This document shows positions 1-64,000 of a stretch of 64,000 nucleotides of DNA, piece by piece. Position 1 is the first letter of the stretch. Every line of letters begins with the position of its first letter. This stretch comes from Pseudomonadales bacterium (GTDB lineage Bacteria > Pseudomonadota > Gammaproteobacteria > Pseudomonadales > Azotimanducaceae). A model generated the notes under the pieces. It searched no databases and was not told the origin of the DNA. It was given only the letters and a program-made list of their open reading frames with translations. The stretch lies in the NCBI GenBank assembly GCA_016779325.1, contig JADHNU010000008.1, forward strand, positions 1 to 64,000, read 5' to 3'. Both the position numbers and the translations under genes were made by a program.

Positions 1-666
1 CTCCCGGAACAGCGCCTGTTCTTTTTTCGCCAGGAGCAAATCACCCGTTACGACACCTGGCACGTCAGCGGACTCTGCGGCACAGGCTCCGGCGATATGT
101 CCGTAACGGAGCGCTTCGTCGACGAGGCCTTCAGCGTCCCCCTCGGGGCCGCGCCTCGGGTGCGCACCCCCCTCTACCGCTTTCCCACCTTCGGCCTGCT
201 GGCCCTGGGGGTAGCAAGCGTCAGCCTCGGCCTGGCGGAACGGGCCCTAGACGAGTGGACCGAGCTGGCCCAGCGCAAAGCGCCTGCGGGCAGCAAGCGG
301 CGCCTCGCGGAGCGGGCACCGGTGCAAATGGCGATTGCCAAAGCCGAGGGGCAAATTGCCGCGGCAAGCGCCTTTATGGAACAGGCCGCCGACGCGGCCT
401 GGGGCACGGCCAGGGCCGGGGAAAAGCTCACCGGTGAGCATCGGCGTCGTCTTCGCCTGGCCGCCTCCCATGCCACCTGGACCGCCGCGAAAGCCACCAC
501 GGCGGCCTACCACGGCGGCGGCGGGTCGGCCATTTATGACACGAGCCGACTCCAACGCTGCTTCCGCGACGTCCACGTCACCACGCAACACATCATGGTG
601 GGCGAACCCACCTTCGAGGTGGCCGGGCGTGGGCGCTTAGGCCTCCCCCTCGGCGGCCCCTTCTAG
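1..666 (+). CDS. Acyl-CoA dehydrogenase-like flavin monooxygenase, C-terminal part
   Basis: The reading frame is open from base 1, so the N-terminus lies outside the window; about 221 residues remain. The early segment WHVSGLCGTGS (about residues 20-30) is the beta-domain signature of the flavoprotein group containing HsaA/HpaB-type oxygenases and type-2 acyl-CoA dehydrogenases. The rest is the alpha-helical C-terminal domain, with an HGGGG stretch and an R-D-x-H-V motif near the end, as in that family. Such enzymes hydroxylate or oxidise aromatic or acyl substrates with reduced flavin. Its stop overlaps the convergent downstream gene by four bases. Family assignment is good; the substrate cannot be told from the fragment. 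Confidence 0.75.
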   Translation, partial: LPEQRLFFFRQEQITRYDTWHVSGLCGTGSGDMSVTERFVDEAFSVPLGAAPRVRTPLYRFPTFGLLALGVASVSLGLAERALDEWTELAQRKAPAGSKRRLAERAPVQMAIAKAEGQIAAASAFMEQAADAAWGTARAGEKLTGEHRRRLRLAASHATWTAAKATTAAYHGGGGSAIYDTSRLQRCFRDVHVTTQHIMVGEPTFEVAGRGRLGLPLGGPF

Positions 667-1088
667 GCCGCGCGAAGGGCCTCTGCCGTACCCAGCACCA
701 CGGCATAGCGCGCGCCCTTACCGAGAAACAGGCAAAGGGCAGCCGCGCGCGCCGAAACGCCAAGCGCGCCCGCAAGCGGAGGAAGCGCATCCCCTACTCC
801 CGGCAGCCAGGCAAGGAGCAACACCGGCGCCCCATAGCGCGCAAGCCAAGCGGCGTAGGCCTGCCGGGGCCCGGCCAGGCGGGCCTGGAGAGGTGGCCAG
901 CGCACCACCCCAAGGCCTAGGGCATACATGGCGAGGGACCCCGCCGTGTTGCCCAGGGTCGCCACCAGCCAGAGGGGGAAAAGCGCTTCTCCAGCGTGCC
1001 ATGCGCCCAGCACGGCACCCTCCGAGGGCACGGGTAGGAAGGTAGCCGCCGCGAAGGCCAAGGCCCCCACGGCGACCAAGCTGAGCAC
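663..1088 (-). CDS. YqaA/DedA-like (SNARE-associated) small membrane protein
   Basis: A 141-residue hydrophobic protein with about four membrane segments. It has the P-x-P-S-E-G-A and G-N-T-x-G-S patterns and a C-terminal membrane helix typical of the YqaA branch of the DedA superfamily, whose members are implicated in lipid flipping and membrane homeostasis. It is somewhat shorter than many YqaA proteins. The gene lies 8 bases downstream of the aldehyde dehydrogenase gene on the same strand, so the two may share a transcript. Substrate unknown. Confidence 0.65.
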   Translation of the reverse strand: MLSLVAVGALAFAAATFLPVPSEGAVLGAWHAGEALFPLWLVATLGNTAGSLAMYALGLGVVRWPPLQARLAGPRQAYAAWLARYGAPVLLLAWLPGVGDALPPLAGALGVSARAAALCLFLGKGARYAVVLGTAEALRAA

Positions 1089-1096
1089 GCTAAGCC

Positions 1097-2506
1097 TTAC
1101 TGCTTAGCGACGTTAATGACCTGATACTCGGTGAACGCCGCCAGGCCCCAGGTGCCGTTCTCGTAGCCGATCCCAGACCACTTAGAGCCCCCAAAGGGGA
1201 CGTCCGGGGCCAGATTCATGTGCTGATTCACCCAGGCCGTGCCGCAATCGAGATCGCGGGCCAGGGCCGCACCGCGTTCTAAATCCTCGGTCCAGATGGA
1301 GCCCCCAAGGCCGAAGTGCGTGCCATTTGCCCGACCGAGCACCTCATCCACGCTCTTAAAGGACATAACCGGTAGCGCTGGGCCAAACTGCTCCTCATCC
1401 ACCAGCCGCACGCCCTCCTCCACCCCCGTGAGAATGGTCGGCGCGTAGAAATAGCCTTCGTTCGCCAGAGCCCGCCCCCCGGCCACCACCTTCGCACCGT
1501 GGCTCCGCGCGTCATCTACAAGTTCGCTAACCCGATCGAACTGAGCCCGATTATTCAGGGGCCCAAGTTCGCTATCGGCCGCGGACCCAGGTCCCACCTT
1601 CACCCGCTCCGCCAGGGCCCCAAGGGCGTCTACCACGGCGGGGAAGAGAGGCTCTTCGACATAGAGGCGCTTCACCGCCACGCATACCTGGCCGCTGTTC
1701 GCGAAGGCGCTCCAGAACAGCTTTTCCGCAATTTTGGCGGGATCGTTATCGGCAAGCACGATAGCGGGATCGTTGCCTCCGAGCTCCAGCGTGACGCGCT
1801 TTAAATCCGGCGCCGCGGCGGCCGCAATGTGCTTGCCCGTAGCCACGGAGCCGGTGAAGGAAATCTTACGCACGTCCGGATGCGCCGTGAGCCAGCGGCC
1901 GAGCTGATCGCCCCCGGAGACGACGTTAAAGACCCCAGGGGGCAGTGCCTCCCGTAGCGCGTCCCCGAGCGCTAGGCTGGAGAGCGGCGTGTAGGGGGAA
2001 GGCTTGAGAATGAAGGTGTTGCCCGCCAGCAGGGCCGGCGCAATCTTCCATACCGCCAGAAGCACGGGGAAATTCCAGGGAGTGATGCCGGCGACCACGC
2101 CCAGGGGACGGCGGCGCAGCTCTACACGGAACTGGTCATCTTCCCGCAAAAGCTGATCTTCCAGAGGCAACGCGGCCGTAGAACGGAACCACAGGGCGGC
2201 GCCGTACAGCTCTTCCAGCGCCCGTCCCAGGGGCTTGCCCTGCTCTTGGGTGAGGATGGGCGCGATGGCCTGGGCCTTGGCCTCGATGGCGTCCGCGCAT
2301 TTGCCCAGGGCATCCCGGCGGGCGGCTTCATCGGCACGCCAAGCCCCCAGGGCTGCCTTCGCGGCCTGCACGGCCTGATCGAGCTGAGCCTCGCTGCAAT
2401 CGGGGCACTCAGCGAAGGGCCGCCCCGTGGCGGGGTCAATGACAGCAAGGGATTCCGTGCTGCCCACGGCAGCACCGTTAATCGTCATGGTGAAAGCCTG
2501 ACTCAT
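1097..2506 (-). CDS. NAD(P)-dependent aldehyde dehydrogenase
   Basis: A full-length ALDH-superfamily enzyme of 469 residues oxidising an aldehyde to the acid. Visible hallmarks are the PWNFP segment of the nucleotide-binding domain, a LELGGNDP motif with the general base Glu near residue 241, and the nucleophilic Cys in SGQVCVA near residue 275. The start is set at the ATG eight bases after an AAGGAG ribosome site; a GTG three codons earlier overlaps that site and is less likely. It sits downstream of a phosphotransferase and an acyl-CoA ligase, consistent with a catabolic operon, but the substrate cannot be inferred. Confidence 0.85.
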   Translation of the reverse strand: MSQAFTMTINGAAVGSTESLAVIDPATGRPFAECPDCSEAQLDQAVQAAKAALGAWRADEAARRDALGKCADAIEAKAQAIAPILTQEQGKPLGRALEELYGAALWFRSTAALPLEDQLLREDDQFRVELRRRPLGVVAGITPWNFPVLLAVWKIAPALLAGNTFILKPSPYTPLSSLALGDALREALPPGVFNVVSGGDQLGRWLTAHPDVRKISFTGSVATGKHIAAAAAPDLKRVTLELGGNDPAIVLADNDPAKIAEKLFWSAFANSGQVCVAVKRLYVEEPLFPAVVDALGALAERVKVGPGSAADSELGPLNNRAQFDRVSELVDDARSHGAKVVAGGRALANEGYFYAPTILTGVEEGVRLVDEEQFGPALPVMSFKSVDEVLGRANGTHFGLGGSIWTEDLERGAALARDLDCGTAWVNQHMNLAPDVPFGGSKWSGIGYENGTWGLAAFTEYQVINVAKQ

Positions 2507-2523
2507 AGGACTCACTCCTTGGC

Positions 2524-3552
2524 TTAAACGTCCCCGGCGAGCAACGCCAGGGCACGGTCGATGAGGGGGGTCATGGAATGGCGTGTCACTTCCCAGAGGG
2601 GGTCATCTCGCTTACCCCGACGATGAAGCATGAGGTTAAAGCCGGTGATCAAGGCAAACTTGTAAGCCGCGAGGGCGCGGTACCAGGCGAGATCGGCAAC
2701 GGGCTCGCCCCAGGCGGCCTCGTAATAGCGGATAAGCGTTTCCGGCTCGAGAAAAAAGGCGCGTTCACTGCCGTCGGCCCAGGCCGCCCGATCGCTGAAG
2801 GTACAAATCCAGCCGAGATCGTTCAGGGTGGCACCAATGCCCGTGAGCTCAAAATCAATAACCGCCTTTAGACGGCCATCGAAGCCACAAAAGAGGTTCG
2901 CCGTTTGAAAATCGCCGTGAAAGACGCCGATGGGCGCCGTCTCGGGGATGCGCTCCAGCAGCAACCGCCGCACCTCCGGCGCCCGCTTGAGCATCTCCGG
3001 ATCGGCGGCACGCTCAAAGAGCGGATCCCAGCGAGCAACGTCCTCTTCAAAGGGCACGGGATCGCCAAGATAGCTCAGCGGCGCCCAGGGCACCCGGTGG
3101 ATCCCGGCCAGGGCCGTCATGACCTCCTGGCCAAGCACTTCAAGCTGGGGCCGCGTCAGCGCGGCGCCCCACTCCCCAGCGCCAAGACGGAGCACATCCC
3201 CCTCAAGCTGTGGCACCACGAAGAAGGGACGATCAAAGAAGCGCAGGGCATCGCCCTCACCGCCGCTCCAGCGCACGCTGCAGTGGGGCACGGCGGTTCC
3301 ATCCAGAGCCTTGAGCACCGTGACCTGGCGCAGCACGTCCGCGGTGCCCCGCCAATTCACGTTGGGCGGCGGCAGACGCAAAAACCAACCCTCTTCCCGA
3401 GCGTCCGCTCCCCGGCCGATCGCCACCCGATACCCATAGGCAAAACCCGCGTGCCCTGGCATTTTCTTGACGTCGAAGACCCGCACGTTCGCCTCGCCGT
3501 AGCAGTGCTCTACGAACGGCTGCAGGCGCTGCTCTAGCTCCTCAAGTTCCAT
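2524..3552 (-). CDS. APH-family phosphotransferase (ACAD10/11-kinase type)
   Basis: A 342-residue protein kinase-like phosphotransferase. The catalytic loop H-G-D-F-x-x-x-N is at about residues 208-215, and the metal-binding I-D-F-E lies about 22 residues later in place of the usual D-W-E. Homologues beside acyl-CoA genes phosphorylate hydroxyacyl-CoA rather than aminoglycosides. It lies between an acyl-CoA ligase and an aldehyde dehydrogenase on the same strand with short gaps, and a GGGGGGAG ribosome site precedes the ATG. That it acts on a small hydroxylated acid or hydroxyacyl-CoA is inference; antibiotic resistance is unlikely in this setting. Confidence 0.72.
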   Translation of the reverse strand: MELEELEQRLQPFVEHCYGEANVRVFDVKKMPGHAGFAYGYRVAIGRGADAREEGWFLRLPPPNVNWRGTADVLRQVTVLKALDGTAVPHCSVRWSGGEGDALRFFDRPFFVVPQLEGDVLRLGAGEWGAALTRPQLEVLGQEVMTALAGIHRVPWAPLSYLGDPVPFEEDVARWDPLFERAADPEMLKRAPEVRRLLLERIPETAPIGVFHGDFQTANLFCGFDGRLKAVIDFELTGIGATLNDLGWICTFSDRAAWADGSERAFFLEPETLIRYYEAAWGEPVADLAWYRALAAYKFALITGFNLMLHRRGKRDDPLWEVTRHSMTPLIDRALALLAGDV

Positions 3553-3576
3553 GCTCCCCCCTTTTCGACCCTTCTA

Positions 3577-5127
3577 TTATTCCGGCGCGGGTTCCGGAAA
3601 CTGCTCCCTAAGCACCCGCTTCAGTATCTTGCCCGAGGGGTTCCTCGGGATGCTGTCCACGAAGCGCACGGCCCGGGGCTGCTTGTAGCGCGCGAGCCGG
3701 CTTTGGCAATGGGCGAGGACCGCGGCTTCACCGAGGGTAGGGTCATCCCGCACGAGAATGGCCAGGGGCGACTCGCCCCAGCGCTCGGAGGTCATGCCGA
3801 TCACCGCCGCATCGACAACGCCCGGAACGCCGAGCAGCACGTTCTCCACTTCCGCCGGGTAGATGTTCTCGCCGCCGGAAATGATCATGTCCTTAATACG
3901 ATCCTGAATATATACGAAGCCTTCCGCGTCCATGGTGGCGACATCCCCGGTTCTCAGCCACCCCTTAACCAGCGTTTCCGCCGTGGCCTCAGGACGATTC
4001 CAGTACTCCCGCATAATGTGCCGGCCCCGAACCCACACCTCGCCCGGGGCCCCCGTCGCGCAGGTCGTGCCATCCTCAGCGACGATTTTCACGTCGCTGT
4101 GAAAAAACGCTCGGCCCGTGGAGCCGACCCGGGCCAGGGCGCTCTCGGAATCGATCAGGCACGCCGGGCCGCAGGTTTCCGTTAAGCCATAAACCTGAAG
4201 AATGTCGATGGCCAAGGCGCCATAGCGCTCAATCAGGGATACGGGCACGGGCGCGGCGCCGGACATGATCCAGCGCAGCGCACTGCGATCAAAGGCCTCG
4301 AAGGCGGGCACCTGGAGCATAAAATTGAGCATCGCGGGCACGAGCAGTCCCGTGGTCACGCGCTCTTCTTCAATCAAACGCCAAGCCTGGGCGGGATCAA
4401 AGCTGCGCATGACGATGCTGGTCACGCCCAAATAGATGCAGGCCGTCCCCGGGGTCAGCGCCCCCACATGGAAAAGCGGTAGGGCTTGGAGGTAGCGATC
4501 CCCGGGGCGCAGATCCGCCGTGGCCGAAATGGTGAGCACCCCCCAGAGAGCGCTTTCATGCGTGTGGACCACCCCCTTCGGCAAGCCCGTGGTGCCCGAG
4601 GTATACATGATGTACAGCGGGTCTTGATCTTGTGCGCCCAGGGGCGGCGGGGTCGACGCGCCCTGGTCGCGGAACGCGGTGTAGGGCTTGGCACCGGCAA
4701 GGGACGACGGCGCACCCACGGCGAGGAGGCGTTCCAAGCCCGTGCGATCATCAAAGGCCATGAGCGCCGTCACGCTGTCCTCAAAATCCTCGTCAAAAAT
4801 GAGGGTGCGGGCGCCGCTGTCCTGAAGGATAAAGCGGAGCTCCTCGGGGGTGAGGCGCCAATTCAAGGGAACAATCACCGCACCCAGGCGGGCAATGGCG
4901 AAGAAACTTTCAATGAATTCGGCGCTGTTCATCAGCAGAAGGGCAACCCGATCCCCGGGCTTGACCCCGTCGGCCGCCAGCGCGTGGGCCAGAGCATGGG
5001 CCCGCCCGGCCAGCTCCGAAAAGCTTAAACGCACGCCCCGGGCCACGTCGTAGACCGCCTCCCGGTCGGGATTGAGCGCGGCCCGCCGCGTTAAAAGATC
5101 GCCAATATTGTTTGCCAGTGCTGTCAC
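3577..5127 (-). CDS. AMP-forming acyl-CoA synthetase (ligase)
   Basis: A 516-residue ANL-superfamily enzyme that activates a carboxylic acid with ATP and CoA. The P-loop YTSGTTGLPKG lies near residues 168-178, then the VYGLTET adenylate motif, the RTGD hinge Asp, and the C-terminal N-P-S-G-K-I with the catalytic Lys near residue 503. The GTG start is preceded by GGAGGG at seven bases; the open frame extends further upstream, but that extension is arginine-rich and unlike the family. First gene of a likely operon with the phosphotransferase and aldehyde dehydrogenase. Chain-length or aromatic specificity is not readable. Confidence 0.85.
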   Translation of the reverse strand: MTALANNIGDLLTRRAALNPDREAVYDVARGVRLSFSELAGRAHALAHALAADGVKPGDRVALLLMNSAEFIESFFAIARLGAVIVPLNWRLTPEELRFILQDSGARTLIFDEDFEDSVTALMAFDDRTGLERLLAVGAPSSLAGAKPYTAFRDQGASTPPPLGAQDQDPLYIMYTSGTTGLPKGVVHTHESALWGVLTISATADLRPGDRYLQALPLFHVGALTPGTACIYLGVTSIVMRSFDPAQAWRLIEEERVTTGLLVPAMLNFMLQVPAFEAFDRSALRWIMSGAAPVPVSLIERYGALAIDILQVYGLTETCGPACLIDSESALARVGSTGRAFFHSDVKIVAEDGTTCATGAPGEVWVRGRHIMREYWNRPEATAETLVKGWLRTGDVATMDAEGFVYIQDRIKDMIISGGENIYPAEVENVLLGVPGVVDAAVIGMTSERWGESPLAILVRDDPTLGEAAVLAHCQSRLARYKQPRAVRFVDSIPRNPSGKILKRVLREQFPEPAPE

Positions 5128-5261
5128 GATGAACCCTCCCAAGCTCGCCCGCAGAGCCCTAGTGTGCCTGCTCAGGCCTGGGGAGACGAGGCTTTCCCGG
5201 GACATTTCCCGCGCGGCGCCGGGGGCGTCCAGGCTGTATCGCTTTCGATCAGCACAAAACC

Positions 5262-5289
5262 TCGACAAGGAGAAAAATTAACTTATACT
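5262..5289 (+). promoter_or_regulatory. Sigma-70-like promoter of the MerR-type gene
   Basis: TCGACA (5 of 6 to consensus) and TATACT (5 of 6) are separated by 16 bases in a locally AT-rich stretch, about 68 bases before the ATG of the MerR-type gene. The position fits transcription starting near 5296. Confidence 0.5.
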
Positions 5290-5356
5290 GCGCGCACTTA
5301 CGCGGCAACTTGGCACGCAGCCACCCGCATCTTAGGCACGACCTGAGTGGGTTTTC

Positions 5357-6328
5357 ATGAGCCAAAAGCAAGACAGCAGTCAGAATTATCGCATTGGGGC
5401 CGTCGCCCGGCTCACGGGGATCTCCGTCGATCGACTCCGCGCCTGGGAGCGCCGCTACGCCGTAGTCGAAACGCGGCGCACCGAATCCCTCGGCCGCATC
5501 TACTCTCGTGAAGACGTCGAACGCCTCACCATGATTAAGCAGTTGGTGGATCTGGGTAATCCCATTTCCTCTGTGGCTAACCTCACCGATAGCCAGCTAC
5601 GGGAACGGCTGCAGCAGGACAACCGGTCTCGCCAGCAGGTTCAGCAGTTCGCCACCCGCCCCGTGCGCGCCGTGGTCTATGGCTCAACCCTCGCGGCCTA
5701 CCTCGATGCCGCCGCCGAGCGGCTCGATGGCCTGAGCCTCATCGGCGCCTTTCGGGTCTATAGCGATTTCGAGCGAGCCCTTCCTTCCCTCGCCCCTGAC
5801 GTCCTCATTCTTGAGTACGCAGGGGTGTATGAAGAGACCGTGGAAGAGGTCACCGCGCTCATGAAACGGGCGGGCACCCCCCGCGCCGTCCTGGTGACGG
5901 GCTTTGGGCGGCGCGAGGTTTTCGAGGCCTTGAAGGGCGCGGGCGCCATGATTCTGCGCTCCCCTGTCTCCCTTGAAGAGCTGGCCATCGCCTGCCGCTT
6001 CGAAGGCGAGATGGCCGTGGAGCCCAGCGCCTTTGACGACGGGCTCCGCCCGGAGCTGGGTGATGCGATCCCGCCGCGGCGCTTTAATGATGATGATCTG
6101 GTTCGCCTCGCCGGGCTGTCACGCTCCGTCGAATGCGAATGCCCGGAACATTTGATCACCCTAATCGGCAGCCTGACGGCCTTTGAGGCCTACAGCGCAA
6201 GCTGCAAAAGCCGCAATCCCACGGACGCGGCTCTCCACGCGTATCTCCATCGGGTGACGGCCCACGCCCGGGCCCTCATGGAAGAGGCCCTGGAGAACGT
6301 CGCCGAAGTTGAAGGGATGATTCAGTAA
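5357..6328 (+). CDS. MerR-type transcriptional regulator with degenerate B12-like domain and Cys-rich C-terminus
   Basis: 323 residues. Residues 10-80 form a MerR-type winged helix (YRIGAVARLTGISVDRLRAW). Residues about 108-220 form an alpha/beta domain resembling the cobalamin-binding domain of CarH/LitR photoregulators but without the D-x-H-x-x-G cobalamin ligand motif. The last 75 residues carry C-x-C-P-x-H at 260-265 and another Cys at 283. The gene is divergent from the acyl-CoA ligase operon and has its own promoter. The DNA-binding role is well supported. The effector is unknown: loss of the His ligand argues against B12, and the C-terminal Cys/His set could bind a metal or sense redox. 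Confidence 0.75.
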   Translation: MSQKQDSSQNYRIGAVARLTGISVDRLRAWERRYAVVETRRTESLGRIYSREDVERLTMIKQLVDLGNPISSVANLTDSQLRERLQQDNRSRQQVQQFATRPVRAVVYGSTLAAYLDAAAERLDGLSLIGAFRVYSDFERALPSLAPDVLILEYAGVYEETVEEVTALMKRAGTPRAVLVTGFGRREVFEALKGAGAMILRSPVSLEELAIACRFEGEMAVEPSAFDDGLRPELGDAIPPRRFNDDDLVRLAGLSRSVECECPEHLITLIGSLTAFEAYSASCKSRNPTDAALHAYLHRVTAHARALMEEALENVAEVEGMIQ

Positions 6329-6339
6329 CCCAAGCACCA

Positions 6340-6360
6340 CCCCGTGTCATGGACACGGGG
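6340..6360 (+). terminator. Stem-loop after the MerR-type gene
   Basis: A perfect 9-bp stem (CCCCGTGTC / GACACGGGG) with a 3-base loop begins 12 bases after the stop codon. No strong T-run follows, so it may terminate weakly or protect the 3' end. Confidence 0.45.
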
Positions 6361-6406
6361 CCCATCTACCGTTTGTCCACCTGACGAACGGCCTCCTGTC
6401 CGGGGG

Positions 6407-6583
6407 TTGACCACATAAAGTCTAGGGCATATGCTAGACCCCTGTTGGACATGCTACGCACGTTCAACTCGGTTTAAGCGTGGGGCGGTTCGACTCTCTC
6501 CCCCTCCCCCCTCGATTGCGGACCGCCATGCTTCGCACGCTGTTTTCCCTCCCGCGCCGGCGCAAGCCGGCGCGGGAAAAAAA
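6407..6583 (+). ncRNA. Candidate small RNA: promoter, spacer and GNRA-loop hairpin
   Basis: This 280-base gap between convergent genes holds no credible ORF. TTGACC (6407-6412), a 17-base spacer and TATGCT (6430-6435) resemble a sigma-70 promoter. The -10 lies inside a small inverted repeat, GTCTAG (6420-6425) / CTAGAC (6434-6439). Downstream, 6551-6576 is an 11-bp GC stem closed by a GCAA tetraloop in the + sense, followed by A7. There is no T-run after the stem in either direction, so it is not a canonical terminator. The existence of a transcript is inference. Confidence 0.25.
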
Positions 6584-6608
6584 CCCCCCTCATGCTCTAT
6601 TTCGGCCC

Positions 6609-7628
6609 TTAGGGTTTCAGCAGGGTCAGTAGATCATATTCCAGCTCGCCCACGCGCCGGCCACTCATGGCCATCACAATGTTCGAAAACCGCCCATCAA
6701 GATGAGCCGCGGCTTGCCCCGCTAGGCCCAGCCCCCAGCGATAAGTTCCGAGCACCTTCCACCAGTGAAAACGCTCTATATCAAAGGTTCCGCCCCCCGC
6801 CTCATAGGCGGCGGCAAAGGGGGATCTCGGTCCGAAGCCCCCCACTTCCTTGTCATCTTCTCCAAACCGCCAACAGCGTAGGCAGGTCCAGGCCAGGTCC
6901 TCCAGAGGATCCCCAACCTTCGCCACTTCCCAATCAAGCACAGCGGCAAGGCCCTGCTCGTCGATGATCACGTTGCCATTGCGCACATCACCGTGAACGA
7001 TCGCCAAGTCCGGCGCCCCCGTGGGCGCGTGGCTTTCCAACCAGCGCTGGGCATAGGAAAAGATCGGCGAGGGTTGAAGCAGCTCGGTAAGCTGCAGATC
7101 AGTGCGGGCCAAGGCGTCCTCCACGGGGGAACGCTCCGGCCGCGCCAGCGCAGGCGGTGCCAGCGCGGGATCAATGCGATGGAGCGCCGCGAAGGCGGCA
7201 CCAAGCTGCTCGGCAATACGCGTCCCTGTGCCCTCGGCCGCCACCTTTCGCAGCACCTTCCGGGGCACGGTCTCGCCGGCGACACAATCGCTCACGAACA
7301 AGGGACCGCCCAGCCATTCCGGGGCTTCCGTCGCAAAGTGCACGTGAGGGACGGGCACTCCACTCTCTTCGGCGAGGCGAAACAGCGCGGCCTCCTGAGG
7401 AATGGGTAAGAGCTCGATATTTAGGGTGGGAAGGTAGGTGACACAGAAGCGCCTGCTGGTGCCATCGCCTTCGATGGCCGAGAAAAGGACATTGCCGCGT
7501 CGGGCCCCGGCAGAGGTCACAACGATTTCCTCGATGCGAACCTCCTGCCCGAGCTCAGCGGCGAAGACCCCGGCGAGCCCGTCCTTCAGTCGCGCTTCGC
7601 GCTGCTGGGCGCTTTCTGGGGCGCTCAT
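6609..7628 (-). CDS. APH-family phosphotransferase (hydroxyacyl-CoA kinase-like)
   Basis: A 339-residue phosphotransferase with the catalytic HGDVRNGN motif near residue 210 and the metal-binding L-D-W-E about 20 residues later. It overlaps the DUF6285 gene by ATGA, and a second phosphotransferase lies just upstream of that, so all three are probably cotranscribed. In Pseudomonas putida the homologous LvaA kinase, helped by a small LvaB protein, phosphorylates 4-hydroxyacyl-CoA before dehydration by an acyl-CoA dehydrogenase. The same role is proposed here from family and context, not from substrate residues. Confidence 0.75.
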   Translation of the reverse strand: MSAPESAQQREARLKDGLAGVFAAELGQEVRIEEIVVTSAGARRGNVLFSAIEGDGTSRRFCVTYLPTLNIELLPIPQEAALFRLAEESGVPVPHVHFATEAPEWLGGPLFVSDCVAGETVPRKVLRKVAAEGTGTRIAEQLGAAFAALHRIDPALAPPALARPERSPVEDALARTDLQLTELLQPSPIFSYAQRWLESHAPTGAPDLAIVHGDVRNGNVIIDEQGLAAVLDWEVAKVGDPLEDLAWTCLRCWRFGEDDKEVGGFGPRSPFAAAYEAGGGTFDIERFHWWKVLGTYRWGLGLAGQAAAHLDGRFSNIVMAMSGRRVGELEYDLLTLLKP

Positions 7629-8035
7629 GACTGGCCTCCCTGACTCGGCCGCTCCTGAGCGCTGTCATAGCTGTCGTAGCCGGGCCGCAGCACCGCGAGC
7701 TTTTCCCGGGCGCCGGCCATGAGCACAGGCCAGGCCGCTTCATCGAAGCCCAGGGTCGCAGGTTGGCGCAGCCGCTCCGCAAGCGTGGCATTGAGCGTGG
7801 CGGCGGCCGCCGCCGTCGGGCCTTCCGGAACCGGGACCCCGAGCAGGGTCGCGAGCCGTGCGCACTGCCGCGCGGGGGCCTCCGCATCGGCCAGCTCCCG
7901 GGTCACCACGGAGAGCAAGTTCAAGGCAACGCGCGTTCGATAGACCAGCGGCCCGTTAAGTTCAGGGCTCACTTCCTCTTCGAGGTAAGTGGCCAAAGTC
8001 TCTAAAAGCTCGACGGCAGTAGGTCGGTCCTGCAT
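7625..8035 (-). CDS. DUF6285 (LvaB-like) small protein
   Basis: 136 residues, predicted all-helical and without catalytic motifs. The N-terminal segment (DRPTAVELLETLATYLEEEV) followed by R-x-x-x-A-x-N-L-L is typical of DUF6285, a family found almost only next to APH-type phosphotransferases and acyl-CoA dehydrogenases. The P. putida protein LvaB, which I believe belongs here, is needed for activity of the LvaA kinase. The gene overlaps both flanking kinase genes (1 base upstream, 4 bases downstream), which implies translational coupling and probably a physical complex. Confidence 0.7.
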   Translation of the reverse strand: MQDRPTAVELLETLATYLEEEVSPELNGPLVYRTRVALNLLSVVTRELADAEAPARQCARLATLLGVPVPEGPTAAAAATLNATLAERLRQPATLGFDEAAWPVLMAGAREKLAVLRPGYDSYDSAQERPSQGGQS

Positions 8036-9072
8036 TACCCCTGCCCTCCCTCGAGCAGCTCAAGCGCGGCCTCCGCCCGACGCACCACGGAGTCGGCGAA
8101 CTCCGATAGGTCGAGATCCTCTCGCGTCCCCATGGCGCCCAGCAGATAGCGTTTGTAGACCCCTTCCCCGATGGCGGCGAGGCGCCAATGGCTGAAGGCG
8201 CGGTAGTAGGCAATCTGCGAAAGATCACGACCGGTTTGCGCCGCATAGCGCGCCGCCAGGGCCTCCCGGTCACCGAAGCCGCCCACAGCGGTGGGCGCTT
8301 GGTCCCCCTGACGCGTGTCCACTTCTCCGGGTTGAATCCAGGCATTCAACAGGTAGCCGACGTCCGCGAGGGGATCACCGAGGGTGCACAGCTCCCAATC
8401 GAGGACGCCCTGAATCCGCCCATCGGCCACGATCATGTTCCCCAGGCGGTAGTCGCCATGGACGATGCTGGCGCCCACCTGCTCGGGCATCCGCTCCCCG
8501 AGCAAGGCTCGGGCGGCCTCCATGGCGGGGATTTCCCGTTGCTTCGAGTTTTCCCACTGGGTCGTCCAGCGTTTCAGCTGGCGAGCGAGGTAGGCTTCCT
8601 TCCGCCCCAGGGTGCCGAGGCCCACGGCGTCGGGATCGAGGGCATGAAGCGCGGCCAGCACGTCGATGACGTGTTCGCCAAGCGCCGCGCGCTCAGCCTG
8701 AGGAAGACCCAAGGCGCTGTCCGCGTCGTGAAGCACAGCGCCCTCGACAAAACGCATCACGTAGAAGGGCGCGTCGTTGACCGCCGGGTCCTCGCAAAGG
8801 CCCAGCGCCGGGGCCACCGGCACAGCCTCGCCAGCCAGGGCCGAAATGATGCGATGTTCCCGCGCCACATCGTGGGCGCTCTGCAGCACATGGCCTAGGG
8901 GCGGCCGCCGCAGTACGTAGCGCTGCCCCGCCGGGTCGGTCACCGCATAGGTGAGGTTCGAGTGCCCCCCGGCAATCAGGGAGAAGGCAAAGGGGCCCCG
9001 CGCCCCGGGAATGTGAGCCTCAAACCAATCCGTGACCGCCGCGGCCTGAATCCCTTCAACAGCGTGCGCCAT
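8035..9072 (-). CDS. APH-family phosphotransferase (LvaA-like)
   Basis: A 345-residue kinase beginning with the family N-terminus and the Gly-rich nucleotide loop GGHSNLTY near residues 30-37. The catalytic HGDYRLGN is near residue 203, and LDWELCTLGDP follows about 20 residues later. This is the canonical ACAD10/11 N-terminal-domain type, more so than its partner two genes downstream. A GGGGGAG ribosome site precedes the ATG by six bases. It is first in a three-gene operon with DUF6285 and the second kinase, and divergent from a MarR regulator that may control it. Confidence 0.78.
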   Translation of the reverse strand: MAHAVEGIQAAAVTDWFEAHIPGARGPFAFSLIAGGHSNLTYAVTDPAGQRYVLRRPPLGHVLQSAHDVAREHRIISALAGEAVPVAPALGLCEDPAVNDAPFYVMRFVEGAVLHDADSALGLPQAERAALGEHVIDVLAALHALDPDAVGLGTLGRKEAYLARQLKRWTTQWENSKQREIPAMEAARALLGERMPEQVGASIVHGDYRLGNMIVADGRIQGVLDWELCTLGDPLADVGYLLNAWIQPGEVDTRQGDQAPTAVGGFGDREALAARYAAQTGRDLSQIAYYRAFSHWRLAAIGEGVYKRYLLGAMGTREDLDLSEFADSVVRRAEAALELLEGGQG

Positions 9073-9158
9073 CCTGAACTCCCCCTCTTAAAGCAGATGA
9101 ATGAATACAGCTTGCCACGAAGGGACCCGGAGGCAAATTCCCCGCATCAGGTCAAAAT

Positions 9159-9172
9159 TTTAGGCCCCTAAA
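9159..9172. promoter_or_regulatory. Inverted repeat, candidate MarR operator
   Basis: TTTAGG-CC-CCTAAA, a perfect 6-bp dyad with a 2-base centre, lies in the AT-richer divergent region between the kinase operon and the MarR gene. Position and symmetry suit a dimeric winged-helix regulator; binding is inference. Confidence 0.3.
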
Positions 9173-9236
9173 GGTCTAGTGCCGGGCCCTGCGATGGGCT
9201 ACCCTTTTTCTTTATTTTTTGCCCACGAAGCGTGCC

Positions 9237-9725
9237 ATGTCCCAGGCCCCGCAAGACGTTCTCATCGCCCTTCGACGCATCATGAGAGCCACCGAACTCT
9301 ACTCGAAACAGCTTTCTAAGACCGCCGGTCTGACCTCGCCGCAGCTGCTGATACTGGCGGCAATCCAGCGCATGGGCGATGTCACCATTGGCACCATCGC
9401 TCGGGAGGTGCGGCTCAGCCAAGCCACGGTCACCACCATTCTCGATCGCCTAGAGCGGCGCGGGTTGATCTACCGAGAGCGCAGCACAATTGACAAGCGC
9501 AAGGTCCATGCGCACCTCACGGCGGCCGGGGAGACCGCCCTCAGCACAGCGCCGACGCCCCTGCAGCAGTCCTTTATCGCGCGCTATGAGGGCCTCGCCG
9601 ATTGGGAACAGTCCATGATCCTCGCGGCCCTGCAGCGGGTTGCGGATATGATGGACGCCGGTGATCTCGACGCCTCCCCTCTCCTCCACCTTGGTACCCT
9701 CGACCCCGCCCTGCAGCAGGGCTAA
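9237..9725 (+). CDS. MarR-family transcriptional regulator
   Basis: 162 residues with the usual MarR layout: an N-terminal dimerisation helix, a winged helix with a recognition segment in SQATVTTILDRLERRG, the wing R-x-x-x-x-x-D-K-R-K, then C-terminal dimerisation helices. ATG at 9237 is chosen over a TTG six codons earlier that lacks a ribosome site. The gene is divergent from the kinase-DUF6285-kinase operon and upstream of an aminotransferase, so it may regulate either. Ligand unknown. Confidence 0.8.
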   Translation: MSQAPQDVLIALRRIMRATELYSKQLSKTAGLTSPQLLILAAIQRMGDVTIGTIAREVRLSQATVTTILDRLERRGLIYRERSTIDKRKVHAHLTAAGETALSTAPTPLQQSFIARYEGLADWEQSMILAALQRVADMMDAGDLDASPLLHLGTLDPALQQG

Positions 9726-9793
9726 GTTCGCGGCGCTTTTCCTTCCGCCATGGCGATGGCGATGGCATCCTCATCGCTTCGAGGGAGACCGCC

Positions 9794-11152
9794 ATGCATC
9801 AGCCGATTCTGCAAAGCCAAAGCCTACCGAGCGACCCCTGGCCCTTTCTGCCCGGGCGCTTTTCCCTGCGAGTGGTGCGGGCCCAGGGCAGCACCCTGTG
9901 GACGGACCGGGGAGAAGCCCTTCTAGACGCCGCCGGGGGGGCCATCGTCAATAACATCGGCCACGGTCGACGGCGCGTTGCCGATGCCCTAGCCGATGCG
10001 ACGGCCACCCTGACCTACGCCGTACCGCCCTGGTCCACCCCGAGCCGGGAAGCCCTCGCGGAACGCCTACGCGCACACTGGCTCCCCAGCAAGCTGGACC
10101 GGGTGTACTTCTCAAGCGGCGGATCGGAATCCACGGAAGTGGCCATGAAGCTGGCGATTCAGCATTTTCAGGCCCGAGGCGAGCCCGCCCGAACAAAGAT
10201 CCTTGGCCGCAGCCTCTCCTACCACGGCACCACGATCAGCACCACAGCCGTCGGGGGCCACGACGGCCGCAAAGCGGGCCTCGGGCCCCTCCTCCAGTCC
10301 TTTCCCCAGCTTGAAACGCCCTATCCCCTCCGCTGCCCCGCGGGGCTGGATCCTGCGGCCCAGCTCGCCTACTACCTTGCCGACTTCGATCGGGTGGTGG
10401 CCGAGGAAGGCGCCCACACCCTGGCCGCCCTTATGGCGGAGCCCATTGTGGGCTCCTCCGGGGGCGCGCTCACCCCGCCGCCGGGCTATTGGCCCGCCAT
10501 CGCCGAGCGCTGCCGCCAGCACGGCATGCTCCTCATCTTCGATGAGGTCATGACCGGGTTCGGGCGCACCGGCCGCGCCTTCGCGGGGGATCATTGGGGC
10601 GTGGTCCCCGATATTCTTGTCGGCGGCAAGGGGCTTGCGGGGGGCTACGCGCCGCTCGGCGGCGTGTTCAGCCACCGCGGCGTCCTCGACCCCATCGCCG
10701 ACGCAGGGCTTGAGGTCATGTTCCATACCTTTGGGGCTCACCCCGGCGCCTGCGCCGCCGCCTGCGAGGTGCTGGCTATTCTAGAAGAGGAAGCGCTCGT
10801 AGCCGCCGCGGCAGAGAAAGGCCAGCGTCTCAAGGCCTATCTAGATGCGGCCTTCGGCGACCATCCCCACGTGGCGGAAATTCGCGCCGCAGGCTTACTG
10901 CTCGCCGTGGAGCTGGTCGAGGATCGGAGCACCGGAATCCCCTTTCCAAAAGCGTCCCGACTGACCCTTGGGGTACTTGAAGAAGGACTAAAGCGAGGGG
11001 TGTACTACTACCCCGGGGGCACAGGGACGGTACGCGACATTCTCTGCCTCGGGCCCGCCATGACCACGACCGACGCCGAGCTGGAACGCATGGCGCTGAC
11101 CTTAAGGGAAGCTGTGGATGCGGCCGTGATGGCGGCGCAAGGCCGCCCGTGA
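9794..11152 (+). CDS. Class III PLP-dependent aminotransferase
   Basis: 452 residues. The cofactor-binding pattern is complete: SSGGSES for the phosphate loop, SYHG, the Asp of L-I-F-D-E-V-M-T-G-F-G-R-T-G, and the Schiff-base Lys in GGKGLAGGYAPLGG near residue 280. The family transfers omega-amino groups of amines, beta-alanine, GABA or related compounds to keto acids. A GAGGGAGA ribosome site precedes the ATG. It overlaps the next gene by GTGA. Amino donor specificity cannot be assigned. Confidence 0.85.
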   Translation: MHQPILQSQSLPSDPWPFLPGRFSLRVVRAQGSTLWTDRGEALLDAAGGAIVNNIGHGRRRVADALADATATLTYAVPPWSTPSREALAERLRAHWLPSKLDRVYFSSGGSESTEVAMKLAIQHFQARGEPARTKILGRSLSYHGTTISTTAVGGHDGRKAGLGPLLQSFPQLETPYPLRCPAGLDPAAQLAYYLADFDRVVAEEGAHTLAALMAEPIVGSSGGALTPPPGYWPAIAERCRQHGMLLIFDEVMTGFGRTGRAFAGDHWGVVPDILVGGKGLAGGYAPLGGVFSHRGVLDPIADAGLEVMFHTFGAHPGACAAACEVLAILEEEALVAAAAEKGQRLKAYLDAAFGDHPHVAEIRAAGLLLAVELVEDRSTGIPFPKASRLTLGVLEEGLKRGVYYYPGGTGTVRDILCLGPAMTTTDAELERMALTLREAVDAAVMAAQGRP

Positions 11153-11889
11153 GCCGCCTCGGCACGGCCCTAGGCGCCCATGGCCGAGGCCTAAGCCTTC
11201 TCGTTCACCCGGAGCTTCGTGGGCTCGTGCTCGCGCCCGTGGGCCTGATGCTTTTGGTCTACGGAGCCCTCACCGCCACCGCGCTGGGCGCCCTATGGCC
11301 CTATTTGGACAGCCTAGGCAGCGCCCTCCCCGATGCCCTAAGCGGCCTCACCTGGCTCCTCCAAGCCCTTGCCGTACTGGTCCTTTTGGCCCTCGTGGGC
11401 GTGCTTTCCCTGCTCCTGAGCCAAACCCTCGCCGCGCCCTTCTACGGCGCCCTGGCGCGGCGCACGGAGCGCCTGCTAACGGGACGACTTGTGAGCACGG
11501 AGAGGGGCCTGCTTGGAGATTTAGGCGCCACGTTCCGGCGCGAGTGGGAGAAGCTGCGCTGGACCTTGCCGCGCCTGCTGCTGATGTTCGCGGTGACGCT
11601 GATCCCCGGGCTTGGGCTTCTGGCGTCGCCCCTCACCCTGCTTGTTGCGGCGTGGCTGCTGGCCGGTCAGTTCCTGGATTTCACGCAGGAGAATCGGGGC
11701 CAGCCCTTTGCCACAACCCTCGGCCTGATGCGAAGCCAGCGTATGAGCGCCTTGGCCTTTGGCCTACCCCTCGCCGTCGGGGTCACGCTGCCGGTGCTAG
11801 GCGCCCTCGTAGGCGCCCAGGCGGCCATAGCGGGGACGATCTGGGTGCTCACCCTAAAGGACGCGCACCCAAACCGCGGAGCCCCTTAG
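11149..11889 (+). CDS. CysZ/EI24-family inner-membrane protein
   Basis: 246 residues with about four to five long hydrophobic segments (near residues 25-50, 65-95, 140-175 and 200-230) and the G-x-x-L-L-x-H-P-E-L start common to the EI24/CysZ family. E. coli CysZ imports sulfate; many members beside unrelated genes are uncharacterised. A GTG start overlaps the aminotransferase stop, so translation is coupled. No cys genes are nearby, so sulfate transport is only a family-level suggestion. Confidence 0.65.
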   Translation: MSRLGTALGAHGRGLSLLVHPELRGLVLAPVGLMLLVYGALTATALGALWPYLDSLGSALPDALSGLTWLLQALAVLVLLALVGVLSLLLSQTLAAPFYGALARRTERLLTGRLVSTERGLLGDLGATFRREWEKLRWTLPRLLLMFAVTLIPGLGLLASPLTLLVAAWLLAGQFLDFTQENRGQPFATTLGLMRSQRMSALAFGLPLAVGVTLPVLGALVGAQAAIAGTIWVLTLKDAHPNRGAP

Positions 11890-12800
11890 ACCGGATCCCA
11901 GCTGAAGACGCTGTTGGTCGCGCCGAGGTCGTGGAAGGAACCCGCCATGGCCGGCAGCCCCTGCTCGACCAGCGTTTCCGGAGTCCAGCCCTCAAGCTGG
12001 GCAATGCTACGCACGGGGCGGGGTTGGCTCATGAGGAACACCTCATTGCCGCGCACGGAGAAAATCTGACCAGAAACGTCCTTCGCTGCGGCTAAGGCGA
12101 CGGCCATGGTGGCCACCTGATCTGCGCGCATCTTCTTCTGGAACATCTCCACCCGCTTCTGACTGGCCTCATCCTTCACCGGGATGGTGGCAATCATGCG
12201 CGTCCAGGCAAAGGGCGCGATGACGTTCGAGCGCACATTTTTCGCGGCCCCTTCCATGGCGATGATCCGGGACAGGCCGGCGATACCCATTTTTGCTGCG
12301 GCATAGTTAGCCTGGCCGATATTGCCGATGAGCCCCGACGTGGAGGTGAACATCACAAAAGACCCATCTTCCTGATCACGGAAGTGGTTAATCGCGGCCC
12401 GAGCGATGTTGTAGTGGCCGTTAAGATGGACGTCGATCACCGCGTCCCAGTCCTCGTCGGTCATTTTGTGAAACATCTTGTCCCGAAGGATCCCGGCGGG
12501 ATTAATCACCGCATGGAGGCCCTTAAAGGTATCGAGGGCGCACTCCACCATGGCTTTGGCGCCAGCGCGATCGGACACGCTATGCGAGTCAGCGACAGCT
12601 TCGCCCCCCGCAGCCTTGATCTCGTCAACCACTTCCTGCGCCGGGCCCGCATCGCCGAGGGGATCATCGCCCTTGACCGAGCCACCTAGGTCGTTCACCA
12701 CGACTTTGGCGCCTTCCCGAGCAGCCAGAAGTGCGCATTCCCGCCCAATACCCCGAGCTGCGCCCGTTACCAAGACCACCTTGCCGTCAAGCTGTCCCAT
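11886..12800 (-). CDS. Short-chain dehydrogenase/reductase (3-hydroxyacyl-CoA type)
   Basis: 304 residues. The Rossmann motif TGAARGIG is at about residues 13-20 and the catalytic Y-x-x-x-K in NYAAAKMG, with Ser about 13 residues before the Tyr. The N-terminal insert VNDLGGSVKGDD is characteristic of the HSD17B4/FabG-like branch that oxidises (3R)-hydroxyacyl-CoA. The usual N-N-A-G is N-P-A-G here. The long C-terminal tail resembles SDRs of steroid and fatty-acid degradation loci. It ends tail-to-tail with the CysZ-like gene, sharing TTAG. Confidence 0.8.
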   Translation of the reverse strand: MGQLDGKVVLVTGAARGIGRECALLAAREGAKVVVNDLGGSVKGDDPLGDAGPAQEVVDEIKAAGGEAVADSHSVSDRAGAKAMVECALDTFKGLHAVINPAGILRDKMFHKMTDEDWDAVIDVHLNGHYNIARAAINHFRDQEDGSFVMFTSTSGLIGNIGQANYAAAKMGIAGLSRIIAMEGAAKNVRSNVIAPFAWTRMIATIPVKDEASQKRVEMFQKKMRADQVATMAVALAAAKDVSGQIFSVRGNEVFLMSQPRPVRSIAQLEGWTPETLVEQGLPAMAGSFHDLGATNSVFSWDPV

Positions 12801-12857
12801 GCTGTCATCCGCCGATAAAAAGTGAAGCCGCAGTTTAGTGCGCCGGGGAGTCCCTGC

Positions 12858-13688
12858 CTACAACCTGGCCGCCTCCGGCTCCGGGGGAAGCCCCAGGGCA
12901 GGGCCCTCATCCACCTGCAATTCGCCCGCGCACAGGGTCGAACCGGCGGTGGCGAAGCTCGCCCGAAGCCGGTGCCCGCGAAGCACCCAAGGCAGCCAAA
13001 GGCGATCATCGGCCCACATCCGCCAAAAAGGCACAGCATCACGCTTCGCCCAGAAGGGTTTACCCTCGCTTGTCTCTCGAAGCACCCCGCGATAGCCCTG
13101 GCTTCGGTAGACGAAGCCATGAATTTTCGAGCCATCACAGTCAAGGAACCGCAGCTCTGCGCAGAGCGCCGGGGCCTCCGCCCGAATGCCAAGCTCCTCC
13201 TCCGTTTCCCGCAGGGCGCAGGCCAGGAGGCTCTCGCCAGGCTCCAACTTTCCCCCGGGACCATTGATCAGGCCAGCCCCATGGCCGCGCTTTTTCTCCA
13301 TGAGCAGCACCTCTTCCCCCCGGCATACGAAGAGCAAGGTGGCGCGCAGCGCGTTGGGAAAGGCGCCCTTCAAGCTGGGGGCCGTAAGGCGCGGCGTGGT
13401 AAATCGTTCCAGGGAGACCCAGCCCCGCTGGAGCAGGCGCCCTCGGCGGGGCAAAAAGCCTTCCTGCCCTAGATAGCGCAGCACCGCTGTGGCCTCGCCC
13501 GGAAGCACAACGTGCAGCCGGGGCAGGGCCGGCGTCGATGCTAGCGCCGCAAGCCACGGCGCCAGGGCCGCCGGGTTAGGCGGTTCAGGAAGGGTCAGAA
13601 CGCCGCTGCCGTCTCGACGGCGAGCCCAGAAACCTGCCAGGGGCGGAAGTCCCGGTGCCATCAACGTACGCAGCGGTTCTCTTCCCAT
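12858..13688 (-). CDS. Nudix hydrolase, MTH1-like, with N-terminal extension
   Basis: 276 residues. The Nudix box G-x5-E-x7-R-E-x-x-E-E-L-G spans about residues 142-165. Flanking segments, including M-W-A-D-D-x-x-W-x-P, match the 8-oxo-dGTPase MTH1, whose Trp-Asp-Asp region recognises oxidised purines, so sanitising of 8-oxo-dGTP is likely. The first ~100 residues belong to no family I recognise and are absent from MTH1 itself. The gene stands alone between an SDR and the agt-plcP pair. Confidence 0.72.
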   Translation of the reverse strand: MGREPLRTLMAPGLPPLAGFWARRRDGSGVLTLPEPPNPAALAPWLAALASTPALPRLHVVLPGEATAVLRYLGQEGFLPRRGRLLQRGWVSLERFTTPRLTAPSLKGAFPNALRATLLFVCRGEEVLLMEKKRGHGAGLINGPGGKLEPGESLLACALRETEEELGIRAEAPALCAELRFLDCDGSKIHGFVYRSQGYRGVLRETSEGKPFWAKRDAVPFWRMWADDRLWLPWVLRGHRLRASFATAGSTLCAGELQVDEGPALGLPPEPEAARL

Positions 13689-13727
13689 GATAAGGCGCCC
13701 CCGAGCTTCGAGGGCGCCAGTGTACCG

Positions 13728-14744
13728 CTAAGCGCGCCCAAGCTCCGCGCCGGTCGGCAACGGCACGAGATCCTCCAGGAACCGCTCGGCAATTTGATCC
13801 CAGCTTTGGCTTTCCGCGTAACGCCGGCAGGCCATGCGATCACAGGCCAGCGCCCGCTCCACGGCGACGGCCAAATCGTTATGAAGCGCGCCGGTCACTC
13901 CGTCCTGAAGGATGTCGATGGGGCCTGCAACGGGATAGGCCGCCACGGGCGTACCGGTCGCCAAGGCTTCCAAGATCACCAGGCCAAAGGTGTCGGTTTT
14001 CGAGGGAAAAACGAACACGTCCGCGGACCCGTAGGCCTCCGCGAGCGCCGCACCGTAGCGATAGCCTAAAAACTGCACGTGCGGATAGCGCGCCTGAAGC
14101 TGCGCCCGCGCCGGTCCATCTCCCACCACCACCTTTTCCCCGGGATAGGGCAAATCGAGGAAGGCAGGCAGGTTCTTTTCCACCGCCACCCGGCCCACAT
14201 AAAGCAGCCTCGGCGCCCCGGTCACCCTGGGACGAGGCACGAAGGGAAAGGCCTCAAGCGCGACGCCCCGACCCCAAACCCGAAGATTACGCAGGCCCCA
14301 ATCGCCCAGCTCCCGCTTCTGCGTTTCCGTGGTCACCAGGGTGCTTTGCGCTGCGCTGTGGAACCAACGCAAAAAGCCATAGCCGAGCGCCAGGGGGAAG
14401 CGGGTTCGCTCGTGCAGGTACTCGGGAAATTTCGTATGCAGGGAGGTGGTAAAGGGAAAGCGCCGGCGTAGGGCCCAGCGCCGCGCCGCCAGCCCCAGGG
14501 GGCCTTCCGTCGCGATGTGTAACGCATCAGGCGCGAAACCTTCGAGCGCTCCCCCCAAGCCATAGGGCAGCGGCGCCACCTTCACCTCTCGATAGGCGGG
14601 CAGAGGCAAGGTGAAAAACTGCCCGGGCTCAAAAACCCGCACTCGGTGGCCCTGCCGCTCGACCCGGGCCATAACCTCCGTGAGGGTGGTGACCACCCCA
14701 TTCGTTTGAGGCCGCCAGGCGTCTGTAACAACTGCGATCTTCAT
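13728..14744 (-). CDS. agt: GT4 glycosyltransferase, probable glycolipid synthase of the PlcP-Agt system
   Basis: 338 residues with a GT-B fold. The N-terminus MKIAVVTDAWRPQTNGVVTT is characteristic of glycolipid-forming GT4 enzymes (SqdX, Agt, PimB-like). The C-terminal donor site has FPSKTDTFGLVILEALA with the conserved E-x7-E. The internal ATG is used because it overlaps the upstream plcP stop by ATGA; the longer open frame runs back over plcP coding sequence. Known Agt enzymes glycosylate the diacylglycerol released by PlcP, replacing phospholipid during phosphate starvation. The candidate Pho box before plcP supports that role. The sugar donor is not evident. Confidence 0.75.
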   Translation of the reverse strand: MKIAVVTDAWRPQTNGVVTTLTEVMARVERQGHRVRVFEPGQFFTLPLPAYREVKVAPLPYGLGGALEGFAPDALHIATEGPLGLAARRWALRRRFPFTTSLHTKFPEYLHERTRFPLALGYGFLRWFHSAAQSTLVTTETQKRELGDWGLRNLRVWGRGVALEAFPFVPRPRVTGAPRLLYVGRVAVEKNLPAFLDLPYPGEKVVVGDGPARAQLQARYPHVQFLGYRYGAALAEAYGSADVFVFPSKTDTFGLVILEALATGTPVAAYPVAGPIDILQDGVTGALHNDLAVAVERALACDRMACRRYAESQSWDQIAERFLEDLVPLPTGAELGRA

Positions 14745-15616
14745 GCCGCGCGGTCCGACAAAATCGGGTCCGCCTGCCGCGCCGGGGAATCGACAAGCAG
14801 GGGCGCTGGCGCCCGCGAGGGGGCCTCCCGATAGGCCGCCACCTCCTCGTGCCAGTACAGGAGATGAATCTTGCCCTCGTCGTCCTCGGCCAAGGCCGTA
14901 CACGATTCCACCCAGTCGCCACAGTTGAGATATTCGATGTTCCCAACCCGACGCATCTCCGCGTGATGGATATGACCGCAGATGACGCCTTGGAAACCCT
15001 CGCGCTCGCAGGCGTAGGCCACCGCGCCCTCAAAATCGCTGATGAAGTTCACGGCCCGCTTGACCCGATGCTTCACCCAGGCGGACAGGGACCAGCGCCC
15101 AAAACCCAGACGCTCGCGGAAATAATTATTCACCCGGTTAACGGAAAGCAGCAGGTTGTAACCGACGTCGCCAAGGAAGGCGATCCAGCGGTGGTAGCGC
15201 GTGATGACGTCATATTCGTCACCGTGAATCACCAGGAAGCGCCGTCCATCGGCGGTGCGGTGTTCCGCGCGATCCACGAGCTTCAGATTGCCAAAGCTGT
15301 GGTCCGAGTAGCGCCGCAGAAACTCGTCATGATTCCCCGTGACGAAAATGAGCTCCGTGCCTCGCTTCGTCAGCGTCAGGAGGCGACGAAGGACGTTGCT
15401 ATGGCTTTGCGGCCAATAGAGGCTGCGCTTCAAGCGCCAGCCATCAATGATATCGCCCACGAGATAGAGCTGATCGCATTCATGGGCTTTCAAAAACGCC
15501 GCCAGGGCGTCGGCCTGGCAACCACGGCTGCCTAGATGAAGGTCGGAGATAAACAGCGTGCGGAAGCGGATTTTAGCGTCGGCCTCCGTCGCATCGGAGG
15601 GAGCAGTCTCGTTCAT
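14741..15616 (-). CDS. plcP: PlcP-type metallophosphoesterase (phospholipase C; LpxH-like fold)
   Basis: 291 residues with the full calcineurin-like metal set: D-L-H-L-G near residue 25, GDIIDGW, GNHDE, HGDEYD and GHIHH. The W-R-L-K-R-x-x-Y-W-P-Q-S-H and N-C-G-D-W-V-E-S-C-T segments are those of the PlcP group, often annotated as UDP-2,3-diacylglucosamine diphosphatase. PlcP hydrolyses phosphatidylcholine or phosphatidylethanolamine to diacylglycerol in phosphate-starved marine bacteria and rhizobia. Its immediate partner is the agt-like gene. A true LpxH role is the alternative, but the pairing and the upstream heptamer array favour PlcP. Confidence 0.78.
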   Translation of the reverse strand: MNETAPSDATEADAKIRFRTLFISDLHLGSRGCQADALAAFLKAHECDQLYLVGDIIDGWRLKRSLYWPQSHSNVLRRLLTLTKRGTELIFVTGNHDEFLRRYSDHSFGNLKLVDRAEHRTADGRRFLVIHGDEYDVITRYHRWIAFLGDVGYNLLLSVNRVNNYFRERLGFGRWSLSAWVKHRVKRAVNFISDFEGAVAYACEREGFQGVICGHIHHAEMRRVGNIEYLNCGDWVESCTALAEDDEGKIHLLYWHEEVAAYREAPSRAPAPLLVDSPARQADPILSDRAA

Positions 15617-15642
15617 GGCGGGCCCTCTGGCGAGTTTTACCC

Positions 15643-15698
15643 ACCCTAGGCCCGTGTGATGACACCCTGGTGATCATTTGATCACAAAATCATGACCA
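15643..15698 (-). promoter_or_regulatory. Candidate double Pho box and -10 element before plcP
   Basis: Read on the minus strand, four heptamers recur at an exact 11-base period: TGGTCAT (15692-15698), TTGTGAT (15681-15687), TGATCAC (15670-15676) and GTGTCAT (15659-15665), with 4-base spacers. Against CTGTCAT they match 5, 5, 3-4 and 6 of 7. Ten bases after the last repeat is TAGGGT (15643-15648), the expected distance to a -10 for a PhoB-activated promoter. The ATG of plcP follows 27 bases further on. Confidence 0.55.
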
Positions 15699-15723
15699 AA
15701 CGGTGCAGCGACGGCGCGCCGCC

Positions 15724-16368
15724 TTACCGTGCGGCGTAGCGGGCCTCCAGCGCGGCGTAAAGCGCTTGCCGGAAATCCGGCGCAGACACGTCCAGCGTTT
15801 CCTCCAGCTCTACAAGATGAACGTTGTCCTCTCGCCCTTGCCAGACCTTTTCATAGCGGCCCACCTTATAGCCGTGATCTTGGCGAAAGGCGTTCAGCAC
15901 GTTCTTGCCTATGTAGGCGCGGTAAAGCTGAGGGAGGTCCATCTTCATGGCCGCAAGACAGCGCAGGAAAGCCGCCACATCGAAGCGGCGAGCGCCCACG
16001 GCCGCCGCCGCAAGCGTCTCCACCTCCTCCCGCAGCGTCGCCTGTTCCCGCGGCACGGCCAACTCCCGCAGAACGGTGTCCGCGAGCGCGTCGGTGACGC
16101 CCTCCTCGAGCAAAATCATGCTGAGGCCAAAGTGCCAGATATCCACGAGCTCAAGGCGAACCTGGGGCTCGTCGCAAACCTGATGCTTCCACCATTTCCA
16201 GCCGAAGTGATCGAGGAGCTCCGCGCACTCCACCCAAATCGCCCGATAATAGGCCAGCCCCGCCGTGCGCCAAGCGGGATCGACGGCGCTGTTGTGCTCC
16301 GCCTGCAGCGCCGCCATGTCCTCTAGGAGCTTGCGTGCGAGGGACCGGTCCAGGGCTGCGTGGTTCAC
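15724..16368 (-). CDS. Dimeric (all-alpha) dUTP diphosphatase
   Basis: 214 residues of the dUTPase_2 family, which hydrolyses dUTP to dUMP and keeps uracil out of DNA. The E-H-N segment near residue 25, the E-C-A-E-L-L-D-H-x-x-W-K-W-W-K block near residues 48-62 and the E-x-x-D-x-x-H-F block supply the Mg-binding carboxylates. The start overlaps the stop of the VOC gene (ATGA), so it is the last gene of the glnS-CoA-transferase-VOC-dUTPase series. Confidence 0.85.
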   Translation of the reverse strand: MNHAALDRSLARKLLEDMAALQAEHNSAVDPAWRTAGLAYYRAIWVECAELLDHFGWKWWKHQVCDEPQVRLELVDIWHFGLSMILLEEGVTDALADTVLRELAVPREQATLREEVETLAAAAVGARRFDVAAFLRCLAAMKMDLPQLYRAYIGKNVLNAFRQDHGYKVGRYEKVWQGREDNVHLVELEETLDVSAPDFRQALYAALEARYAAR

Positions 16369-16766
16369 ACGCTTTCCTCGAGGAACTCCACCCAGTTCCC
16401 GTCGGGATCGGCCACCATGGCAATGCGAATTCCCGGGCGGAGCTCGGTCACGGGAATAATGACCGGGACCTCCGCCGCCTTAAGGCTGTCCACCAGGGCC
16501 TCAAGCTCCGTCACCGTGAGGGTCCAGTAGCGATACCCCGTGCCACCGGCAATACCCCCGGGGGGCGCGTCGGCCTTCGGCGCCGCTTCCACCACCTTGA
16601 TGAGACTCGTACCGCAGCGCAGGCGCGTCATGGTGCCGATGTTCGGCACGGGCATCTGCCCCTCGTCCGTAAAGCCCAGCAGGTCCCGATAAAACGCGAC
16701 CATGGGGCCGGCATTGCGGGTGACGATACCCAGATCCACGCTGTCTTTTTTCAGTTGCACACCCAT
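16365..16766 (-). CDS. VOC/glyoxalase-superfamily protein
   Basis: 133 residues, a paired beta-alpha-beta-beta-beta fold: L-G-I-V-T-R-N near the start, F-Y-R-D-L-L-G-F, and the C-terminal D-P-D-G-N-W-V-E-F with the metal-binding Glu. The start has an AAGGAGG ribosome site; the open frame upstream merely runs through the antisense of the neighbouring gene. Families of this size include methylmalonyl-CoA epimerase-like and glyoxalase I-like enzymes. It follows a CoA-transferase by 25 bases, so a CoA-linked isomerase is possible but not shown. Confidence 0.7.
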   Translation of the reverse strand: MGVQLKKDSVDLGIVTRNAGPMVAFYRDLLGFTDEGQMPVPNIGTMTRLRCGTSLIKVVEAAPKADAPPGGIAGGTGYRYWTLTVTELEALVDSLKAAEVPVIIPVTELRPGIRIAMVADPDGNWVEFLEESV

Positions 16767-16791
16767 GATGATTCCCCTCCTTGTTAGAAAA

Positions 16792-17979
16792 CTAGATGAC
16801 GCCGCCGGCGCGCAGCGCCGCTCGCGCCGCCGCATCAAAGCCGTGGGCCTCCAGGACCTCGTCCGTGTGCGCCCCCAGGGCCGGCCCCGGCCAGCGGATT
16901 CTCCCCGGGGTTTGCGACAGCCGCGGAAAGACGTTTTGCATCTGCAAGGCAGCATAGGTTTCGTCGGCCACGGGGACAATGGATTGCCGTGCCTGAAACT
17001 GCGGGTCCTTGAGCATGTCCGGCACCCGATAAATGCGCCCCGCGGGCACGCCATGGGCCTCGCAATGGACCAGGAGCGCATCGGCAGAGAAGCCGTGGGT
17101 CCACTCCGCAATGCGCGCATCCAGCTCCCCTTGATGGTTCCCCCGGGCGCCGTGGCTCGCGTAGCGGGGGTCCGAGGCCAGCTCCGGCTCACCCATGGCC
17201 TCCGCCAGGCGGGCAAACACGGAATCCTGATTGGCCCCGATGAGCACCATCTCCCCGTCTGCCGTTGGGTAGACATTCGATGGGGCAATCTTCGGCAGGA
17301 TGGCGCCCGTGCGCTCGCGGATCACCCCAGCCTCCGTATATTCCGGGACCGTACTTTCCATCATGGCCAAGACGGCTTCGTAGATCGCCGAATCCACCAC
17401 TTGGCCTCGCCCCGAGCGGTGCCGGCTCTCTAGCGCCGTAAGCGCCCCCAAACAGGCAAAGGTGGCCGCAAGGGCGTCGCCGATGGACAAGCCCACCCGG
17501 CTCGGGGGTCGGTCCGGCTCCCCCGCCAGATAGCGCATGCCCCCCATGGCCTCGCCAATGGAGCCGTAGCCGGCCCGCTTCGCATAGGGCCCGGTCTGTC
17601 CAAAACCGCTGACCCGCACCACGATCAGCCGCGGGTTTAGGGCCTGGAGCGCCTCCGGGGCCAGCTCCCACTTCTCCAGGGTCCCGGGGCGGAAATTCTC
17701 AATGAGGATATCGGCCTCGGCCGCCAGCCTTCGAAGTACCTCTCGGCCCTCGGGCTTGCGCAGATCCAAGGTGACGGAGCGCTTGTTGCGCCCGATCACG
17801 GACCACCACACGGGCTTGCCCTGGCCCCAGCTGCGCATGGGATCCCCCACCCCCGGCGCCTCAATCTTGATGACGTCGGCGCCCATGTCGCCCAGGAGCT
17901 GGCCGCAGAAGGGGCCCGCGATCAGCTGACCGAGCTCCAGCACCCGCAGGTGCGAGAGCGCGCCCACGGTTACGCTCAT
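16792..17979 (-). CDS. CaiB/BaiF-type (family III) CoA-transferase
   Basis: 395 residues. It begins with R-V-L-E-L-G-Q-L-I-A-G-P and L-G-D-M-G-A-D-V-I-K-I-E, the classic N-terminus, and has the catalytic Asp in GLSIGDALAA near residue 168. The enzyme moves CoA between acyl groups such as 2-methylacyl, carnitinyl or bile-acid thioesters. The ATG overlaps the glnS stop. Alpha-methylacyl-CoA racemase, a relative, is less likely given the length. Confidence 0.82.
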   Translation of the reverse strand: MSVTVGALSHLRVLELGQLIAGPFCGQLLGDMGADVIKIEAPGVGDPMRSWGQGKPVWWSVIGRNKRSVTLDLRKPEGREVLRRLAAEADILIENFRPGTLEKWELAPEALQALNPRLIVVRVSGFGQTGPYAKRAGYGSIGEAMGGMRYLAGEPDRPPSRVGLSIGDALAATFACLGALTALESRHRSGRGQVVDSAIYEAVLAMMESTVPEYTEAGVIRERTGAILPKIAPSNVYPTADGEMVLIGANQDSVFARLAEAMGEPELASDPRYASHGARGNHQGELDARIAEWTHGFSADALLVHCEAHGVPAGRIYRVPDMLKDPQFQARQSIVPVADETYAALQMQNVFPRLSQTPGRIRWPGPALGAHTDEVLEAHGFDAAARAALRAGGVI

Positions 17980-19649
17980 TTGCCCCCCCAGGTATCCCGC
18001 AGGGTGATGGTGCGGTTAAAGCGGCGGGACGCTTCCGTACTGTCCGGGTCCGGGCAGAAATAGCCCAGCCGTTCGAACTGCACGACTTCGCCCGGCGCAA
18101 GAGCGCCCAACGCCGGCTCCAGGCGCGCCGCGCACACCTCGAGGGAGTCGGGGTTGAGCACGTCCCGAAAGCCCCCTTCCGTCTTCACGCCGCTGGGGTC
18201 CGGATCGGTAAATAGGCGGTCGTAGAGGCGCACCTCCGCCGGCAGCGCATGGGCCGCGCTAACCCAGTGAATCACGCCCTTCACCTTCTGCTCCGCCGTC
18301 GCCCCACCCGCCCGGCTTTCCAGATCCACGGTGCAGTAAAGCTTACTTGGGGCACCATCGGCCCCGACGTCGAAGCGCTCGCAGCGAATCACATAACCAT
18401 GACGCAGCCGCACCGCTTCTCCGGGAGAGAGCCGCTTGTACTTCTTCGGCGGCGTTTCCATGAAGTCATCACGCTCAATAAAGAGGTGGCGGCTAAAGGG
18501 AATGCGGCGCTGAGCGCCCTCCGGGGCCTTCGGATGAAGGGGGGCGTCGAACCATTCTTCGCGCTCCTGGGGATAATTCAGGAGCTCAACGGGGAGGGGA
18601 TGGAGCACGGCGAGGGCCCGGGGCGCACTTTCTAGGGCGTCGCGGATGCAGCGCTCGAGCAGCGCCATTTCGACCGTGCCATCGCTCTTGGTGATGCCAA
18701 CGCGCCCGCAAAAATCCCGAAGGGCCTGCGGAGGCACGCCGCGCCGACGCAGGCCCGCGAGGGTCGGCATGCGGGGGTCGTCCCAGCCCGCCACGTGCCC
18801 CTCCGTCACCAGCGCATTCAAGTGGCGCTTCGACAGCACCGTGTATTCGAGCTCGAGGCGGGAAAACTCAATCTGCTCCGGGCGGACATCCCAGGAGAAC
18901 TGGTCCAAAACCCAGTCGTAGAGGGGGCGGTGATCTTCAAACTCGAGGGTGCACAGGGAGTGCGTAATGCCTTCAAAGGCGTCGGAAAGGCAGTGGGTAT
19001 AGTCATACATGGGATAGATGCACCAGCTATCCCCAGTTCGCTGATGGGCGAGGCGGCGAATGCGATAAATCACCGGATCGCGAAGGTTCAGGTTCGGCGA
19101 CCCCATGTCGATCTTCGCCCGCAGCACGTGAGCCCCGTCTTCGAAGTCTCCGGCGCGCATGGCCTGGAAAAGGGCCAGGTTCTCTTCCACGGAGCGGCTC
19201 CGATAGGGGCTTTCCGTGCCCGGCTCGATCAGGGTGCCACGCTGCGCGCGAATCGCTTCCTGGTCCTGACTGTCGACGTAGGCGAGGCCCCGTTCGATGA
19301 GCGTCACCGCACACTCGAAGAGGCGCTCGAAGTAGTCGGAAGCGTGCCGGGGATGGTCCCCGTAGGAGAAGCCAAGCCAGGTCACATCGCGTTCGATGGC
19401 GTCTGCGTACACCGACGACTCTTTCGCCGGGTTGGTGTCGTCCATGCGCAGGTTACAGCGCCCGGCAAAGGCCTCGGCCATACCGAAGTTCAGGCAGATA
19501 GACTTCGCGTGGCCCAAATGGAGAAAGCCATTGGGCTCTGGGGGGAAGCGCGTCACCACGGCCCCGCCATGCTTGCCCTGTTGCTGGTCCTTGCGGATCC
19601 GCTGAGCAATGAAATGGTCCGGGAACGACTGCTCGGAACGCTCGTCCAT
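17976..19649 (-). CDS. glnS: Glutaminyl-tRNA synthetase
   Basis: 557 residues, matching bacterial GlnRS length. The HIGH-type motif P-P-E-P-N-G-F-L-H-L-G-H lies near residues 36-47 and the KMSKS-equivalent V-L-S-K-R near residue 270, followed by the two beta-barrel anticodon-binding domains. It charges tRNA-Gln directly, an enzyme mostly of gamma- and beta-proteobacteria among bacteria. The GlnRS-specific catalytic-core segments D-D-T-N-P and Y-D-Y-T-H are present, which excludes GltX. It heads a minus-strand run with CoA-transferase, VOC and dUTPase genes. Confidence 0.95.
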   Translation of the reverse strand: MDERSEQSFPDHFIAQRIRKDQQQGKHGGAVVTRFPPEPNGFLHLGHAKSICLNFGMAEAFAGRCNLRMDDTNPAKESSVYADAIERDVTWLGFSYGDHPRHASDYFERLFECAVTLIERGLAYVDSQDQEAIRAQRGTLIEPGTESPYRSRSVEENLALFQAMRAGDFEDGAHVLRAKIDMGSPNLNLRDPVIYRIRRLAHQRTGDSWCIYPMYDYTHCLSDAFEGITHSLCTLEFEDHRPLYDWVLDQFSWDVRPEQIEFSRLELEYTVLSKRHLNALVTEGHVAGWDDPRMPTLAGLRRRGVPPQALRDFCGRVGITKSDGTVEMALLERCIRDALESAPRALAVLHPLPVELLNYPQEREEWFDAPLHPKAPEGAQRRIPFSRHLFIERDDFMETPPKKYKRLSPGEAVRLRHGYVIRCERFDVGADGAPSKLYCTVDLESRAGGATAEQKVKGVIHWVSAAHALPAEVRLYDRLFTDPDPSGVKTEGGFRDVLNPDSLEVCAARLEPALGALAPGEVVQFERLGYFCPDPDSTEASRRFNRTITLRDTWGGK

Positions 19650-19725
19650 GGGGGTGCCTTCGTCTCGCTGGGAAAGCGCGCTAGTCTAATCCTTCCCCCG
19701 GGCGGGCAGAAGAGAAGGGACGGGA

Positions 19726-20790
19726 ATGAACAAGACGGCCCTGGCGTGCCTCGTGCTGATCTTCGGCCTTCTAAGCGGGTGTGGCGAACCCGACGTCCGG
19801 GAGCGCTTACTGGCTCGAGGGGCAACGACCCACTACGAAATTCTCCTCGCCGGCGCCCTCGCGGGCCGCCTGGAGGTGCGTCGCAGCGAGCGACCGACCT
19901 TCCTCGAAATTACGGTTCTAAGCATCCTCGATCCCCCAGGCGGGGGACGGCTGGAGACGGAACGTCGCTATCGCTACGGCCTGCGCCCCCCCTATGCCCT
20001 GCTCGAGGGCCAGCTGAGCGCGCGCCTGCCCCAAGGCGCCCTCTTTCGCCAGCCCCTGCGCACGCCGCCTACGCTGCCCCGCTGGCTTGCCGGGGCCGGG
20101 CAAGTCGCGCAAGCCGGGGGAACCCTCGGGCCCGATGGGGTCCTCGAGCGCTTACCCCGGGGGGACAGCTTCTTACTGCAAAGAGTGCCCACCGCCCCGA
20201 CGCTCCCCGCGGCGCCCGCGCCTCAGGCGCCGCTCTTTCTACCCCTCCGCGGGGCCCCGACGGGGCTGACGCGCCACGGACCCTGGCGCCTTGCCCTTGC
20301 CGGGCCCGCTGCGGCGCTCTGGCCCAATTCGCCGGCTACCGCGTCGGATGAGGCAGAACAGCGGGAACTGCGCCCTCAGGTTGCCGGCCCCGTTCCTCCC
20401 GCCCTCCTCCCAGCCCTCGAAGGCGCGATCGCCGCGGTGCGATCCCAACTGCGCTATGTCCCCGGCGCCTATCTTCCCTCGCTGGATCATATTCCCGACC
20501 AAGCGTCCGGAGATTGCTACGAATTTGCCGGGCTGCTGCAGAAAAAGCTCGATGCCCTGGGCCTTGAAAGCGAAACCAAGCTGGGCCTGACGATGAACGC
20601 GGAGGGCACGGGCTTTGGCTTGCATGCCTGGAATGTTGTGCGCTTTAACGGACAGCCAATCCCCGTGGATGCCACGCTCAACCAGCTGCCCGCAGATCCC
20701 ACGCACCTGCCCTTCCCGGACGATCCCGCTCGGCAGCTCGATCTACAGCTCGCCCTCGCGCAAAGCACCCTACACTGGCTCGCACCCTAA
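19726..20790 (+). CDS. Lipoprotein with C-terminal transglutaminase-like domain
   Basis: 354 residues. A lipoprotein signal ends in L-L-S-G-C with the lipidated Cys at 19, so it is envelope-anchored. Residues 20-190 are beta-rich and Arg/Pro-rich with no family I can name. The C-terminal 130 residues have the transglutaminase-like triad: Cys near 264 (GDCYEFA), His near 301 (HAWN) and Asp near 314 (VDATLNQ). Such bacterial proteins are usually proteases or amidases rather than cross-linking enzymes. Divergent from glnS; no partner genes suggest a substrate. Confidence 0.68.
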   Translation: MNKTALACLVLIFGLLSGCGEPDVRERLLARGATTHYEILLAGALAGRLEVRRSERPTFLEITVLSILDPPGGGRLETERRYRYGLRPPYALLEGQLSARLPQGALFRQPLRTPPTLPRWLAGAGQVAQAGGTLGPDGVLERLPRGDSFLLQRVPTAPTLPAAPAPQAPLFLPLRGAPTGLTRHGPWRLALAGPAAALWPNSPATASDEAEQRELRPQVAGPVPPALLPALEGAIAAVRSQLRYVPGAYLPSLDHIPDQASGDCYEFAGLLQKKLDALGLESETKLGLTMNAEGTGFGLHAWNVVRFNGQPIPVDATLNQLPADPTHLPFPDDPARQLDLQLALAQSTLHWLAP

Positions 20791-20800
20791 CCCGAGCGCC

Positions 20801-21427
20801 TCAGCGGGGTCGTTGGGCGAGGAACTCCACCACGGCGGCGGGGCCCGTATGTAGCGGTCCCTCGTCAAGTACGACCTCGCACTCCCGAGCGCGAAGGACC
20901 TCGAGGCCTCGGCAATCGCGAGCAAAGGTGCCTGGCGAGGCCAGGCGCGCCGGGCTGTTCGGGCCCATGCCGGGGCGGGCCGCTTGGCGGGGGGCGAAGC
21001 TTTGAATCAGCAAGGTGCCCCCCGGCGCAAGGCGCGCCGCCAGAGCTTGATGGCTCGCCCGCCGAACGGTTGCCGGCAGGTGCACAAAGATGACTGCGAT
21101 GAAATCGAAGAGCCCGGCAAAGGCAGGGGTGTCGGGCACGGCTGGTAGCGCCCCCACCTCGTAGGCAAGGCTAAAACCCTCCGCCTGGGCCCGCGAAACG
21201 GCGCGCGCCCGAGCCGTGTCCGATAGATCAAAGGCCGCCACGGACCAGCCCAGGCGGAGGGCGGCGAGCGCGTTGCGCCCCTCCCCCTCTCCCGGCAACA
21301 ACAGCCGGCCCCTCGGCCGAGCCTGAAGCGCCTCTAGAAAAAAGTGATTGGGCGCCGGCCCAAAAAGGTCTTCCCCTCCTTGGTAGCGGCTCTCCCACAG
21401 GGCGCCTTCCCCAGGGGTATCGTTCAC
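20801..21427 (-). CDS. SAM-dependent methyltransferase (TehB/TPMT-like)
   Basis: 208 residues of class I Rossmann type: motif I L-L-P-G-E-G-E-G-R-N near residues 43-52, an acidic A-F-D-L-S, and motif D-F-I-A-V-I-F-V-H-L-P. The opening G-x-x-W-x-x-R-Y resembles thiopurine methyltransferase and TehB-like enzymes that methylate small molecules, oxyanions or thiols. The GTG start follows an AGGAG site and lies three bases after the tesB-like gene, so the two are cotranscribed. Substrate unknown. Confidence 0.7.
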   Translation of the reverse strand: MNDTPGEGALWESRYQGGEDLFGPAPNHFFLEALQARPRGRLLLPGEGEGRNALAALRLGWSVAAFDLSDTARARAVSRAQAEGFSLAYEVGALPAVPDTPAFAGLFDFIAVIFVHLPATVRRASHQALAARLAPGGTLLIQSFAPRQAARPGMGPNSPARLASPGTFARDCRGLEVLRARECEVVLDEGPLHTGPAAVVEFLAQRPR

Positions 21428-21430
21428 TGC

Positions 21431-22288
21431 CTACTCCTGGTCCCGGCGCACGCGAATCAGGCTTTCCTGGGCCGTCGACGCCACCAGCTGTCCCGCCGCA
21501 TCAAAGAAGCTGCCGCGATTGAAGCCGCGACCGCCCCGCGCCGCGGGGCTGTCCCGATCGTGGAGAAGCCATTCATCAACCCGAAAGGGGCGATGGAACC
21601 ACATGGCATGGTCCAAGCTCGCACCGATAATGTGCGCCCGGGGCGTGGTCGCCATGTGGGGTACAAGGGACGTCGACATGAGGCCCATATCGGATACGTA
21701 GGCCAGCAGGCAAGCGTGCACGATGGGGTCTGCGGAGAGGGTCTCCCGCAGGCGGTACCAGGCCGGCTTGACGGGCTGCTCCGGCGGCGGCGCCCCAAAG
21801 CCAAAGACCGATCGAGATTCGAAAGCGCGCTCGCGGACCGCCCAAGGCATGACGTTAGGATCCTTCCCTTCGAGGCGCCGCGCCACTTGCACGTCATCCT
21901 CGAGGGCCTCGGGCTTCGGCCACGATGGCATGCTGGCGTGGTGCTCAAGGCCTGCTTCCTGCACCTGAAAGGAGGCCGACATGCTGAAGATGGCTTCGCC
22001 GCGCTGGATCACCCGCACGCGACGGGTGCAAAAACTTTTACCGTCGCGGATCGGCTCCACCTCAAGCAACAAGGGGTGTCGCGAGTCCCCGGGCCGGAGG
22101 AAGTAGGCATGCAGGGAGTGGGGATCGAGACCCTCAACCGTATGTGCTGCGGCCCGCAGCGCCTGCGCAAGCACCTGGCCCCCGAAGATCCGCGGCCCCG
22201 CCGCGCGCTCGTTTTGCGCGCGAAAGAGGAAGCGCTCCACGGGCTCAAGCTCCAAAAGCGCAAGTAACTCTTCCACTGCAGCGTGCAT
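21431..22288 (-). CDS. tesB: Acyl-CoA thioesterase II (TesB family)
   Basis: 285 residues, a tandem hot-dog protein. Residues near 40-75 contain I-F-G-G-Q-V-L-A-Q-A and H-S-L-H-A-Y-F-L-R-P-G; the C-terminal half has the Asp/Thr/Gln catalytic environment (S-L-D-H-A-M-W-F-H). It releases free acids from medium- and long-chain acyl-CoA in the cytoplasm. The ATG with GGAGG at the right distance was chosen over an earlier in-frame codon. Confidence 0.88.
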   Translation of the reverse strand: MHAAVEELLALLELEPVERFLFRAQNERAAGPRIFGGQVLAQALRAAAHTVEGLDPHSLHAYFLRPGDSRHPLLLEVEPIRDGKSFCTRRVRVIQRGEAIFSMSASFQVQEAGLEHHASMPSWPKPEALEDDVQVARRLEGKDPNVMPWAVRERAFESRSVFGFGAPPPEQPVKPAWYRLRETLSADPIVHACLLAYVSDMGLMSTSLVPHMATTPRAHIIGASLDHAMWFHRPFRVDEWLLHDRDSPAARGGRGFNRGSFFDAAGQLVASTAQESLIRVRRDQE

Positions 22289-22342
22289 AGATCCTCCGGG
22301 GTTGCCCACGGGCGCGGATTATAGTGCCCTTTGGCGCCGTGG

Positions 22343-23758
22343 CTAGCCGGCCGCATGGGCCTTGAAATGGGCGATGGCGCGTGCCCGGCTAGCCTTCAGG
22401 TCCACGAGGGGACGGGGATAGGCCCGAGGCCCGCCTGCCCAGCGCCAGGGCTCATGAATGGCGCGGGCATCAAGGCTAGCCAGTTCCGGAAGCCATTTTC
22501 GCAGGTAGTGGCCTTCCGGATCGAAGCGCTGGCTCTGGGTCACGGGGTTGAAGACGCGAAAGTAAGGCGCCGCGTCCGTGCCCGTGGCCGCACTCCACTG
22601 CCATCCCCCATTGTTCGCCGCAAAGTCCCCATCCACCAGCTGATCGAGAAAGTGCGCTTCCCCCAAATGCCAGTCCATAAGCAAGTTCTTGGTAAGGAAC
22701 ATGGCCACCACCATACGCACCCGGTTATGCATCCAGCCCGTTGCCGCCAGCTCCCGCATGCCCGCATCCACCAAGGGAAGGCCCGTCTGTCCCGCCTTCC
22801 AGGCCGTCAGCGCCTCCGGATCGTCCCGCCAGGGCAAATCGGCAAAGGCAGGCCGAAACGCTTCACCCCGGGAAACGTGATCGAAGGTCGCCACCACGTG
22901 GCGATAGAACTCGCGCCAGATCAGCTCCGACACCCAGGTGGCCGCCCCGCCAGCGCCTTCGAGGGCGTCGGGGAAGGCCCCCAGCACCGCTGCCAGCGCT
23001 TGCCGCGGCGAGAGGGCGCCGACGGCCAAATAGGGCGAAAGCGTGCTCGTACCCGTGACCGCGGGAAAGTCTCGCTGCGCGTCATAGGCGGCGCAGGCCT
23101 GCGCAAGAAAGGCGTCGAGGCGACGCTGCGCCTCCCCTTCCCCACCGGGCCAGAGCCCTGCCGGCGCGGCGGCGCCTTGGGTCTTCGCCAGCTGCAGCGC
23201 CCGCGTCGGTGGCGGCAAGGGGGCGCCCTGAGGCCGAGGCGTACCCAGCGGCCGTTGCGCAACGGGATCAAGCAGCGCAAGCCAGCGGCGCTTGAAGGGG
23301 GTGAAGACCGTATAGGGCGCGCCCTGCCCCGTCATCACCGTGCCCGGCGCAGCGATGACGCTATCGGTGAAGCGGTGGACGGCGCGCCCAGCGCGCCGGA
23401 ATGCCGCTTCCACCGCATCATCCCGGCGTCGCTCGTTTAGGGGATATTCGTTATTGAAGTAGAGCCCTTCGGCCCCGAGCCGGTCCGCCAGCGCAGCCAG
23501 CACCGAGGGCGCATCGAGAAAGCGAGGCGCCTCAAGCACGGTGAAGGGAATGCCCAGAGCCGCGAGCCCTTCCGCGAGGCGCTGCACGCAGCGCTCAAGA
23601 AACGCGAGGCGATTCGCCCCCACCCCATGGCGCTGCCATTGGGCCTCGGCGTTGAGAAAAACCGCATGCACCGGGCCAGCGGCCTGAGCCGCCAGCAGCG
23701 CCCGATGATCCGCGAGGCGGAGGTCCTGGCGAAACCAAACCAGCTGGGGGGACGGCAT
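22343..23758 (-). CDS. phrB: Class I CPD DNA photolyase
   Basis: 471 residues. The N-terminal antenna domain begins L-V-W-F-R-Q-D-L-R-L, and the C-terminal FAD domain has S-E-L-I-W-R-E-F-Y-R-H, N-R-V-R-M and the D-G-D-x-A-x-N-N-G-G-W-Q-W signature. The enzyme uses blue light to split cyclobutane pyrimidine dimers. The N-E-R segment near residue 106 matches the folate-binding residues of E. coli PhrB, so a methenyltetrahydrofolate antenna is more likely than the F420 precursor 8-HDF. Confidence 0.92.
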   Translation of the reverse strand: MPSPQLVWFRQDLRLADHRALLAAQAAGPVHAVFLNAEAQWQRHGVGANRLAFLERCVQRLAEGLAALGIPFTVLEAPRFLDAPSVLAALADRLGAEGLYFNNEYPLNERRRDDAVEAAFRRAGRAVHRFTDSVIAAPGTVMTGQGAPYTVFTPFKRRWLALLDPVAQRPLGTPRPQGAPLPPPTRALQLAKTQGAAAPAGLWPGGEGEAQRRLDAFLAQACAAYDAQRDFPAVTGTSTLSPYLAVGALSPRQALAAVLGAFPDALEGAGGAATWVSELIWREFYRHVVATFDHVSRGEAFRPAFADLPWRDDPEALTAWKAGQTGLPLVDAGMRELAATGWMHNRVRMVVAMFLTKNLLMDWHLGEAHFLDQLVDGDFAANNGGWQWSAATGTDAAPYFRVFNPVTQSQRFDPEGHYLRKWLPELASLDARAIHEPWRWAGGPRAYPRPLVDLKASRARAIAHFKAHAAG

Positions 23759-23793
23759 GGCGCCTCCAGAGCGTTAGAAAACGGGGAGCAGGC

Positions 23794-23812
23794 GGCGGGC
23801 CCAGGGCCCGCC
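23794..23812 (-). terminator. GC-rich stem-loop between acyl-CoA dehydrogenase and photolyase genes
   Basis: A perfect 9-bp palindrome (GGCGGGCCC / GGGCCCGCC) with one central base lies 14 bases after the stop of the acyl-CoA dehydrogenase gene. The T-run beyond it is weak, so it may attenuate rather than fully terminate. Confidence 0.35.
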
Positions 23813-23825
23813 GAAAGCAAGCGGC

Positions 23826-24848
23826 TTACGCCGTCGCGGTCAATTCGGGCCAGAGCGCGTCGGCCCCGGCAGCGCAAAGGGCTCGACCGAGGCGAGCTTG
23901 CCAGTAGGCCTCATGGCCATACTGATCGCGCCACGCCCAGAGACGCCGGGTTCGATGATGAAGCTGGTGTTCATGGGTGAAGCCCATGGCCCCGTGCACC
24001 TGGTGAGCAATTTCCGCGCCCTTCCCGGCCGCTTCTCCCGCCCGCGCTTTCGCCACGGCCCACGCCGTCGCTTCGCGGGGGGAGTCGAGGGCCTCCAGCC
24101 CCGCATCCGCTGCCCGAAGGGCTGCCGCCACCTCCCCGGTCAACACCGCCAGCTGCTGCTGTACCGCCTGGAACTTGGCGATTTCCCGGCCAAATTGCTT
24201 GCGCTCAAGGGCGTAGGCCACGCTGAGTTCCAGGGCACTCTCGAGGGCCCCCGCAATCATCACGGCGCGACTTAAGGCAAGCAGCCCGCGAAGCCGCTCA
24301 AGCGTCGGAGCCATGGGCGATTGAAAGCCGCCGGTTTCGGGCACGCCGGCGAGCAGGCGCGCTTCCAGATCGCCTGCCAGCCCAGGGCGGGCGTCGCTGA
24401 AGGTCAGGGCTTTCACCGCGACGCAATGCAACATTAGGGCACCGTCCGCCCCCTCTCGAGCCACCAGTACCCACTGTGCCCAAGGCGCGAAGGGCACGGG
24501 ATCAAAGCCCCCAGCAGGCGACGGCAGCGCAATGGTGAGCAGCCCCGCGAGCCCTTCTTTGGGACCCTCGGCGCCCAGGAGCGCGCGCCCCAGCAAGGTC
24601 TCCGCAAAGGGCAGGGGCACGGCGTAGCGGCCGGCCAAGCGCAGCAGGGTAAAACCTTCCGCGAGGGGGAGGCCTACCCCGCCCTGCCCTTCTCCCAGGC
24701 ACGCATTGGGCAAGCCCAGGGCTTCCAATTCGGTCCAGAGCGCCTCGGGAAACTGCCCCCCTTCCGCCGCATCCACTACGGCCTTAGGGCACGCGTCGCG
24801 CAGGAGGCGTTCTGCCGACTCCAACATCATCTGCGTTGTTTCGTTCAT
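23826..24848 (-). CDS. Acyl-CoA dehydrogenase, short subunit
   Basis: 340 residues, about 40 fewer than a normal acyl-CoA dehydrogenase, which is typical of one subunit of heteromeric FadE/ChsE-type pairs. The N-terminal helical domain, a reduced beta domain, and a C-terminal domain with R-K-Q-F-G, Q-Q-x-L-A and H-Q-V-H-G-A-M-G-F-T-H-E are recognisable. Its start overlaps the stop of the larger partner by four bases. Alpha2-beta2 enzymes of this kind work on sterol side chains or other bulky acyl-CoA; whether that applies here is inference. Confidence 0.8.
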   Translation of the reverse strand: MNETTQMMLESAERLLRDACPKAVVDAAEGGQFPEALWTELEALGLPNACLGEGQGGVGLPLAEGFTLLRLAGRYAVPLPFAETLLGRALLGAEGPKEGLAGLLTIALPSPAGGFDPVPFAPWAQWVLVAREGADGALMLHCVAVKALTFSDARPGLAGDLEARLLAGVPETGGFQSPMAPTLERLRGLLALSRAVMIAGALESALELSVAYALERKQFGREIAKFQAVQQQLAVLTGEVAAALRAADAGLEALDSPREATAWAVAKARAGEAAGKGAEIAHQVHGAMGFTHEHQLHHRTRRLWAWRDQYGHEAYWQARLGRALCAAGADALWPELTATA

Positions 24849-25984
24849 CGTAGACCCAAGCCCCGCGCAATCATGCCCCGAAGAATTTCCCGCGTCCCGC
24901 CGCGAATGGTGAAGGACGGGGCGTGGAGAATCGTATCTTCTAGGGTCTGACGGAACAGCGACGACGCCGTTGCCGGGGCCACCAGCCGCGCCAGTTCCGG
25001 CACCTCCCGTTCGAAGTTATTGCCAAGCTCCTTCACCAGGGCCGCTTCCACCACAGGGTTGCGATTGCTCTCGAGCATGCCCGCTACGGAAATGGACATG
25101 TTGCGAAGGGTCATCATGTGCGCCGCCATGCGGCCCAGCACGGCGGCCTGGTGTTCCGTGGGCTCTCGCCCCACTTCCCGGAGCAGCTCCACAAACACCC
25201 GGAACGCGGACAGGAACCGCTCCGGACCACTGCGCTCGTAGCCGAGCTCACTGGTGACCTGGGCCCAACCGTTTCCGGGCTCCCCCACAAGGCGGTCGGC
25301 GGGCACGAAGCAATTCTCAAAGACCACCTCATTGAATTCCGCGTCCCCCGCGAGATTGCGAATAGGGCGAACGGTGAGGCCCGCGGAGTTGCGCAGATCC
25401 ACAATCAGCTGGGAAAGCCCGGCATGGCGACTGTCCGGATTCGCATCGGTGCGGACCAGGGTAATCATGTAGTGATTACGATGGGCGCCACTGCTCCAGA
25501 GCTTCGTGCCGTTCACCACCCAGCCCCCGTCCACGGGGGTGGCCGTGGTGCGCACGGAGGCCAGATCGGAGCCGGAATCGGGCTCGCTCATGCCGATGGA
25601 AAAGAAGCATTCGCCGGCAATAATCTTGGGGAGGAAGAACTCCCGCTGCGCTTCCGTGCCATAGCGAAGCAAGAGGGGCCCACTTTGGCGATCAGCAATC
25701 CAGTGGGCGCCCACGGGCGCCCCCGCTGCGAGCAGCTCCTCGGTCATCACGTAGCGCTCGAAAAAGCTCCGCCCGCCGCCGCCGTACTGCGTGGGCCAGG
25801 TCATCCCAATCCAGCCCCGCTGGCCCAGGGCCCGGCTAAACTCAGGGTCGTGGCTCGCCCCAAAGTCCGAATTCCGCCGATGCTCGTTCCCCAGTGTATC
25901 CGCCACGAACTGACGGACCTCGCCGCGAAGCGCCTCGGCCTCCGGCGGCAGGGTTACGGGGTCAAAGGTTAGCGCAGTGGCCAT
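24845..25984 (-). CDS. Acyl-CoA dehydrogenase, large subunit
   Basis: 379 residues with complete domains: W-P-x-x-Y-G-G-G-G-R near residue 58, the FAD-binding F-S-I-G-M-S-E-P-D-S-G-S-D-L, K-L-W-S-S-G-A, and a C-terminal helical domain ending G-T-R-E-I-L-R-G-M. The start is the ATG five bases after GGGAGG; the longer open frame is out of character. It is coupled to a shorter paralogue downstream, suggesting a heteromeric flavoprotein introducing a 2,3 double bond into acyl-CoA. Confidence 0.87.
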   Translation of the reverse strand: MATALTFDPVTLPPEAEALRGEVRQFVADTLGNEHRRNSDFGASHDPEFSRALGQRGWIGMTWPTQYGGGGRSFFERYVMTEELLAAGAPVGAHWIADRQSGPLLLRYGTEAQREFFLPKIIAGECFFSIGMSEPDSGSDLASVRTTATPVDGGWVVNGTKLWSSGAHRNHYMITLVRTDANPDSRHAGLSQLIVDLRNSAGLTVRPIRNLAGDAEFNEVVFENCFVPADRLVGEPGNGWAQVTSELGYERSGPERFLSAFRVFVELLREVGREPTEHQAAVLGRMAAHMMTLRNMSISVAGMLESNRNPVVEAALVKELGNNFEREVPELARLVAPATASSLFRQTLEDTILHAPSFTIRGGTREILRGMIARGLGLR

Positions 25985-26149
25985 AGCTGCCTCCCAGAGC
26001 CTCCTCGAAAACCGCGAGGCTCCCTCAAATTTAGCCCGTCGAAACGTGGCGAGGACGATAGCGACGGCCCCGGCGCAATGCAAATGGGGGAGCCCTTTTT
26101 CCCCTCGCCGAAGCCCCGTATGCTGGCCCCAATCAGGAGGAACCCAGGC

Positions 26150-26563
26150 ATGGCCACCGATTCCCAACAGCAAGCCCGCTTCGCGGAGCTTTACGCGCCG
26201 GTCCTTGAAGACATGAAGACCCACAGCACCGTCGCTGAGACCTTCATCGACACGGAACGCTACCGCATCTACCTCACATCCCTCTGGGCGAACGCCGTCG
26301 CTCGCCCCGGCGCCTTCGGGCTACAGGAAGGGGAGCTCGAAGCGTTCTACGACTACCTGAGCGTGCAAGCGCAAACCTACGTCACCGATGCCGATCCCAT
26401 TCTCGACAGCTTCCGTTTCCTGCGCACTGAGGCCGGAGAGCGGGCCCTGGCCCGAGGCCGCGTCCCGAAGCATGTGCGGGATTTCCTTGCCCACCTCGGC
26501 ACCTTGATGATCGATCCCGATGGACTGAAGGCCCAACTTTCGGTGCTGCGCCCAGATCTCTAG
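26150..26563 (+). CDS. Hypothetical protein, mostly helical
   Basis: 137 residues; the ATG is preceded by AGGAGG at seven bases and codon use matches the neighbours, so it is a real gene. No family recognised. It is acidic, predicted alpha-helical, without signal peptide or membrane segment, and has no Cys. It is transcribed divergently from the acyl-CoA dehydrogenase pair, with a 165-base spacer, and ends 15 bases before the convergent mlaA. Nothing in the sequence indicates a function. Confidence 0.6.
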   Translation: MATDSQQQARFAELYAPVLEDMKTHSTVAETFIDTERYRIYLTSLWANAVARPGAFGLQEGELEAFYDYLSVQAQTYVTDADPILDSFRFLRTEAGERALARGRVPKHVRDFLAHLGTLMIDPDGLKAQLSVLRPDL

Positions 26564-26578
26564 GCCCCGCTGGGCCCT

Positions 26579-27289
26579 TTAGAAATCGTCAAGCAGCGCG
26601 TCGAGCGCCTCGGGAGGCGGCGCGCCGTTGTAGCGAAGTTGCCGACGCCGCTGGAGATAGCTATCCCGGGCAAAGGTGTAGGGGTCTAGGGCCTCCCCCT
26701 CTAAGAGATTCGTCGCGCCGAGCAAACTGGCGCGATAGGACACCGTATCAACCACACGTAGGGGCGCGTACCAGTAGGGGCCCATCAGCTGTGGGGGCAG
26801 CCACCAAACGAACAGCCGATCGGGTAGGGTTGTGAAGGTCCCCGGGCCCCAGAAGGGCAGCACCACATAGGGGGTGTTATCGAGGCCCCAGCTGTCTAGG
26901 GCCTGCCCGATATCCTCGTCCACGTCCACGAAGCCGATGGCCGTGGCGGGGTCAAAGAAACCTCCAAGGCCGAGCGTCGAATTCAGGATAAAGCGCCCCG
27001 ACGCCGTGAGGGTTCGTTCCGGCGAGCCCTGCAGCAGGGCCCCGGTAATACTGACCGGTTCCGCAAGGTTATCGAAAAAGCGATAAATGGCCTGGGCCAG
27101 GGGATCGGGCACGACGTCCTGATAGATCACCGCAGCGGGCCGAATCAGGTGTCGATCGAGCGCGTTGTTCAAGGCGAAGGCGCGCCGATTGAAGGCCTCA
27201 AAGGGGTCCCGAACGGGCTCGTCGGCCCAGCCTGGGAGCGACAGAAGACAAAGCGCTAGCAGGCAGCCTAAACGCGACCATGGCCTCAT
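26579..27289 (-). CDS. mlaA: MlaA/VacJ-family phospholipid-transport protein
   Basis: 236 residues. After a signal peptide the mature protein starts with D-P-F-E-A-F-N-R, followed by the MlaA core (F-F-D-N-L-A-E-P, G-R-F-I-L-N-S-T-L-G-x-G-G-F-F-D, D-E-D-I-G-Q-A-L). MlaA sits in the outer membrane and removes mislocalised phospholipid. E. coli MlaA is a lipoprotein, but here the signal ends G-W-A-D without a lipobox Cys. The ATG follows AGGGGAGAAGG. It lies 46 bases after the TRAP dctM gene on the same strand; no other mla genes are present. Confidence 0.85.
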   Translation of the reverse strand: MRPWSRLGCLLALCLLSLPGWADEPVRDPFEAFNRRAFALNNALDRHLIRPAAVIYQDVVPDPLAQAIYRFFDNLAEPVSITGALLQGSPERTLTASGRFILNSTLGLGGFFDPATAIGFVDVDEDIGQALDSWGLDNTPYVVLPFWGPGTFTTLPDRLFVWWLPPQLMGPYWYAPLRVVDTVSYRASLLGATNLLEGEALDPYTFARDSYLQRRRQLRYNGAPPPEALDALLDDF

Positions 27290-27335
27290 CGCCCTTCTCC
27301 CCTGCAACCCGTGAGCATAACGCGCACCCGCTCCC

Positions 27336-28643
27336 CTAGAGGGCGAAGGTGCTGAGAGCGGGAATATAGGTGATTAGCAGCAAGGCGAAAAGTAAGGCGC
27401 CAAGATAGGGCAAGCTCGCGCGGTAAAGCACCCCGAGGGGCTGCTTGAAGCGGACGCTGGCAATAAATAGGTTCATGCCCACGGGCGGCGTCAAGGTTCC
27501 CAGCTGAAGGTTGGCCAGGAAGATCATGCCGAAATGCACGGGATGGATCTGATAGGCCACGGCGACGGGCAGTAAGAGCGGCACGAGCAAGACAATGGCC
27601 GCATAGCTATCGATCACCATGCCCAAGAGCAAAAGCCCAAGGTTCAGGGCCAGAAGGAAGCTGGTTTTCGAGGTGAGCTCAGCGCTGAGCGCCGTAAAGA
27701 TCCGCTCTGGCACTTGGGCGTCAACGAAGACATTGGCCAGGGCCATGGCCGCCGCGAGGATCAAAAGCACGCCCCCCACCAGGGTCATGCTGCGCACGAT
27801 CAATTCGGGCAAGCGGCGAAGAGGGACATCCCCATAGAGCCCGCATTGCGCAAGCACGACGTAGGCCACGGTGACGGCGGCAACCTCCGAGAGAGCAAAG
27901 ACGCCGCCATAGATGCCACCGAGAACAAGCACGGGCAGGGGGAGCTCAAAGCGGGCCGCCCAGAGCGCGGCCGCCAGGGTCGGGGCGCGTGCCGTTGCCT
28001 CGGGGGAGGCACCCGCCCCAGGCAAAGGCTCGGCCTGATCGGCGCGACGCAGCTGCCAAAGGGCCACGGCGCCCAGACAGAGCATCATCACCAGCAGGGG
28101 CCCTACCCCAGCAAGGAACAGATCACGAAGCGCGAAGGCGGGTCCCACGGCGAGCTGCTGGGCTAAAACGCCGTAAAGAATGAGGGGCACGCTGGGCACG
28201 AGCAGGAGCCCTAAGCTCCCCGAGGCCGTCACAAGCCCGAGTGCGGAGCGCTCGGAGAAGCCGTCGGCCCGAAGGGCCGGCAAAAGCAGGGCGCCAAGGG
28301 CCACCAGGGTAACCCCGGAGGCCCCCGTGAAGGCGGTAAAGAGCGCACAGCTGAGCACGGTCACCCAGGCTAAACCGCCTCGCAGGCCGCCTAGGGCCGC
28401 CTGCGTGAGCGCCACCAGCCGTTCAGCGCTGCGGCCCTCCGCCAGCACATAGCCGGCAAAGGCAAAGAGCGGGAGGGAGACGAGTAATGGCGTATCGGTC
28501 AGCCGCGTCAGCTCCACGGCGACGATGGTGAGGGGAATCTCCGCCCAGGCAAAGCCGAGAAAGGCTGCCGCCAGCAACAGGGCGAAGAGGGGCGCCCCGG
28601 TGAGCAGCAGGAGCCCGAAGAGGCCCGAGAATAGACCGCTCAC
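27336..28643 (-). CDS. dctM: TRAP transporter large permease (DctM)
   Basis: 435 residues, about 12 membrane segments. It has the DctM patterns F-A-G-Y-V-L-A-E-G, T-A-S-G-S-L-G-L-L-L-V-P-S-V-P and the C-terminal T-P-P-V-G-M-N-L-F. With the small permease and the periplasmic binding protein upstream it forms a sodium-driven importer of an organic acid or similar solute. Overlaps the dctQ-like gene by four bases. Confidence 0.9.
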   Translation of the reverse strand: MSGLFSGLFGLLLLTGAPLFALLLAAAFLGFAWAEIPLTIVAVELTRLTDTPLLVSLPLFAFAGYVLAEGRSAERLVALTQAALGGLRGGLAWVTVLSCALFTAFTGASGVTLVALGALLLPALRADGFSERSALGLVTASGSLGLLLVPSVPLILYGVLAQQLAVGPAFALRDLFLAGVGPLLVMMLCLGAVALWQLRRADQAEPLPGAGASPEATARAPTLAAALWAARFELPLPVLVLGGIYGGVFALSEVAAVTVAYVVLAQCGLYGDVPLRRLPELIVRSMTLVGGVLLILAAAMALANVFVDAQVPERIFTALSAELTSKTSFLLALNLGLLLLGMVIDSYAAIVLLVPLLLPVAVAYQIHPVHFGMIFLANLQLGTLTPPVGMNLFIASVRFKQPLGVLYRASLPYLGALLFALLLITYIPALSTFAL

Positions 28644-29083
28644 GATTTAAGGCTACGCAGACGCAGCAGAAAGCGCAGGGCCATGGCCCCGAAGCCGAGG
28701 GGAACGATGAGGAGCGTGCCCCACACGGGCACGCCCCAGAAGGCCACCCGACCGTCTTCAAATTCAAGCCAGCACAGCAAGGCGCCGTGGTAGCCGACAA
28801 AGGCAGAGAGCCCCGCCGTGGCCCCGAGGGAAAGGCGCTCCACGCTGCGAGCCCAGGCGGCTGGTAGGCTTTTTTGCAGAAGATCGATGCGAATGTGATT
28901 GCCCTCTCGGGTGGCGATCAAGGCGCCGCCGAGCGCGAGCCAAAGGACCAGGGTGCGGGTCAGCTCATCGGCGCCCGGGAGGCTGGTCGCAAACCCATTA
29001 CGCAACACAATTTGCACCAGGGCTGCGCCAAGCAAGGCCGCGAAACTCACGACCACGAGACCATCCTCGAGCCGCCGAAACAC
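28640..29083 (-). CDS. dctQ: TRAP transporter small permease (DctQ)
   Basis: 147 residues with four membrane helices and the R-x-G-N-H-I-R-I-D motif between helices 2 and 3 that marks DctQ. It links the large permease to the binding protein system. Located between dctP (3-base gap) and dctM (4-base overlap), it is translated with them. Confidence 0.87.
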   Translation of the reverse strand: MFRRLEDGLVVVSFAALLGAALVQIVLRNGFATSLPGADELTRTLVLWLALGGALIATREGNHIRIDLLQKSLPAAWARSVERLSLGATAGLSAFVGYHGALLCWLEFEDGRVAFWGVPVWGTLLIVPLGFGAMALRFLLRLRSLKS

Positions 29084-29086
29084 CGC

Positions 29087-30088
29087 CTATTGGCCCCGAT
29101 GCGCCTTAAGGGCCGCCAGGAGCTCAGCATAAAGCCCCTCCCCCACGGCCCCGCTGGTGATCATTTCGGCCCGGGACGCCGCCGCTGCCGCGGCCCAGCC
29201 CGCCTGGGCCGCGGGGTTCGGGGTGATGAAATTCAGCCCCTGAGCCTGGAGCGCGGCGAGGGCCTGCTCGTGGTCAGCCCGATTCTGCGCCCCAATGGCG
29301 CCGATGGCCTCGGAGACCAAGGCTCTCACTTGGTCTTGATCGCTGGCCGAGAGGCGATCAAAGGCTTTCTTCTGAATGGCCAAGGTGCCGTAAACGTACA
29401 TGAACGGCAGTTCGAGAAGATGATCAAGCTGGGTAAACCATTGCAGCGCAATGGCGGCCACGGGGGGCGCCGCAATGGCGTTGATAAGCTGGGTCTGCAG
29501 GCCCGGCAGCACGTCCGCAATGCCCAAGGTCACGGGGGAAATGCCAAACCCCCGTAGCGAGGCCTCGGCCCCGCGGTCATCGGTTGGGGACCACACCTTT
29601 AGATTTCTCGCCTCTTCGACGGTCATGGCAGCGGTCTTGCTCATGGCGTAGGCAAAGCCAACCTCGGCAAAACCAAAGGATACCCAGCCGGCCTCCTCAA
29701 GGCCCGCGAGCAGGCGATCATCGAAGCGCGCCCGCAGGGCATCGACCTCGGCAAAGCTCCGGAAGAGCATGGGCAAGTTGTAAAGCTGCACGTCCGTGTA
29801 GTCGCTTTGAAGCGCACCGGTCGTGAGCGCCGCCCCCTGAAGCTGACCAAAGCGAATCTTCCGCATGACCGCGGTGTCGTCGCCCATAACGCCCCCGGGA
29901 TAAAAGCGGAGGGTCACCCGCCCTTCCGTTGCCTCCGCAATCCGCGCGGCGGCGTCTTCCATGGCCACCATCCAGGCCGAGCCGGGGGGAGAGAGGGTTG
30001 CGATTTTCAGGGTCGTGGCGGCCTGCGCCAGCCCACTCCAGGCCAAAAGACCCACGCACAGAACCTGCGAAAGACGGAGATGCGCCAT
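29087..30088 (-). CDS. dctP: TRAP transporter substrate-binding protein (DctP family)
   Basis: 333 residues. A signal peptide of about 23 residues ends A-Q-A-A; the mature protein starts T-L-K-I-A-T-L-S-P-P-G-S. Conserved segments include F-Y-P-G-G-V-M-G-D and the ligand-binding region around N-L-K-V-W-S-P-T-D-D-R, where many DctP proteins have R-x-x-x-S. Periplasmic receptor for the transporter encoded downstream. Ligand not deducible; carboxylates are usual for the family. Confidence 0.87.
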   Translation of the reverse strand: MAHLRLSQVLCVGLLAWSGLAQAATTLKIATLSPPGSAWMVAMEDAAARIAEATEGRVTLRFYPGGVMGDDTAVMRKIRFGQLQGAALTTGALQSDYTDVQLYNLPMLFRSFAEVDALRARFDDRLLAGLEEAGWVSFGFAEVGFAYAMSKTAAMTVEEARNLKVWSPTDDRGAEASLRGFGISPVTLGIADVLPGLQTQLINAIAAPPVAAIALQWFTQLDHLLELPFMYVYGTLAIQKKAFDRLSASDQDQVRALVSEAIGAIGAQNRADHEQALAALQAQGLNFITPNPAAQAGWAAAAAASRAEMITSGAVGEGLYAELLAALKAHRGQ

Positions 30089-30100
30089 AACGATTCCTAT

Positions 30101-30973
30101 TTAAAAATAGCTGTCCGCGTCGGCCAGGAGGGCTCGCGCCTGCGCCTGCGCAAGGTGATTGGCCAGGGTCAGGCCCGGCGCCTCCGGGTCCGCAGCGAGT
30201 ACCTCCCGGAGCGCCTCATCGTGGAGATCCCGATCAAAGAGCAGGCGCGCGTAGCGCTCCGCAAGCAGGACCTTCGCGGTGAGGTGACGCTGGCCGCTCA
30301 AGGCCCAGGCGCGCTCAAAATGCGTGCGCCCCGCCTCGGGACGGCCGCCCAGGGCGGGGGGCACCAGCGTATCGAGGACGCCGAGATAAAGGTGCGCCCC
30401 GCCGTGCTCATGGCCCTCGTCGAGGGCAAGCACCCGCTCGAGCAGAGCCCGCACCCGCGCAAGCTCGGCAACGGCCTGCCAATCCGCACTATGGGCCTGC
30501 ACATACCCGGCCCAGGTTGTTCCCAGGGTATAGAGCATGGCCGTATCGTCCTGATCCCTAACCCAGGCTTCGAATGCCCCGTAGGGCTGGGACCGGAGGC
30601 TACAGCCCGACGCCCCGAGGCAGGCCGCTTGCAAGGCCAACCCAAGCGCCCGCCCATGCAGGCGCTGAGCCCGCGCCGGCGCCGTCACGAAGTTGCCGGC
30701 GAAGGCGCTGTGGAGCGTAGCGGAGGCCAGCAGCAGACCGGGATCCTCCGGGGCGCTTTGGAGCAAGCTATCGAGCAAGACGAGATAGGTCGGCACGGCC
30801 GCGGCGACCGTGGCAGGATCATCATGGTTCAGAATGGCTTGGGTGAGGTTGTCCGCGAGCGGATCGGTCGCCCGGGAGATCACCGCGGCGCAGCCCGCCA
30901 GCTGAACGAGCACCGCAAGCACGAGCGCTAGGAGCCCGCCCCGCCGCAAGAGGGGCCGGTTTCCGTGAGTCAT
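30101..30973 (-). CDS. TRAP-associated lipoprotein TatT
   Basis: 290 residues. A lipoprotein signal ends L-A-G-C with Cys at 28. The rest is helical with TPR-like repeats and matches the TatT (TRAP-associated T component) family, which forms a periplasmic pore-bearing partner of DctP and may help hydrophobic ligands reach the receptor. It is first in the operon with dctP, dctQ and dctM. The start is uncertain: an upstream in-frame ATG at about 31007 exists, but only the chosen ATG gives a normal lipoprotein signal. Confidence 0.75.
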   Translation of the reverse strand: MTHGNRPLLRRGGLLALVLAVLVQLAGCAAVISRATDPLADNLTQAILNHDDPATVAAAVPTYLVLLDSLLQSAPEDPGLLLASATLHSAFAGNFVTAPARAQRLHGRALGLALQAACLGASGCSLRSQPYGAFEAWVRDQDDTAMLYTLGTTWAGYVQAHSADWQAVAELARVRALLERVLALDEGHEHGGAHLYLGVLDTLVPPALGGRPEAGRTHFERAWALSGQRHLTAKVLLAERYARLLFDRDLHDEALREVLAADPEAPGLTLANHLAQAQARALLADADSYF

Positions 30974-31005
30974 AAGAGGCAGTCCGCCGCCGGCAAGGAG
31001 GTCCA

Positions 31006-31491
31006 TTGAGCCAGGGGCCCTGGGGCAAATCAAGGGAAGCGCCGGTTACCTTACCGCGGGTGCGGGTCACCTTGCGCGGCGATTTTCGCCTCGCCTTCGC
31101 CGCGCTCCTGGCCAGCAGCCGGACCCTCTTCGAGGAGGAGGGCGAGCCCCTACCGCCGCCGGCGCGGCACCGGGCCCGCCTCTTTGAGCGCCTTGGGCGC
31201 GGCGAAGACGCGGTCCTGTTTGGCACCGTTGACGCCCCGCTCGGCCACGCCCAGTGGGCCCGAAGCCGGGACGGCCTCCTCCTTCGAGAACTGCGCTTCG
31301 CGCCGGCCCTCCGGCGACAGGGCCAGGGCCACGGCTTTCTGACCTGGCTTCAAAGCACCGCCCCCGAGCAGCGGATTACGGTGCAGGTGCTCGAGTCCAA
31401 CCCCGGCGCCCTCGCCTTTTGGCAGGCCCAGGCTGCCCGCCTGCCCCAGCTCTGCTTAGAGATCCTCGCGCTCCGGCGCCCACTGGGCTAG
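31006..31491 (+). CDS. GNAT-like acetyltransferase
   Basis: 161 residues. The C-terminal half has the acetyl-CoA-binding R-R-Q-G-Q-G-H-G-F-L motif near residues 110-119 and the N-P-G-A-L-A-F-W segment that closes GNAT domains; the N-terminal half is divergent. A TTG start is favoured by AAGGAGG four bases upstream. Divergent from the TRAP operon and 36 bases before a VOC gene. Acceptor substrate unknown. Confidence 0.6.
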   Translation: MSQGPWGKSREAPVTLPRVRVTLRGDFRLAFAALLASSRTLFEEEGEPLPPPARHRARLFERLGRGEDAVLFGTVDAPLGHAQWARSRDGLLLRELRFAPALRRQGQGHGFLTWLQSTAPEQRITVQVLESNPGALAFWQAQAARLPQLCLEILALRRPLG

Positions 31492-31527
31492 CCTGCGGTC
31501 AGGGATAATTTTTGGGGGAATCCACCT

Positions 31528-32238
31528 ATGCTACGCATCCGTCAACTTGCCCTCGCTGCGGCGACGCGCGACCCGATCATTGACGCCCTACGGGCCTATC
31601 TCGACGTCCCCCTGGGCTTTATCGACCCGGGCGTAGGGGAATTTGGTCTTGAGAATCGCCTGCTCGTGGTCGGTCAAGATCATTTGGAGGTCGTAAGTCC
31701 CACCCGGGCCAACACCACGGCGGGGCGCTGGCTTGAGCGCCAGGGCGGCGATGCCGGCTACATGGTTATTTTCCAATGTGACGATTTAGACGCGCGCCGC
31801 GGCCACTTCGCCAGCCTGGGCGTGCGCACGGTTTGGGCCGTGGACCGCGAGGAGGCGCGGGCCAGCCATCTCCATCCCAAGGACGTGGGCGGGGCCATTG
31901 TGTCCATCGATGAAATGCCGAGCTGGGACGCTTGGCACTGGGCCGGGCCAACCTGGCAAAGCCAGCAAGCCCTCGGCCGCGCCCAGGGCTTTGCCGCCGC
32001 ACGCCTGGCCAGCCCCGAGCCCGAAGCCCTTGCCCAGCGCTGGAGCGCGGTGCTGGCCACGCCCCTCCAAGAGCAAGAGGGCCTGCCATGCCTCGCCCTT
32101 GAGGGCAACCATGTGCTGTTCGAGACCGGCCCCCGGGAGGCACTGGTGGGGATCGACCTTCTCCCTCGGCCCGGGGTCGACACGCTGCCCCCACCCCAGG
32201 AGATTGGCGGCGTGCGCTTTCAATTTCGGGCCCCCTAG
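31528..32238 (+). CDS. Two-module VOC-like protein
   Basis: 236 residues. The N-terminal half (I-R-Q-L-A-L-A-A, L-D-V-P-L-G-F-I-D-P-G, L-E-V-V-S-P) is a glyoxalase-like module; the second half (A-A-R-L-A-S-P-E-P-E-A-L-A-Q-R-W) repeats the pattern with a shorter barrel. Homologues are annotated only as VOC family. The metal-ligand His/Glu set is not fully conserved, so activity is uncertain. The stop is shared with the convergent MFS gene in CTAG. Confidence 0.6.
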   Translation: MLRIRQLALAAATRDPIIDALRAYLDVPLGFIDPGVGEFGLENRLLVVGQDHLEVVSPTRANTTAGRWLERQGGDAGYMVIFQCDDLDARRGHFASLGVRTVWAVDREEARASHLHPKDVGGAIVSIDEMPSWDAWHWAGPTWQSQQALGRAQGFAAARLASPEPEALAQRWSAVLATPLQEQEGLPCLALEGNHVLFETGPREALVGIDLLPRPGVDTLPPPQEIGGVRFQFRAP

Positions 32239-33455
32239 CGCTCCAGGCGGTACGCCCAAGCGATGCACGCCAGGGCCACGGCGGCGCCCAAGATCATGGC
32301 GCCGAGCATGGGCCAGGGCGTGCCGTTCTGCGCCACCCCCACCCACTGAGTGGCCAGCCCTGCGACAAACATCTGCATAAAGCTCGTTAGGCCGGAAGCC
32401 GTACCTGCCCGTTCGGGAAACACGTTAATGGCCCCGGCTTGCGCATTGGGCGCAGCCAGACCACTGCCCACCATGGACAGGGCGATGGGCAGGAAGAGCG
32501 CCGCGGGCGTGAGCGCGCCGAAGAGGACGAAACCCGCCGACAAAGCGATGCCCAGCACAGCGAGGGTGCTCCCCGCCAGCATGAGTCCGAGCACGGGGTA
32601 GCGCCCGGACAGGCGCACGGCCAGAAGGTTTCCCCCCATGTAGCCGAGGGAGATGATGATGAACCAAAGGCCGTAGGCGGTGGCGCCCTGGCCCAGGGTA
32701 TTCACCATGAGGTAGGGCGCTGCACTGATAAAGGCAAAGAAGATCATGGACGACGCTGCCGCATGGCCCATGTAGGCGCGGTAGCGCTGGGATTTCAGAC
32801 ACAGAAGAAAGCCCCGCAGCAGCGTCCCCACGCCGTAGGTGACGGCGGAGCGGGGCAAGGTTTCCGGCAAGGTGAAAAAGACCAGCACCCCGATGGCAAG
32901 GCCCGCTAGGGCCGTAAACCAAAAAACCGCGCGCCAATCGATCACATCCGTAAGCACGCCGCCCAGGGCCGGCGCCACCATGGGCGCCACCACCATCACC
33001 ATGGACAGCTGCGCCAGGAGTGCCGCCGCTCGCTCCGGGCCGAAGCGATCCCGAACCACGGCCCGAGGCAACACCATCCCCACCGCCCCGCCGGCCGACT
33101 GAAGAATTCGTGCGGCGATGAGCATCGGCAAGCTCGGCGCCAGGGCGCAGGCCACGGACCCGAGGGCAAAGAGCGCAAGCCCCCCCAGCATAACCGGGCG
33201 ACGGCCAAAGCGATCGGCGAGGGGGCCATAGATCAAGGTCGAGAAGGCTACGGACAAAAGCGCCAGGCTGATGGTCAGCTGCGCGGCCCCCGTCGGCGCG
33301 TCGAAGGTGGCCTGCACAAGCGGGACGGAAGGCAGGAAGATCTGCATGGCCAAGGGGCCCGTGGCGGTGACCGCCGCCAAAAGGGCCACCCAAAAAAGGG
33401 ACCAATCGTCTTCGGGGGAAGGGACCGGGGCGGATGCAGGAAGGGAAGGCGTCAT
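32235..33455 (-). CDS. MFS transporter of the Bcr/CflA drug-efflux type
   Basis: 406 residues with 12 membrane helices. Signature segments are L-P-S-V-P-L-V-Q near residue 45, the G-P-L-A-D-R-F-G-R-R-P-V loop A motif and the motif C-like A-P-x-x-G-G-V-L after helix 5. Bcr/CflA members export bicyclomycin, chloramphenicol, cysteine or polyamines. ATG at 33455 was chosen for normal family length, though its ribosome site is poor; a GTG 15 codons upstream is possible. Confidence 0.8.
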   Translation of the reverse strand: MTPSLPASAPVPSPEDDWSLFWVALLAAVTATGPLAMQIFLPSVPLVQATFDAPTGAAQLTISLALLSVAFSTLIYGPLADRFGRRPVMLGGLALFALGSVACALAPSLPMLIAARILQSAGGAVGMVLPRAVVRDRFGPERAAALLAQLSMVMVVAPMVAPALGGVLTDVIDWRAVFWFTALAGLAIGVLVFFTLPETLPRSAVTYGVGTLLRGFLLCLKSQRYRAYMGHAAASSMIFFAFISAAPYLMVNTLGQGATAYGLWFIIISLGYMGGNLLAVRLSGRYPVLGLMLAGSTLAVLGIALSAGFVLFGALTPAALFLPIALSMVGSGLAAPNAQAGAINVFPERAGTASGLTSFMQMFVAGLATQWVGVAQNGTPWPMLGAMILGAAVALACIAWAYRLER

Positions 33456-33543
33456 GGGTGAAGAATAACAGCTTCCGATGGGCGGCTCGCTCTGCGACAC
33501 TCTTTTGGGGCGCTATTATTTGGCGTGAGGGAGAGAACGGCAC

Positions 33544-34911
33544 ATGGTGGCGGAGGGCTTAGGTCGCAAAACAATTTGGAGCTATGGGGCCCTGGGCTTC
33601 CCCCTCGCCCTCCTGGGCTATCCCCTCGGCATCTGGTTACCTCGGGCCTATTCCAGCGACGTCGGCGTGGAACTCGCCGTCGTCGGTCTGATCATTACGG
33701 CCGCGGCCATTTTCGATGCCATTACCGACCCCCTCATGGGCTTCGCCAGTGATCGAATTCGCACCCGCTTTGGCCGTCGGCGCGTCTGGGTGGGCGTGGG
33801 CATTCCCCTCCTTACCCTGGCCATCTGGAGCGTCCTGAACCCCACCGAGGGGGCCACGGCCGCCTACCTTGCGTTCTGGTACATTGGCCTGCGCGTGGGC
33901 TCCACCATGGTTTTGGTGCCCTACGGCGCCTGGGGCGCGGAACTCGCGAAGGATTATCACGGACGCACCCAGCTCAACTCGGCGCGCCAGCGCTTTGTGC
34001 TGCTGGGCCTCATCGCCGCCGCCTTCGTCCCCGCCCTGGTGGAACAACAGCTCGGCGACGATGCCACCGCCGTGGCCGTCCTCGCCGGCTACGGCCTCCT
34101 GATCCTGATCGCCCTGCCCGGCATCGGGCTCTGGACCCTCACCCAGGTACCCGAGCCCCCCCTCACGGAAACGGCCGGCCGCACCCCCTTTCTGCGCTCG
34201 CTCAAGCTGATGTGGTCAAACGGGCTCTTTCGCGTGGTCGTGGTCATCGAGCTGGTCATCACCGGCGGGGAAAGCTTCCGAAACGCGCTGTCGCTCTTTT
34301 TCATGCAAGACGTCATCGGCATCCCCCGGGCCGGGCAGCTCTACGTGATCTACTTCCTCACGGGCCTACTGGCCATCCCCGGCTGGGATTTCCTCGCCCG
34401 GCGCTACGGCAAGCACCGCTCCCTGGCCAGCGCCATGGTCCTCGTGAGTTTTATCAGCCTAGCCATCTTCGCCCTGCCGCCGGGGTCCGCCACGGCGTTC
34501 CAGTGGCTGTTTGCGGCCAAGGGGCTTTGCTTTGGCGCCTTCGCTTATTTGCCCATCGCCATGATGGCCGACGTGATTGATATTGATACGGCCCGCTCCC
34601 GCGACCCCCGCACGGGCAGCTACTTCGCGGTCCATGGTTTCATGACCAAATGCGCCGCCTCCTTCGCGGGGCTATCCCTGCCGCTGCTGGCCATGACCGG
34701 CTACGATGCCAGCCCCGGCGCCGTTAACGGACCGGAGGCGCTGGGCTGGCTGGCGATCCTCTACGCCGTCGTGCCCACCGTCCTCTTTTTACTCGCCCTT
34801 TACCTTTGCTGGACCTGGCCCCTCACCGCGGAGCGCCATCAGCGCTTCCGCGAGCGCATCGCCCGCCGCGATACGCGGGCTGCCCAGCGCAGCGCAGGAG
34901 TTACCCCATGA
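33544..34911 (+). CDS. GPH-family MFS sodium:sugar-type symporter
   Basis: 455 residues, 12 membrane helices. Y-G-A-L-G-F-P-L-A and D-A-I-T-D-P-L-M-G-F-A-S-D-R-x-R-T-R-x-G-R-R are the hallmark of the glycoside-pentoside-hexuronide family (MelB relatives); the Asp pair binds the coupling cation. Marine members near acyl-CoA genes often carry non-sugar substrates. Coupled by ATGA to an enoyl-CoA hydratase gene, which suggests import of a carboxylic acid or terpenoid; that is inference. Confidence 0.8.
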   Translation: MVAEGLGRKTIWSYGALGFPLALLGYPLGIWLPRAYSSDVGVELAVVGLIITAAAIFDAITDPLMGFASDRIRTRFGRRRVWVGVGIPLLTLAIWSVLNPTEGATAAYLAFWYIGLRVGSTMVLVPYGAWGAELAKDYHGRTQLNSARQRFVLLGLIAAAFVPALVEQQLGDDATAVAVLAGYGLLILIALPGIGLWTLTQVPEPPLTETAGRTPFLRSLKLMWSNGLFRVVVVIELVITGGESFRNALSLFFMQDVIGIPRAGQLYVIYFLTGLLAIPGWDFLARRYGKHRSLASAMVLVSFISLAIFALPPGSATAFQWLFAAKGLCFGAFAYLPIAMMADVIDIDTARSRDPRTGSYFAVHGFMTKCAASFAGLSLPLLAMTGYDASPGAVNGPEALGWLAILYAVVPTVLFLLALYLCWTWPLTAERHQRFRERIARRDTRAAQRSAGVTP

Positions 34912-35690
34912 CCGAACCGGTTGTCTTAGTGGAGAAGGACGGCCCCGTGGCCCTCGTCACCATGAACCGCCCCCAGGCCCTCAATGCCTTAAACAAGGCA
35001 CTGCGGGCGGCGCTCGTGACCACCTTTCAAACCCTGGCCGCGGACCCGGAAACGGAAGTGGTGATCTTCACCGGCGCCGGCCGAGCCTTTACGGCCGGTC
35101 TTGATCTCAAGGAGCTCGGCGGAGAAACGGCTGCCAGCACCGAGGCGGACGGAGAGAAAATTGATATTGGCGCCGTGCTCCATGCCTTTCCCAAACCCAT
35201 CATCGGCGCCATTAATGGCTTCGCGATCACCGGCGGCTTTGAGCTGGCCCTCCTTTGCGACCTGCTACTCTGCGCCGAAGAAGCCGCCTTTGCCGATACC
35301 CACGCCCGCGTTGGTGTCGTCCCCGGCTGGGGTCTGTCCCAGCGCCTACCCCGCCTCATCGGCCTACCCCGGGCCAAGGAACTTTCCCTCACCGGGAACT
35401 TCCTAAGTGCTCAGCAGGCGTATGCCTGGGGCATGGTGAATCGGGTGGTGCCGAAGGACGAATTGCTTTCCGCGGCCAAGGCCCTTGCGAAGGACATCTT
35501 GACCACGGAGCCGACCACGCGCCAGGCCGTCCTCACCCTCATGGACGCGGGCTGGGAGGACACCCTCGAAGGGGGCTTAGCGCGAGAGAAGGCCTGGAGC
35601 CAGCGCCATATGGCTGAGCAGGTGAAAGCCGACGCGGTGGCCGAGCGGCGTCGGGGCATCATGGATCGGGGCCGAGAACAAACGGGCTAG
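34908..35690 (+). CDS. Enoyl-CoA hydratase/isomerase family protein
   Basis: 260 residues, crotonase fold. It has N-R-P-Q-A-L-N-A-L-N, the oxyanion-hole segments G-A-G-R-A-F-T-A-G-L-D-L and I-N-G-F-A-I-T-G-G-F-E-L-A-L-L-C-D, and one acidic residue at the second catalytic position. The family hydrates or isomerises enoyl-CoA. The ATG overlaps the transporter stop. C-terminal stop shares CTAG with convergent fur. Confidence 0.85.
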   Translation: MTEPVVLVEKDGPVALVTMNRPQALNALNKALRAALVTTFQTLAADPETEVVIFTGAGRAFTAGLDLKELGGETAASTEADGEKIDIGAVLHAFPKPIIGAINGFAITGGFELALLCDLLLCAEEAAFADTHARVGVVPGWGLSQRLPRLIGLPRAKELSLTGNFLSAQQAYAWGMVNRVVPKDELLSAAKALAKDILTTEPTTRQAVLTLMDAGWEDTLEGGLAREKAWSQRHMAEQVKADAVAERRRGIMDRGREQTG

Positions 35691-36091
35691 CTTTTCGCCT
35701 TACGGACGTACAGCACCATGGTGTGCTCAACGAGCTCAAACCCATGCTCGCGAGCGATTTCCCGCTGCAGCCGCTCGATCCGCTCGTCGAAGAACTCCAT
35801 TACCCGCCCGGAATCGACGTCCACCATGTGATCGTGGTGATCGTCGCTCGCGAGCTCGTAGACGGCGCGACCGTCATCGAAGTTATGCCGCTCGACCAGC
35901 CCCGCGCCCTCGAACTGCGTGAGGACGCGGTACACCGTGGCAAGGCCAATGCTTTCATCGGATTCCATTAAGCGGCGATAAACGTCTTCCGCCGAGAGGT
36001 GATGAGGCTCGGCGCTCTCGAGAATCTCTAAAATCTTGAGGCGCGGCACCGTCACCTTGAGTCCAGCGCGGCGTAGGTCGGCGTTATCCAC
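35687..36091 (-). CDS. fur: Ferric uptake regulator Fur, cysteine-free
   Basis: 134 residues. The N-terminal winged helix has R-R-A-G-L-K-V-T-V-P-R and the recognition helix I-G-L-A-T-V-Y-R-V-L; the metal-binding H-H-D-H-M segment and C-terminal dimerisation domain follow. The GTG start with GAGGAGA gives a Fur-like N-terminus; the longer open frame is spurious. There is no cysteine anywhere: positions of the C-x-x-C that binds structural Zn in E. coli Fur are Asp and Ser. It represses iron uptake genes when Fe(II) is bound; other Fur-family roles (Zur, PerR) are less likely from the sequence. Confidence 0.85.
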   Translation of the reverse strand: MDNADLRRAGLKVTVPRLKILEILESAEPHHLSAEDVYRRLMESDESIGLATVYRVLTQFEGAGLVERHNFDDGRAVYELASDDHHDHMVDVDSGRVMEFFDERIERLQREIAREHGFELVEHTMVLYVRKAKS

Positions 36092-36237
36092 GAGCTCTCC
36101 TCTTCCTCGAAGCACGCCCCCGGGCGGGGGCACAAGGCGACCTATTAGGCCCGACTGGGGCCCTCTTGGCAAAAGGCGAGTTGCCGCCCCGGGCCCGCCG
36201 TGGTCCCATGAGCCAAAGCTCACTTTGAGGAGTTCCC

Positions 36238-37179
36238 ATGACCATCAGCGCGGGCCTTGGCCTAGCCAATTTTCCCTTTTCCAACGGCCGAGCCTTTTGG
36301 CGTTGGGTCGAGCTGTGCGAAAGCGGCGGCATTGATTCGATCTGGCAGTCAGACCGGCTGGTGAGCCCGATCCCGAATCTTGAGGTGATGTCCGTGATGG
36401 CCGCCCTGGCCGGGGGCACGAAGCGGCTGAAGTTCGGTATGAACGTCGCTTCCCTTGGCCACCGGGACCCCTTCATCACGGCCAAGGCCTGCGCAACGAT
36501 CGATGTGCTCTCGGAGGGGCGCCTTCTCCCGGCCTTTGGCGTCGGCACGGCCCGCAGCGCCGACTACAGCGCCCGGGGCGTGCCTACCCAGGGGCGGGGG
36601 AAGCGCAGCGCCGAGGCCCTAGAAATTCTCTCGACCCTTTGGGCGAAGGGGTCAATCACCTTCGAGGGCACCTACTACCGCTATGAGGACGCGACGCTCG
36701 CCCCGGGCCCGGTGCAAAGCCCCATGCCGCTTTGGGTCGGCGGCAGTGCCCCGGCCGCCATCGAACGGACTGCACGCTGGGGCACGGGCTGGCAGGCGGG
36801 GCTGGAAACGCCGGAGGAGATCGCGCCCGTGATCCAGGCGATCAAAGCGCGGGCCGACGCCCTCGGTCGCCCCATTGATGAAGACCATTTCGGCGCCGGC
36901 TTCGCCTTTCGCTTTGGCCGCGCGGACGACCCCGTCGCCAAGGCCCAGCGGGAGGCTTTGCAGGCGCGCCTTGGTGCCCAGGCCGAAGCCATGATGGCCG
37001 TGGGCGATGGGGAAACAATTCTGGAGCGGCTTCTGGCCTATCACGCCGCCGGGGCCCACAAGTTCATCCTCCGGCCCATGGCCAGCGATGACGAGGACAT
37101 GATGAGGCAAACGGCCCGCCTCATCGCGGAGGTCCTTCCCCAGGTGGAAGCCCTCAATCGCGCGGCGAGGGCCGCATGA
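36238..37179 (+). CDS. LLM-class (luciferase-like) oxidoreductase
   Basis: 313 residues, TIM-barrel luciferase-like monooxygenase family. G-I-D-S-I-W-Q-S-D near residue 31, a strand ending M-N-V-A-S-L-G-H-R-D-P, G-R-L-L-P-A-F-G-V-G-T-A and P-L-W-V-G-G-S-A-P are conserved positions. Members use F420 or FMN; given the F420 operon in this window, F420 is plausible. GAGGAG precedes the ATG by six bases. It overlaps the GpgP-like phosphatase gene by ATGA, so it is cotranscribed with the glucosylglycerate genes. Confidence 0.82.
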   Translation: MTISAGLGLANFPFSNGRAFWRWVELCESGGIDSIWQSDRLVSPIPNLEVMSVMAALAGGTKRLKFGMNVASLGHRDPFITAKACATIDVLSEGRLLPAFGVGTARSADYSARGVPTQGRGKRSAEALEILSTLWAKGSITFEGTYYRYEDATLAPGPVQSPMPLWVGGSAPAAIERTARWGTGWQAGLETPEEIAPVIQAIKARADALGRPIDEDHFGAGFAFRFGRADDPVAKAQREALQARLGAQAEAMMAVGDGETILERLLAYHAAGAHKFILRPMASDDEDMMRQTARLIAEVLPQVEALNRAARAA

Positions 37180-37976
37180 CCGAAACCCTTGCCTCGGCGG
37201 TGCCGCCGTTGATCGTGTTCTCCGATCTCGACGGCACGCTTCTCGATGAACAGTACGACTTTAGCCCCGCGAAGCCTGCCCTGCGCCTGCTGGAGGACCG
37301 GGGCATTCCCCTGGTGCTGGCAACATCGAAAACCCGCGCCGAGTTGGCCACCTTACGGGCCGCCCTCGGCGGGGCGCCTTCCCTTATCTTTGAAAATGGC
37401 GCGGGCCTGGCCCTGCCCCGGAACGGGGAGCCCGCGGTGCAAATTTTTGGCCCCGGCTACGCCGGAATCCTTGAGCGCCTCGCCGCCCTGGGCTCGGTCG
37501 CGGCGCCCTTTGAAGGCTTTGCCGCCCTCGGGGCGGAGCGCGTTGCCGCGCTCACGGGCCTAGACGGCCCGGCAACCGCACAGGCCATGGCACGGGAAGC
37601 GTCGGAGCCCGGCCTCTTCCATGGCGATGCCACGGCGCTCGAGGCGTTCCGCGCCGCGCTCGCCCCGGAGGGCTTGCGCGCCGTGCACGGCGGGCGCTTC
37701 CTACACGTGATGCCCCAACGCGATAAGGTCGACGGCATGCGGACCCTCGCAGAACGCCTTGCCCCGGGCCGGCCCACCGTCGCCCTCGGCGATGGGGAAA
37801 ACGACCGCGCCATGCTTGAAGCCGCGGACTTCGCCGTCGTCCTCCCTCGCCCCGATGGAACCCATCTTGCATTAGAAAGAACGGAGCGCCTGACCCTCGC
37901 GCCCGCCCCAGGCCCCAAGGGCTGGGCCCAGGCCGTGCCGGCGGTCGTCCAAGCCTGCTTTAGCCTGCCCAACTAG
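37176..37976 (+). CDS. gpgP: HAD phosphatase, mannosyl/glucosyl-3-phosphoglycerate phosphatase type
   Basis: 266 residues of HAD type IIB. Motif I F-S-D-L-D-G-T-L near residue 15 holds the nucleophile; motif III Lys is in P-Q-R-D-K, and motif IV is A-L-G-D-G-E-N-D. The I-F-E-N-G-A segment is typical of mannosyl-3-phosphoglycerate phosphatases. It lies 11 bases before the GpgS-like gene, so it should dephosphorylate glucosyl-3-phosphoglycerate to glucosylglycerate, a compatible solute. The actinobacterial GpgP is an unrelated fold, so the symbol denotes role only. Confidence 0.8.
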   Translation: MTETLASAVPPLIVFSDLDGTLLDEQYDFSPAKPALRLLEDRGIPLVLATSKTRAELATLRAALGGAPSLIFENGAGLALPRNGEPAVQIFGPGYAGILERLAALGSVAAPFEGFAALGAERVAALTGLDGPATAQAMAREASEPGLFHGDATALEAFRAALAPEGLRAVHGGRFLHVMPQRDKVDGMRTLAERLAPGRPTVALGDGENDRAMLEAADFAVVLPRPDGTHLALERTERLTLAPAPGPKGWAQAVPAVVQACFSLPN

Positions 37977-37987
37977 AAGAGCGATTT

Positions 37988-39217
37988 ATGTCCGACTTTT
38001 TCCAAAATGGTGCCATCGCCACCCTCCACGGCCTCGGCACGCGAGATCTTGCCAACCTCGAGCAGGAACTGCTGCAGTTTTCCAAGCAACGGCCCATGGG
38101 CCTGGTGCTGCCGTCGCTCTACTCGGAACTAGAAGGCCCGGCGCTGGCCCATATCGTCGAGGTGCTCAGCCAGGTGCCCTATTTGAGCCAGATCGTCATC
38201 GGCCTCGATCGCGCCGACAAGGACCAATACGCCCACGCCCTGTCCTACTTTAAGCGCCTGCCCCAGCACCATCGGGTGCTCTGGAATGACGGTCCCCGAC
38301 TTCGGGCAATTGATGAGCAACTGGAAACGCTGGGGCTCGCTCCCCGGGAGCTCGGCAAGGGGCGGAATGTCTGGTACTGCTTTGGTTACATCCAGGCCAC
38401 GGGGCTTGTGGATGCGGTCGCCCTGCACGACTGCGACATCCTGACCTACGATCGCGCGCTGCTGGCGCGCCTGCTCTATCCCGTGGTGCACCCCCGCTTT
38501 CAGTACGACTTCTGCAAGGGCTACTACCCTCGGGTTGCCGCTGGAAAGCTGGGCGGGCGCGTGTGCCGCCTGCTGGTGACGCCCCTACTTCGAGCCCTGC
38601 GCGAGATGCACGGGGAGCGGCCCTTTCTGACCTACCTTGACAGCTTTCGCTATCCCCTGGCCGGGGAGTTCTCCCTCCGCACGGAAGTGCTGGCAAACCT
38701 GCGCATTCCCAGCGACTGGGGCCTGGAAATTGGCGTCCTTTCCGAAGTGCAACGGAACTATGGGAATCGGCGCATCTGCCAAGTGGACGTGGCGGACAAC
38801 TATGACCACAAGCACCAAGAGCTCTCGGAAGCGGACGCGAGCAAAGGCCTATCGCGCATGTCCGTCGATATCGTGAAGGCCGTGCTCCGCAAGCTCGCCA
38901 CCCAGGGGGTCGTGTTCAGTGCCGAAAGCATCCGCACGCTAAAGGCCACCTACTATCGCCAGGCCCTAGACTTCCTTGAAGCCTACTACCACGACGCCAT
39001 CATGAATGGCCTCACCCTCGACCGGGACGGTGAGGAGCGGGCCGTGGAACTCTTCGCAGCGAATATCCTAAACGCCGGCGAGCGCTTCCTCGAGCGGCCC
39101 CAGGAAACGCCCTTTATACCCAGCTGGAATCGTATCCAGAGTGCCGATCCGGACATCTTTGAGAAGCTCCGCAGCGCCGTCCAGCGCGATGCCAAGGACG
39201 CCGGGCACGGCGCCTAA
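37988..39217 (+). CDS. gpgS: Glucosyl-3-phosphoglycerate synthase (GT81 type)
   Basis: 409 residues. Recognisable GpgS segments are V-L-P-S-L-Y-S-E-L near residue 40, the nucleotide-metal motif H-D-C-D-I near residue 150 in place of D-x-D, and Y-P-L-A-G-E-F with W-G-L-E-I-G further on. The enzyme joins glucose from an NDP-glucose to the 2-hydroxyl of 3-phosphoglycerate. Linked upstream to the phosphatase and facing a GH13_18 phosphorylase gene, it forms a synthesis-and-recycling unit for glucosylglycerate. Confidence 0.82.
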   Translation: MSDFFQNGAIATLHGLGTRDLANLEQELLQFSKQRPMGLVLPSLYSELEGPALAHIVEVLSQVPYLSQIVIGLDRADKDQYAHALSYFKRLPQHHRVLWNDGPRLRAIDEQLETLGLAPRELGKGRNVWYCFGYIQATGLVDAVALHDCDILTYDRALLARLLYPVVHPRFQYDFCKGYYPRVAAGKLGGRVCRLLVTPLLRALREMHGERPFLTYLDSFRYPLAGEFSLRTEVLANLRIPSDWGLEIGVLSEVQRNYGNRRICQVDVADNYDHKHQELSEADASKGLSRMSVDIVKAVLRKLATQGVVFSAESIRTLKATYYRQALDFLEAYYHDAIMNGLTLDRDGEERAVELFAANILNAGERFLERPQETPFIPSWNRIQSADPDIFEKLRSAVQRDAKDAGHGA

Positions 39218-40992
39218 GGCGCCGGGCAAAGAAGCCAATGATAGGCATAGGGTGCCAGGGGCGCGCCCAGATCGACCTGCCCCCCCAGACGGTCCCCGAG
39301 GGTCGTGCCGAGGCCCTCCGGTAGGCCCCGCAGGCTCTGCCCCCGCGCCGTGGGATTCACCAGCACCAGCACCCGCTGAGCCCCAGCGCCCCGGAAAAAC
39401 GCGATCACGGGCCCCGGGAGGTCGAGCGGGACTTGGGGCGCCTCCGGATGGAAGGCTCGGGTCCGGCGCCGCACCCTCAGCAACGCTTCAAGGCGACGGA
39501 AGGCCTCCGCCGCCGGCGCCGTCAGAAGATGCGCGTCCAGGGCCTCGCGGGTCCAGCTACGTCGATTGATGGATCGGGTCCGCCCCGTGCGCTCCACGCC
39601 GGCCAGATCATTGGGCGTGGCCAGCAGGCTGTGGATGTACACGGCCGGAATGCCCCGCAGGGCCAACATGAGGGCGTGCGCGGCTGCCAAGCGCTGAGGC
39701 CCAAGTCCGTCTTGCGCCCCCGTCCCGGCGCCCTCCGTAGCGGCGGCGCCGAGGGCGTCCACGAGGGCGATGTTCAGCTCGTAGGGCGCTTCCCCCCCCC
39801 CTTCCAGAGCGCGCATGCTGACGAAGCCCCCCTGGCGGTGGGTATGGGCCACGAGCCTTGCCAGCTGCTCCGCGGTCAGCCAGCCCTCGACCGGCCGCAC
39901 GCCGATGCCATCATGGGAGGCGAGGAAGTTTAGGAAGGCGCAGCCCTCCGGGGGCGGAGCGAGCGCCGCAAGCCAACGCTTAAGGGGGCCTGCATCGCCC
40001 GTCGCGAAGGCGTACAAGGTGAGGGGCGCCAAGGCAAATTGGTAAACGACGTGCGCCTCATCCCCCTCGCCAAAATAAGCGATGTTCTCTTCATGGGGGA
40101 CGTTGGTTTCGGATACCAGCAGCACCGGGTCTTCGGCAGGATCGAAGGCAAGCTCGCTGATCAAACGCAGGGCTTTCACCAGGCGGTGGGTTTCCGGCAA
40201 ATGAATGCAAGCCGTGCCCAGCCGCTTGTAAAGGTAGGCCACCGCATCAAGGCGAACCAGGCGAGCGCCCTGCGCCAGGTAGAACAGGAGCCCGCGGGCC
40301 AACTCCCCGAACACGGTGGGGTTCGCCAAGTTCAGATCAATTTGATCCTCGCTGAAGGTGGCCCACACGTGACGCACCCCCCGGTAGGTGTGGACGGGCA
40401 CCAGCAGCGGCGAGGTCCGGGGACGCACCACCGCGCGCGTATCCGTCGCCGGATCCAGGTCGATGAAGTAGTGCTGCCCCGGATCCCGGCCCGCGACAAA
40501 ATCGATAAACCAGAGGGACTCCCGGCTGACGTGGTTCAGCACCAAGTCCACCATGAGCTGGGCTCGGCGAGCGAGAACGTGGAGATCGTCCCAGGTCCCC
40601 AGCTCTGGGTCGACGGCCCGGAAATCCACCACGGAAAAGCCATCGTCGGAGGTGGAGGGAAAGAAGGGCAAAACGTGGACCGCGCTCACCAGGGGGGCCA
40701 GGCGCGCTTGCCAGAAGTTTGCCAGCGCCGCTAGGGGTTTCCGCCCCGCCTCGGTCACGCTATGGCCATAGGTAATCAGGAGGACATCCTGCGCCGACCA
40801 CCGCCCTGGTCCAATTCCTGCTTGAACCGGTCGGGCCTGCTGCTGGGTGGCGGCGATACTTTGAAGCAGGGATCGCACGAGATCGCTCGCCGCAGCTTCG
40901 CCGTAAACCGCCGCGAGATGGCCGCGCAGACGCCGTACCCGCTGCCCGAAGCGCTGGGCTTCCCCACGCGTAGGGCCGGTCACCCTAGTCAA
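39214..40992 (-). CDS. GH13_18 phosphorylase, probable glucosylglycerate phosphorylase
   Basis: 592 residues of the sucrose-phosphorylase-like subfamily. The domain starts near residue 70 (L-L-I-T-Y-G-H-S-V); H-V-L-P-F-F-P is region I-like. The nucleophile Asp is in V-R-L-D-A-V-A-Y near 250, the acid/base Glu in L-V-S-E-T-N near 291, and the third Asp in A-S-H-D-G-I-G near 360. The N-terminal ~70-residue extension is common to glucosylglycerate phosphorylases. Beside gpgS and gpgP, phosphorolysis of glucosylglycerate to glucose 1-phosphate and glycerate is the best reading; sucrose is the alternative. The start is uncertain, TTG here, with only 32 bases to the divergent symporter. Confidence 0.78.
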   Translation of the reverse strand: MTRVTGPTRGEAQRFGQRVRRLRGHLAAVYGEAAASDLVRSLLQSIAATQQQARPVQAGIGPGRWSAQDVLLITYGHSVTEAGRKPLAALANFWQARLAPLVSAVHVLPFFPSTSDDGFSVVDFRAVDPELGTWDDLHVLARRAQLMVDLVLNHVSRESLWFIDFVAGRDPGQHYFIDLDPATDTRAVVRPRTSPLLVPVHTYRGVRHVWATFSEDQIDLNLANPTVFGELARGLLFYLAQGARLVRLDAVAYLYKRLGTACIHLPETHRLVKALRLISELAFDPAEDPVLLVSETNVPHEENIAYFGEGDEAHVVYQFALAPLTLYAFATGDAGPLKRWLAALAPPPEGCAFLNFLASHDGIGVRPVEGWLTAEQLARLVAHTHRQGGFVSMRALEGGGEAPYELNIALVDALGAAATEGAGTGAQDGLGPQRLAAAHALMLALRGIPAVYIHSLLATPNDLAGVERTGRTRSINRRSWTREALDAHLLTAPAAEAFRRLEALLRVRRRTRAFHPEAPQVPLDLPGPVIAFFRGAGAQRVLVLVNPTARGQSLRGLPEGLGTTLGDRLGGQVDLGAPLAPYAYHWLLCPAP

Positions 40993-41024
40993 GGGGCACG
41001 CATCCCAAGATAAGGAGCTTCTTC

Positions 41025-42620
41025 ATGATGACCTCTCTCGATTGGGCCGTTGTCGCCCTCTATCTGGCGGGCCTCCTTGCCCTTGCCGTCCGCCTCGCCC
41101 CGGAGCAAACCACCCGGGAAGCCTATTATCTTGCGGGACGCCGAAGCAGCCCCCTGGCGCTCGCGCTGTCGACCATGGCCACCCAATGCTCCAGCGCCAG
41201 TCTCCTTGGCGCCCCCGCCTTCGTGGCCTTCAGCCTGGGCGGCGGCCTACTTTGGCTGCAGTACGAGCTGGCCGTGCCCCTGGCCATGGCCTTCTTGCTG
41301 TTGACCCTTTACCCCGTGCTCCGACGGCATGGGGCGATTTCCGTGTATAGCTTCCTCGAAGCGCGCCTCGGGGTGCGGACCCGGGTCCTGGCGTCGCTGC
41401 TCTTTCAGTTCTTCCGGGCTGCCGGGGCGGCGGTCACCGTCTACGGCATGGCCCTAGTGCTCATGGTTTGCCTGAACCTGCCCTTCGGCGCAGCCGTGGC
41501 CCTCCTTGCCGCCATCACCTTGATCTACGACCTGCTAGGCGGCATGCGCGCCGTCGTGCTCAGCGACGTGGTTCAGTTGATCGTGCTGGCGTCTACCCTC
41601 GTGATCGCCCTGGCCTTCGCCCTAGACCTCCTCGGCGGCCCCACAAATCTGCTCGCACGCGTTCCAGCGGCGCGTCTGCACAGTTTGGACCTGCAACATA
41701 CGGGCCTAGGAGACGGCGTCGACTACGCATTCTGGCCCATGCTCCTTGGGGGCTTTTTTCTTTATGTAAGCTATTACGGCTGCGACCAGAGCCAAAGTCA
41801 GCGACTCCTCGCAAGCGAGTCCGTGGCCGCCGGACAGCGGATCTTGTTTTACAACGGTCTGCTTCGCTTTCCCTTGGTGCTGCTCTACTGCCTCTTCGGC
41901 CTGTGCTTGGCCGCCTATGCCGATTTCGACCCCACCTTTCTCCATCGCCTCCCGAAGACGGAAGCGGGGGCCCCCAACATCAATTTGGCGGTCCTCCAGT
42001 TCGTGTTCGACCAGTTTCCCCCGGGGCTGGTGGGGCTGGTCGTGGTGGCTTTGCTGGCCGCAGCCATGTCGTCCCTCGATTCCGTACTCAATGCCCTTTC
42101 TGCCGCCAGCAGCGAAGACCTTCTGGAGCGATGGCCCCGCAGCGCAGGGGCCCGGCGCCGCCTCAGCCCCATCCAGACGGCAAAGCTGCTCACCCTAGGC
42201 TGGGGCGTGATTATCGCCGTGCTCGCCTTTTACGTCGGGGAAATCGCCGATTCCGTGCTAGTCGCCATCAACAAAATTGGCTCCCTCCTCAACGGCCCGC
42301 TCCTGGCCCTATTTCTCGTCGCCGCCTTCGCCCCTCGCGTGGGGGAAGGGGCCGCCCTGGCCGGCCTACTCGGCGGCATTGCCTTAAATGGGCTCCTCTG
42401 GCTCAGCGCCCCTGGGGTGTCCTGGCTGTGGTGGAATGTGTTTGGATGCCTCGCCACCCTGGCCCTCGCCCTTCTCCTCGCCCGCACCCTGCCCCGGCCC
42501 GCAGCAGCAGGAGAGAAAGGGGACTCGCCGCCCCCCGCAGGGGGGCGCCCCTTGGCGCTCATCCTTACGGGCTACAGCGTAGGGATTGGCCTACTTTGCG
42601 CCCTGGTGAGCCGTCTTTAA
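41025..42620 (+). CDS. Sodium:solute symporter (SSS family)
   Basis: 531 residues, about 13-14 membrane helices. Y-Y-L-A-G-R-R near residue 36, a sodium-site S-T-M-A-T-Q-C-S-S-A-S-L-L-G-A-P, and the D-L-L-G-G-M-R-A-V-V-L-S-D-V-V-Q block are those of the SSS (solute carrier 5) family. An AAGGAG ribosome site precedes the ATG. Divergent from the GH13_18 phosphorylase gene by 32 bases, it may import glucosylglycerate or a sugar for it. Substrate is inferred from context only. Confidence 0.82.
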   Translation: MMTSLDWAVVALYLAGLLALAVRLAPEQTTREAYYLAGRRSSPLALALSTMATQCSSASLLGAPAFVAFSLGGGLLWLQYELAVPLAMAFLLLTLYPVLRRHGAISVYSFLEARLGVRTRVLASLLFQFFRAAGAAVTVYGMALVLMVCLNLPFGAAVALLAAITLIYDLLGGMRAVVLSDVVQLIVLASTLVIALAFALDLLGGPTNLLARVPAARLHSLDLQHTGLGDGVDYAFWPMLLGGFFLYVSYYGCDQSQSQRLLASESVAAGQRILFYNGLLRFPLVLLYCLFGLCLAAYADFDPTFLHRLPKTEAGAPNINLAVLQFVFDQFPPGLVGLVVVALLAAAMSSLDSVLNALSAASSEDLLERWPRSAGARRRLSPIQTAKLLTLGWGVIIAVLAFYVGEIADSVLVAINKIGSLLNGPLLALFLVAAFAPRVGEGAALAGLLGGIALNGLLWLSAPGVSWLWWNVFGCLATLALALLLARTLPRPAAAGEKGDSPPPAGGRPLALILTGYSVGIGLLCALVSRL

Positions 42621-42967
42621 ACGGCCAGCGGACGCACTTTTAGCAGGCATACGCGCCCGGCTACGCACCGAGATGGGGCGCCTTGCTGGGCAGATGCCCG
42701 AGAAGCAGCCCTTTTACGCCCGGCGCACCGTCATCACGCGGTCAAATTGCCTTGGCATACTCCTTGAATGCATCTTAAGGCGTCGCGGGCTTATCCCGCG
42801 CGGTTTTAACCCGACCTGACCGCGTGCACTTGGCCAGCCCCCACAAAGGCATCGCCCTTTTGGCTTGGCACCCAGGTCGTTGAATTGGTTGCAGCGCGCC
42901 AGTCGCTCGCAGCCCCCGCCCTGCCCACCCTCCTCCCCTAGGGCATGGCTGGGTTTTTCCTCCTTGG
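42621..42967. other. Non-coding stretch with nested inverted repeats
   Basis: No convincing gene. Two nested structures are visible: CACGCGGTCA (42735-42744) pairs perfectly with TGACCGCGTG (42817-42826), and inside it CGCGGG (42784-42789) pairs with CCCGCG (42795-42800), followed by CGGTTTT. GGGC-AGAT-GCCC near 42689-42700 is a third small stem. The run ends in a strong terminator, so the stretch may be a long 3' UTR of the symporter gene or a structured RNA. Confidence 0.4.
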
Positions 42968-42993
42968 AAGCCCACTTCGGTGGGCTTTTTTTT
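42968..42993 (+). terminator. Strong rho-independent terminator with UUCG loop
   Basis: AAGCCCAC-TTCG-GTGGGCTT, an 8-bp stem closed by a TTCG tetraloop, is followed immediately by more T (8 in a row from the stem end). It terminates rightward transcription, about 350 bases after the symporter stop. Confidence 0.85.
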
Positions 42994-43005
42994 GGCCAAA
43001 AAAAA

Positions 43006-43022
43006 CCGGCGCGGGGCGCCGG
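43006..43022 (-). terminator. Rho-independent terminator of the XRE-type gene
   Basis: On the minus strand CCGGCGC-CCC-GCGCCGG is followed by an uninterrupted T-run. It begins 19 bases after the stop of the HTH gene and lies back-to-back with the rightward terminator. Confidence 0.8.
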
Positions 43023-43041
43023 CTCTATCCTGCAGGAAAAC

Positions 43042-43347
43042 TCAGCTTCGGCGCAGGGCGCCGCCGGTGCTGCCTTGCCGGGGACGCTTAAGGCGCAGTT
43101 CGAGCACGTGATCCGTTGCCTCGGCCAAGGCAAGGAGGGTTTCCAGCCGGGGCAGGCGATCGCCCGACTCCAACCGGCTGATGGCCGCTTGCGTCAGCCC
43201 TGCCCGCGCGGCCACCTCACGCTGGGACAGCTGCGCCCGCTGCCGGGCTTTGGACAGCTCCTCGGCGATAAAGCTTTCAAGGGTAACCGGCGCGTCCTTT
43301 TTCGCCGGGCTAGGGGCCTTCTTCTGCGGCTTGCCTTTCGCTGCCAT
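43042..43347 (-). CDS. XRE-type helix-turn-helix protein
   Basis: 101 residues. A Lys/Pro-rich N-terminal tail of about 20 residues is followed by a classic helix-turn-helix (S-Q-R-E-V-A-A-R-A-G-L-T-Q-A-A-I-S-R-L-E-S-G) at about residues 40-62 and a short C-terminal arm. It is the size of an antitoxin or a small repressor, but no toxin-like gene adjoins it. It is divergent from the F420 operon across a 274-base gap, so it is a candidate regulator of that operon or of itself. Confidence 0.75.
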   Translation of the reverse strand: MAAKGKPQKKAPSPAKKDAPVTLESFIAEELSKARQRAQLSQREVAARAGLTQAAISRLESGDRLPRLETLLALAEATDHVLELRLKRPRQGSTGGALRRS

Positions 43348-43525
43348 GAGATCCTCGCTCCAGGAGGGCGCTTGCGCCCTAATCTACCCGGTCCGTGCGG
43401 AGGCACGCGCCGAGCGTTATGCGGGGCGAGATTCGATCAGTATCGGGGCGCGCATTCAATAGACTTGGGTCAAGGAGAGGCTGAAAGGGCGACGGAGAGA
43501 GAGGAATTTCAAGGTTTCGACACAA

Positions 43526-43544
43526 TTGCCGTAACGCTTGGCAA
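43526..43544. promoter_or_regulatory. Inverted repeat upstream of the F420 operon
   Basis: TTGCC-N9-GGCAA lies between the divergent XRE-type gene and the F420:NADPH oxidoreductase gene, just upstream of a TTGATG (43550-43555) / GATAAT (43571-43576) promoter-like pair with a 15-base spacer. Operator function is inference. Confidence 0.3.
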
Positions 43545-43621
43545 CACTTTTGATGCGCGACGCTTTCCCCGATAATGGCCGCCCTTTGTTCTTCCCCCCT
43601 CAAAAGCATGGAGTACGCACG

Positions 43622-44284
43622 ATGGCACAAACGATCGCGATCCTCGGTGGTACGGGCGCGCTGGGCTCAGGCCTCGCCATTCGCTGGGCCCGGGCCGGGC
43701 ACCGAATCATTATCGGTTCTCGGACCCTGGAAAAGGCCCAGGAAGCGGTCACGGCGCTGAAGGCCCAAAGCCCGGAGACCGAGGCCGAGGCCATGGACAA
43801 TGCCGCCGCCGCGGCCGCGGGGGAGATCGTCGTGCTGACCGTCCCCTACGCCCACCAACTTTCGACCCTAGAAGGGGTAAAAGGCGCACTCCAGGGAAAA
43901 ATCCTGATCGACGTGACCGTGCCCCTGCAGCCCCCGAAGGTCGGCACCGTGCAGCTCCCGGAGGGCGGCAGCGCCGCCGCCGCCGCGCAGGCCATGCTCG
44001 GAGAGGAGGTTTTTGTGGTCTCCGCCTTCCAGAATATTGCGGCGGACCTGCTCCAGGATCCGCTCCTCACCATCGAATGCGACGTGCTTGTTTCCGGGAA
44101 TAAGAAAGATGCGCGGCAGCAGGTCATCGACCTCGCCGCAGAGGCCGGCATGCGCGGCTGGCACGCGGGCCCCATCGCGAACTCTGCAGCGGCCGAGGCG
44201 CTCACCTCAATTCTTATTCAAATCAATCGTCAAGGTGAGATTTCTCATGCCGGCATCAAGATTGTCGGCCAGGAAGTACATTAA
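43622..44284 (+). CDS. npdG: F420:NADPH oxidoreductase (Fno/NpdG)
   Basis: 220 residues. The Rossmann motif G-G-T-G-A-L-G is near residues 9-15, and G-S-R-T-L-E-K-A gives the NADPH-specifying S-R-T segment. V-V-L-T-V-P-Y follows, with the F420-binding region and a long C-terminal helix. The enzyme exchanges hydride between NADPH and F420, supplying F420H2 to reductases. The start is the ATG at the beginning of the conserved Rossmann strand; the open frame extends upstream without conservation. First gene of the F420 cluster, 3 bases before cofE. Confidence 0.88.
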   Translation: MAQTIAILGGTGALGSGLAIRWARAGHRIIIGSRTLEKAQEAVTALKAQSPETEAEAMDNAAAAAAGEIVVLTVPYAHQLSTLEGVKGALQGKILIDVTVPLQPPKVGTVQLPEGGSAAAAAQAMLGEEVFVVSAFQNIAADLLQDPLLTIECDVLVSGNKKDARQQVIDLAAEAGMRGWHAGPIANSAAAEALTSILIQINRQGEISHAGIKIVGQEVH

Positions 44285-44287
44285 AAA

Positions 44288-45058
44288 ATGACGGCTACGC
44301 TCCTGCCGCTTAAGGGCTTCCCCGATGTGCAAGCGGGAGACGATCTGGGCGAGCTGATTGATGATGCCCTGATCCTCAATGGCCTCACCTTAGCGGATGG
44401 GGACGTGATCGCCATCGCTCAAAAAGTGGTCAGCAAAGCCGAAGGACGGCAGGTTGCGCTGGCCACCGTAACGCCTACGGCGGAGGCGGAAGCCCTCGCC
44501 GAGGAGACGGGCAAGGACCCTCGCCTCGTCACCCTGATCCTTCAGGAATCCACGACCATCGTGCGGAAGCGGCCCGGCGCCCCGGGCGTTATTGTGGTTG
44601 AGCATCAACGCGGATGGGTTCACGCCAATGCGGGCATCGACCAATCCAACATTCAGGTCGAGGAGGGCGGCGCGAGCGCCCTGCTCCTCCCGGAGGACCC
44701 AGACCGGTCCGCCGCCGTCCTGCGGGACCACTTAGAAGCCCGTCACGGGGTGCGCCTCGGCGTTCTTATTAACGACAGCTTTGGCCGGGCCTGGCGCGTG
44801 GGCACCTGCGGGGTGGCCCTGGGCGCCGCCGGGCTCACCACACTCCTCGACCTGCGCGGCCAAGGGGATCGCTATGGGCGGCGCCTTGAGGTCAGCGTAG
44901 TGGGCCTCGCCGACGAGCTCGCCGCCGCCGCCTCCGTGATAATGGGACAGGCCGCGGAGGGTACGCCGATCGTGTTGCTTCGGGGCTTCCCTGGCGTGCT
45001 GGGAGATGGGTCGGCCGCTCAGCTCGTCCGACCCGCTGCCGAGGATCTCTTCCGATGA
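44288..45058 (+). CDS. cofE: Coenzyme F420-0:L-glutamate ligase, stand-alone
   Basis: 256 residues, the size of archaeal CofE. V-I-A-I-A-Q-K-V-V-S-K-A-E-G near residue 42, the acidic metal site in N-A-G-I-D-Q-S-N and V-L-I-N-D-S-F-G-R-A-W-R are conserved. It adds gamma-linked glutamates to F420-0 using GTP. Actinobacterial FbiB fuses this domain to an FMN reductase domain; no such domain is present here. Overlaps cofD by ATGA. Confidence 0.93.
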   Translation: MTATLLPLKGFPDVQAGDDLGELIDDALILNGLTLADGDVIAIAQKVVSKAEGRQVALATVTPTAEAEALAEETGKDPRLVTLILQESTTIVRKRPGAPGVIVVEHQRGWVHANAGIDQSNIQVEEGGASALLLPEDPDRSAAVLRDHLEARHGVRLGVLINDSFGRAWRVGTCGVALGAAGLTTLLDLRGQGDRYGRRLEVSVVGLADELAAAASVIMGQAAEGTPIVLLRGFPGVLGDGSAAQLVRPAAEDLFR

Positions 45059-46011
45059 GCGCGCCCAAGGTGCTGGCGCTCACCGGAGGCGTGGGCGGCG
45101 CCAAGCTCGGCCTTGGGCTGGCGCACTGCCTGCCCTCGGAGAACCTGGCTTTTGTGGTGAACACGGGGGACGACTTTGAGCACCTCGGCCTGCCCATCAG
45201 TCCCGACCTCGACACTCTGCTCTATACGCTGGCGGGGGAGGTTCATGAGGACCAGGGCTGGGGGCGACGCGACGAAACCTGGACGGTCCTAAACACCTTA
45301 GAACGGCTCGGCGGCGCAAGCTGGTTTCGCCTCGGCGACAAGGACCTCGCCCTGCACCTGCGGCGCCGGGAGACCCTCGCCTCGGGCGCTCGGCTGACCC
45401 AGGCCATGGCTTTGCTTGGGGACGCCTTCTCCGTGCCCTTTCCCCTGCTGCCCATGAGCGATGATCCGGTGCGCACGGTGCTCACCACCCGGGAATTCGG
45501 TCGCCTACCCTTCCAGAGCTATTTCGTTCGCGAACGCTGCGCGCCCACGGTACAGGCGATTGCTTACGAAGGCGCTGGCGCGGCGGGCCTCTCCCCGGAA
45601 GTGGCCGCGGCCCTGGCGGATCCCGCCCTGGACCTCATCGTCCTTTGCCCCTCAAACCCCTATCTCAGCATAGCGCCGCTGCTGGCTATCCCGCCGCTTC
45701 GGAAAGCGCTGGAGCGCCGCCGCGTACCGGCGGTGGCGGTCTGTCCCCTGGTGGGCGGTGCGGCCGTGAAGGGCCCCACGGCCAAGCTCATGGACGAACT
45801 CCACGTGCCGCGGACCCCCGCAAGCATCGCCCGCTACTATGGGGGTGTGATCGATGGCCTTATCCTAGATGAACAAGATCGCTCCCATGCCGACGCCGTA
45901 CGCGCCGAAGGGGTAACGCCTGACGTAGCGCCCACAGTCATGCTAACTTTGGGCGACAAAATTACCCTGGCCCAGCGCACCCTCGCCTTCGGAGAAACGC
46001 TAAGGGGTTAG
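45055..46011 (+). CDS. cofD: 2-phospho-L-lactate transferase (CofD/FbiA)
   Basis: 318 residues. L-T-G-G-V-G-G-A-K-L near residue 10 is the signature, followed by V-V-N-T-G-D-D-F-E-H-L-G, the Asp pair that binds Mg and the GDP-linked donor. Later S-N-P-Y-L-S-I-A-P-L and G-P-T-A-K-L-M-D-E-L are typical. It transfers the phosphorylated three-carbon acid from the guanylylated donor to Fo, giving F420-0 or a relative. In the operon between cofE and cofC. Confidence 0.94.
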   Translation: MSAPKVLALTGGVGGAKLGLGLAHCLPSENLAFVVNTGDDFEHLGLPISPDLDTLLYTLAGEVHEDQGWGRRDETWTVLNTLERLGGASWFRLGDKDLALHLRRRETLASGARLTQAMALLGDAFSVPFPLLPMSDDPVRTVLTTREFGRLPFQSYFVRERCAPTVQAIAYEGAGAAGLSPEVAAALADPALDLIVLCPSNPYLSIAPLLAIPPLRKALERRRVPAVAVCPLVGGAAVKGPTAKLMDELHVPRTPASIARYYGGVIDGLILDEQDRSHADAVRAEGVTPDVAPTVMLTLGDKITLAQRTLAFGETLRG

Positions 46012-46085
46012 GCGCTTTTAGACTCGCCGCGCGAACCGTCCGAGGGGGAAGGTTCCGGCGCAACGCCCTCAATGAGGAGCCCACC

Positions 46086-46751
46086 ATGGCATGGGCACTG
46101 CTACCGGTTAAGGCACGCGCGACGGCTAAGGGACGGCTGCGCGGTGCCCTGTCCGATAAGGACCGGGCCGGTCTGGCCGCGGCCATGCGGCGGGACGTCG
46201 CCGCAGCCCTCCGCGGTACCGCTGCCCTGCAGGGCGTGTTGCTCCTCAGCCCTGATGCCACCCTGCGGCGCTGGGGCGCCGAGCAAGGCTTCGAAACCTT
46301 GGATGATGGCGGGGTTGGGCTTAACGAGGCCCTCGCCCTTGGCCTTGAGGCGCTACATCAGCGCGGTGCCGGGCGTGCGCTCATTATCCCTTCGGACGTC
46401 CCCTTACTGAGCCCTGAGGATCTCACCATCCTTTTGGGCGCACCCGCCGAGGTGGCCATTGCCTCGGACCAGCGCAGCGACGGGACCAATGGGCTCAGCG
46501 TGCCCCTCGGCCGGGGCTTTACCCCCCACTTCGGCCTGGGCAGTGCGCAAGCCCACCGACGCGAAGCGCGACACCGGGGCCTGGCCTGCCAGGTGATGCT
46601 CTGCCCGGGGCTCGCCCTCGATATCGACCAGCCTGACGACCTCACGACCCTGCTGCAGGCCCCTGCGCACGGGCCGTGGGGCCAGGAAAGCCTCACCTTT
46701 CTCTACGAAAATCACCTTGTTCCAAGACTGACGCCACGCGCTGCGGTTTAG
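46086..46751 (+). CDS. cofC: CofC-type guanylyltransferase for the F420 side chain
   Basis: 221 residues, a small nucleotidyltransferase fold. L-L-P-V-K-A-R-A-T-A-K-G-R-L near the start binds GTP; I-I-P-S-D-V-P-L-L carries the metal-binding Asp; D-G-T-N-G-L-S-V-P and F-G-L-G-S-A-Q-A-H are family hallmarks. It makes the GDP-activated C3 acid used by CofD. Homologues use 2-phospholactate, PEP or 3-phosphoglycerate; the choice is not readable here. A 74-base gap follows cofD. Confidence 0.9.
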   Translation: MAWALLPVKARATAKGRLRGALSDKDRAGLAAAMRRDVAAALRGTAALQGVLLLSPDATLRRWGAEQGFETLDDGGVGLNEALALGLEALHQRGAGRALIIPSDVPLLSPEDLTILLGAPAEVAIASDQRSDGTNGLSVPLGRGFTPHFGLGSAQAHRREARHRGLACQVMLCPGLALDIDQPDDLTTLLQAPAHGPWGQESLTFLYENHLVPRLTPRAAV

Positions 46752-46777
46752 CCCCGTCACGCTTTAGGGAGCGCACC

Positions 46778-49204
46778 ATGAATGCCCGTCTACCGACTCC
46801 GCTGACCGCCACTGGGCTCTCCGAGGCAGACGCCTACGGGCTCCTCGAGGGACCGCCCCTTGAAGCGCTCCTCGCAGAGGCAAGAAGCCTTCGAGATCAA
46901 GGCTTTGGGCCCCTTATCACCTACTCCAGGAAGCTCTTCCTACCGCTGACGCACCTGTGCCGAGACGTCTGCCATTACTGCACCTTTGCCACCACGCCCC
47001 GGCATCAGAAAGCGCCCTACATGAGCGTCGAGGCGGTGCTCGAGGCCGCGCGCCAGGGCGCCGCCGCCGGCTGCAAGGAGGCGCTTTTTACCCTTGGGGA
47101 GAAGCCCGAACTCCGCTATCGCGCCGCCCGGGAAGCGCTCGACGCGCTGGGCTTCCCCAGCACCACGGCGTACCTTGCCCACGTGGCAGGGCGCGTGCTC
47201 GAGGAAACGGGCCTGCTTCCGCATCTGAACCCCGGCACCCTCGAGGACAGCGACTTCGCCGCTTTGAAACCCGTGGGCCCCTCCATGGGCATGATGCTGG
47301 AGAGCACGGCTACCCGGCTCTGCGAAAAGGGCATGCCCCACTACGGCTCGCCGGATAAGGACCCGCAAGTTCGGCTCGCCACCCTGGATGCGGCGGGCCG
47401 CGCCGCAGTGCCCTTCACCACCGGAATCCTGATCGGTATTGGGGAAACGCGCCGGGAACGCATCGATACCCTGCTGGCCATACGCGCCAGCCACCAGCGC
47501 TATGGCCATATCCAGGAAGTGATTGTGCAGAACTTCCGCGCCAAGGCCGGCACCAAGATGGTTGGGGCGCCAGAGCCCAGCCTCGAAGAGCTGCTCTGGA
47601 CCCTTGCGGTGGCACGACTGATCTTCGGGCCCCGCATGAGTATTCAAGCCCCTCCGAATCTGTCGCCGGGGGTCCTTTCGCAGCTGGTCGACGCGGGGCT
47701 CAACGACTGGGGCGGCGTCTCCCCCATCACCCCGGACTTCGTGAACCCGGAAGCGCCCTGGCCCCATCTTGAGCGCCTGGCGGAGGAAACGGCGGCCGCC
47801 GGCAAGCAGCTGACGGAACGGCTCACGGTCTATCCCGCCTATCTTCAAGCCAGCGGAAAATGGCTCGATCCCGCCGTGGCCCCGCGGGTGCTCCGCGCCG
47901 CCGACGGCGCCGGCCTGGCCCGGACGGACGACTGGACGCCGGGGGCGGTCGTGCCCCCCCCGGAGAAGGTGCTCCAAGCCCTACGTAGGGTTTCCCCGCG
48001 GCCGCGCCCCGAGATCACGCGCATCCTCGATCGGGCCGAGGCCGGGGAGCGGCTTTCGGAAGAGGAACTGGTTACCCTGTTCCACGCTCGAGGCGACGAC
48101 TTTGCCGCCATCTGCCAACGCGCCGATCAGCTCCGGGCCGCCCACGCAGGCTCGGTGGTCCGCTATGTGGTCAACCGGAACATCAACTACACGAACGTCT
48201 GCTATTTCAAATGTCAGTTCTGCGCCTTTTCGAAGGGCAAATTAGCCGAAAACCTCCGGGGCCGTCCCTACGATTTATCGGGGGAAGAACTGGGCCGGCG
48301 CGTAGCCGAAGCCTGGGACCGGGGCGCCACGGAGGTCTGCCTCCAGGGCGGGATTCATCCCGAATATACCGGCGACACCTACCGCGACATTCTGCGCACG
48401 GTGAAAGCTGCGGCGCCGGCCATGCATATTCATGCCTTCTCCCCCTTGGAAATCTGGCAGGGGGCCGCCACCGTCAACATGACCGTGCGGGCCTATCTGG
48501 AGATGCTTAAAAAGGAAGGGCTGGCGACGCTCCCGGGGACGGCCGCGGAAATCCTCGATGACGAGGTCCGGGCGGTGCTATGCCCCGATAAGATCAACAG
48601 CGCCGAGTGGCTTGCGGTCATGCGTGCGGCGCACCGGGCCGGGCTCCGGAGCACGGCGACGATGATGTTTGGCCATGTGGATCGCTACGAGCACTGGGCT
48701 CGCCATCTTCTAAAGATACGCGATCTTCAGGCCGAAACGGGGGGCTTTACGGAATTTGTGCTCCTTCCCTTTGTGGCGGAGGAGGCCCCAATCTACCTGA
48801 AGGGCCGCGCCCGTCGAGGCCCAACCTTCCGCGAGGCGCTGCTCGCCCACGCGGTCGCGCGCCTGGCCCTTTCGCCGCTGATTCCGAACATTCAATGTTC
48901 CTGGGTCAAGCTTGGCCACGAAGGTGTGAAGGCCGCCCTGCAGGCGGGTTGTAACGACCTCGGGGGAACGCTCATGAATGAAACGATTACCCGGGCGGCG
49001 GGGGCCCAGCATGGGCAAGAAACGGGGCCCGACGCCATGGAAAGCCTCATTAGCAGCCTTGGCCGCAGCCCGGCTCAACGCACCACCCTCTATGAGCCCG
49101 TGAGCGACGCCCACCGCCTGCGGGCCCGGCGTGCCGCGCCTCTGATTCCCCTGATCAACACGCCCGCCACGCGCTACGAGCGGTCAAAGACCGTCGAGGG
49201 GTAA
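46778..49204 (+). CDS. fbiC: Fo synthase, fused CofG-CofH (FbiC)
   Basis: 808 residues, two radical-SAM halves. The CofG-type [4Fe-4S] motif C-R-D-V-C-H-Y-C is near residues 62-69 and the CofH-type C-Y-F-K-C-Q-F-C near residues 475-482, as in actinobacterial FbiC. It builds the deazaflavin Fo from tyrosine and a ribityl-diaminouracil intermediate. The ATG after AGGGAGCG gives an N-terminus matching the family; earlier in-frame sequence overlaps cofC. It is the last biosynthetic gene of the operon. Confidence 0.95.
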   Translation: MNARLPTPLTATGLSEADAYGLLEGPPLEALLAEARSLRDQGFGPLITYSRKLFLPLTHLCRDVCHYCTFATTPRHQKAPYMSVEAVLEAARQGAAAGCKEALFTLGEKPELRYRAAREALDALGFPSTTAYLAHVAGRVLEETGLLPHLNPGTLEDSDFAALKPVGPSMGMMLESTATRLCEKGMPHYGSPDKDPQVRLATLDAAGRAAVPFTTGILIGIGETRRERIDTLLAIRASHQRYGHIQEVIVQNFRAKAGTKMVGAPEPSLEELLWTLAVARLIFGPRMSIQAPPNLSPGVLSQLVDAGLNDWGGVSPITPDFVNPEAPWPHLERLAEETAAAGKQLTERLTVYPAYLQASGKWLDPAVAPRVLRAADGAGLARTDDWTPGAVVPPPEKVLQALRRVSPRPRPEITRILDRAEAGERLSEEELVTLFHARGDDFAAICQRADQLRAAHAGSVVRYVVNRNINYTNVCYFKCQFCAFSKGKLAENLRGRPYDLSGEELGRRVAEAWDRGATEVCLQGGIHPEYTGDTYRDILRTVKAAAPAMHIHAFSPLEIWQGAATVNMTVRAYLEMLKKEGLATLPGTAAEILDDEVRAVLCPDKINSAEWLAVMRAAHRAGLRSTATMMFGHVDRYEHWARHLLKIRDLQAETGGFTEFVLLPFVAEEAPIYLKGRARRGPTFREALLAHAVARLALSPLIPNIQCSWVKLGHEGVKAALQAGCNDLGGTLMNETITRAAGAQHGQETGPDAMESLISSLGRSPAQRTTLYEPVSDAHRLRARRAAPLIPLINTPATRYERSKTVEG

Positions 49205-49240
49205 GGCCATGGCCCCCGAGCTCGCCAGGGGGGAAGGCCC

Positions 49241-50254
49241 TTGGGCCTAGGACGCTTAGGACTCCTCTTCGGGCTGGCCTTCACGGCTGCCGTGCTCCTC
49301 GGCCCCGTGGCGCTGCGTCCCTGGGACTTGGCCGCCCATCCCGCCGCCGGACCCATTCTGCTGGAACTGCGCCTGCCCCGGGCCGTGCTCGCGGCCACCG
49401 TCGGCGCGGCCCTGGCCGTTGCCGGCGTCCTCCTTCAAGCCATTCTTCGCAACCCCCTTGCGGACCCCGCTCTCCTCGGCGTCTCTGGGGGCGCGGCCCT
49501 GGGCGCCGCGCTCGTCCTTGCCCTGGGCATCACCCTGCCCACGGCCCTGGCCTTTGGCAGCACCAGCGCCTTCCTACCCTTTATGCCCGTGGCCGGGGCG
49601 GCCTTCGCCGGGGCCCTGCTGGCCGTGAGCCTGGTGCTGCGCCTTGGACGCCGGGCCCAGCGCCTGGATCTGGCCGGGGTGCTCTTGGCGGGGGTGGCGG
49701 TCAACACGCTCTGCGGGGCCGCCGTTGGGCTGCTTATGGTCTTAGCGGGAGACAGCGCCCTTCGAAGCATCAGCTTCTGGCTCTTTGGCTCCCTTGCCCA
49801 GGCAAGCTGGAGCCACCTTGCCCCCCTCCTCCTTGGCCTCCCCATCGCCCTGTATGCCACGCGGCGCTGGGGCACGGCGCTGGACGTCTATCAGCTCGGA
49901 GATCGGGAAGCCACCCACCATGGACTCCCCGTAGGGCGCCTTCAGCGCCAGGCGTTGCTACTCGCAAGCCTTCTGACCGCTCTGGCCGTTGCCCTAGCCG
50001 GCATCATCGGCTTTATCGGCCTCCTCGTGCCCCAGGGTCTCGCCCTTGTGCTTGGGCCCAGCTACCGTCACCGCCTTCCCCAGGCAGCGCTCGCCGGCGC
50101 CACCTTGCTACTGCTGGCGGATCTCGGAGCCCGCCTGGCGCTTGCACCGACGGAGTTGCCCGTGGGCATGCTAACGGCCCTACTCGGCGGCCCGTTTTTT
50201 CTCTGGCTCCTCCGCCGCCGCCTTGCCGGCGGCGGCACCGAGGGGGGGCCATGA
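49241..50254 (+). CDS. FecCD/BtuC-type ABC transporter permease
   Basis: 337 residues with about 9-10 membrane helices. R-L-P-R-A-V-L-A-A-T-V-G-A-A-L-A, G-V-L-L-Q-A-I-L-R-N-P-L-A-D-P and L-L-G-V-S-G-G-A-A-L-G-A are the BtuC/FecCD signature. A TTG start is used; no in-frame ATG or GTG with a better site is present. It follows fbiC by 36 bases. Members import corrinoids, haem or siderophores; no binding protein adjoins. Confidence 0.85.
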   Translation: MGLGRLGLLFGLAFTAAVLLGPVALRPWDLAAHPAAGPILLELRLPRAVLAATVGAALAVAGVLLQAILRNPLADPALLGVSGGAALGAALVLALGITLPTALAFGSTSAFLPFMPVAGAAFAGALLAVSLVLRLGRRAQRLDLAGVLLAGVAVNTLCGAAVGLLMVLAGDSALRSISFWLFGSLAQASWSHLAPLLLGLPIALYATRRWGTALDVYQLGDREATHHGLPVGRLQRQALLLASLLTALAVALAGIIGFIGLLVPQGLALVLGPSYRHRLPQAALAGATLLLLADLGARLALAPTELPVGMLTALLGGPFFLWLLRRRLAGGGTEGGP

Positions 50255-50997
50255 GCCCATCCCTAACCCTTGAGAACATCTGGGTGGCGGGAGAGCGGGC
50301 TCCCCGCCTTGGGCCCCTATCCCTCACCCTGCCCGCGGGACAGCGCATTCTCCTAGCCGGCCCCAATGGCGCAGGTAAAAGTACCCTGCTGGCGGTCCTT
50401 AGCGGCGATCTAGAAGGCAGCGGAGGCACCCTGACCTGGCCCCCTTCCAGCGCCTGGGCCCAGCGCCGAGCCGTACTCACCCAGCGAAATACGCTGGATC
50501 ATCCCTTCACCGCCGAGGAGGTGGTGTGCCTTGCCGGCGTCAGCGGAGCGACGGCCCGCGCCGTGCTTGAGGAATTGGGCGCCGGTGCCTGGGCCCAAAC
50601 GCCCTATACCCGGCTCTCCGGGGGCCTTGCCCGCCTGGTCCACCTGGCGCGGGTACTTGCGCACCTTGATCAGCTCGACCCGACGGCTGCCTGGGGCTTT
50701 TTCGACGAACCCCTGGCCCACCTCGATTGGCGCTATGCGGGGGCAGCGCTCCGAGCCCTCTCGCGCCGCGCGGCCGCGGGCTATGGCGTCGTCGTGGCCG
50801 CCCACGAACTCAATCTGGCCGTGCCTTGGGCGGAGCATGTGGTATTACTGTGCGCGGGCAGGCTGGAAGCGGAAGGCGCCGTGGGGGCCGTGCTGACGCC
50901 CGACCGTTTGGCTGAACACTGGGGTATTTCGGGGCATGTAGACCGGCGAGACGAGGGCGCCGTCCTGATCCTCGAGGGCTTTACCGAGGCGGGCTAG
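50251..50997 (+). CDS. ABC transporter ATP-binding protein (BtuD/FecE type)
   Basis: 248 residues. Walker A G-P-N-G-A-G-K-S-T near residues 38-46, signature L-S-G-G-L near 124 in place of L-S-G-G-Q/E, Walker B G-F-F-D-E-P-L-A-H-L-D, and the switch His in A-A-H-E-L-N. The ATG overlaps the permease stop. It powers uptake through the upstream permease, and with it forms a BtuCD-like pair. The stop shares CTAG with the convergent LLM gene. Confidence 0.87.
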   Translation: MSPSLTLENIWVAGERAPRLGPLSLTLPAGQRILLAGPNGAGKSTLLAVLSGDLEGSGGTLTWPPSSAWAQRRAVLTQRNTLDHPFTAEEVVCLAGVSGATARAVLEELGAGAWAQTPYTRLSGGLARLVHLARVLAHLDQLDPTAAWGFFDEPLAHLDWRYAGAALRALSRRAAAGYGVVVAAHELNLAVPWAEHVVLLCAGRLEAEGAVGAVLTPDRLAEHWGISGHVDRRDEGAVLILEGFTEAG

Positions 50998-51824
50998 GAC
51001 GCCTCTAGGAATTCATCGAAGAGCGCATCGGCAACGTCCTCAAGGAATTGCTCAAGGATCGGCCGATCGTCCGGGGGCAACATCAGGACCACCCGATCCA
51101 CCTCGAGATCCTCAAAGGCTTCGAGCGTTTCCAGCGTCGGCACGGCAGCGGTGAGCACCGCGACCTCGAGGGTACCAAGAGCGCCGATCCGCTCGCTCCG
51201 GCTGTCCTCTTCCTCCAGCGCGGCCATGGCCTCGGCCACCGCTTCGAGATCATCGCCACGAAACAGCCAGCCCTGAGCCGACGTCACCGCGAGGGCCAAG
51301 CTCGCGGCACTTCGGCCTTGAACCCATAGGGGCAAGCTCGCCCCATGGAACGGCCGAGGCGCCGCCTGCAGCTGAGCAATTTGATGGCACTGACCTTCAA
51401 GCCGCGGCGCCTGGCTACCCCACAGGCTTCTTAGGCCTTGAAGCCATTCTTCCTCTAAATCCGTACCGCTGGCCTGGCCAAAGCCAGGGGGCAGCAGGAG
51501 CTGGGCACGCCCGTCGCTCCAATGATCCAGGCTGGCCACCAGCTTTGCCCACAGTAAGGCGTCACCGGCGCAGCCCTCGGAAGCACTCATGACTAAGGTA
51601 AGGGCTTCCGTGTGCTCCGCCAGCGCACCGAGGCATATGGCAGGGTGGATAATGGGCGTGTTGGGACTGGGCGCTCGAGGGTGGGGCCGAGGATCGGAAA
51701 GCGCGAGGTCACCGGCGGTCCAAAGAGAATCGAAGCCAAGGTCCTCCGCAAGCTGCGCAAGGGACAGGGCAACTTCCGGATTCGCCGCAGCGCCCTGGTT
51801 AATACCGTACAGTCCAAAGTGCAT
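50994..51824 (-). CDS. LLM-class oxidoreductase, divergent
   Basis: 276 residues, luciferase-like fold recognisable from H-F-G-L-Y-G-I, L-A-E-D-L-G-F-D-S-L-W-T-A-G-D and P-L-W-V-Q-G-R-S. It is about 40-60 residues shorter than its relatives in this window, and its C-terminal third is unusually acidic. The loop binding the deazaflavin phosphate is poorly conserved, so cofactor use is uncertain. Tail-to-tail with the ABC ATPase gene. Confidence 0.7.
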   Translation of the reverse strand: MHFGLYGINQGAAANPEVALSLAQLAEDLGFDSLWTAGDLALSDPRPHPRAPSPNTPIIHPAICLGALAEHTEALTLVMSASEGCAGDALLWAKLVASLDHWSDGRAQLLLPPGFGQASGTDLEEEWLQGLRSLWGSQAPRLEGQCHQIAQLQAAPRPFHGASLPLWVQGRSAASLALAVTSAQGWLFRGDDLEAVAEAMAALEEEDSRSERIGALGTLEVAVLTAAVPTLETLEAFEDLEVDRVVLMLPPDDRPILEQFLEDVADALFDEFLEAS

Positions 51825-51919
51825 GGCCTGGCCCTCCCCGAGCCCTGCGCCGGGGCCTTGGGCACCCGAAGCGCGCGTGTTACCTTAGCTTGACACTTTT
51901 TTCTGTCTGAGAGTATCCC

Positions 51920-52501
51920 ATGTCTCTGCAGGCGATATCCGACCCGATTGTCTCCTACGAATCGGACCCCCTGATCCTCGTGAACGAACAGGATCAAGCG
52001 ACGGGCTTTTTAGACAAAGCGGCCTGTCACGATGGCGAAGGCCTGCTACACCGGGCCTTCTCCGTTTTCATCTTCAATGAGCATGGCGAGGTGCTGCTGC
52101 AGCGACGGGCCGAGGGCAAGCGGCTCTGGCCGGGCTACTGGTCAAACAGCTGTTGCAGCCATCCCCGGGCGGGAGAGGAGATCCCCGAGGCCGCCCGGCG
52201 GCGCACGGAACAGGAACTGGGCCTCCACTGCGAACTGACCCCGCTTTACGCCTTTACCTATCACGCACGCTTCCAGGACTTGGGGGCGGAATGGGAGCAC
52301 TGTCACGTCCTCGTGGGCCAGCTTGAGCGGCCTCGTCCCAAGGTCAACCGCCATGAGATTAGTGCCTGGCGCTGGGTATCTCCGGCCGCCCTAAGCCATG
52401 GGCTTCAGGCCCAGCCGGAACAGTACACGCCCTGGCTTGCCCTAGAGTGGGCCACGCTCCAAGCGGAGTACGGCGCCCGCCTGCCTCGCGCCCTGGGCTA
52501 G
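51920..52501 (+). CDS. idi: Isopentenyl-diphosphate delta-isomerase, type I
   Basis: 193 residues. The Nudix-like fold has the type I catalytic segments W-S-N-S-C-C-S-H-P near residue 75 (Cys) and R-x-E-Q-E-L-G; W-E-H-C-H-V-L-V supplies the Glu and metal-ligand residues. It interconverts isopentenyl and dimethylallyl diphosphate for isoprenoids such as carotenoids and quinones. It has about 17 more N-terminal residues than E. coli Idi. Six bases before a YkgJ-like gene. Confidence 0.9.
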   Translation: MSLQAISDPIVSYESDPLILVNEQDQATGFLDKAACHDGEGLLHRAFSVFIFNEHGEVLLQRRAEGKRLWPGYWSNSCCSHPRAGEEIPEAARRRTEQELGLHCELTPLYAFTYHARFQDLGAEWEHCHVLVGQLERPRPKVNRHEISAWRWVSPAALSHGLQAQPEQYTPWLALEWATLQAEYGARLPRALG

Positions 52502-52507
52502 GGCGCC

Positions 52508-52768
52508 ATGGCCTTTAGCTGCCGAAGCGGCTGCGGCGCATGCTGCATTGCGCCGGCGATCGTCACCCCGTTCTACGGCATGCCGGCGGGAAAACCCGCC
52601 GGGGTCCGCTGCGTTCATCTGACCGAAGGCCTTCGCTGTGCGCTCTTTCGTGACCCTCGGCGCCCCGCCGCGTGCGGGGCCTTTCAGGCCGAACCGGCCT
52701 TTTGTGGCACGGACCGGGCGACGGCCTTTGCCATCCTTACCCAACTAGAAGCGGAAACGCAGGCTTAG
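52508..52768 (+). CDS. YkgJ-family cysteine-rich (metal-cluster) protein
   Basis: 86 residues with eight Cys; C-x3-C-x2-C-C near the N-terminus and three more isolated Cys toward the middle and C-terminus, including the R-P-A-A-C-G-A-F-Q segment, match the YkgJ/UPF0153 zinc or iron-cluster family. Function unknown. Cotranscribed with idi; the stop overlaps the convergent LLM gene in TTAG. Confidence 0.75.
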   Translation: MAFSCRSGCGACCIAPAIVTPFYGMPAGKPAGVRCVHLTEGLRCALFRDPRRPAACGAFQAEPAFCGTDRATAFAILTQLEAETQA

Positions 52769-53775
52769 CCTGCCTTCAGGGCGTCGATGATCTTCTTCTG
52801 CTCCGCCACGGGCACGGTGCTGTACGCCGCGGAAGTGCGATCGACGATGTCGCCATAGCGGGACAGAATGCCGGCGGCCACATCCTTCGGCTCGGCCACC
52901 ACGGCAAATTCCTTGAGAAGGTCGTCGGTGATGAGCTCGCCCATCTCCACCCACTTCCCTTCCTTGGACATGGCGTTCAGCACCCCTTGCAGCTCCCCGG
53001 CACCGATGGAGTCGAGAACCCCCTTGTAAGCAGGGGTGGAGCCATAGAAGGCAATCTGCTTGGTCACCGTGGCTTTGGCCTGAGCAAAGCTTTGCTCATC
53101 GCTGCCCGTCACCACGAAGCAGGGGTAGGCAATCTGGAAATCTTCCCGCCGCCGCCCGGCCTTAGCGAAGCCCTTCTCCAGCGCCGGCAAGGTCACACTT
53201 CGAAGATAGGCCTCGGTGGTGAAGGCGTGAACGATCATGCCGTCCGCCACTTCCCCAGCGACCTGGGTCATGACCGGACCCACGGCAGCGAGAAACACCT
53301 TCGGGGCCCCGTAGGTCGTATTGGTGGGGGTGAACATGGGCGTCATGAGGGTGTGCTGATAGTAATCCCCCCGGAACTTCAGGGGTTCCTCCTCGTACCA
53401 GCACGCCCAAATAGCGCGCATGGCGGAAATCAGTTCGCGCATCTGCTTTGCCGGCGCGTCGTGCCAGGGCATGGAGAAGCGCTTGGTGATATGGGGCTTG
53501 ATCTGCGAGCCCAGCCCCAGGATGAAACGGCCCTTGGCATAGGCATTTAGATCGTGGCCCAGGTTCGCTAGGGTCATGGGGCTTCGGGAGAAGGCCACGG
53601 CAATGGATGTCATAAGCTCGATCTCCCGGCTTTGGCCGGCGGCCACGGCCAGGGGCAGGAAGGGGTCATGGGCCGTTTCCGCGGTCAGGGCTCCGCTATA
53701 CCCCATCTCCTCTAAGCGGGCGATCTCCTTCGGTACGTCTTCAAGGTTCGTGGTCAATCCGGCGTCAACGCGCAT
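52765..53775 (-). CDS. LLM-class F420-dependent oxidoreductase
   Basis: 336 residues. The N-terminus (M-G-Y-S-G-A-L-T-A-E-T-A-H-D-P-F-L-P) and the segments I-A-V-A-F-S-R-S-P-M and F-I-L-G-L-G-S-Q-I-K-P-H are those of the TIGR03617-type, putative F420-dependent LLM enzymes. They reduce or oxidise alcohols, aldehydes or enoyl compounds with F420. Minus strand, convergent with the idi-YkgJ pair and separated from htpX by about 170 bases. Confidence 0.85.
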   Translation of the reverse strand: MRVDAGLTTNLEDVPKEIARLEEMGYSGALTAETAHDPFLPLAVAAGQSREIELMTSIAVAFSRSPMTLANLGHDLNAYAKGRFILGLGSQIKPHITKRFSMPWHDAPAKQMRELISAMRAIWACWYEEEPLKFRGDYYQHTLMTPMFTPTNTTYGAPKVFLAAVGPVMTQVAGEVADGMIVHAFTTEAYLRSVTLPALEKGFAKAGRRREDFQIAYPCFVVTGSDEQSFAQAKATVTKQIAFYGSTPAYKGVLDSIGAGELQGVLNAMSKEGKWVEMGELITDDLLKEFAVVAEPKDVAAGILSRYGDIVDRTSAAYSTVPVAEQKKIIDALKAG

Positions 53776-53882
53776 GCTTTCTCCCCCGCCTTACGGCAGC
53801 TCAAAAAATGAAGTCTGATTCTAGGAAGGGCCTGAGGAGGCGTCCAGCAGCGAGCGCATAGATAAAAGTTTTCCCCGGGGCG

Positions 53883-53911
53883 CTTGAAGTTCCGCGAGGT
53901 CGCACCCATCT
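53883..53911 (+). promoter_or_regulatory. Sigma-32 (heat-shock) type promoter of htpX
   Basis: CTTGAAG (53883-53889) and ACCCATCT (53904-53911) match the -35 CTTGAAA and -10 CCCCATNT of RpoH promoters at 6 of 7 and 6-7 of 8, with a 14-base spacer. Transcription would start near 53918, about 26 bases before the GTG start of htpX. Confidence 0.65.
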
Positions 53912-53943
53912 TTGAGAAATCTTTGTTTTGGAGCACAGCGACG

Positions 53944-54828
53944 GTGCAACGAATTTCTCTGTTTCTTCTGACCAACCTAGCCGTGATGGTGCTGGCTGGG
54001 GTCACCCTGAACCTGCTTGGGGTGGGCAGCATCCTCGCGGCCAATGGCGTCGACCTCGACATGGGCGCGCTCCTTGCCTTCTGCGGCGTCTTCGGCATGA
54101 GCGGCGCCTTCGTATCCCTACTGCTCAGCAAGTTCATGGCGAAGCAAGGCACGGGCACGCAAATCCTTACCCAGGCGCGCAATCGGGAAGAGCAGTGGTT
54201 GCTCGATACGGTCGCCGAGCTCGCCCGGGAGGCAGGCATTGGCATGCCCGAAGTGGGCGTTTTCCCCGCGGAGCAACCCAACGCCTTTGCCACGGGCTGG
54301 AACCGAAATCAGGCCCTCGTGGCCGTCTCCACGGGGCTTCTGCGCTCCATGGGGCCGCAGGAAGTGCGGGCCGTACTCGCCCACGAGATTGGCCACGTGG
54401 CCAACGGCGACATGGTGACGCTGGCCCTCGTGCAGGGGGTGGTGAATACCTTCGTGATGTTCCTGGCGCGCCTCGCGGGGTTCTTCGTCGACCGGGTGCT
54501 GCTGAAGAACGAACGCGGCCTCGGGATGGGTTATTTCATCACCAGCATCGTCATGGAGCTCGTGCTCGGCATGCTCGCCATGACCGTGGTGATGTGGGTT
54601 TCCCGCCGTCGGGAGTTTCGGGCCGATGCCTTCGGTGCTCGCCTGGCCGGGCGAGACGCCATGATTGGGGCCCTTGAGCGTCTTCGTAGCGGGGATCAGC
54701 TGCCTGACGCCATGCCCGCCACCCTACAGGCCTTCGGCATTCGTCCCGGGCACCCGCGCGGCTTCGACGCGCTATTCCGCTCCCATCCGCCCCTCGAGGA
54801 CCGCATCGCGGCCCTCCGCAACGGCTAG
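53944..54828 (+). CDS. htpX: HtpX, heat-shock membrane zinc metalloprotease
   Basis: 294 residues, equal to E. coli HtpX. Two N-terminal membrane helices (about residues 5-25 and 36-57), the zinc site H-E-I-G-H near residue 147 with the third ligand Glu in R-R-E-F-R-A-D-A, and two later hydrophobic segments. It degrades misfolded membrane proteins together with FtsH. The GTG start gives the family N-terminus [11 protein letters not shown]; the longer open frame starts inside the -35 element of the promoter. Controlled by a sigma-32-like promoter. Confidence 0.93.
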
Positions 54829-55238
54829 GCTGGCTCCGCCAGGGGCACGAGGCGAACCGTCGACGTGCCCTTGGCCAACACTCTGCCTTCCTCGTCCTTC
54901 AGGGTGCCCTCAAGAAACACCGTTTGCTTGCCCGCTCGTTCGATCCAGCCCTCGGCAAGCACCAGCCCGGGGGTGGCGGGCCGAAAGAAGCTGATTTTGA
55001 TTTCCAGCGTGGCAATCCAGAAGCCCTGACCAAAGCGACCAATGCAAGCGTGGGCCATGGCGGAATCAATCCAGCCGGTGACAAAGCCCCCCTGGGCAAT
55101 ACCGCCCGTGTGGCACATTTCGGGTTTGACGGTGAAGCGAATGGTTGAGCGGCCCGCCTCACCATCGAGGGCGAGGACTTCGCCATCCCCCAAGGTCTTT
55201 AGCAGGCTGTTCGGGGCCACATCAGGACTTGCGCTCAA
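54825..55238 (-). CDS. PaaI-type hot-dog acyl-CoA thioesterase
   Basis: 137 residues, single hot-dog domain. [22 protein letters not shown] near residues 45-65 contains the catalytic Asp and the helix found in PaaI/YbgC-like thioesterases. A TTG start is chosen because TAGGAGAA lies four bases upstream; the open frame extends back into the enoyl-CoA hydratase gene. It hydrolyses small or aromatic acyl-CoA. Last gene of the minus-strand acyl-CoA set. Confidence 0.78.
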
Positions 55239-55248
55239 AGCCGTTCTC

Positions 55249-56106
55249 CTAGGCGTCAGAAGAGGGAGACGTCGGCGTTGTGCCGCCCTCCCGATAGTCC
55301 CCGAAGGCCGCATCGCGCTGGCTCAGGGTTTGGGTGAGGCCCTTATCGCGGATATCGCGAAGGTGGGCGCGAGCCGATTCACCGAGCATGGCGAGGGCCT
55401 GGAGTTCCGTGCCGGCGCGTACGGCGGCGCGGAAGCCCATGAGCTCAAGCTGCCGGTGCACGGCGCGTTTGTTGAACTGCTGCACATCGGGGGGTACCTG
55501 GGCGATCTTCTTTGCTACCGAGAGCACCTCATCATGCAGCGTTGCCGCGGGAAAGGCTCGGTTCGCAAAGCCGCAGGCCGCGGCCTCCACCCCGGACATG
55601 GCATCCCCCGTCAGCATGAGCTCCATGGCGCGGCGCAGGCCCACCACCCAGGGGAAAAATTGATTGTCCGGGGGGCTGATGGCGCGCACCACGGGGTAGC
55701 CGATGCGCGCATCCTCGGCCACGTAGACTAAATCGCAGGCCGTAGCGAGCTCCGTGCCGCCGGCAAGGCAGTAACCCTCGACTGCCGCAATGACGGGCTT
55801 GGCTAAATCATTCATGCGGAAGAACCCGTCCACCACGTGGCGGGGCCAATTGCCAAGACCCCCGGCACTGTAGAAAGGTTGGTGCTCGGCGCTGTTCTGC
55901 TTTAAGTCGTAGCCCGCGGAGAAATGCCCCCCGGCGCCGCAAAGAATGGTGACGCGATGGTCCGGATCCCGATCAAGGCGCTCCAGCGCCTCAAACAGCT
56001 CGCCCCGCAGCGCATTTGAAAGAGGATTACGCTTCTCCGGCCGGTTCAGCGTTAAGCGAACCACGCCTTCGGCAAGAGTTTCCTCCGTAAGCAACGCCTC
56101 AGCCAT
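55249..56106 (-). CDS. Enoyl-CoA hydratase/isomerase
   Basis: 285 residues, crotonase family. N-R-P-E-K-R-N-P-L-S, G-A-G-G-H-F-S-A-G-Y-D-L and V-E-G-Y-C-L-A-G-G-T-E-L-A-T-A-C-D supply the oxyanion holes; D-A-R-I-G-Y-P-V-V-R near residue 150 matches subgroups close to 1,4-dihydroxynaphthoyl-CoA synthase-like and fatty enoyl-CoA hydratases. Ten bases after an LLM gene and ten before the thioesterase gene, so the three probably form one transcript. Confidence 0.84.
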   Translation of the reverse strand: MAEALLTEETLAEGVVRLTLNRPEKRNPLSNALRGELFEALERLDRDPDHRVTILCGAGGHFSAGYDLKQNSAEHQPFYSAGGLGNWPRHVVDGFFRMNDLAKPVIAAVEGYCLAGGTELATACDLVYVAEDARIGYPVVRAISPPDNQFFPWVVGLRRAMELMLTGDAMSGVEAAACGFANRAFPAATLHDEVLSVAKKIAQVPPDVQQFNKRAVHRQLELMGFRAAVRAGTELQALAMLGESARAHLRDIRDKGLTQTLSQRDAAFGDYREGGTTPTSPSSDA

Positions 56107-56116
56107 GACCCCGCCC

Positions 56117-57109
56117 CTAGCGCTTGAAAGCGGACGCCGTGAAGGCCTTCAGGGTGGCCTCGGCGGACGCCGCATCAAGGGCCAGGGGCGCAATGATGGC
56201 CGTGTCGACGCCCGTGTCCATGGCCCAGCGAATGCGCTCCTGACACTCCCCTGCACTACCGATCACGCCAATCTCGTCCACGAGCTGGTCCGTGAGAGCG
56301 CTGCTCGTCTTCTCCCGATCCTTCGCGGCCCACCCTTCGCGAATGGCGGCCGCGGCTTCCTCGTAGCCCGCCCAAGCCAGGAATGCGTTGTATTGCGGGG
56401 TGGCATAGTAAGGCGCGAAGGCCGCCCGGAAGGCATTACGGGCCCGGTCCTTGTCATCGGTTACGCAGACCATGAAGCGGTTCACCACCTCCGGGCGGGC
56501 GCTCTTGCCACCGCGTGCCGCGCCGATATCGACGTGTTCCATCATCTTCGGCAGGGCCAGCTTCGGCCACAGATTGAAGATCACCCCATCGGAGACCGCA
56601 GCCGCCTCTTCGATCATCTTCGATCGTAGGGCCGCCATGTACACCGGAGGCGGCGTCTCCAAGGGCGGCTGACGATAGCCCTGGCTCTGGAGCGTTTCGC
56701 CGTCGAAGTTGCTTTTTTCTCCCGCCAGCATGGACTTCACCAGACGCACCGTTTCGCTCACACGGGTGAGCGGCTTCTCCAAGGGAATGCCGTTCCATCC
56801 CGTCATCATGGTTTTGCTCGAGGAGCCAAGCCCCATGACGAAACGCCCCGGCAGCTGCTGCGCCACCGTATAGGCCGTGGCCGCCAGGACCGACGGCGCC
56901 CGGGTGTAGACCGGCGTGACGGCAATGCCCACGCGGAGGGTTTTCGTGTGATCCCCAAGGATGGCCGCCAGAGTGAGCGCATCGGGGGCGCCGCCGTCGC
57001 CAAACCAGGCGTCGCTGTAGCCCTCAGCTTCTGCCCACTGGGCCCGAGCGATGGTGTCGGAGACCTTCGGCCCCCCCGGTAAGGTTACCGCGACGCGTTT
57101 TTCCGCCAT
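56117..57109 (-). CDS. LLM-class F420-dependent oxidoreductase
   Basis: 330 residues. The N-terminus K-R-V-A-V-T-L-P-G-G, the strand G-I-A-V-T-P-V-Y-T-R-A-P and F-V-M-G-L-G-S-S-S-K-T-M-M-T-G-W are typical of F420-dependent LLM enzymes like Mer/Fgd relatives. GAGGGGG four bases before the ATG fixes the start. Head of the operon with enoyl-CoA hydratase and thioesterase, suggesting a redox step within acyl-CoA breakdown. Substrate unknown. Confidence 0.85.
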   Translation of the reverse strand: MAEKRVAVTLPGGPKVSDTIARAQWAEAEGYSDAWFGDGGAPDALTLAAILGDHTKTLRVGIAVTPVYTRAPSVLAATAYTVAQQLPGRFVMGLGSSSKTMMTGWNGIPLEKPLTRVSETVRLVKSMLAGEKSNFDGETLQSQGYRQPPLETPPPVYMAALRSKMIEEAAAVSDGVIFNLWPKLALPKMMEHVDIGAARGGKSARPEVVNRFMVCVTDDKDRARNAFRAAFAPYYATPQYNAFLAWAGYEEAAAAIREGWAAKDREKTSSALTDQLVDEIGVIGSAGECQERIRWAMDTGVDTAIIAPLALDAASAEATLKAFTASAFKR

Positions 57110-57285
57110 GTTTCCCCCTCGTTGAATAGGACGGGCCTCGCAGGAGGCCGTGCGCCCGAAGCGTCGCATCGCCCCCGCTCTCGATCAAGCCTTCCGAGGC
57201 CGAGGGACGATGCTATGCTCCCCACCTGCTGCGCTGGCGCAAGCGAGCGCGGCTGTTCACCGATCTCTGGGGGAAGGATCACCGC

Positions 57286-58338
57286 ATGACCGACGCACCC
57301 GTACTCACGCCTATCCGACCGGGCCACGAATTCGACCAGGACGCCCTAAAGGCGTTTCTACAAGTCCAAGCTGAGGGCTTCGATGGCCCCCTAGAGCTGC
57401 TGCAGTTCGAAGGCGGTCAATCGAATCCGACCTTCCTCCTGCGCACGGACAGCGGCGAGTACGTGCTGCGGAAACAGCCCCCGGGCGCCCTCCTCCCCTC
57501 GGCTCACCAGGTGGACCGGGAGTACCGGGTCATGAAGGCGCTGGGCGCCACGGACGTTCCCGTACCGCGCATGATCGCCCTGGAAAACGAGGGCACGGTG
57601 ATCGGCACGCGTTTCTACGTGATGGAGAAGGTGGAGGGCCGGGTGCTGACGGATCTGCAGCTTCCCGGCCTCACGCCCGCCGATCGCCGAGCCGTTTACC
57701 TCGATTTAGCGAGCGTGCTGGCCAAGCTCCACGGCGTGGTGCCTGAGGCGCAGGGCCTGGCCGATTATGGCCGCCCTGGGAACTACTACACCCGCCAGAT
57801 TTCCCGCTGGAGCCGGCAGTACGAAGCCTCGAAGACGGAAGCCATCGACGCCATGGATAAGCTCATGGCCTGGCTCCCGGAACAGATTCCGGAGACGGAC
57901 GAGCCCCGCATCGTCCATGGCGATTACCGCCTGGGTAACGTCATGCTCCATCCCACGGAGCCGAAGATCGTGGCCGTACTCGACTGGGAACTGTCCACCC
58001 TCGGCCATCCACTGGCCGACCTAGGCTACCTCTGCATGGACTACCACTCCCCGGGCTACGAGGGCCAGGGGTTGGGCGCTATCGAGGATCTCACCGCCCA
58101 TGGCATCCCCACGGAAGCGGAGATGCTGGCCCATTACTGCCAAGCTACAGGACGGCCCGGCATCGAAAACTGGACCTTCTACCTCGTCTATAACCTGTTT
58201 CGCTCCGCGGCGATCATCCAGGGCGTTTACAAACGCGGCCTCGATGGCAACGCCGCCTCGGCTCAGGCCCTGGAATACAAGGAGGTCTGCCGGTCCCGCT
58301 CCGAACTGGCCTGGTCCCTCGTCGAGCAGGCCAGCTAG
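57286..58338 (+). CDS. APH-family phosphotransferase (ACAD10/11-kinase type)
   Basis: 350 residues. The nucleotide-binding G-G-Q-S-N-P-T-F is near residues 44-51, the catalytic H-G-D-Y-R-L-G-N near 210 and L-D-W-E-L-S-T-L-G-H-P about 20 residues later. This is the same subfamily as the kinase beginning at 9072. A GGGGGAAGGATC site precedes the ATG. Its own stem-loop terminator follows. Beside acyl-CoA and LLM genes, it again fits hydroxyacyl-CoA phosphorylation, but no DUF6285 partner is present. Confidence 0.78.
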   Translation: MTDAPVLTPIRPGHEFDQDALKAFLQVQAEGFDGPLELLQFEGGQSNPTFLLRTDSGEYVLRKQPPGALLPSAHQVDREYRVMKALGATDVPVPRMIALENEGTVIGTRFYVMEKVEGRVLTDLQLPGLTPADRRAVYLDLASVLAKLHGVVPEAQGLADYGRPGNYYTRQISRWSRQYEASKTEAIDAMDKLMAWLPEQIPETDEPRIVHGDYRLGNVMLHPTEPKIVAVLDWELSTLGHPLADLGYLCMDYHSPGYEGQGLGAIEDLTAHGIPTEAEMLAHYCQATGRPGIENWTFYLVYNLFRSAAIIQGVYKRGLDGNAASAQALEYKEVCRSRSELAWSLVEQAS

Positions 58339-58361
58339 GCCAGCGCAAACCTGGCAGATAA

Positions 58362-58391
58362 AAAAAGCCCAGCGAAGTCGCTGGGCTTTTT
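58362..58391. terminator. Bidirectional rho-independent terminator
   Basis: AAAAAGCCCAGCG-AAGT-CGCTGGGCTTTTT: a 13-bp perfect stem whose outer A/T arms give a T-run in both directions. It lies between the phosphotransferase gene and the convergent LLM gene and serves both. Confidence 0.88.
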
Positions 58392-58409
58392 GTTTCCCCG
58401 AGAGGCAGG

Positions 58410-59450
58410 CTAGAGCATCACGTCGGCGAGCAGCTCGATGGCCTGAGGCTGCGCTGAGCCAATGAGCATGGAGCCCACTTCCCCGCGCTTATCGGCGTCC
58501 TTCCAGCGCTGCGCGCGTTCGCGAATGCGCTCTGCGGGGCCGACGAGGTGGCACGCATCGATCAACTCCGCAGGCACAGCGGCCATGGCTTCATCTTTGC
58601 GGCCCGCAAGGTAGAGGTCTTGAATCTTGATGGCCGCCTCTTCAAAGCCTAGGCGCTTGGCATAGTCGTTGTAGAAGTTCTTATCCCGGGCCCCCATGCC
58701 GCCGATGTACAGCGCCATGCTGCCGCGCAGGGGCATCATGCATTCCTCGACGCTATCGCCGAGCACGCAGTTTACGAAAGGGGCGACGTCGAAGTTGAGC
58801 ATGGACTTGCCGTTGCCCGCCTTCGCAAAGCCCGCCTCGATGGGCTCCTTGAAAATGTGGAACTGGTCCGGATCCATCCATACGGGGAAGAAGCCATCGC
58901 AGGTTTCCGCCGCCGCCGCGACGCCCGTGGGCGTAATGGTGGCTGCGTAGATCGGAATGTCTTCCGTGCAGTGGAGGATGCTCTTCAGCGGCTTGCCAAG
59001 GCCCGTGGCCCCTTCCCCCTTGTAGGGCAGCTGATATTGCTTCCCGTCGAACTCCAGGGCCCCTTCCCGCGCAAAGATCTGCTTCATGATCTGTACGTAT
59101 TCCTTAAGGCGCGTGACCGGCTTGCCGTAGGGCACGCCGTGCCAGCCTTCCACCACCTGAGGACCGGAGGCCCCCAGGCCTACGATGAAGCGGTCATTAG
59201 AAAGCTGCGCTAGACTCATGGCGGTCATGGCCGCCATGGCCGGGGAGCGCGCCGGCATTTGCATGATGGCCGTGCCCACGCGAATCTTCGTGGTGTTGGC
59301 GAGAATCCAGGTGGCCGGCGTGATGGCGTCCGAGCCATAGGCTTCTGCGGTCCACACCGAGTCATAGCCGCAGGATTCCGCGTGCTTAATCGCATCCATG
59401 GGCAGGTTCATGCGCGAACCTGAATAACCAACGAGCATTCCGAGCTTCAT
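58410..59450 (-). CDS. LLM-class F420-dependent oxidoreductase (TIGR03559-type)
   Basis: 346 residues. M-K-L-G-M-L-V-G-Y-S-G, S-V-W-T-A-E-A-Y-G-S-D-A-I-T-P, G-T-A-I-M-Q-M-P-A-R-S-P and F-I-V-G-L-G-A-S-G-P-Q-V-V-E-G-W-H-G match a well-defined, putative F420-dependent subgroup common in mycobacteria and other F420 producers. ATG chosen at the family N-terminus; GGGAGAGA precedes it. Substrate unknown. Confidence 0.87.
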   Translation of the reverse strand: MKLGMLVGYSGSRMNLPMDAIKHAESCGYDSVWTAEAYGSDAITPATWILANTTKIRVGTAIMQMPARSPAMAAMTAMSLAQLSNDRFIVGLGASGPQVVEGWHGVPYGKPVTRLKEYVQIMKQIFAREGALEFDGKQYQLPYKGEGATGLGKPLKSILHCTEDIPIYAATITPTGVAAAAETCDGFFPVWMDPDQFHIFKEPIEAGFAKAGNGKSMLNFDVAPFVNCVLGDSVEECMMPLRGSMALYIGGMGARDKNFYNDYAKRLGFEEAAIKIQDLYLAGRKDEAMAAVPAELIDACHLVGPAERIRERAQRWKDADKRGEVGSMLIGSAQPQAIELLADVML

Positions 59451-59545
59451 GAAAGGTCTCTCCCTTAGGGCAAAGCAAATGGTCTTGCCGCGGAGTATAG
59501 GGGCCGGTCCCAAGAAGCGTCGACCCTTCCGGGAGTCCCTGCGCC

Positions 59546-60484
59546 ATGCCTAGCCTTGCCACCTACGGGGTGAACACCTTCCTCCGACTTTTCGTGCGCC
59601 GGGCCTTAGGCCGGGCCCCGTTCACGGAAGCGACCTTAGAGGGGCACCGCGCGACGCTCCTGAAGGCTGCGCGCCGGGGCCGCTGGCCCGCCTCCGTGGT
59701 GCTTACGGAAACCACCCTCGGTAATCGCCCCACGGAGCGCCTCGCCCCAAACGCGCCGGAGCTGGCTAACCACGCCGTGCTCTATCTTCACGGCGGCGGG
59801 TATATAGTGGGCGCGCCTGCCCTCTATCGGCCCCTTCTCGGTACCCTCGCCGAGCGCCTCGGCGCTCCCCTGTATGCTCCGGCCTATCGGCTGGCACCGG
59901 AGCATCCCTATCCCGCGGCCCTCGACGACGCTTACGCTGCCTACCAGGCCCTCCTTGCTCAGGGCTTTGAGGGCTCGCGGCTGGCGCTCATGGGCGACTC
60001 CGCCGGGGGGAACCTGGTCCTTGCCCTGCTTCAGCGGCTTCGAGATGAGGGGGCGCCCCTGCCGCAGAGCGCCGTACTGCTCTCCCCCTGGGCCGATCTT
60101 GCCGGGACCCTGCCTTCCCGGCGCACCCAGGCTAAGGCGGAAGCGATGCTGCCTCCGGAGCGGCTTGAGGAAGCGGCTCGGGCCTATGCTGGCGCCCTGC
60201 CCCTCACCGATCCCCGCCTGTCCGTAATTCGGGGCGATTTTACGGGCTTGCCGCCCCTGATGGTGCATGTGGGTACGGCGGAGATCCTGCGGGACGACAG
60301 CCGCGCCGTGGCGGCAGCAGCTGAGCACACGGGCGTACCCTGTACCCTCACGGAATGGCCTCTCCAGCCTCACGTGTTTCCGGCGTTCTTTGAAATCCTG
60401 CCGGAGGGGCGGGCGGCCCTGGAGGCCTGCGCGGCCTTTATCTTGAGACAATGGCTAAAGCGGAATGCCCCCTTGGTCAGCTAA
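59546..60484 (+). CDS. Alpha/beta hydrolase of the hormone-sensitive lipase group
   Basis: 312 residues. The H-G-G-G oxyanion motif is near residues 82-85, the nucleophile Ser in G-D-S-A-G-G near 151, and Asp in I-L-R-D-D and His in P-H-V-F-P-A-F follow. These esterases cleave short-chain or lactone-like esters. Its 3' end overlaps the open frame of the dsbA-like gene region, but the real start of that gene lies 34 bases downstream. Confidence 0.83.
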   Translation: MPSLATYGVNTFLRLFVRRALGRAPFTEATLEGHRATLLKAARRGRWPASVVLTETTLGNRPTERLAPNAPELANHAVLYLHGGGYIVGAPALYRPLLGTLAERLGAPLYAPAYRLAPEHPYPAALDDAYAAYQALLAQGFEGSRLALMGDSAGGNLVLALLQRLRDEGAPLPQSAVLLSPWADLAGTLPSRRTQAKAEAMLPPERLEEAARAYAGALPLTDPRLSVIRGDFTGLPPLMVHVGTAEILRDDSRAVAAAAEHTGVPCTLTEWPLQPHVFPAFFEILPEGRAALEACAAFILRQWLKRNAPLVS

Positions 60485-60518
60485 ACTCGGCGCGTTGATT
60501 CACAGGGAGCGTTCACCT

Positions 60519-61202
60519 ATGGCTGGGGCCAAATCACGCAGCGCCGCAGAGACCCTTAAACGTCGCATTGCCCTGGCCCTCGGCCTTGCGGCCTTGGTGG
60601 TGCTTGGGGCCGGCCTTTATCCCCTCCTCGCCCCCCTGGGCACTCCTACGGCCGGGGAGCACTACACTGATCTTGGCGCGCCGGAGCGCCCACCACGAGG
60701 CCCCATTCCCGTGGTGGAATTTTTCTCCTACGGCTGCGTGCACTGCAAAAACTTCGACCCTCAAATCGAGGCCTGGAAGGAAACGCTGGGCGACGATGTG
60801 CGCTTCACCCGTGCGCCCGTCGCCTTCTCCGCCAGCTGGGGCTTGCTCGCCAAGGCCTACCACGCGGCAGACCGGCTCGGCATTCTGGCCGCAAACCACT
60901 CGCGGCTCTTCGATGCCCTGCACGAGGCCGGCCTAGCGCTTAACACGGAAGACGCCGTCGTGCAGTTCTTCGACGGCCACGGCACCGATGGGCGCACCTT
61001 CCGCCGCGCCCTGCGAGATCCGCAAATAAACGAAGCCCTCGCCGAAGATGCCGCCCTGGCCCGCCGCTATGGCATTCGCGCAGTCCCCACGCTGGTGGTG
61101 GACGGGCGCTATCGCATCGACGACCCCAACCTGTCTCGGCAACAAATTCTTGAAGTCGCCGATGCCCTCATCGCCCAGGCTCGGACGGCACGCACCCCAT
61201 GA
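60519..61202 (+). CDS. dsbA: DsbA-like thiol:disulfide oxidoreductase, membrane-anchored
   Basis: 227 residues. One uncleaved membrane helix near residues 17-36 is followed by a thioredoxin-fold domain with C-V-H-C near residues 74-77 and cis-Pro in R-A-V-P-T-L-V-V. E. coli DsbA has C-P-H-C; the Val variant should change redox potential. It introduces disulfides into periplasmic proteins. CAGGGAGCG precedes the ATG. Overlaps ppnN by ATGA. Confidence 0.83.
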   Translation: MAGAKSRSAAETLKRRIALALGLAALVVLGAGLYPLLAPLGTPTAGEHYTDLGAPERPPRGPIPVVEFFSYGCVHCKNFDPQIEAWKETLGDDVRFTRAPVAFSASWGLLAKAYHAADRLGILAANHSRLFDALHEAGLALNTEDAVVQFFDGHGTDGRTFRRALRDPQINEALAEDAALARRYGIRAVPTLVVDGRYRIDDPNLSRQQILEVADALIAQARTARTP

Positions 61203-62614
61203 ACCCAGCAAACGCCCAAGGCGCCCAGTACGCGAGTGCCGATATTGTCCGAGCCCGGGTGCGGCCCCGCGGCGCCCTGGAGCTCCTCTCCCAGTTCGAA
61301 GCCGATCTCGTTAAGCAGTTCGAGAGCGGAGAAACCCGCGAGCTGTTCCGCCGCTGCTGCCTTGCCGTGCTGAACAGCGGCAACGACAGCGACGACGCCG
61401 CAGCCCTGTTCGAGCGCTATCCGTCATTCCGCGCGGAAATTCTGCAAAGCCCGCGAGGGGTCCAGCTCGAACTGACGCAAGCTCCCGCCCGCGCCTTCGT
61501 CGACGGTCGCATGGTGGAAGGGGTGAAGGAGCTCCTCTTCGCCGTACTGCGAGATGTGGTCTATTTCGCCAAAACCCTCTCGGACACGGACACCTTCGAC
61601 CTGTCGAGCAGCGCCGGCATCACCGATGCCGTATTCCATGGCCTTCGCCACGCCAACGTCTTCAGCGCGCCCTCGAAAACCAACCTGGCGGTGTGCTGGG
61701 GCGGTCATTCCATTCCCCGCGAGGAGTACGACTACAGCAAGGTCGTGGGCTATGAGCTGGGCCTGCGCGGCATGGACGTGTGCACCGGTTGCGGCCCCGG
61801 CGCCATGAAGGGGCCCATGAAGGGGGCGGCTGTGGGCCACGCCAAGCAGCGCAACACCCAGGGCCGATACCTGGGTTTCACGGAGCCGGGCATCATCGCT
61901 GCAGAGCCGCCCAATGCCTTGGTGAACTGCCTAACCATTCTTCCGGATATTGAAAAGCGCCTTGAGGCCTTCGTCCGCGCCGCCCACTGCATCATTGTCT
62001 TCCCCGGCGGGCCCGGTACGGCTGAGGAAGTGCTCTATCTCCTCGGGATCCTCATGCACCCGGATAATCGCGGAAATCCCCTTCCCCTTATCCTCACGGG
62101 GCCGCGGAGCGCGGAGGCCTGGTTCACGGCCTTGGAAGCCCTACTGCTGGCGGCCTTTGGGGACTCGGTGCGGGCCTACTACACCGTCATCATCGATGAC
62201 GCCGAGGCCGTTGCCCAAGCGGCCCGGGAAGGCATGAAGCGCGTGCGCCGGGCGCGTCTGGGCAGCGGCGATGCCTTCTACTTCAATTGGACCCTGCGCA
62301 TCCCTTCTGCCCTACAGCAGCCCTTCCAGCCCACCCATGCGGCCATGGCGGGCCTTAAGCTCACGGACGACGCCGAACCTCACGCCCTGGCAGCGGATCT
62401 ACGGCGGGCCTTTTCCGGTATCGTGGCAGGGAACGTGAAGGAGCCCGGGGTGCGCGCGGTGCGCGAGCACGGCCCCTTCCTGCTGCGCGCGGAGCCCCGC
62501 TTAAAGGCGCCCCTGGACGCCCTACTCGAGCACTTCGTCGCCGCCGGACGCATGAAATTGAAGGGGACCTATACGCCCTGCTACCGCCTCCAAAGCACCC
62601 ATGAGTCCACCTGA
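61199..62614 (+). CDS. ppnN: Pyrimidine/purine nucleotide 5'-monophosphate nucleosidase PpnN
   Basis: 471 residues with the PpnN domain order: N-terminal DUF4478, a central LOG/lysine-decarboxylase-like domain (C-T-G-C-G-P-G-A-M-K-G near residues 196-206, and F-P-G-G-P-G-T-A-E-E near 268-277), and C-terminal DUF3412. It cleaves nucleoside monophosphates to base and ribose 5-phosphate and in E. coli is activated by (p)ppGpp. Length agrees with the family (454 in E. coli). Between dsbA and sprT. Confidence 0.9.
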   Translation: MNPANAQGAQYASADIVRARVRPRGALELLSQFEADLVKQFESGETRELFRRCCLAVLNSGNDSDDAAALFERYPSFRAEILQSPRGVQLELTQAPARAFVDGRMVEGVKELLFAVLRDVVYFAKTLSDTDTFDLSSSAGITDAVFHGLRHANVFSAPSKTNLAVCWGGHSIPREEYDYSKVVGYELGLRGMDVCTGCGPGAMKGPMKGAAVGHAKQRNTQGRYLGFTEPGIIAAEPPNALVNCLTILPDIEKRLEAFVRAAHCIIVFPGGPGTAEEVLYLLGILMHPDNRGNPLPLILTGPRSAEAWFTALEALLLAAFGDSVRAYYTVIIDDAEAVAQAAREGMKRVRRARLGSGDAFYFNWTLRIPSALQQPFQPTHAAMAGLKLTDDAEPHALAADLRRAFSGIVAGNVKEPGVRAVREHGPFLLRAEPRLKAPLDALLEHFVAAGRMKLKGTYTPCYRLQSTHEST

Positions 62615-63149
62615 CGGGCCTTCCCCGGCGCTGGCTGCCGCCTTGGAAGGGGAACTCGATCGTCTGCTGGCGCGCATCGCGCCCGCCCTGGCAGCGGATC
62701 GCGTACCCCCCCTGCCCCGGCCCCGACTGCGCTTTTTCCAGCACCGGCTCGACGCGGGCCGCGCCCTGGCCGCGGAGCTACCCGGGGAGCCCGGCACCAT
62801 CGAACTCAATACGGTTTATCTGGAGCGGGAGGGCTGGGACAGCGCCATCGCTACCCTCGGCCATGAACTGGCCCACCTGGTGGTCTTTCACCGCTTTCCC
62901 GGGCGACGGGTGCCGCCCCACGGCCAAGCCTGGCAGCGCATCATGACCCAATGGCTGGGCCTGCCCGCCGAGCGAACCCATCGCTTTTCTACCGAAGGGC
63001 TTAAGGTCCGCCGCCAGCGACGCTGGCCCTACCACTGCGGCTGCCGAGCCCACGCCCTCAGCACGGTCCGCCACCACCGCGCTCAGAAGGGCGCGCGCTA
63101 CCAATGCCGCTGCTGCGGCGAAGCGCTGGTTTTCGCCCCCAAGCCCTAA
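62601..63149 (+). CDS. sprT: SprT-like zinc metalloprotease-type protein
   Basis: 182 residues. The H-E-L-A-H zinc motif lies near residues 88-92, and the third His is in P-P-H-G-Q-A-W. A C-terminal zinc-ribbon-like segment has C-G-C near residue 149 and C-R-C-C near 169. It resembles bacterial SprT, related to the eukaryotic DNA-protein crosslink protease Spartan. It overlaps ppnN by 14 bases in another frame. Confidence 0.85.
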   Translation: MSPPDGPSPALAAALEGELDRLLARIAPALAADRVPPLPRPRLRFFQHRLDAGRALAAELPGEPGTIELNTVYLEREGWDSAIATLGHELAHLVVFHRFPGRRVPPHGQAWQRIMTQWLGLPAERTHRFSTEGLKVRRQRRWPYHCGCRAHALSTVRHHRAQKGARYQCRCCGEALVFAPKP

Positions 63150-63231
63150 GCCCGTCCGTCCCTTGGCCCCTGGCGAGGGGTTCGGTAAGCTCCCAGCGCC
63201 TGAATAACGGGCCCCCAATGCAGGAGTCGAC

Positions 63232-64000
63232 ATGGATATTGAGCTTTCAAGCGCCGACCTCGCCTTTCGCGAGGACGTCGTCGCGTTCCTCGATGGCAAT
63301 GCCTATCAACCGGGCGAAGATTACGCCGCTTGGCGCCTAAACTGGTTTAAGGCCGCCGCAGAAAAAGGGGGCTGGGACGTGCCAAAGTGGCCCACGGCCT
63401 TTGGTGGCCCGGGCTGGACCCCCACCCAGCACTACATTTGGGAGCAGGAGACGGCCACCCGCAACCTGCCCTGGGACTTGCCCTTCGGCGTTGGCATGGT
63501 GGCCCCCATCATCATGACCTACGGCAACGCCGAGCAGCAGGCCCGATTCCTTCCGGACATTCGTGCGCGTACCGTGAACTGGTGCCAAGGCTACTCCGAG
63601 CCTGGCGCTGGCTCCGATTTGGCCTCCCTCAAAACGAAGGCCGAGCTGTCCGCTGACGGCACCCACTACGTGGTCAATGGCTCTAAGATCTGGACCACCA
63701 TGGCCCACATTGCCGATTGGATCTTCTGCCTCACGCGCACCTCGAGCGCGGGCAAAAAGCAGGAGGGCATCACCTTCCTCCTCTTCCCCATGAAGCAAGA
63801 CGGGGTGGAAGTGAAGCCCATCATCACCCTAGGCGGCAGCCACACGGTGAATACGGTGCACTTCACGGACGTGAAGGTGCCCGTGGAGAACCGCATCGGC
63901 GAAGAGGGCAAGGGCTGGACCTACGCCAAGGGGCTCCTTGCCCATGAGCGGACGGGCCTCGCCGGCGTTAGCCGCTCCCTAATCGCGCTAGAAAAGCTCC
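63232..64000 (+). CDS. Acyl-CoA dehydrogenase, N-terminal part (runs off window)
   Basis: The first 256 residues are present and the frame is open to the window end. The N-terminal helical domain is followed by W-P-T-A-F-G-G-P-G-W, the FAD-binding Y-S-E-P-G-A-G-S-D-L, V-N-G-S-K-I-W-T-T and the start of the C-terminal domain. A CAGGAG site precedes the ATG by five bases. It resembles the large acyl-CoA dehydrogenase at 24845-25984, so a second two-subunit enzyme may continue to the right. Confidence 0.87.
   Translation, partial: MDIELSSADLAFREDVVAFLDGNAYQPGEDYAAWRLNWFKAAAEKGGWDVPKWPTAFGGPGWTPTQHYIWEQETATRNLPWDLPFGVGMVAPIIMTYGNAEQQARFLPDIRARTVNWCQGYSEPGAGSDLASLKTKAELSADGTHYVVNGSKIWTTMAHIADWIFCLTRTSSAGKKQEGITFLLFPMKQDGVEVKPIITLGGSHTVNTVHFTDVKVPVENRIGEEGKGWTYAKGLLAHERTGLAGVSRSLIALEKL

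Follow-up and report, generated by a model that had tools for sequence, protein, structure and literature searches.

A BtuCD-like transporter pair behind fbiC, read as part of a probable B12 importer beside an F420 operon that appears to be inherited with the family

The locus described here lies in a window of 64,000 nucleotides (the whole stretch of DNA that was analyzed) from the genome of an uncultured gammaproteobacterium of the Azotimanducaceae, and it contains five F420 biosynthesis genes in one run on the forward strand. The run opens with npdG, encoding an F420:NADPH oxidoreductase (43622..44284; TIGR01915 199.1 bits, cut-off 149.8), which is followed by cofE for an F420-0:L-glutamate ligase (44288..45058; TIGR01916 261.9 bits, cut-off 180.65), cofD/fbiA for a phospho-lactate-type transferase (45055..46011; TIGR01819), cofC/fbiD for a guanylyltransferase (46086..46751; TIGR03552 137.6 bits, cut-off 105) and fbiC for a fused CofG-CofH FO synthase (46778..49204, from its ATG; NF006687 1155.1 bits, cut-off 1018). 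CofC, CofD, CofE, the FO synthase and NpdG each score above their curated NCBIfam cut-offs, CofD by a narrow margin (257.6 versus 257.45 bits). The spacing is tight, with gaps of 3, 74 and 26 bases between npdG and cofE, cofD and cofC, and cofC and fbiC, respectively, and a 4-base overlap between cofE and cofD. Only 36 bases behind fbiC, and on the same strand, a BtuC-like FecCD-family permease (49241..50254, from a TTG; PF01032 267.8 bits) and its partner ABC ATPase (50251..50997; PF00005 66.8 bits) are encoded together, their genes overlapping by 4 bases. Open reading frames and family matches thus bear out this part of a preliminary description of the locus, which had reported the five genes in one direction with a BtuC/BtuD-like pair 36 bases on; its word 'fused', however, does not apply to operon and transporter, the genes being adjacent. 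Judged from its genes, the operon is predicted to yield F420, and fbiC and the transporter pair are presumably co-transcribed. A scan of positions 43300-51900 found no promoter-like site and 9 terminator-like sites, as against 6.3 (sd 2.8) in shuffled sequences, and is therefore of no use for setting the operon limits. On the reverse strand, the gene for an LLM-class oxidoreductase (50994..51824; PF00296 88.1 bits) converges on the ATPase gene with a 4-base overlap. A relative of its product (35-36%) is encoded farther downstream of the ATPase gene in both genomes of the sister lineage (L147 and L152).

Whether the operon can be called complete, as had been proposed, is conditional: all five genes pass their cut-offs, but two features qualify the term. 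The CofE protein of 256 amino acids has F420_ligase (PF01996) as its sole domain match, and a domain search of the operon proteins found no FbiB-type reductase domain in CofE or in the rest of the operon. In addition, we mapped the CofC site on protein alignments with the residue numbering given in the accessible part of PMC8764529. The site that corresponds to S162 of Mycetohabitans CofC, a Ser in the 3-PG-using enzyme, is occupied by Gly in the window, L049, L147, L152, L051 and L083 and by Asp in L063 and L059, so that none of the eight CofC proteins compared carries Ser there. The window CofC thus lacks the residue that marks the 3PG-F420 variant. Such a Gly, together with an operon that has no reductase domain, means that a PEP route would depend on a reductase from outside the operon. 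The operon resembles the bacterial F420 operons of Actinobacteria and Proteobacteria in its enzymes and its fused FO synthase (FbiC is the form found in these two groups, according to an excerpt of PMC8498797), but differs in the position of NpdG within the run, in the CofE that lacks a reductase domain and in the CofC that lacks the 3-PG Ser.

The F420 genes have also been suggested to be a block acquired as a whole. A recent gain of the entire set plus the transporter by the genus, from a distant donor, is extremely improbable in our view. Some observations do point that way: F420 genes are described in an excerpt of PMC8498797 as variable among Proteobacteria at large, a strong fbiC match is missing in 13 of 21 other genomes of the order, and the family does not form one group in the trees. 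On the other hand, fbiC is present in all 37 family genomes, 35 of which have the order npdG-cofE-cofD-cofC-fbiC, while in the other two the run is broken off at contig ends. The GC3 of the F420 genes (0.73-0.80) is like that of their surroundings, and no tRNA that could mark an island was found in the window. In a tree of concatenated F420 proteins, the genus lies inside a branch of 28 rows (marked 99*), to which, apart from the two sister genomes, only family members belong. This tree was built with a quick method from 51 loci, L077 and L088 having been dropped (at most two of the four proteins present) and CofC omitted as too divergent; 16 of its 46 inner branches are open, and the family's 36 rows split into two branches. 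The FbiC tree (quick method, 112 rows, 13 identical rows left out) does not gather the family into a single group either. An ordinary, family-wide set that was inherited with the family appears to be the best explanation for the operon. Because of the two branches, and because the excerpt of PMC8498797 describes these genes as passed on both vertically and, to a large extent, horizontally, transfers deeper in the past than the family are possible.

The distribution of the transporter genes behind fbiC is much narrower. All five genomes of the genus and the two sister genomes have the permease gene next to fbiC (in L147 with a gap of 11 bases from a GTG start), as compared with 0 of 40 other fbiC-bearing relatives, five of which end within 1.3 kb of fbiC. 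A survey of synteny had been put forward as a check, with an adjacency unique to this genome as a refuting outcome; the outcome is the opposite, the adjacency being shared by seven genomes, although all are of one clade. The permeases of the two lineages are 56-58% identical. Both the permease tree and the concatenated tree unite the same seven genomes; in the FbiC tree alone, the genus and the two sister genomes L147 and L152 are not brought together, the forks in that region being weak or drawn open. The fbiC-linked permeases form their own clade on a long stem (0.96) and are not nested in a riboswitch-linked group. Since the adjacency is lineage-specific and both trees unite the same genomes, a single placement behind fbiC followed by joint inheritance fits best.

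To which substrate the pair belongs is less evident from family models. The best NCBIfam matches of the permease are BtuC models, both below cut-off (NF007081, 229.8 bits, cut-off 461; another at 218.2 bits, cut-off 334), and none of eight further permeases, two of which are fbiC-linked and six not (four of these riboswitch-linked), reaches the BtuC cut-off. Compared with solved structures, the window permease matches the hemin permease HmuU best (214.1 bits) and BtuC less well (138.4 bits). The best model of the ATPase, NF010068, is labelled as heme-related (164.6 bits, cut-off 261). As the same model is also best for three of four riboswitch-linked ATPases compared (L126, L131 and L141) and second in L145, its label is unspecific, and we rejected heme import as an assignment by model name. 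The NCBIfam models for a putative F420-0 ABC transporter (TIGR03868, TIGR03869 and TIGR03873), which were presumably built on Actinobacteria with cofE nearby, belong to the same superfamily and match below their cut-offs. On TIGR03869 the window permease reaches 198.5 bits (cut-off 437.35), whereas of six permeases without adjoining fbiC five reach 208.6-222.5 bits and the sixth falls beyond the E-value limit; on TIGR03873 the ATPase scores 111.6 bits (cut-off 372.4), as compared to 166.7-220.0 in six comparison ATPases. With scores far under the cut-offs and mostly lower than in proteins without adjoining fbiC, this identity was rejected as well. An Rfam scan of the window gave no family at gathering score and hence no known riboswitch in front of btuCD itself.

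The remaining parts of a B12 uptake system were found elsewhere in the genome. In this draft (93% complete, 75 contigs) the permease is the sole FecCD permease (a single PF01032 match), and the other four genomes of the genus likewise have one each. Each of the seven adjacency genomes encodes one PF01497 binding protein, unlinked from the pair in all seven. In the window genome it lies on contig C50, and BtuF is the NCBIfam model that it matches best (64.2 bits, cut-off 234; TIGR03868 32.7 bits, cut-off 392.4); among solved structures, B12-binding proteins come closest to it (61.1 bits), ahead of the best heme-binding chain (36.8 bits). The one cobalamin riboswitch of the genome directly precedes a gene on contig C4 for a BtuB-like receptor, which has TonB-B12 as its best model and scores below the curated BtuB cut-off. 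Furthermore, the genome encodes a PduO adenosyltransferase above its cut-off and a frame of 1222 aa that contains a B12-binding domain and that we read as MetH from its length and domain. None of the 37 family genomes has CbiC, which marks the de novo synthesis of B12. Related permeases elsewhere stand in the order riboswitch-BtuB-BtuC-BtuD-BtuF (G005 and G044) or in this order without a BtuF match (G016 and G034); G003 and G004 gave no riboswitch under stricter filters.

Based on these data, we consider it likely that the pair is the inner-membrane part of the cell's B12 importer, placed after fbiC in the common ancestor of the genus and its sister lineage, next to an F420 operon inherited with the family. 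What speaks for B12 is the combination of the only FecCD permease, one BtuF-like protein, a riboswitch before a BtuB-like receptor and no CbiC. The npdG-cofE-cofD-cofC-fbiC products would make F420, which NpdG would reduce and nearby LLM-class oxidoreductases probably use. Once arrived directly after fbiC, the permease-ATPase pair would have stayed there. The riboswitch-controlled receptor may hand B12 to the BtuF-like periplasmic protein, which would deliver it to permease and ATPase, and the imported B12 would feed the MetH-like enzyme and the PduO-type adenosyltransferase. We thus infer B12 as substrate and BtuF as partner, with no functional link to F420. Such a link is not needed, since fbiC is found throughout the family but a FecCD match of at least 100 bits in only 13 of the 32 family genomes outside the genus. 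Pair and operon are most likely neighbours and not a working unit. Of the functional unit suggested earlier for iron, corrinoid or deazaflavin import, corrinoid is the best supported substrate, but for a general B12 importer and not an F420 unit. The system resembles BtuCD-F in its FecCD permease and ATPase, to which the genome adds a cobalamin riboswitch, a BtuB-like receptor and a candidate BtuF; it differs in that btuCD is unlinked from btuF and btuB, lies behind fbiC and scores under all curated cut-offs.

The scores below the curated BtuC, BtuF and BtuB cut-offs leave iron or heme import as an alternative. The B12 reading is also weakened by the lack of a known riboswitch before btuCD and of one in G003 and G004, by the separate, long-stemmed permease clade and by the draft state of the genome. 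The pair might import heme or a ferric siderophore for one or more TonB receptors while B12 enters by another inner-membrane route, a reading that we consider unlikely. It is favored by HmuU as nearest solved permease, by the name of the ATPase model and by the 15 TonB-receptor matches in the genome, which for a single FecCD permease imply that other ligands may use it. Moreover, 19 of the 32 family genomes outside the genus have fbiC but no clear FecCD permease, and the cobalamin riboswitch is present in 15 of these 19, which makes B12 import by another way probable in the family. Against this stand the unspecific model name, the BtuC models as best NCBIfam matches of the permease and the sole binding protein, which, unlike in an HmuUV importer, resembles BtuF more closely than it does heme-binding proteins.

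A role together with the F420 operon, as an inner-membrane transporter of FO, F420-0, F420 or a precursor, appears very unlikely. The short gap behind fbiC, maintained across two lineages and seven genomes, and the sub-cut-off matches to the F420-0 models would agree with it, as would an ABC transporter beside the 3PG-F420 cluster of Paraburkholderia rhizoxinica, which is proposed as a cofactor exporter in an excerpt of PMC8498797; however, a later figure legend, in the accessible part of PMC11104420, assigns that transporter to heavy metal resistance. The proposal conflicts with the F420-0 model scores, which for the permease are exceeded by five permeases without adjoining fbiC and for the ATPase by all six compared, with the genome's own F420 pathway, with the absence of the adjacency from the 40 other fbiC-bearing relatives (five of them cut short) and with the binding protein unlinked in all seven genomes. 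Highly doubtful, too, is a lineage-specific deazaflavin transporter with a BtuCD fold for FO/F420 export or retrieval, possibly sharing the B12 binding protein; the fixed position after fbiC and the long stem on which the permeases of the seven genomes sit would then be traces of the change. Should the pair indeed carry deazaflavins, Proteobacteria would have an F420/FO transporter that can be tested. In the literature searched, no report of a pairing of F420 with btuC or cobalamin was found, the lone match concerning a lipid synthase.

With the transporter best read as a B12 importer of cells apparently unable to make B12, and with the F420 set as a family trait in a gammaproteobacterial group, the locus illustrates that a striking adjacency of genes can go back to an inherited neighbourhood. 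The surroundings of the binding protein gene behave in the same way: all seven genomes share the order AmpD-BtuF-ROK-AceE, which indicates that synteny at such a distance is cheap.

The source genome (G000) is a draft of 2,355,118 bases in 75 contigs and is 93.45% complete; the window lies on its contig C48. On the plus strand, the F420 operon consists of npdG (43622-44284), cofE (44288-45058), cofD (45055-46011), cofC (46086-46751) and fbiC (46778-49204). All five encoded proteins passed the curated cut-offs in an NCBIfam profile search, CofD only barely. After a gap of 36 bases, genes for a BtuC-like FecCD permease (49241-50254) and a BtuD-like ABC ATPase (50251-50997) follow on the same strand. 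The five F420 genes and two transporter genes are thus present where the preliminary description placed them, and its account of the parts is accurate, the system being ordinary in kind.

We surveyed 58 genomes, G000 included, of which 37 belong to the family and 21 to the rest of the order. Strong fbiC matches were obtained in all 37 family genomes (that of G008 counted from pieces on two contigs, each below the cut-off) and in 8 of the 21 others, and gene order was read at the fbiC regions of all 45 fbiC-bearing genomes. The transporter stands beside fbiC in all five genomes of the genus, whereas this was seen in none of the 40 other fbiC-bearing relatives, five of which (G008, G021, G027, G033 and G034) have a contig that stops less than 1.3 kb from the fbiC match. 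FecCD matches lie on other contigs in four of these five, G021 being without any. Among named loci (the best 80 of at least 590 confirmed; 10 of the 80 stop within 1.3 kb), the adjacency occurs in three, namely L146, which is genome G002, and two more Gammaproteobacteria MAGs, L147 and L152, which are sisters to the genus. The two surveys overlap, since 13 of the 80 loci have an FbiC identical to one from a surveyed genome. L147 and L152 further resemble the window in having a related HTH gene before npdG and, beyond the transporter, a related LLM gene. In a permease tree of 39 rows, made with the careful method, the seven fbiC-linked permeases form one clade (100/100) with a stem of 0.96; within it, the genus separates from the pair of sister genomes. 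The same seven genomes form one branch (99, starred) in a quick-method tree of 49 rows, with SH-aLRT as its only support measure, that was built from concatenated NpdG, CofE, CofD and FbiC; this branch was not recovered in the FbiC tree. Judged from these sequences, the adjacency appears to have one origin. As a synteny control, these seven genomes also all retain the order AmpD-BtuF-ROK-AceE; NadC comes next in six of them, and in the seventh the contig stops there. Adjacency preserved over this distance therefore counts as weak evidence for a common function.

The transporter had also been suggested as a possible part of the same functional unit as the F420 genes, a reading that several results speak against. 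The NCBIfam F420-0 transporter models were missed by a wide margin. We compared the scores with those of six permeases that have no fbiC beside them (four of them riboswitch-linked) and six ATPases, several of the twelve being partial. Five of the six comparison permeases outscore the window's permease on the F420-0 permease model, the sixth falling outside the E-value limit used, and all six ATPases outscore the window's ATPase on the F420-0 ATPase model. Of the 32 family members beyond the genus, 19 have fbiC without a clear FecCD permease, the other 13 having a FecCD match of at least 100 bits (in G030 a fragment where a contig stops). For a cell equipped with an F420 pathway, importing F420-0 would also serve no obvious purpose.

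Import of B12 is the most likely role. Profile searches of the source genome returned one FecCD permease, one PF01497 binding protein and 15 TonB-receptor matches. For the binding protein, BtuF is the closest match, both among NCBIfam models and among solved structures, and a PduO adenosyltransferase gene lies about 5 kb from its gene. The only cobalamin riboswitch in the genome immediately precedes a receptor gene, the best model for which is a B12 receptor, below that model's cut-off. A 1222-aa frame, the genome's only PF02310 match, may be read as MetH-like, this name being an interpretation. None of the 37 family genomes gave a match to CbiC, a single marker; among all 58 searched, a set that leaves out sister genomes L147 and L152, 7 did. 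Taken together, the single permease, the BtuF-like protein, the riboswitch-linked receptor, PduO, the MetH-like frame and the absence of CbiC point to an organism that probably salvages B12 and has a single FecCD importer, predicted to carry it. In one sister genome, another FecCD match, partial and located where a contig stops (L234, G058:C294:14-355), makes the single-permease argument less clean. On the other side, the permease, the binding protein and the receptor miss the curated BtuC, BtuF and BtuB cut-offs, respectively, and the solved permease closest to the window's is a hemin permease. The window contains no riboswitch, and none was found in the relatives G003 and G004. Of the 19 family genomes without a clear FecCD permease, 15 carry a cobalamin riboswitch, and CbiC was found in none of these 15. 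The riboswitch regions read in four of them (G009, G010, G014 and G018; loci L243-L246) each contain a BtuB relative, with no match to the window's BtuC or BtuD or to the BtuF-like binding protein. This combination suggests that another inner-membrane B12 route probably exists in the family, which leaves the argument that the only FecCD permease must serve B12 strong but not compelling. The small new piece is a lineage-specific seat for a B12-type importer behind fbiC.

The idea that the F420 set was acquired as a block, when read as a recent transfer into the genus, is unsupported. Besides the presence of fbiC throughout the family, the full five-gene order is found in 35 of the 37 family genomes (contig ends truncate it in the remaining two), and 4 of the 8 others of the order also have it. 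The GC3 of the seven genes (0.73-0.80) is like that of most other listed window frames (0.70-0.84), and in the concatenated tree the genus falls within a branch (99, starred) whose 28 rows comprise 26 from the family plus those of the two sister genomes. The other 10 family rows lie in a second starred branch together with genomes of two other families, and classes are mixed at depth in the FbiC tree. Both patterns count against simple descent and make old transfers of the set possible.

Passages of PMC8764529 give S162 of the Mycetohabitans CofC as diagnostic for 3-PG tolerance. In our alignment, the window CofC has Gly at the matching site, as does the PEP-using FbiD, and none of the eight aligned CofC proteins has Ser there, which makes a 2-PL or PEP route for F420 more likely. 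The PEP route requires a dehydro-F420-0 reductase; none is encoded within the window's F420 operon, and CofE has no reductase domain. Five LLM-class (PF00296) genes lie around the operon within about 23 kb (36238-59513), at 36238-37179 on the plus strand and at 50994-51824, 52765-53775, 56117-57169 and 58410-59513 on the minus strand. The third and fifth exceed the curated cut-offs of the F420-dependent subfamilies TIGR03617 and TIGR03559, respectively, and this density of LLM-class genes is consistent with F420 use. A Fur-family regulator gene (35687-36223, minus strand) adjoins an LLM-class gene. Divergent from npdG is a gene for a small Cro/C1-type HTH protein (PF01381; 43042-43347, minus strand), a candidate regulator, which is kept in the genus loci L046-L048; L147 and L152 carry relatives of it on the upstream side of npdG.
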